From Rhodospirillaceae bacterium (GTDB lineage: Bacteria; Pseudomonadota; Alphaproteobacteria; MPNO01; UBA2964): a DNA stretch of 11,675 nucleotides. Location of the stretch: assembly GCA_002712335.1 (NCBI GenBank), contig PATI01000079.1, positions 1 through 11,675 on the forward strand. The letters run 5' to 3'. Under the pieces are notes generated by a model. The model was not told where the DNA came from. It ran no database searches and worked only from the letters and a program-made list of their open reading frames with translations. Positions within the stretch are counted from its first letter, which is position 1. Every line of letters starts with the position of its first letter. Below are positions 1 through 11,675 of the stretch, in pieces. The translations under genes were made by a program, and so were the position numbers.

Positions 1-20
1 GGGCTTGTAGGGACTGGTAA
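1..20 (+). CDS. 3' end of an upstream gene (partial)
   Basis: Only the last few codons are inside the window, reading Ala-Cys-Arg-Asp-Trp and then a TAA stop at 18-20. The stop shares its last base with the ATG of the next gene, the same TAATG arrangement seen at most later junctions, and this is the main reason to believe that this frame is the coding one. The product cannot be identified. Another frame is also open over these few bases, so the call is tentative. Confidence 0.4.
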
Positions 21-307
21 TGTCTCTTCGCACTGGCAGTTGCGGGTGCGAAGGGGAAGAATGTGTTTGCCACTTTTATCATTACGATTGCGCTTGCCAG
101 TATTGCCCGCATTGCGCTGACGATTGTTTTTGTTTTAACTCAGAGGATGCTATGGAACATCAGGCTAATGCCCAAGAACTATTCGACAACGGCATGTGGA
201 TGTCGTTAAACGAAATGGGCGAACGCCCAGAACTAGATCCTTTCATGGATGACACTCCCATCGAGTGCGGGTTGGAAAACCCTGACGTTTGTGAATCGTG
301 CCAATAA
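20..307 (+). CDS. Small cysteine-rich protein, probably metal-binding, function unknown
   Basis: A 95-residue acidic protein with 13 cysteines, ten of them between residues 8 and 38. Four are C-X-C pairs (8/10, 15/17, 24/26, 36/38), with further Cys at 29 and 32 and His at 18, 21 and 31. A second small group (Cys 83, 91, 94) lies at the C-terminus, after a cysteine-free acidic middle. No signal peptide or membrane segment is visible. This density suggests binding of several zinc ions or a metal cluster, and recalls metallothioneins and compact zinc ribbons, but I recognise no named family. The ATG follows an in-frame TAG at 8-10 and has an AGGGA at 9-13 six bases upstream, so the start is well supported. 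The gene overlaps its left neighbour by one base and lies nine bases before the terminase. A packaging accessory or a host-directed regulator are both possible; nothing in the sequence decides. Confidence 0.8.
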   Translation: MSLRTGSCGCEGEECVCHFYHYDCACQYCPHCADDCFCFNSEDAMEHQANAQELFDNGMWMSLNEMGERPELDPFMDDTPIECGLENPDVCESCQ

Positions 308-312
308 GGGGA
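306..312 (+). promoter_or_regulatory. Ribosome binding site of the terminase gene
   Basis: A purine run, AAGGGGA, overlaps the stop codon of the cysteine-rich gene and ends four bases before the terminase ATG. It supports that start. This is the only junction in the window without a stop/start overlap. Confidence 0.7.
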
Positions 313-316
313 CACT

Positions 317-2254
317 ATGCCATCAGGCAAAGCCACAACTATAGAGAAATGGGCCGACTACCTAGCGATGCGGCGACAAGGTGTTTCTCTGTACGGAGCA
401 TCAAAACAATGCGGGCTGTCTTACCACGCTTGCCGAGACGCAGAAAGTGGAAAAGCTCCACGTAACTATTTGGCAGCAGAAGAAGCATTAGGGAAAACCA
501 TTCAACCGGAGGTTCCTGCTTATGACATTCTTTCTCCCGAAGCGCAAGCTGCTTACGACAATATCGAAATCTTTGCCAAAAGGTATTTCGGCATTATTTT
601 ACAACCGTGGCAGATTGAAGCAACCGAACGGATCATGGATCTCCTCAACACAGATTACGAGGAATACGCAGTAATTAATGCGCCACCGGGGTCGGGTAAA
701 TCAACTTTCTTTGCTAAGGTATTGCCCGCATGGGCAACCGTGCGTAACCGAGCTATCAGGGGTATGATCGGTTCATCAACGCAACGATTGGCTGAATGGT
801 ATTGTCGCAGGCTGCGCGCCGAGTTAGACCGAGCGCATCCAGTAAAAGCTGAATTGAACGATGTTCGACTCGGTTTAGCGGTTGACGCCGAAGCCACGTT
901 GCAAGATGACTTTGGAATGTTTAAGCCAGACTCGTCAGAGATTTGGCGGTCAGAAGCATTCACAGTGCTGCAACAAGATGATGCTCCTTTGTCACAGAAG
1001 GAGCCAACATGGTCTGCGTTTGGAATGGACTCCGGGTTTCTTGGTGGTCGTTTCGATCTAGTTATATGGGACGACGTTTACGATCCTCGAAAGATGCGGT
1101 CGGCAGAGTCTCGGGAAGATATGCGCCGCTGGTGGGATGAAGTAGCTGAAACTCGGTTAGAGCCGGGAGGGTTACTGATTCTTCAAGGGCAACGCATGTC
1201 AGCAGATGACATTTATAGGTACGCACTGGACAAAGTAGCCCCACCCGATGAAATTGAACTAGAGGAATTTGATCCAGAAGATGCACCAGAAGAATGGCGA
1301 AAATACCATCATGTCAGCTATAAAGCGCACTACGAAGAAAGTTGTGAAGGCGATCACCAACCTGACGCCGCACCGTGGCCCGAGGGGTGTTTACTATACC
1401 CTCGTAGATTACCGTGGCGAAAACTGCGACACATTAAAGCGCAGACTCCAGACCGATTTGAAGTCCTGTATCAGCAATCGGACGTAAACCCGGCAAGCGT
1501 TCTCGTTGACCCATTATGGGTTAGTGGCGGTGTCGGCAAAGACGGTGTTGATTATGTTGGTTGTTGGGACAACGACCGTGACTTGTGGGAAATCCCCACG
1601 GGAGTCACGGGCGATTTATTTGTTGTAGCAACTGCCGACCCGTCACCAGCAAACTTTTGGGCAATTCAATGCTGGGCGTATAACCCAGAAACCGAATTCA
1701 GATATTTGTTGGAATCATACCGACGCAAAATGGATGCCCCTGATTTTCTTGACTGGAATCACACAGAGCAACGCTTTGGTGGAATAGCTGAAGAATGGTG
1801 GCAAATCACAAACGAGTTAGGGCGACCAATCACGCATTGGATCATTGAAGCTAACGCTGCACAAAAATTTATTTTGCAGTACGACCATTTCAAACGGTGG
1901 GCTGCTCTCCGAGGCGTACAACTTGTTCCTCACTACACGCACTCTCGAAACAAAGGCGACCCCAAGTACGGGGTGCAAATGCTTGCGCCATTGTGGCGTG
2001 TCGGGCGGGTACGTTTGCCCGGAAAACAACGCACAGATGCAAGACCACACTCGTTACTTTTAGTGAATGAAGTCACTCGTTGGAACCCAGAAGGCACTGG
2101 GGCTCGGACAGACGACTGTGTTATGGCACAATGGTTCTTAGAACACAATTTAGAAAAACTTTACATACCCCCGACTCAGGGGCCAAAACAGTGGCGTCCC
2201 ACATGGCTGACAGGGCATGATATAGAGGACGGCAAAATGTTCGCGAGGTCGTAG
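317..2254 (+). CDS. terL: Phage terminase large subunit (ATPase and nuclease) with N-terminal HTH-like segment
   Basis: The motor that drives DNA into the procapsid through the portal and cuts the concatemer. At 645 residues it is longer than many family members. The ATPase domain shows a Walker A motif, APPGSGKST, at 122-130, a Walker B at 247-253 (DLVIWDD), and a probable coupling segment around 286-292 (LLILQGQ). The RNase H-like nuclease domain shows the three expected acidic positions: D441 in ATADPSP, E511 in WIIEANAA, and D599/D600 in ARTDDCVMA. Residues 12-45 form a likely helix-turn-helix (GVSLYGASKQCGLSYHACR) ahead of the ATPase, which may do the DNA recognition usually done by a separate small subunit; no such gene is seen here. 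The segment joining the two domains holds C343, H347 and C358. The stop TAG shares its last base with the GTG of the portal gene. The terminase call rests on motifs and is very secure; the HTH role is inference. Confidence 0.96.
   Translation: MPSGKATTIEKWADYLAMRRQGVSLYGASKQCGLSYHACRDAESGKAPRNYLAAEEALGKTIQPEVPAYDILSPEAQAAYDNIEIFAKRYFGIILQPWQIEATERIMDLLNTDYEEYAVINAPPGSGKSTFFAKVLPAWATVRNRAIRGMIGSSTQRLAEWYCRRLRAELDRAHPVKAELNDVRLGLAVDAEATLQDDFGMFKPDSSEIWRSEAFTVLQQDDAPLSQKEPTWSAFGMDSGFLGGRFDLVIWDDVYDPRKMRSAESREDMRRWWDEVAETRLEPGGLLILQGQRMSADDIYRYALDKVAPPDEIELEEFDPEDAPEEWRKYHHVSYKAHYEESCEGDHQPDAAPWPEGCLLYPRRLPWRKLRHIKAQTPDRFEVLYQQSDVNPASVLVDPLWVSGGVGKDGVDYVGCWDNDRDLWEIPTGVTGDLFVVATADPSPANFWAIQCWAYNPETEFRYLLESYRRKMDAPDFLDWNHTEQRFGGIAEEWWQITNELGRPITHWIIEANAAQKFILQYDHFKRWAALRGVQLVPHYTHSRNKGDPKYGVQMLAPLWRVGRVRLPGKQRTDARPHSLLLVNEVTRWNPEGTGARTDDCVMAQWFLEHNLEKLYIPPTQGPKQWRPTWLTGHDIEDGKMFARS
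2243..2248 (+). promoter_or_regulatory. Ribosome binding site for the GTG-started portal gene
   Basis: GCGAGG lies five bases before the GTG at 2254, inside the last codons of the terminase gene. It supports the GTG rather than the first internal ATG, which is 24 codons further on. Confidence 0.6.
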
Positions 2255-4014
2255 TGAAAACCGTTGAGGAAATTATCGCCATATACACGGCAAGATCGCA
2301 AGCCGCTGGCGGCGCAAAATCTAAAATGCGTAATTTGCGAGACTATTACAACGGTGACGTAATTGTACCGTTACCGGAACTTGACTCAGACGAAAAATCT
2401 GCTGTCGCTAATTTACTTGCCCAAGGACTTGACCAAACCGCTATGCGAATAGCGTCAACAACTCCTGATGTTTTTTGTCCTCCAGCAGACCCGTCAAAGA
2501 AACGGTCAAGAGATAACGCCAACATTAGACGTAAAGCAATTTTGGGTTGGTGGCAGCACTCGCGCATGGACTTGCAACTTTCAAAACGAGCAAGACATCT
2601 TATTGGTTACTCGTCAACAGTTACCCAACTTAGATTTAACTCTAAGACAGGTTGCCCTGAATGGCACCTTCGAGATCCATTGACAGCGTACCCAGCAAAA
2701 ATGCTTGGCGTAGACGATATGCGTCCTCGTGATGTTGTGTTTGCTTACGAAAGATCTTTGGGTTGGATTAATTCAATGTACCCAGACGTAGGTCGTTTGT
2801 TCAGAGGCGACAGCAATGTTTCTGACGATCAGCCCATTGAAATCATTGAATATGTCAATGAAGAAGAACAAGTTTTAATTGCACAACGAGGCCCAATTCA
2901 ATCAGGGTTGTTTCCGTCAACGTCAGATGAGCAATCAAATGTGATTGCAGAACTTGAACGAGTGCCAAACATAATGGGACAAACGCCAGTTGTTTGTGCA
3001 GAGCGAATCAACTTAGATCACGCCCAAGGACAATTCGACGGCATTCTTGGCATGTACCAAATGCAAGCCCGGTTAATGGCGCTTGAAGTTATTGCGGTAC
3101 AAAAAGGTGTGTTCCCTGATACTTGGCTTGTAGGCCGAGCCGGAGAAACACCTCAAATTGTAAACCCAGCCGACGGTCTTACTGGCGAAGTTGGTGTTGT
3201 CCGAGGCGGCGACTTGAAAGACATGGCGCTGCAACCGGGTTACATGACTAACCCAGCTATTGACCGTTTAGAAAGAGCGCAACGATTAACTGCTGGCATT
3301 CCATCTGAATTTGGTGGTGAGTCAACTACCAATATTCGTACTGGACGCCGAGGCGACGCTGTGCTTTCTGCTGTAGTGGATTTCCCAATTCAAGAAGCTC
3401 AACGAATTATGGCAAGAGCTTTAGAAGAAGAAAACAAACTTGCAATTGATTTATCAAAAGCGTACGCCAACACTAAAGGCAAATCGTTCTATGTAAATAC
3501 AAAGAACGGCAAAGGCCGAGTTGACTACACACCTAAAGAAAACTTTGAAACAAACGACAACGTGGTCAGCTACTCGCAAGCAGGAGCAGATATCAACAAT
3601 CTTGTCATAGGGGGAGGACAACGAGTTGGTATGGGCACTATGTCGAAACGGTCGTTTATGACAATAGATCCGTTAGTTGACGATCCAGAGTTTGAACACG
3701 ACGCTGTAATAGCAGAACAACTAGAACAAGCTTTGCTTGCTTCAATACAACAACAAGCTTCTGAAGGAATTATCCCTCCAGCGGATCTTGCCCGAATTAT
3801 GGAACTTGTTGCTAATGACCAAATGGAATTAGCTGAAGCAGTAGACACAGTTCAGAAAGAAGCACAAGAGCGACAAGCAACAGAAGTTGATCCAATGTCG
3901 CCAGAAGCGCAACCGGGATTGGCATTACCGGGCATGGGGGCTGAAGCAATGCCAGCACCGGGCGGAGGGCCACAACAAGCACCTCCGTTAGCTGAACTTC
4001 TAGGAGCTTTGTAA
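2254..4014 (+). CDS. Phage portal-like protein
   Basis: A 586-residue protein encoded directly after the terminase, the usual place for the portal, the ring at the capsid vertex through which DNA enters and leaves. The sequence fits: an N-terminal helical region with an Asp-Tyr-Tyr-Asn-Gly element (about 30-34), a mixed central domain, a conserved-looking stretch around 348-399 (GIPSEFGGES, then RTGRRGDAVLSAV, then a long acidic helix), and a C-terminal helical part starting with MSKRSFMTIDPLVDDPEFE at 463-481, typical of portal crown regions. The last 45 or so residues are low-complexity Pro/Gly/Ala/Met-rich and probably disordered. No catalytic motif is visible. The start is GTG, overlapping the terminase stop as TAGTG; the stop TAA overlaps the next ATG. 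The call rests on position, size and general pattern rather than a diagnostic motif. Confidence 0.87.
   Translation: MKTVEEIIAIYTARSQAAGGAKSKMRNLRDYYNGDVIVPLPELDSDEKSAVANLLAQGLDQTAMRIASTTPDVFCPPADPSKKRSRDNANIRRKAILGWWQHSRMDLQLSKRARHLIGYSSTVTQLRFNSKTGCPEWHLRDPLTAYPAKMLGVDDMRPRDVVFAYERSLGWINSMYPDVGRLFRGDSNVSDDQPIEIIEYVNEEEQVLIAQRGPIQSGLFPSTSDEQSNVIAELERVPNIMGQTPVVCAERINLDHAQGQFDGILGMYQMQARLMALEVIAVQKGVFPDTWLVGRAGETPQIVNPADGLTGEVGVVRGGDLKDMALQPGYMTNPAIDRLERAQRLTAGIPSEFGGESTTNIRTGRRGDAVLSAVVDFPIQEAQRIMARALEEENKLAIDLSKAYANTKGKSFYVNTKNGKGRVDYTPKENFETNDNVVSYSQAGADINNLVIGGGQRVGMGTMSKRSFMTIDPLVDDPEFEHDAVIAEQLEQALLASIQQQASEGIIPPADLARIMELVANDQMELAEAVDTVQKEAQERQATEVDPMSPEAQPGLALPGMGAEAMPAPGGGPQQAPPLAELLGAL
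4002..4006 (+). promoter_or_regulatory. Ribosome binding site of the 121-residue gene
   Basis: A consensus AGGAG lies seven bases before the ATG at 4014, within the last codons of the portal gene. It supports independent initiation in addition to coupling through the TAATG overlap. Confidence 0.7.
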
Positions 4015-4379
4015 TGGCTAGAGCAAGACGACCAGAACTTAAAGGACTTCCTTACGGTCAAAAACAAGCAGCAGAAGAATCTATGGCTGCTGTCCCAATG
4101 GCTGACGAAGATTACGACCGACCAGAACCTCCTCCTCGGGCAGTTCCGGGTCAAGCTGGCAGTCCTTTACGGTCTACGTCTTTGCCGGGCGAAAACATTA
4201 TGACGCCCATAAACGGGAATCAGCCTTCAATGCTGCAAAGCGAAGAAATGGATTACAGCAAATACGAACAGTATTTACCAGCCATTGAAGAACTTGCTTC
4301 AGTTAATGGGGCAAGCCGAGACATGATTATGTTTGCCAAACGTCTTCGTCTTGCAATTAACGCAAACAAGAGGACGTAA
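4014..4379 (+). CDS. Small proline-rich protein with helical C-terminus, function unknown
   Basis: A 121-residue protein with two parts. Residues 1-75 are rich in Pro, Arg, Gly and acidic residues (for example RPEPPPRAVPG around 36-46) and look disordered. Residues 78-121 look helical (YSKYEQYLPAIEELASVN, then MIMFAKRLRLAI) and end in a basic tail. It has no cysteine, signal peptide or membrane segment. The gene begins in the portal stop and ends in the start of the giant gene, each time as TAATG, so its synthesis is tied to both. Its place after the portal suggests a small virion or assembly factor, for example a scaffold-like, adaptor or chaperone protein, but no family is recognised. The coding call is strong because of the ribosome binding site and exact junctions. 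Confidence 0.82.
   Translation: MARARRPELKGLPYGQKQAAEESMAAVPMADEDYDRPEPPPRAVPGQAGSPLRSTSLPGENIMTPINGNQPSMLQSEEMDYSKYEQYLPAIEELASVNGASRDMIMFAKRLRLAINANKRT
4368..4374 (+). promoter_or_regulatory. Ribosome binding site of the giant gene
   Basis: AAGAGGA lies four bases before the ATG at 4379, inside the last codons of the preceding gene. The strong match suggests efficient initiation on the 5.9 kb reading frame. Confidence 0.7.
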
Positions 4380-7300
4380 TGGTAGACATCGGCGGAGCCT
4401 TAAATCGCTTAGGAAGAATTGGTGGGGGCTTCATTGATGTAGTAGAAGCTCCAATCCAACTAACAATGGATCTTTTGTTAGCTCCTGTTCGAGAAGACGA
4501 ATACGACGGAATCGCTGGCACTCTTGTAGGCGCTGGCATGGACCGGTTCGGGCAAGCAATCGGTGGAGCATTCGGACCAGATAAAGGTCTTGGTGCAGCG
4601 TTTGGCGCAGTACCCGAAGAATACCGTAAACCTTTTCGTCGGGCAGTTGATCCAGTTCTTGACGTACTCGACTGGACATACGACAACGTAACCGACCGAG
4701 CTTTAGCTACATCCTTTACAATGGCACGAGTCAAAGCGCAACGATTCCTTGACGGTGACATCGGCGGATTACTTGATCTTGACGATTTTAGTTGGGCATG
4801 GGAAGTAGGCAAAAGCCGATCTGCCGGTCAAGCATGGGCAGTGTTACTTAACCCGTGGCTTGACATAACTGACCCCGAACAAGCACACGAATACATTCAC
4901 TCTGAATGGGGCCAACTAATTAGCGGCACTTTTGACGCAATGGCTAACATTTGGCTTGACCCAGCAGACTTATTAGTAGGCAAAGTTGGGTTAGCTTCGC
5001 GTGCTGGCAAACTTGCGTTAGTTGCTAAAGGCGACGACGTAATAGACATGGGGACAGGAGTTCTCAGAGGTCAAAAAGGTGGGAAAGCTGCGTTAGAAGC
5101 TAGACGTGCTGTTTTGACTTACGGCGACGGACGAGTCCCCAAACTATTTGGCAAACTCAATGAAGTCGAAAAAGCTCAGGTTAGGACAAACCGAATCAAC
5201 AACGTTATAGGCGAAGTTGATCCAACTACCGGTATGCGAACAGGTGGGTCAGCAAAATACATTAAGTTTGTTGACGATCTTTACCAAGTGTTAGAAGACA
5301 CTGATGGTGCGTTTGGCACAGGAATGTCTGAAGGTTTCAGAACAACTGGTGTAATGGACAACTCTGATGACGTTGCTGCTATTTCTCGACGAACTGAAGT
5401 TATTAAAAAAGCTTTAGAAAAAGAAATACCGAAACGTCGTGGCGCTGACACAGATCGGTTGGCAGAAAAAGTTGCTTTTGCTAACTCCAGAGAAACATTA
5501 GAAAATGTTTTGCTTATGGAACTGTGGGGACACGCTCCAACATGGGATGCAGCTTCTAAAGCGTATCGAACATATAAAGCATCTCTTGGAGAAGAAACAG
5601 CATACGGAGCTTCCCGACGAGCAGCGCAAACTGCTCGCACACAAGCAGACGAACTAAAAACTCAACTAAATGGACCTACGGAAGATTTAGGTTGGGAAAC
5701 AATTGGAACTTCTAAAACAGGTGACGTTTACGTTGTCCAAGCAAATGACCCCCCAACGTTGCTTGTTGGAGGAAAACGCAAAGCTGTCAACGTAGGAGAC
5801 AGAGTATTTCTTGATCCGGGCGTTCAATGGACAAACCAACGTAAAATTGCAACAGCAAAACTTCGCTTAGTTGACCGCATTGAAAAACTAACTAAAGAAG
5901 CTGTCAAAAACGAACGAGACATGGTGCGTCGTGGAGCAAGAGCTTCTGCTGAAGCAGCCGACGCTGGGTTCCTTGTTGCAGCTATGGCTGACTTTAATTT
6001 CCGTGCCCGACGAGGAATAATAGGCGAAGATGGTTCTTTGCTTGAATCAGGATTCCGTCTTGATCCGTATAAACAAGACGAGCTTTTCAATGGGCAAGCA
6101 GTCGTTGAAGGCGTAGGCGACGTAAATCAAATGTCGTTAGTGGCGCTCATTGAACAAGGCGCTCGTGAAATGGTGGTAGCGCAACAAAAAGCATTACCAG
6201 AAATGGTTGCCACTGGTCCAGACGTTACTTATCGCATGGGCGGAGTGGATGCTCTTGACCGATTTGTTCTTCCTAAAATGGATAGACAAATCCAAACTTT
6301 AATGAAAGCTGGGCAACCCGGTAGAGCCGAAACAGTAATGACTGCTTTTGGTAAACCAGTTCGTTTGTTCAAAGAGTTTCTGCCTCAACGGTGGATTAAC
6401 TTCGCTGAAGATGCTTCAGCAACAGATCAGTTTGACAGGATGTTGCGTCAAATTACGCGCCTCCACGAAAAACTCCCCGGCGATCTTGATGCTCTTTTAA
6501 CTGAAGATCAACGTGCAGCTTTGCGTTTACAGTTCCAAACATCTGACAAAGTTGGCCGAGCCGCTTTATTTGATCGTACCGCTATGAGAGCGTACGAAGA
6601 AATTCTTAAACGGGCAGGCATTACAGACGAACAAGCTCAACTAGTTATGGAGCGTATAAAGACGACGCAGAACGCTTTGACGGAAGTTAAAGATAAAACC
6701 ACTAACTTCAAAACTAAAGACGGCGATGTAGTAATTGTTAGTGCCCGAGATTATGAAAATGGTTCTGTTGTCGGTTCAATCTTGCCGTATACAAAACAAC
6801 AAATGGCAAACGTAGCTTTAATGCCACGATTTGATTTGCTTGTCAATGAAATTAACAAATACGCCCCCGGCATGAGATCTTCCACACGGCAAACAGTGTC
6901 AGCCACTATTGATACTGCCGACAAACTTATGGCTCAAATAATGAAACATTGGCGAGCTTCAGCTTTGTTGCGTCCTGCGTGGGCAATGCGAGTTCTTCCA
7001 GATGAACTACTGCGAGCAATGTCAGTAGTCGGGCTTCTTGGTGTTGCTGGGGGTGTTGCTAGAGGAATGTCTGACATGCGTGTCGGTTTAATGGATCACA
7101 TGAAAGGCATTGATTCTTTACCGGGCACTCTTGAACAAATGGCTGAACATCCTTTGGTAAAGCCGTACATTGAAAGTTTGGGTAGAGAAGCAACAGCGTT
7201 AGAAATTGTTGCAGAAGCTAACCGTAAGTTAGATCAAAAAGAAATCAACAAAATGATGACTCGCTCTATTGTGAGCGAAGACAAAACCCGCAGGTTTGGC

Positions 7301-10294
7301 AGAGCAAAGCGTACTTTAAGACCAACAATGGTTGGGCTTGGAGCGTCAATTCTTTTGGGGCCGATGGGTGGCGCTGTTAGCGCAGGTCTTTATACCCGTA
7401 TGGGGTACAAGACAGCGCAACGACTTGCCCAAAAACAATTTGTTGGTGCTTACGGATCAGACATGCTTCGTTTAGCAGACAATTTGTTAGCTGAAGCAGC
7501 AGAAGCTAGTCCTGATGTAGCAAGACAGTTACGTCAAGCTAGCGATGACATTCTTACCCAATATAAAAATATTGACAAAGTTCGAAATGAACTTGGGTTG
7601 AACTTGACTGACAAAGTTGATGAAGCTTTGACGTTGCAAGATCGTGTTGCAACTCAATTGCATGATCTAAAAGCTGGTCATATCCGAGTCGGGAACAGAG
7701 CAATTGATTCAGCTTTTGGGACTAATGGTGCGTTGCGAGAAATAAACACTAGAGCAGCTTCAGCTTCCCGAGCTACAGCAAATCTTATGGGCTTTACCCA
7801 CAAATCAATGGAAACGAAATGGAATGAGTTAGAAGAAGCGTCAACAATGGCTGGGTCTAATCCGGGTCTTTGGGACAAATTCGTAAATCAACAATTAAGT
7901 GGTTTCGGCACAGGACGCACTATTCGAACTGCTGAAGAAAAAGCAATGGTGGCGGAAAGACTTGGCATTGAAGTTGATGATGTAACAAGTGAAGTTGTTG
8001 TCGCTCATAATGAATGGACTCGCCAAATTTGGGAACCAGCGTCAGAAAGCCCCGGAATGTTTGGGCCTCCAGCACGCACAGAAGATCAAATTGTTGACGA
8101 TTTGCTTGATTGGATTAACTCGCGAGAAGCGGCTCCTCTTAGAGCCAATCTTCCGTGGATGGCAAACAGAGAAAACATTGTCACAATGCGAGGAACAATT
8201 AACAAGTTGTTGCCAGATCAACCTGAACTTGTTGATTTGCGTAGATCAATAGGAGAAGGAAACCAAGTTAGTTACCAGCGAGATGTTGCTCGAAGGCTAG
8301 ACAGTTTAGATCCTGAACGTAGAGCCGAAATCGAAGACTTAATGGAGAAAATCACAGAGAAAGACGTTAGAGCAGTTAATGGCACTCTTTGGGAAACTGT
8401 TTCTGATTTCTTTGGGTTTCAATCGAAAAGCCTCAGCCAATTTGTTGAAAGAGCGTTTGCTTCAATAGGTGGATTGCCAACTGACAATCTTGTTCGTAAC
8501 CCGTTTTTCCGTGCTCGATATGAAGTTGCCTTTAGGCGTCGGGTTCAATCACAAATTGATTTAGAAACCGGTGATTTACGAATGACCGGCGAACAAATCA
8601 ATGCAATGCAAAATGCTGCCCGGACACAAGCCCTCAAAGAAACCCGAGAACTGCTTTACGATCTAGCTGAAAACACTAGGTTCGGAGAAATCGTAGCTAA
8701 CTTCATGCCGTTCTACGGTGCTTGGCAAGAAGTAATTAGTCGTTGGGTAGGCATAACAGTCGAAAATCCAGCGCACACTTTGCGAGTGTTGCGAGCATAC
8801 CGTCGTGCAGGATCAGGCGAAGATGGCATTGTTAGCACTTACAAAGACGACGACGACAACGAATACTGGGTATTTACTCCACCAGAAAGTCTGCGAGATG
8901 GATTGCTCGGCAAGGTTTTCAATGGAGGAGCCATTCAAGATTTAGCTGGAGTTCCATTGAGATTCTCTAAATCTTCAGCAAACATGCTTTCCCAAGGGCT
9001 TCCCGGTTTCGGGCCGCTTGTTGGTATTCCAGTCAATGAAATGTTAATGAAACGCCCTGACCTTGAAGATGCAATGAAAATTGTTCTCCCGTTTGGGGTT
9101 CAATCAGGCGAAAGCGCTATTTGGCGTGGCTTTGGAGCAGTATCTCCAGCGTGGGCAAGACGGTTGAAGTCTTACTTGTCTGAAGATGAGTCTTATCTTT
9201 CAATGCAGCAAATGATTTTGCGAGACACATTGCAACAAATGGAGTTACGCAATGATGAATTTGATTTCAATAACCCTGAAGATGTCAATGAACTATTGAA
9301 AGAAATCGAAGAAAAAGCTACAAACATTTGGATTGTCCGAGGAGTTGCAGCGTTAGTTGCTCCTATTCAACCGCTGCCTAGCTCTCCATTTCAAGCACAA
9401 ATAGACAAGTACCGCAAACTTCAACTAGCTGACCCTGAGTCTTTGATTAATGGGAAAGGTGAAATCAGTTCTGCTGACGAAATCTTCCTCGAAGAAGAAG
9501 GCGACGAGTTCTTCTATCTAACTGCCCGGTTTACTCGCAACAACACAGGTATTCCAGCGACAATAGAAGGATACGAGTCAAGCAAACGACACGCTGATCT
9601 TATAGCTGCACATCCACGATACGGACGTTTAATCATTGGAGCAGAAGCAGGAGGAAGTTCAGAGTTCTCTAACGCTGCTTACCGGATTCAACAAACAACA
9701 GAAGTTGCTCCGGGTTCAGACATTATGTTCCGTGAACGTTTAGGTTTGAAAGAAACTGCTGAACAAGTTGAGATAGCTAACGGTTGGCAGGAATACCGTA
9801 ACTTTATGGACATGGTAGCTATTGAAGTTTCAAAAGCTGGTTGCATTTCAATCAATGACCCAGCATGTAAATGGCTTCGTGAACTTAAAGGCGATTACAT
9901 ATTCGAGTTAGGCCAAAGTAATAAGCTTTGGTTTGAGGATTACAGGTTGCGTGACTCGGCAGTAAACCAAGCCGAAAACATGACTGTGTTCCGCAAACTT
10001 ATTGCTGACCCAGTAATTGGTCAACGTAGCGACATCCAGAAACTTGCAGAGTATGTCAGAACTCGGGACGCATTTGCTGAAGAACTGTTTGTTCTAGACA
10101 GAGAAGGCGGTTCGTCTTCGTTGTTCTCTCGTTCTAATGAATGGCTGCTTTCAATGTGGGATGATTACAAAGAAGAATTTTTATTAGCGCCGGTAACAGC
10201 AAATCTGCGACAATTTGTTGAGTTTGATTCTCTTGCTATTGAGTCATGGCCGATAGAACTACAACGACTACAACGTGAAGTGGTGCAATCATAA
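4379..10294 (+). CDS. Giant (1971-residue) phage protein, probable internal virion / DNA-ejection protein
   Basis: One uninterrupted frame of 1971 residues, mostly predicted-helix-like, with no enzyme domain I can name. Visible elements in order: a Gly-rich amphipathic N-terminus (1-80); an IWLDPADLLVG element at 191-201; a long charged helical region (about 240-430); a small beta-rich patch at 449-482 (DVYVVQ, then VGDRVFLDPG); a second helical region; a Gly-rich hydrophobic stretch at 882-897 (SVVGLLGVAGGVARGM) preceded by RPAWAMRVLPDE; a second at 983-1005 after a very basic segment; a helix rich in Arg and Ala leading to NFMPFYGAWQE (1441-1451); LPGFGPLVGIP at 1541-1551; and an acidic C-terminal part containing the only two cysteines (1822, 1830). 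Large helical proteins with a Pro-Phe-aromatic element near a long helix occur among phage structural proteins, including ejection proteins carried inside the capsid. That role is inference from size, hydrophobic segments, low cysteine and location. A minor head or tail structural protein is the main alternative. It overlaps both neighbours by one base. Confidence 0.93.
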   Translation: MVDIGGALNRLGRIGGGFIDVVEAPIQLTMDLLLAPVREDEYDGIAGTLVGAGMDRFGQAIGGAFGPDKGLGAAFGAVPEEYRKPFRRAVDPVLDVLDWTYDNVTDRALATSFTMARVKAQRFLDGDIGGLLDLDDFSWAWEVGKSRSAGQAWAVLLNPWLDITDPEQAHEYIHSEWGQLISGTFDAMANIWLDPADLLVGKVGLASRAGKLALVAKGDDVIDMGTGVLRGQKGGKAALEARRAVLTYGDGRVPKLFGKLNEVEKAQVRTNRINNVIGEVDPTTGMRTGGSAKYIKFVDDLYQVLEDTDGAFGTGMSEGFRTTGVMDNSDDVAAISRRTEVIKKALEKEIPKRRGADTDRLAEKVAFANSRETLENVLLMELWGHAPTWDAASKAYRTYKASLGEETAYGASRRAAQTARTQADELKTQLNGPTEDLGWETIGTSKTGDVYVVQANDPPTLLVGGKRKAVNVGDRVFLDPGVQWTNQRKIATAKLRLVDRIEKLTKEAVKNERDMVRRGARASAEAADAGFLVAAMADFNFRARRGIIGEDGSLLESGFRLDPYKQDELFNGQAVVEGVGDVNQMSLVALIEQGAREMVVAQQKALPEMVATGPDVTYRMGGVDALDRFVLPKMDRQIQTLMKAGQPGRAETVMTAFGKPVRLFKEFLPQRWINFAEDASATDQFDRMLRQITRLHEKLPGDLDALLTEDQRAALRLQFQTSDKVGRAALFDRTAMRAYEEILKRAGITDEQAQLVMERIKTTQNALTEVKDKTTNFKTKDGDVVIVSARDYENGSVVGSILPYTKQQMANVALMPRFDLLVNEINKYAPGMRSSTRQTVSATIDTADKLMAQIMKHWRASALLRPAWAMRVLPDELLRAMSVVGLLGVAGGVARGMSDMRVGLMDHMKGIDSLPGTLEQMAEHPLVKPYIESLGREATALEIVAEANRKLDQKEINKMMTRSIVSEDKTRRFGRAKRTLRPTMVGLGASILLGPMGGAVSAGLYTRMGYKTAQRLAQKQFVGAYGSDMLRLADNLLAEAAEASPDVARQLRQASDDILTQYKNIDKVRNELGLNLTDKVDEALTLQDRVATQLHDLKAGHIRVGNRAIDSAFGTNGALREINTRAASASRATANLMGFTHKSMETKWNELEEASTMAGSNPGLWDKFVNQQLSGFGTGRTIRTAEEKAMVAERLGIEVDDVTSEVVVAHNEWTRQIWEPASESPGMFGPPARTEDQIVDDLLDWINSREAAPLRANLPWMANRENIVTMRGTINKLLPDQPELVDLRRSIGEGNQVSYQRDVARRLDSLDPERRAEIEDLMEKITEKDVRAVNGTLWETVSDFFGFQSKSLSQFVERAFASIGGLPTDNLVRNPFFRARYEVAFRRRVQSQIDLETGDLRMTGEQINAMQNAARTQALKETRELLYDLAENTRFGEIVANFMPFYGAWQEVISRWVGITVENPAHTLRVLRAYRRAGSGEDGIVSTYKDDDDNEYWVFTPPESLRDGLLGKVFNGGAIQDLAGVPLRFSKSSANMLSQGLPGFGPLVGIPVNEMLMKRPDLEDAMKIVLPFGVQSGESAIWRGFGAVSPAWARRLKSYLSEDESYLSMQQMILRDTLQQMELRNDEFDFNNPEDVNELLKEIEEKATNIWIVRGVAALVAPIQPLPSSPFQAQIDKYRKLQLADPESLINGKGEISSADEIFLEEEGDEFFYLTARFTRNNTGIPATIEGYESSKRHADLIAAHPRYGRLIIGAEAGGSSEFSNAAYRIQQTTEVAPGSDIMFRERLGLKETAEQVEIANGWQEYRNFMDMVAIEVSKAGCISINDPACKWLRELKGDYIFELGQSNKLWFEDYRLRDSAVNQAENMTVFRKLIADPVIGQRSDIQKLAEYVRTRDAFAEELFVLDREGGSSSLFSRSNEWLLSMWDDYKEEFLLAPVTANLRQFVEFDSLAIESWPIELQRLQREVVQS

Positions 10295-11082
10295 TGGTAG
10301 GTACAGAAGATTTCCTAAATTCTGATGGCAGTGGATTGAATCCTATTGCTGTTCAACAGTACCAAGATACTTATGTTAAAGAAGCGGTAGACACAACGGT
10401 CATTGGATTCCGTGAACAAGAACGTCAACTAAATCCAATGCAAGCCGCAGTTACTGGCATGGATCAGAGTTGGACGCAAATAACTCCGGTTACGGCTACA
10501 GGCTTTTACCAAAACTTTTCGCAAATGCCAGAAAATGAACGTAACGGCGTCATCTTAGGTTTAGCTGCTGAAGGATACTTTGGAGTAGCTGATTCAACAA
10601 ATGAAATGAAAGAACGAATGGAAGACCCAGTGCAAATTGCTGCTGCGTTAGCGACTGCGGTTAGAGATGCAGCGGCGACTGTTGCGACTGGTGTTGTTAC
10701 TGACGATTCAATGATTCCGGGTGTAGGCGAAAACTATTCAATGGATAACTTTGAAATGCTTGTTTCGGATTACATTTCACCGGGTAAAAAATATCCGCCT
10801 CCAACAATGATTAATCGGATCTTAGATAAAACCGCTGAAAGAATGATTAACAAGCGGATGAGCCCTAGCCAACAGTCAGCGTTTTATGGGGGAGTAAAGG
10901 CAGCCATTGATGCTGGCGAGTATTCCAGTGTTGATTATCAAGGGTTGGCTGAACAGTTTGTTGAAACGACTGATCCTGTGCGTGCTAGAGCCGGAGAGTT
11001 CGCTAATGCGGTAGGTGTGCTTCAGGGGGCTGTTAATCAGAAACGTATTGCGGGTTCAGTTATGCCGGGAGTAACAAGATAA
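10294..11082 (+). CDS. Alanine-rich phage protein of unknown function, coupled to the giant gene
   Basis: A 262-residue protein with no cysteine, signal peptide or clear membrane segment. Residues 1-60 are rich in Gln, Asn and Thr. A helical Ala-rich stretch follows (about 85-130, with DPVQIAAALATAVRDAAATV) that is amphipathic rather than a clear transmembrane helix. Then comes SMIPGVGENYSMDNFEMLV, a Lys-Tyr-Pro-Pro-Pro turn near 167-171, and a helical C-terminal half. No family is recognised. Its ATG lies in the stop of the giant gene (TAATG). No good Shine-Dalgarno is present: the nearest purine run, GAAGTGG at 10277-10283, is ten bases away, so translation may depend on ribosomes finishing the giant gene. 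That coupling suggests a partner made in proportion to it, such as a second internal virion protein; this is inference. Confidence 0.85.
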   Translation: MVGTEDFLNSDGSGLNPIAVQQYQDTYVKEAVDTTVIGFREQERQLNPMQAAVTGMDQSWTQITPVTATGFYQNFSQMPENERNGVILGLAAEGYFGVADSTNEMKERMEDPVQIAAALATAVRDAAATVATGVVTDDSMIPGVGENYSMDNFEMLVSDYISPGKKYPPPTMINRILDKTAERMINKRMSPSQQSAFYGGVKAAIDAGEYSSVDYQGLAEQFVETTDPVRARAGEFANAVGVLQGAVNQKRIAGSVMPGVTR

Positions 11083-11675
11083 TGAGTGCTTACGAGAAAC
11101 TTGATGAAGCTTATGCTGACGCTCGTAAAGAATTAGAGCGAAGTTTACAATCTGTTCGGAACACACTTGCAGCTTTTGACGATGACCCTACTCGTTCTTC
11201 AAAAAGACAAGACATTGTTGACTTTCTAAAAGCAGCAACGTTAGAAAAAACTGAGTTAGAAGGAAAAGTTAAAAAAACTGAACAGTTGTTAGCTCGGTAT
11301 GAAACTGAAGTTCTTAGTTGGAATCAACTTAATACTGCGTATAAAAAGATTTGGGGGGAACAGATACCGGGGTATCCGCAGACTAGAGGTTTAGACAGTA
11401 AAGAAAAACAAGATGAAGTTAAAGAGTTACGGAAACAAAAGTTACGTCGTAACAGCGTCACTCTTTCCTTAAAAGATTTAGTAAAAGATGTTTCTGAAGA
11501 ACTTGAAGACCTTGAAAAAAGAAACGCAGGGATTGAATCTGAAATTTCAGATTACGATAAACAAACTGAAGAAGAAAAACAAAAGCTTGAAGATAAAGAA
11601 GTTGAGTACGCTGAGGTACTTGGCGGTTTAGGTGACAACGCTACCGAAGATCAAAAAATTCAATGGCTTTGGGAC
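11082..11675 (+). CDS. Coiled-coil protein, 5' part only (runs off the window)
   Basis: An open frame starts at the ATG overlapping the previous stop (TAATG) and stays open for 198 codons to the right edge, so the C-terminus is missing. GGGAG at 11067-11071 is a distant ribosome binding site, ten bases before the ATG. The protein is extremely rich in Lys, Glu, Asp and Leu and has no cysteine. Two long heptad-like helices, about 1-85 and 107-185, are separated by a Pro/Gly break (GEQIPGYPQTRG, near 92-103), which suggests a coiled-coil hairpin or rod. The last residues (GGLGDNATEDQKIQWLWD) hint that another domain begins. A scaffold protein, an internal virion protein or the start of a larger structural protein would all fit; no family is recognised. 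The local sequence is clearly more A+T-rich than the terminase gene. Confidence 0.85.
   Translation, partial: MSAYEKLDEAYADARKELERSLQSVRNTLAAFDDDPTRSSKRQDIVDFLKAATLEKTELEGKVKKTEQLLARYETEVLSWNQLNTAYKKIWGEQIPGYPQTRGLDSKEKQDEVKELRKQKLRRNSVTLSLKDLVKDVSEELEDLEKRNAGIESEISDYDKQTEEEKQKLEDKEVEYAEVLGGLGDNATEDQKIQWLWD

What the first reader, a model, noticed from the sequence alone, without database searches (positions are those of the whole stretch)
4379..10294. Giant 1971-residue protein of no recognised family two genes after the portal
It takes up half the window and sits where many phages place head-morphogenesis genes. No domain is recognisable by eye, but it has ordered features: an N-terminal Gly-rich part, two hydrophobic Gly-rich segments, a Pro-Phe-Tyr helix element and a conserved-looking LPGFGP motif. 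A role as an ejection protein stored in the capsid, or as a minor structural protein, would be new if its relatives are uncharacterised.
Basis: partly seen in the sequence, partly recalled or inferred. Interest (0 to 1): 0.7.

Follow-up and report, generated by a model that had tools for sequence, protein, structure and literature searches.

The report
Giant cysteine-free phage ejection protein
The huge unnamed gene of this virus of bacteria probably makes a protein that is packed inside the virus head and shot into the bacterium with the DNA, and some relatives of it carry a swappable enzyme in the middle, which suggests a delivery vehicle not yet described.

Summary
The 1,971-residue ORF is real, at the stated place. 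No Pfam, NCBIfam or PDB sequence match; only PHROG 10618 (function unknown). It belongs to a large unnamed family (162 proteins fetched, 156 of them over 1,300 aa) whose hits among named phages are Streptomyces podoviruses (Abafar: 16-nm tail). The operon TerL-portal-small-GIANT-small-hydrolase-type-...-N4-type capsid is kept: portal upstream in 60 of 60 loci with enough flank. A tape measure does not fit a short tail; no match to N4 vRNAP was found.

Best clue, cysteine: 11 in 265,120 family residues; 154 of 162 members have none. In four Streptomyces podoviruses seven picked operon proteins (about 3,470 aa) have one cysteine each, in the NlpC/P60 VDCSG motif. Most tabulated ejection proteins of T7, P22, N4, phiKMV and SP6 also lack it (exceptions: T7 gp14, gp6.7; epsilon15). 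I read the giant as the largest ejection protein.

In one related clade the linker before the conserved C-terminus carries an ADP-ribosyltransferase cassette in 23 of 58 loci, absent from close sisters (13 changes on the tree); R, STS and ExE motifs are kept in 28 of 29 copies. So the family looks like an ejected chassis with a cargo slot. The window's own protein has no such domain. Virion presence is untested.

The parts
317..2254 (+). terminase large subunit (645 aa); 1.24% Cys, used as contrast
   Evidence: PHROG 38 E 2.5e-49; weak T7-type TerL NF033889, 38.1 bits, below its cut-off of 150; Cys
2254..4014 (+). portal protein (586 aa)
   Evidence: PHROG 104 E 9e-7; a portal homologue lies upstream of the giant in 60 of 60 loci with enough flank
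4014..4379 (+). 121-aa Cys-free gene between portal and giant; L004 copy similar to L009, L011 and L013 genes; the L011 copy is similar to Abafar gp6
   Evidence: BLASTP; Cys
4379..10294 (+). giant protein, 1,971 aa, proposed largest ejection protein
4736..5023 (+). conserved block N (residues 120-215)
   Evidence: HMM from A4 found in 166 of 166 family proteins over 1,300 aa at a lenient E<=1
6836..7093 (+). conserved block M (residues 820-905), LLRPAWAMRVLPDELLR and a hydrophobic segment
   Evidence: HMM in 165 of 166 at E<=1; hydropathy
7094..8185 (+). variable stretch M-C1 (residues 906-1269); the interval in which some relatives carry the ADP-ribosyltransferase cassette; no recognised domain in the window protein
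   Evidence: lengths and cassette position; no ART or d2 match in the window protein; AF2 mostly under pLDDT 50 at 960-1158 but confident helices from about 1160
8186..8818 (+). conserved block C1 (residues 1270-1480), with PFY at 8708-8716
8966..10291 (+). conserved block C2 (residues 1530-1971), nearly all helical; LPGFGP at 8999-9016
   Evidence: pLDDT blocks 68-96 from about residue 1600, most over 85
9842..9868 (+). the only two cysteines (C1822, C1830), also present in P0001, P0002, P0003 and L004
10294..11082 (+). 262-aa Cys-free gene after the giant
   Evidence: a gene of 266-375 aa stands at this place in L004, L009, L011, L013
11082..11675 (+). start of the next gene (666 aa in L004), runs off the window; distant relative of the NlpC/P60 protein of Abafar outside the hydrolase domain
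   Evidence: L004 copy matches Abafar's 435-aa protein at residues 189-357, E 2e-5

Best explanation
The giant is the largest member of an ejection (internal virion) protein set of a short-tailed phage with an N4-type capsid. It is made from the structural operon, stored nearly Cys-free inside the head, and leaves through portal and tail in a largely unfolded or beads-on-a-string state ahead of or with the DNA, together with neighbouring small and hydrolase-type proteins, to build the route through the cell envelope. Its conserved N, M and C1/C2 blocks form the common chassis; the stretch between M and C1 is a cargo slot that in some relatives holds an ADP-ribosyltransferase delivered into the host. 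Shown: gene, family, fixed operon, podovirus morphology of one cultured relative, Cys exclusion, cassette presence/absence. Inferred: packaging in the head, ejection, channel building, that the window's phage has a short tail, and that the slot works as cargo delivery; what the window's own M-C1 stretch does is unknown.
For: Abafar, a cultured relative, is a podovirus with a 16 (+/- 2) nm tail (passages of PMC11536984). Gene order is kept: portal upstream in 60 of 60, NlpC/SLT/666-type gene downstream in 58 of 59, capsid downstream in 35 of 35 loci with enough flank. Capsid of L004 is N4-gp56 family, 121.6 bits over a cut-off of 60. Abafar's genes after its 271-aa gene carry NlpC/P60 (E 3.5e-29) and SLT (E 5e-6) domains. 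Cys: 11 in 265,120 residues, 154 of 162 proteins with none; 2 in 133,233 residues of 67 ORFs from loci L017-L088 (L086/L087 encode P0039, already counted). In L004 six consecutive genes have 2 Cys in 3,631 aa against 22 in 2,884 aa of ten other genes that I picked (Poisson P 4e-10). In four Streptomyces podoviruses seven picked operon proteins hold one Cys, in VDCSG of the NlpC/P60 protein. No Cys in T7 gp15 and gp16, P22 gp7, gp20 and gp16, N4 gp50-52, phiKMV gp35-37, SP6 gp35-37. Published reasoning for N4-like vRNAP: disulphides would hinder passage through the tail (PMC3915230; PMC2784036 says it could be important for entry; passages). Cassette.
Against: No proteomics or solved structure of any member was found. 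Cys loss is not specific: T7, P22, phiKMV and SP6 scaffolds, P22 gp26, phiKMV tail tubular A, N4 capsid and gp57, and lambda's tape measure are Cys-free, while epsilon15 gp13-gp17 have 1-2 Cys each, T7 gp14 has 1, T7 gp6.7 (noted as injected in its record) has 1, and T7 gp13 (annotated internal virion protein) has 3. Just after the portal, three of the four Streptomyces phages have a 51-52-aa gene with 4 Cys, so the Cys-free run does not start at the portal. No detectable homology to T7 gp15/gp16-like proteins or N4 vRNAP. No fold match in PDB. In the window's phage the 666- and 448-aa neighbours have no recognised hydrolase domain, and the ART cassette is not in the window's protein.
Confidence: 0.77

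Rival explanations
1. It is a virion RNA polymerase like N4 gp50, a Cys-free giant in an N4-type capsid phage, diverged beyond recognition.
For: Same capsid family, giant size, Cys-free, ejected in N4 (passages of PMC12633501).
Against: No hhalign match to N4 vRNAP (probability 0.1%); loosely written polymerase motifs (recalled, not from a call) do not occur as a conserved set in eight members scanned; no polymerase stands out among fold-search hits, weak evidence as parts were low confidence.
Confidence: 0.05
2. It is a tail or head-completion component (internal plug, nozzle or minor structural protein) that stays with the particle.
For: Two downstream genes in FlowerPower, Manuel and Romero are named minor tail proteins; position close to the portal.
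Against: Nozzle-type tail proteins in control phages have 4-7 Cys (T7 gp12 5, phiKMV gp34 4, SP6 gp34 5, epsilon15 gp12 6, P22 gp10 7; the nozzle role is recalled); the giant is predicted mainly helical; an enzyme cassette that comes and goes inside it is easier to explain in a delivered protein.
Confidence: 0.13
3. It is a tape measure protein of a long-tailed phage.
For: Long, helical, nearly Cys-free like lambda gpH; BFVD hits at E 0.06 and worse include tape measures.
Against: Podovirus morphology of the relative Abafar; those fold hits are not significant; no tail-tube or tail-terminator family reached E 0.1 among the ten L004 genes scanned.
Confidence: 0.03
4. The ADP-ribosyltransferase cassette of the relatives is not a delivered activity but a selfish or structural insertion, so the cargo-slot part of the reading is wrong.
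For: It is absent from 35 of 58 close loci and from the window's protein; its activity is untested.
Against: R, STS and ExE motifs are kept in 28 of 29 copies (the other is cut by a contig end) across 23 distinct sequences; PF03496 scores 35.9-45.8 bits against a cut-off of 23.4 in L022, L037 and L063.
Confidence: 0.15

Closest known systems
Podovirus ejection proteins (T7 gp14-gp15-gp16; P22 gp7, gp20, gp16; phiKMV gp35-37; SP6 gp35-37)
   Same: Consecutive structural-operon genes, one very large member in T7, phiKMV and SP6, long Cys-free chains, wall-hydrolase domains in several of the sets.
   Different: No detectable sequence or profile homology; the genes precede the capsid gene here; most family members in hand have 1,300-2,642 residues against 609-1,337 for gp16-like proteins; named hosts are Streptomyces, while a review (PMC8954989, section 4) speaks of podoviruses of Gram-negative hosts, listing Mycobacteria among them, and says phi29-like phages lack these genes.
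Schitoviridae virion RNA polymerase (N4 gp50)
   Same: Giant, Cys-free, ejected, same capsid family.
   Different: No homology or conserved polymerase motif set detected.
Polyvalent proteins / head-packaged ADP-ribosyltransferase fusions (Iyer et al. 2017; T4 Alt)
   Same: Large multidomain phage proteins in virion-gene contexts, with ART the commonest protein-modifying domain (passages of PMC5512222 and PMC9503650).
   Different: No large-polyvalent-protein (LPD) model appeared in Pfam scans of 21 members (that Pfam holds such models is recalled); here one conserved chassis keeps its operon place and an ART with R, STS and ExE motifs toggles as a cassette, while the polyvalent ART prototype is described with H, Y and D.
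Streptomyces podovirus giants (e.g. Abafar_00008, FlowerPower gp9)
   Same: Homologues: 25-27% identity over up to about 650 residues, same operon place; PHROG 10618 presumably holds them (not tested).
   Different: 1,635-1,648 aa in four cases; shorter inter-block stretches than the window protein; function unknown.

Membership tests
PHROG 10618 / Beephvirinae giant family | profile or BLAST match and same gene position after portal, before the capsid gene | tested here: met
Podovirus ejection protein | short-tailed virion | tested here: inconclusive
   shown for the relative Abafar only; the window's phage is known only as sequence
Podovirus ejection protein | operon of consecutive internal-protein genes with a wall-hydrolase domain in the set | tested here: inconclusive
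   hydrolase domains present in Abafar; in the window's phage (L004) distant homologues lack a recognised hydrolase domain
Podovirus ejection protein | Cys-free long chain (supporting, not formally defining) | tested here: met
   the window protein itself has 2 Cys in 1,971 residues
Podovirus ejection protein | present in the virion head and released into the cell | not testable with these tools
   no data in the listings
T7 gp16 family | detectable sequence or profile homology | tested here: not met
   hhalign against T7 gp16 and a T7/SP6/phiKMV/P22 profile: no significant hit; very distant kinship is not excluded
N4 vRNAP | polymerase motifs and homology | tested here: not met
   motifs recalled
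Tape measure protein | long tail | tested here: inconclusive
   relative Abafar has a 16-nm tail; window's virion unseen
ADP-ribosyltransferase-bearing (polyvalent) protein | ART domain in the polypeptide | tested here: not met
   none in the window protein; met in 27 of 67 ORFs of related loci and in P0032/P0033
Any family of solved fold | structural match of the predicted model | tested here: inconclusive
   searches with two half-models gave no convincing match

The most novel reading that the evidence does not exclude
A previously undescribed ejectosome of short-tailed phages, including phages of Gram-positive actinobacteria, whose giant subunit is a delivery chassis with a fixed internal slot: closely related phages gain, lose or swap an effector cassette (an ADP-ribosyltransferase in one clade) at the same place while the protein around it stays 91-99% identical, so that sister phages inject different payloads with their DNA.
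Probability: 0.45. Interest if true: 0.85.

Novelty: new variant of a known kind. Interest (0 to 1): 0.68.

Why it matters
Ejection proteins are described mainly from phages of Gram-negative hosts. A large, unnamed family found in Streptomyces podoviruses and many environmental contigs could show how short-tailed phages cross a thick Gram-positive wall. The near-perfect exclusion of cysteine, broken in four Streptomyces phages only by a presumed catalytic residue, offers a sequence-only clue to ejected proteins, although it is not exclusive to them and has exceptions. The ART cassette toggling between close relatives suggests fast turnover of injected effectors, which makes host targets and defences directly testable.
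Full report
1. The observation. The ORF at 4379-10294 encodes 1,971 residues and is the second gene after the portal. It is real: near relatives share the whole length (P0001-P0003 at 96, 87 and 76%), and IMG/VR contig L004 has the same gene with 20 of 5,916 bases and 4 of 1,971 residues different. Pfam and NCBIfam give nothing for it, nor does the PDB by sequence. PHROG 10618, unknown function, matches (E 3.4e-37, best stretch 1603-1935).

2. Family. tblastn against 50,697 phage records finds 29 records, all Streptomyces phages, 25-27% identical, mostly over about residues 1280-1940, all annotated hypothetical protein. Of the five that I opened, four are Beephvirinae by their record and Abafar by its paper. 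Protein searches returned 10, 33 and 191 relatives, of the last 120 listed; the first two scored only the roughly 8,000 candidates sharing most words. That leaves 162 distinct proteins in hand, 156 over 1,300 aa. Four conserved blocks recur: N (120-215), M (820-905), C1 (1270-1480), C2 (1530-1971), found in 166, 165, 166 and 166 of 166 proteins over 1,300 aa (these include proteins translated from loci, not all independent of the P set), with models built from 48-50 of them and a lenient E limit of 1. Length differences sit between the blocks: N-M mean 406 (sd 72), M-C1 mean 237 (sd 120), C1 to end mean 711 (sd 27) in 165 proteins. The window protein has 615 and 368 in the two gaps.

3. Context. 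In L004 the order is terL, portal, 121 aa, giant, 266 aa, 666 aa, 448 aa, 159 aa, major capsid. The capsid scores 121.6 bits to the N4-gp56 equivalog (cut-off 60). A comparable order holds in Streptomyces podoviruses, with an endolysin gene between terL and portal, several small genes between portal and giant, and tRNA genes before a gene of about 163 aa and the capsid gene. Over the IMG/VR loci with enough flank, a portal lies upstream in 60 of 60, an NlpC/SLT/666-type gene downstream in 58 of 59 (L056 missing) and capsid in 35 of 35. In Abafar the two proteins after the 271-aa one begin with NlpC/P60 (E 3.5e-29) and SLT transglycosylase (E 5e-6) domains and are 45% identical over about 297 further residues. 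In the window's phage the 666-aa protein matches the NlpC/P60 protein outside the hydrolase part and the 448-aa protein matches Abafar's 386-aa protein; neither has a recognised hydrolase domain.

4. Morphology. Abafar has a podoviral morphotype, tail 16 (+/- 2) nm, capsid about 60 nm (passages of PMC11536984). That argues against a tape measure for the family; the window's own virion is unseen.

5. Cysteine. The 162 proteins hold 11 cysteines in 265,120 residues; 154 have none. 67 ORFs from the 72 loci L017-L088 hold 2 in 133,233 (L086/L087 repeat P0039). In L004 the six consecutive genes from the 121-aa to the 159-aa gene have 2 Cys in 3,631 aa, ten other picked genes 22 in 2,884 (Poisson P 4e-10); without the giant 0 in 1,660 against 12.7 expected. 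In Abafar, FlowerPower, Manuel and Romero seven picked proteins (the 139-aa type, giant, the 271-aa type, NlpC, SLT, the 386-aa type and the 163-aa type; 3,449-3,477 aa) hold exactly one cysteine, always in VDCSG or IDCSG of the NlpC/P60 protein, by family knowledge its catalytic residue. The small genes that I had skipped there: the one just before the giant has none, but a 51-52-aa gene right after the portal has 4 in three phages, and one 67-aa gene of Romero has 1. Controls, 69 genes that I picked from seven phages: of 37 proteins over 500 aa, 10 have no cysteine: T7 gp15 and gp16, P22 gp16, N4 gp50 and gp51, phiKMV gp36 and gp37, SP6 gp36 and gp37, and lambda gpH. The first nine are known or annotated ejection or internal proteins, the tenth a tape measure. 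Against the rule: epsilon15 gp13-gp17 have 2, 1, 2, 1 and 1; T7 gp14 has 1, gp6.7 has 1 and gp13 has 3; several scaffolds, P22 gp26, phiKMV tail tubular A, N4's capsid and gp57 are Cys-free though not known as ejected. Two papers on N4-like phages link the missing cysteines of vRNAP to passage through the tail or entry into the cell (passages of PMC3915230 and PMC2784036).

6. Structure. AlphaFold2 of residues 960-1971 with 50 sequences: mean pLDDT 71.7; 960-1158 mostly under 50, about 1160-1325 mostly over 80, then mixed, and mostly over 85 from about 1600; nearly all helical. Residues 1-1000: 59.6. Foldseek against PDB: none at E 0.001. Against BFVD: 8 hits at E 0.001 or better, uncharacterised or unnamed, one of them Manuel's family member. 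No claim of a new fold follows, as the models are long and partly poor.

7. The slot. P0033 carries PF03496 (ADP-ribosyltransferase exoenzyme) at 853-970 with 26.4 bits, cut-off 23.4; P0032 scores 23.3, just under. A PDB sequence search links P0033 to the arginine ADP-ribosyltransferase Vis (E 2.7e-4). A viral-contig scan with P0033 fetched 69 loci. A profile of six copies finds the domain in 27 of the 67 ORFs and in P0032 and P0033; L022, L037 and L063 score 35.9, 41.6 and 45.8 bits to PF03496, L048 nothing. R, STS and ExE motifs are present in 28 of 29; the other copy is cut by the contig end. Of 58 loci spanning M to C1, 23 have it; M-C1 lengths are 912-945 in 22 of 23 with (one 764) and 715-730 in 34 of 35 without (one 575). 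On a quick tree of the C-terminal part (58 labelled rows, of which 24 with ART) presence needs 13 changes, at least 9 forced by well supported branches; shuffled labels average about 17, and 12 and 6 of 500 shuffles come as low, so the trait is somewhat clustered yet has changed many times (long outgroup branches are flagged there; recombination would give the same picture). Six sister pairs with and without the cassette are 91-99% identical on both sides, the break lying at about residue 787-812 in each. All copies are Cys-free. A second domain (L048 961-1125) is in 57 of 58 of these loci and resembles small proteins of Arthrobacter and Microbacterium phages, 30-38% identical. The window's protein has neither.

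8. Mechanism. I commit to: packed in the head, ejected as the largest ejection protein with its neighbours; conserved blocks do packaging, ejection and envelope passage; the M-C1 stretch is where payload is carried. Shown are family, operon, Cys exclusion and cassette toggling. Inferred are packaging, ejection and payload delivery. For the window's protein the payload, if any, is unknown.

9. What is known. A review (PMC8954989, section 4 read) describes ejection proteins from podoviruses of Gram-negative hosts, though it lists Mycobacteria, and says phi29-like phages lack them. Polyvalent proteins with ARTs are a known class in virion-gene contexts (passages of PMC5512222 and PMC9503650); PMC9503650 counts ARTs in only 3% of sipho- and podoviruses. 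The searches for Beephvirinae, its genera, Streptomyces podovirus virion proteins and ejection proteins with actinophages (listings, partly capped) showed no title describing this family; only the library of open papers was searched.

Noticed in passing
window 20-307: A 95-aa ORF before terL has 13 cysteines, probably a metal-binding small protein, in sharp contrast to the nearly Cys-free block downstream.
   Followed up: no
window 9842-9868: The window clade has two cysteines eight residues apart (C1822, C1830) in the conserved C-terminal block; a possible clade-specific disulphide or metal pair.
   Followed up: partly
L048 residues 961-1125 of the giant; L093:2552-2887; L094:1998-2336: A second domain in the M-C1 stretch of the P0033 clade is shared with free-standing proteins of about 111 aa in Arthrobacter and Microbacterium phages; function unknown.
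   Followed up: partly
L005:12218-14826: The NlpC/P60 and SLT proteins of Abafar are 45% identical over 297 residues behind different hydrolase heads: a head swap on a common tail.
   Followed up: no
L007 (JXY1) 11162-18184: In the JXY1 record the giant is annotated as two ORFs, and so, by position, is the NlpC-type gene; sequencing error or real breaks. Intact copies exist in relatives.
   Followed up: no
L086, L087: The relative P0039 (1,997 aa), named in one source from a Gammaproteobacteria bin, lies in the same operon; it may widen the host range of this phage group, but a bin label is weak evidence.
   Followed up: no
window 6992-7060 and 7328-7384: The only stretches of the giant over the hydropathy cut used lie in and after block M (residues 872-894 and 984-1002); they could touch a membrane, yet P0006, P0007, P0008, Abafar and FlowerPower have none over that cut.
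   Followed up: partly
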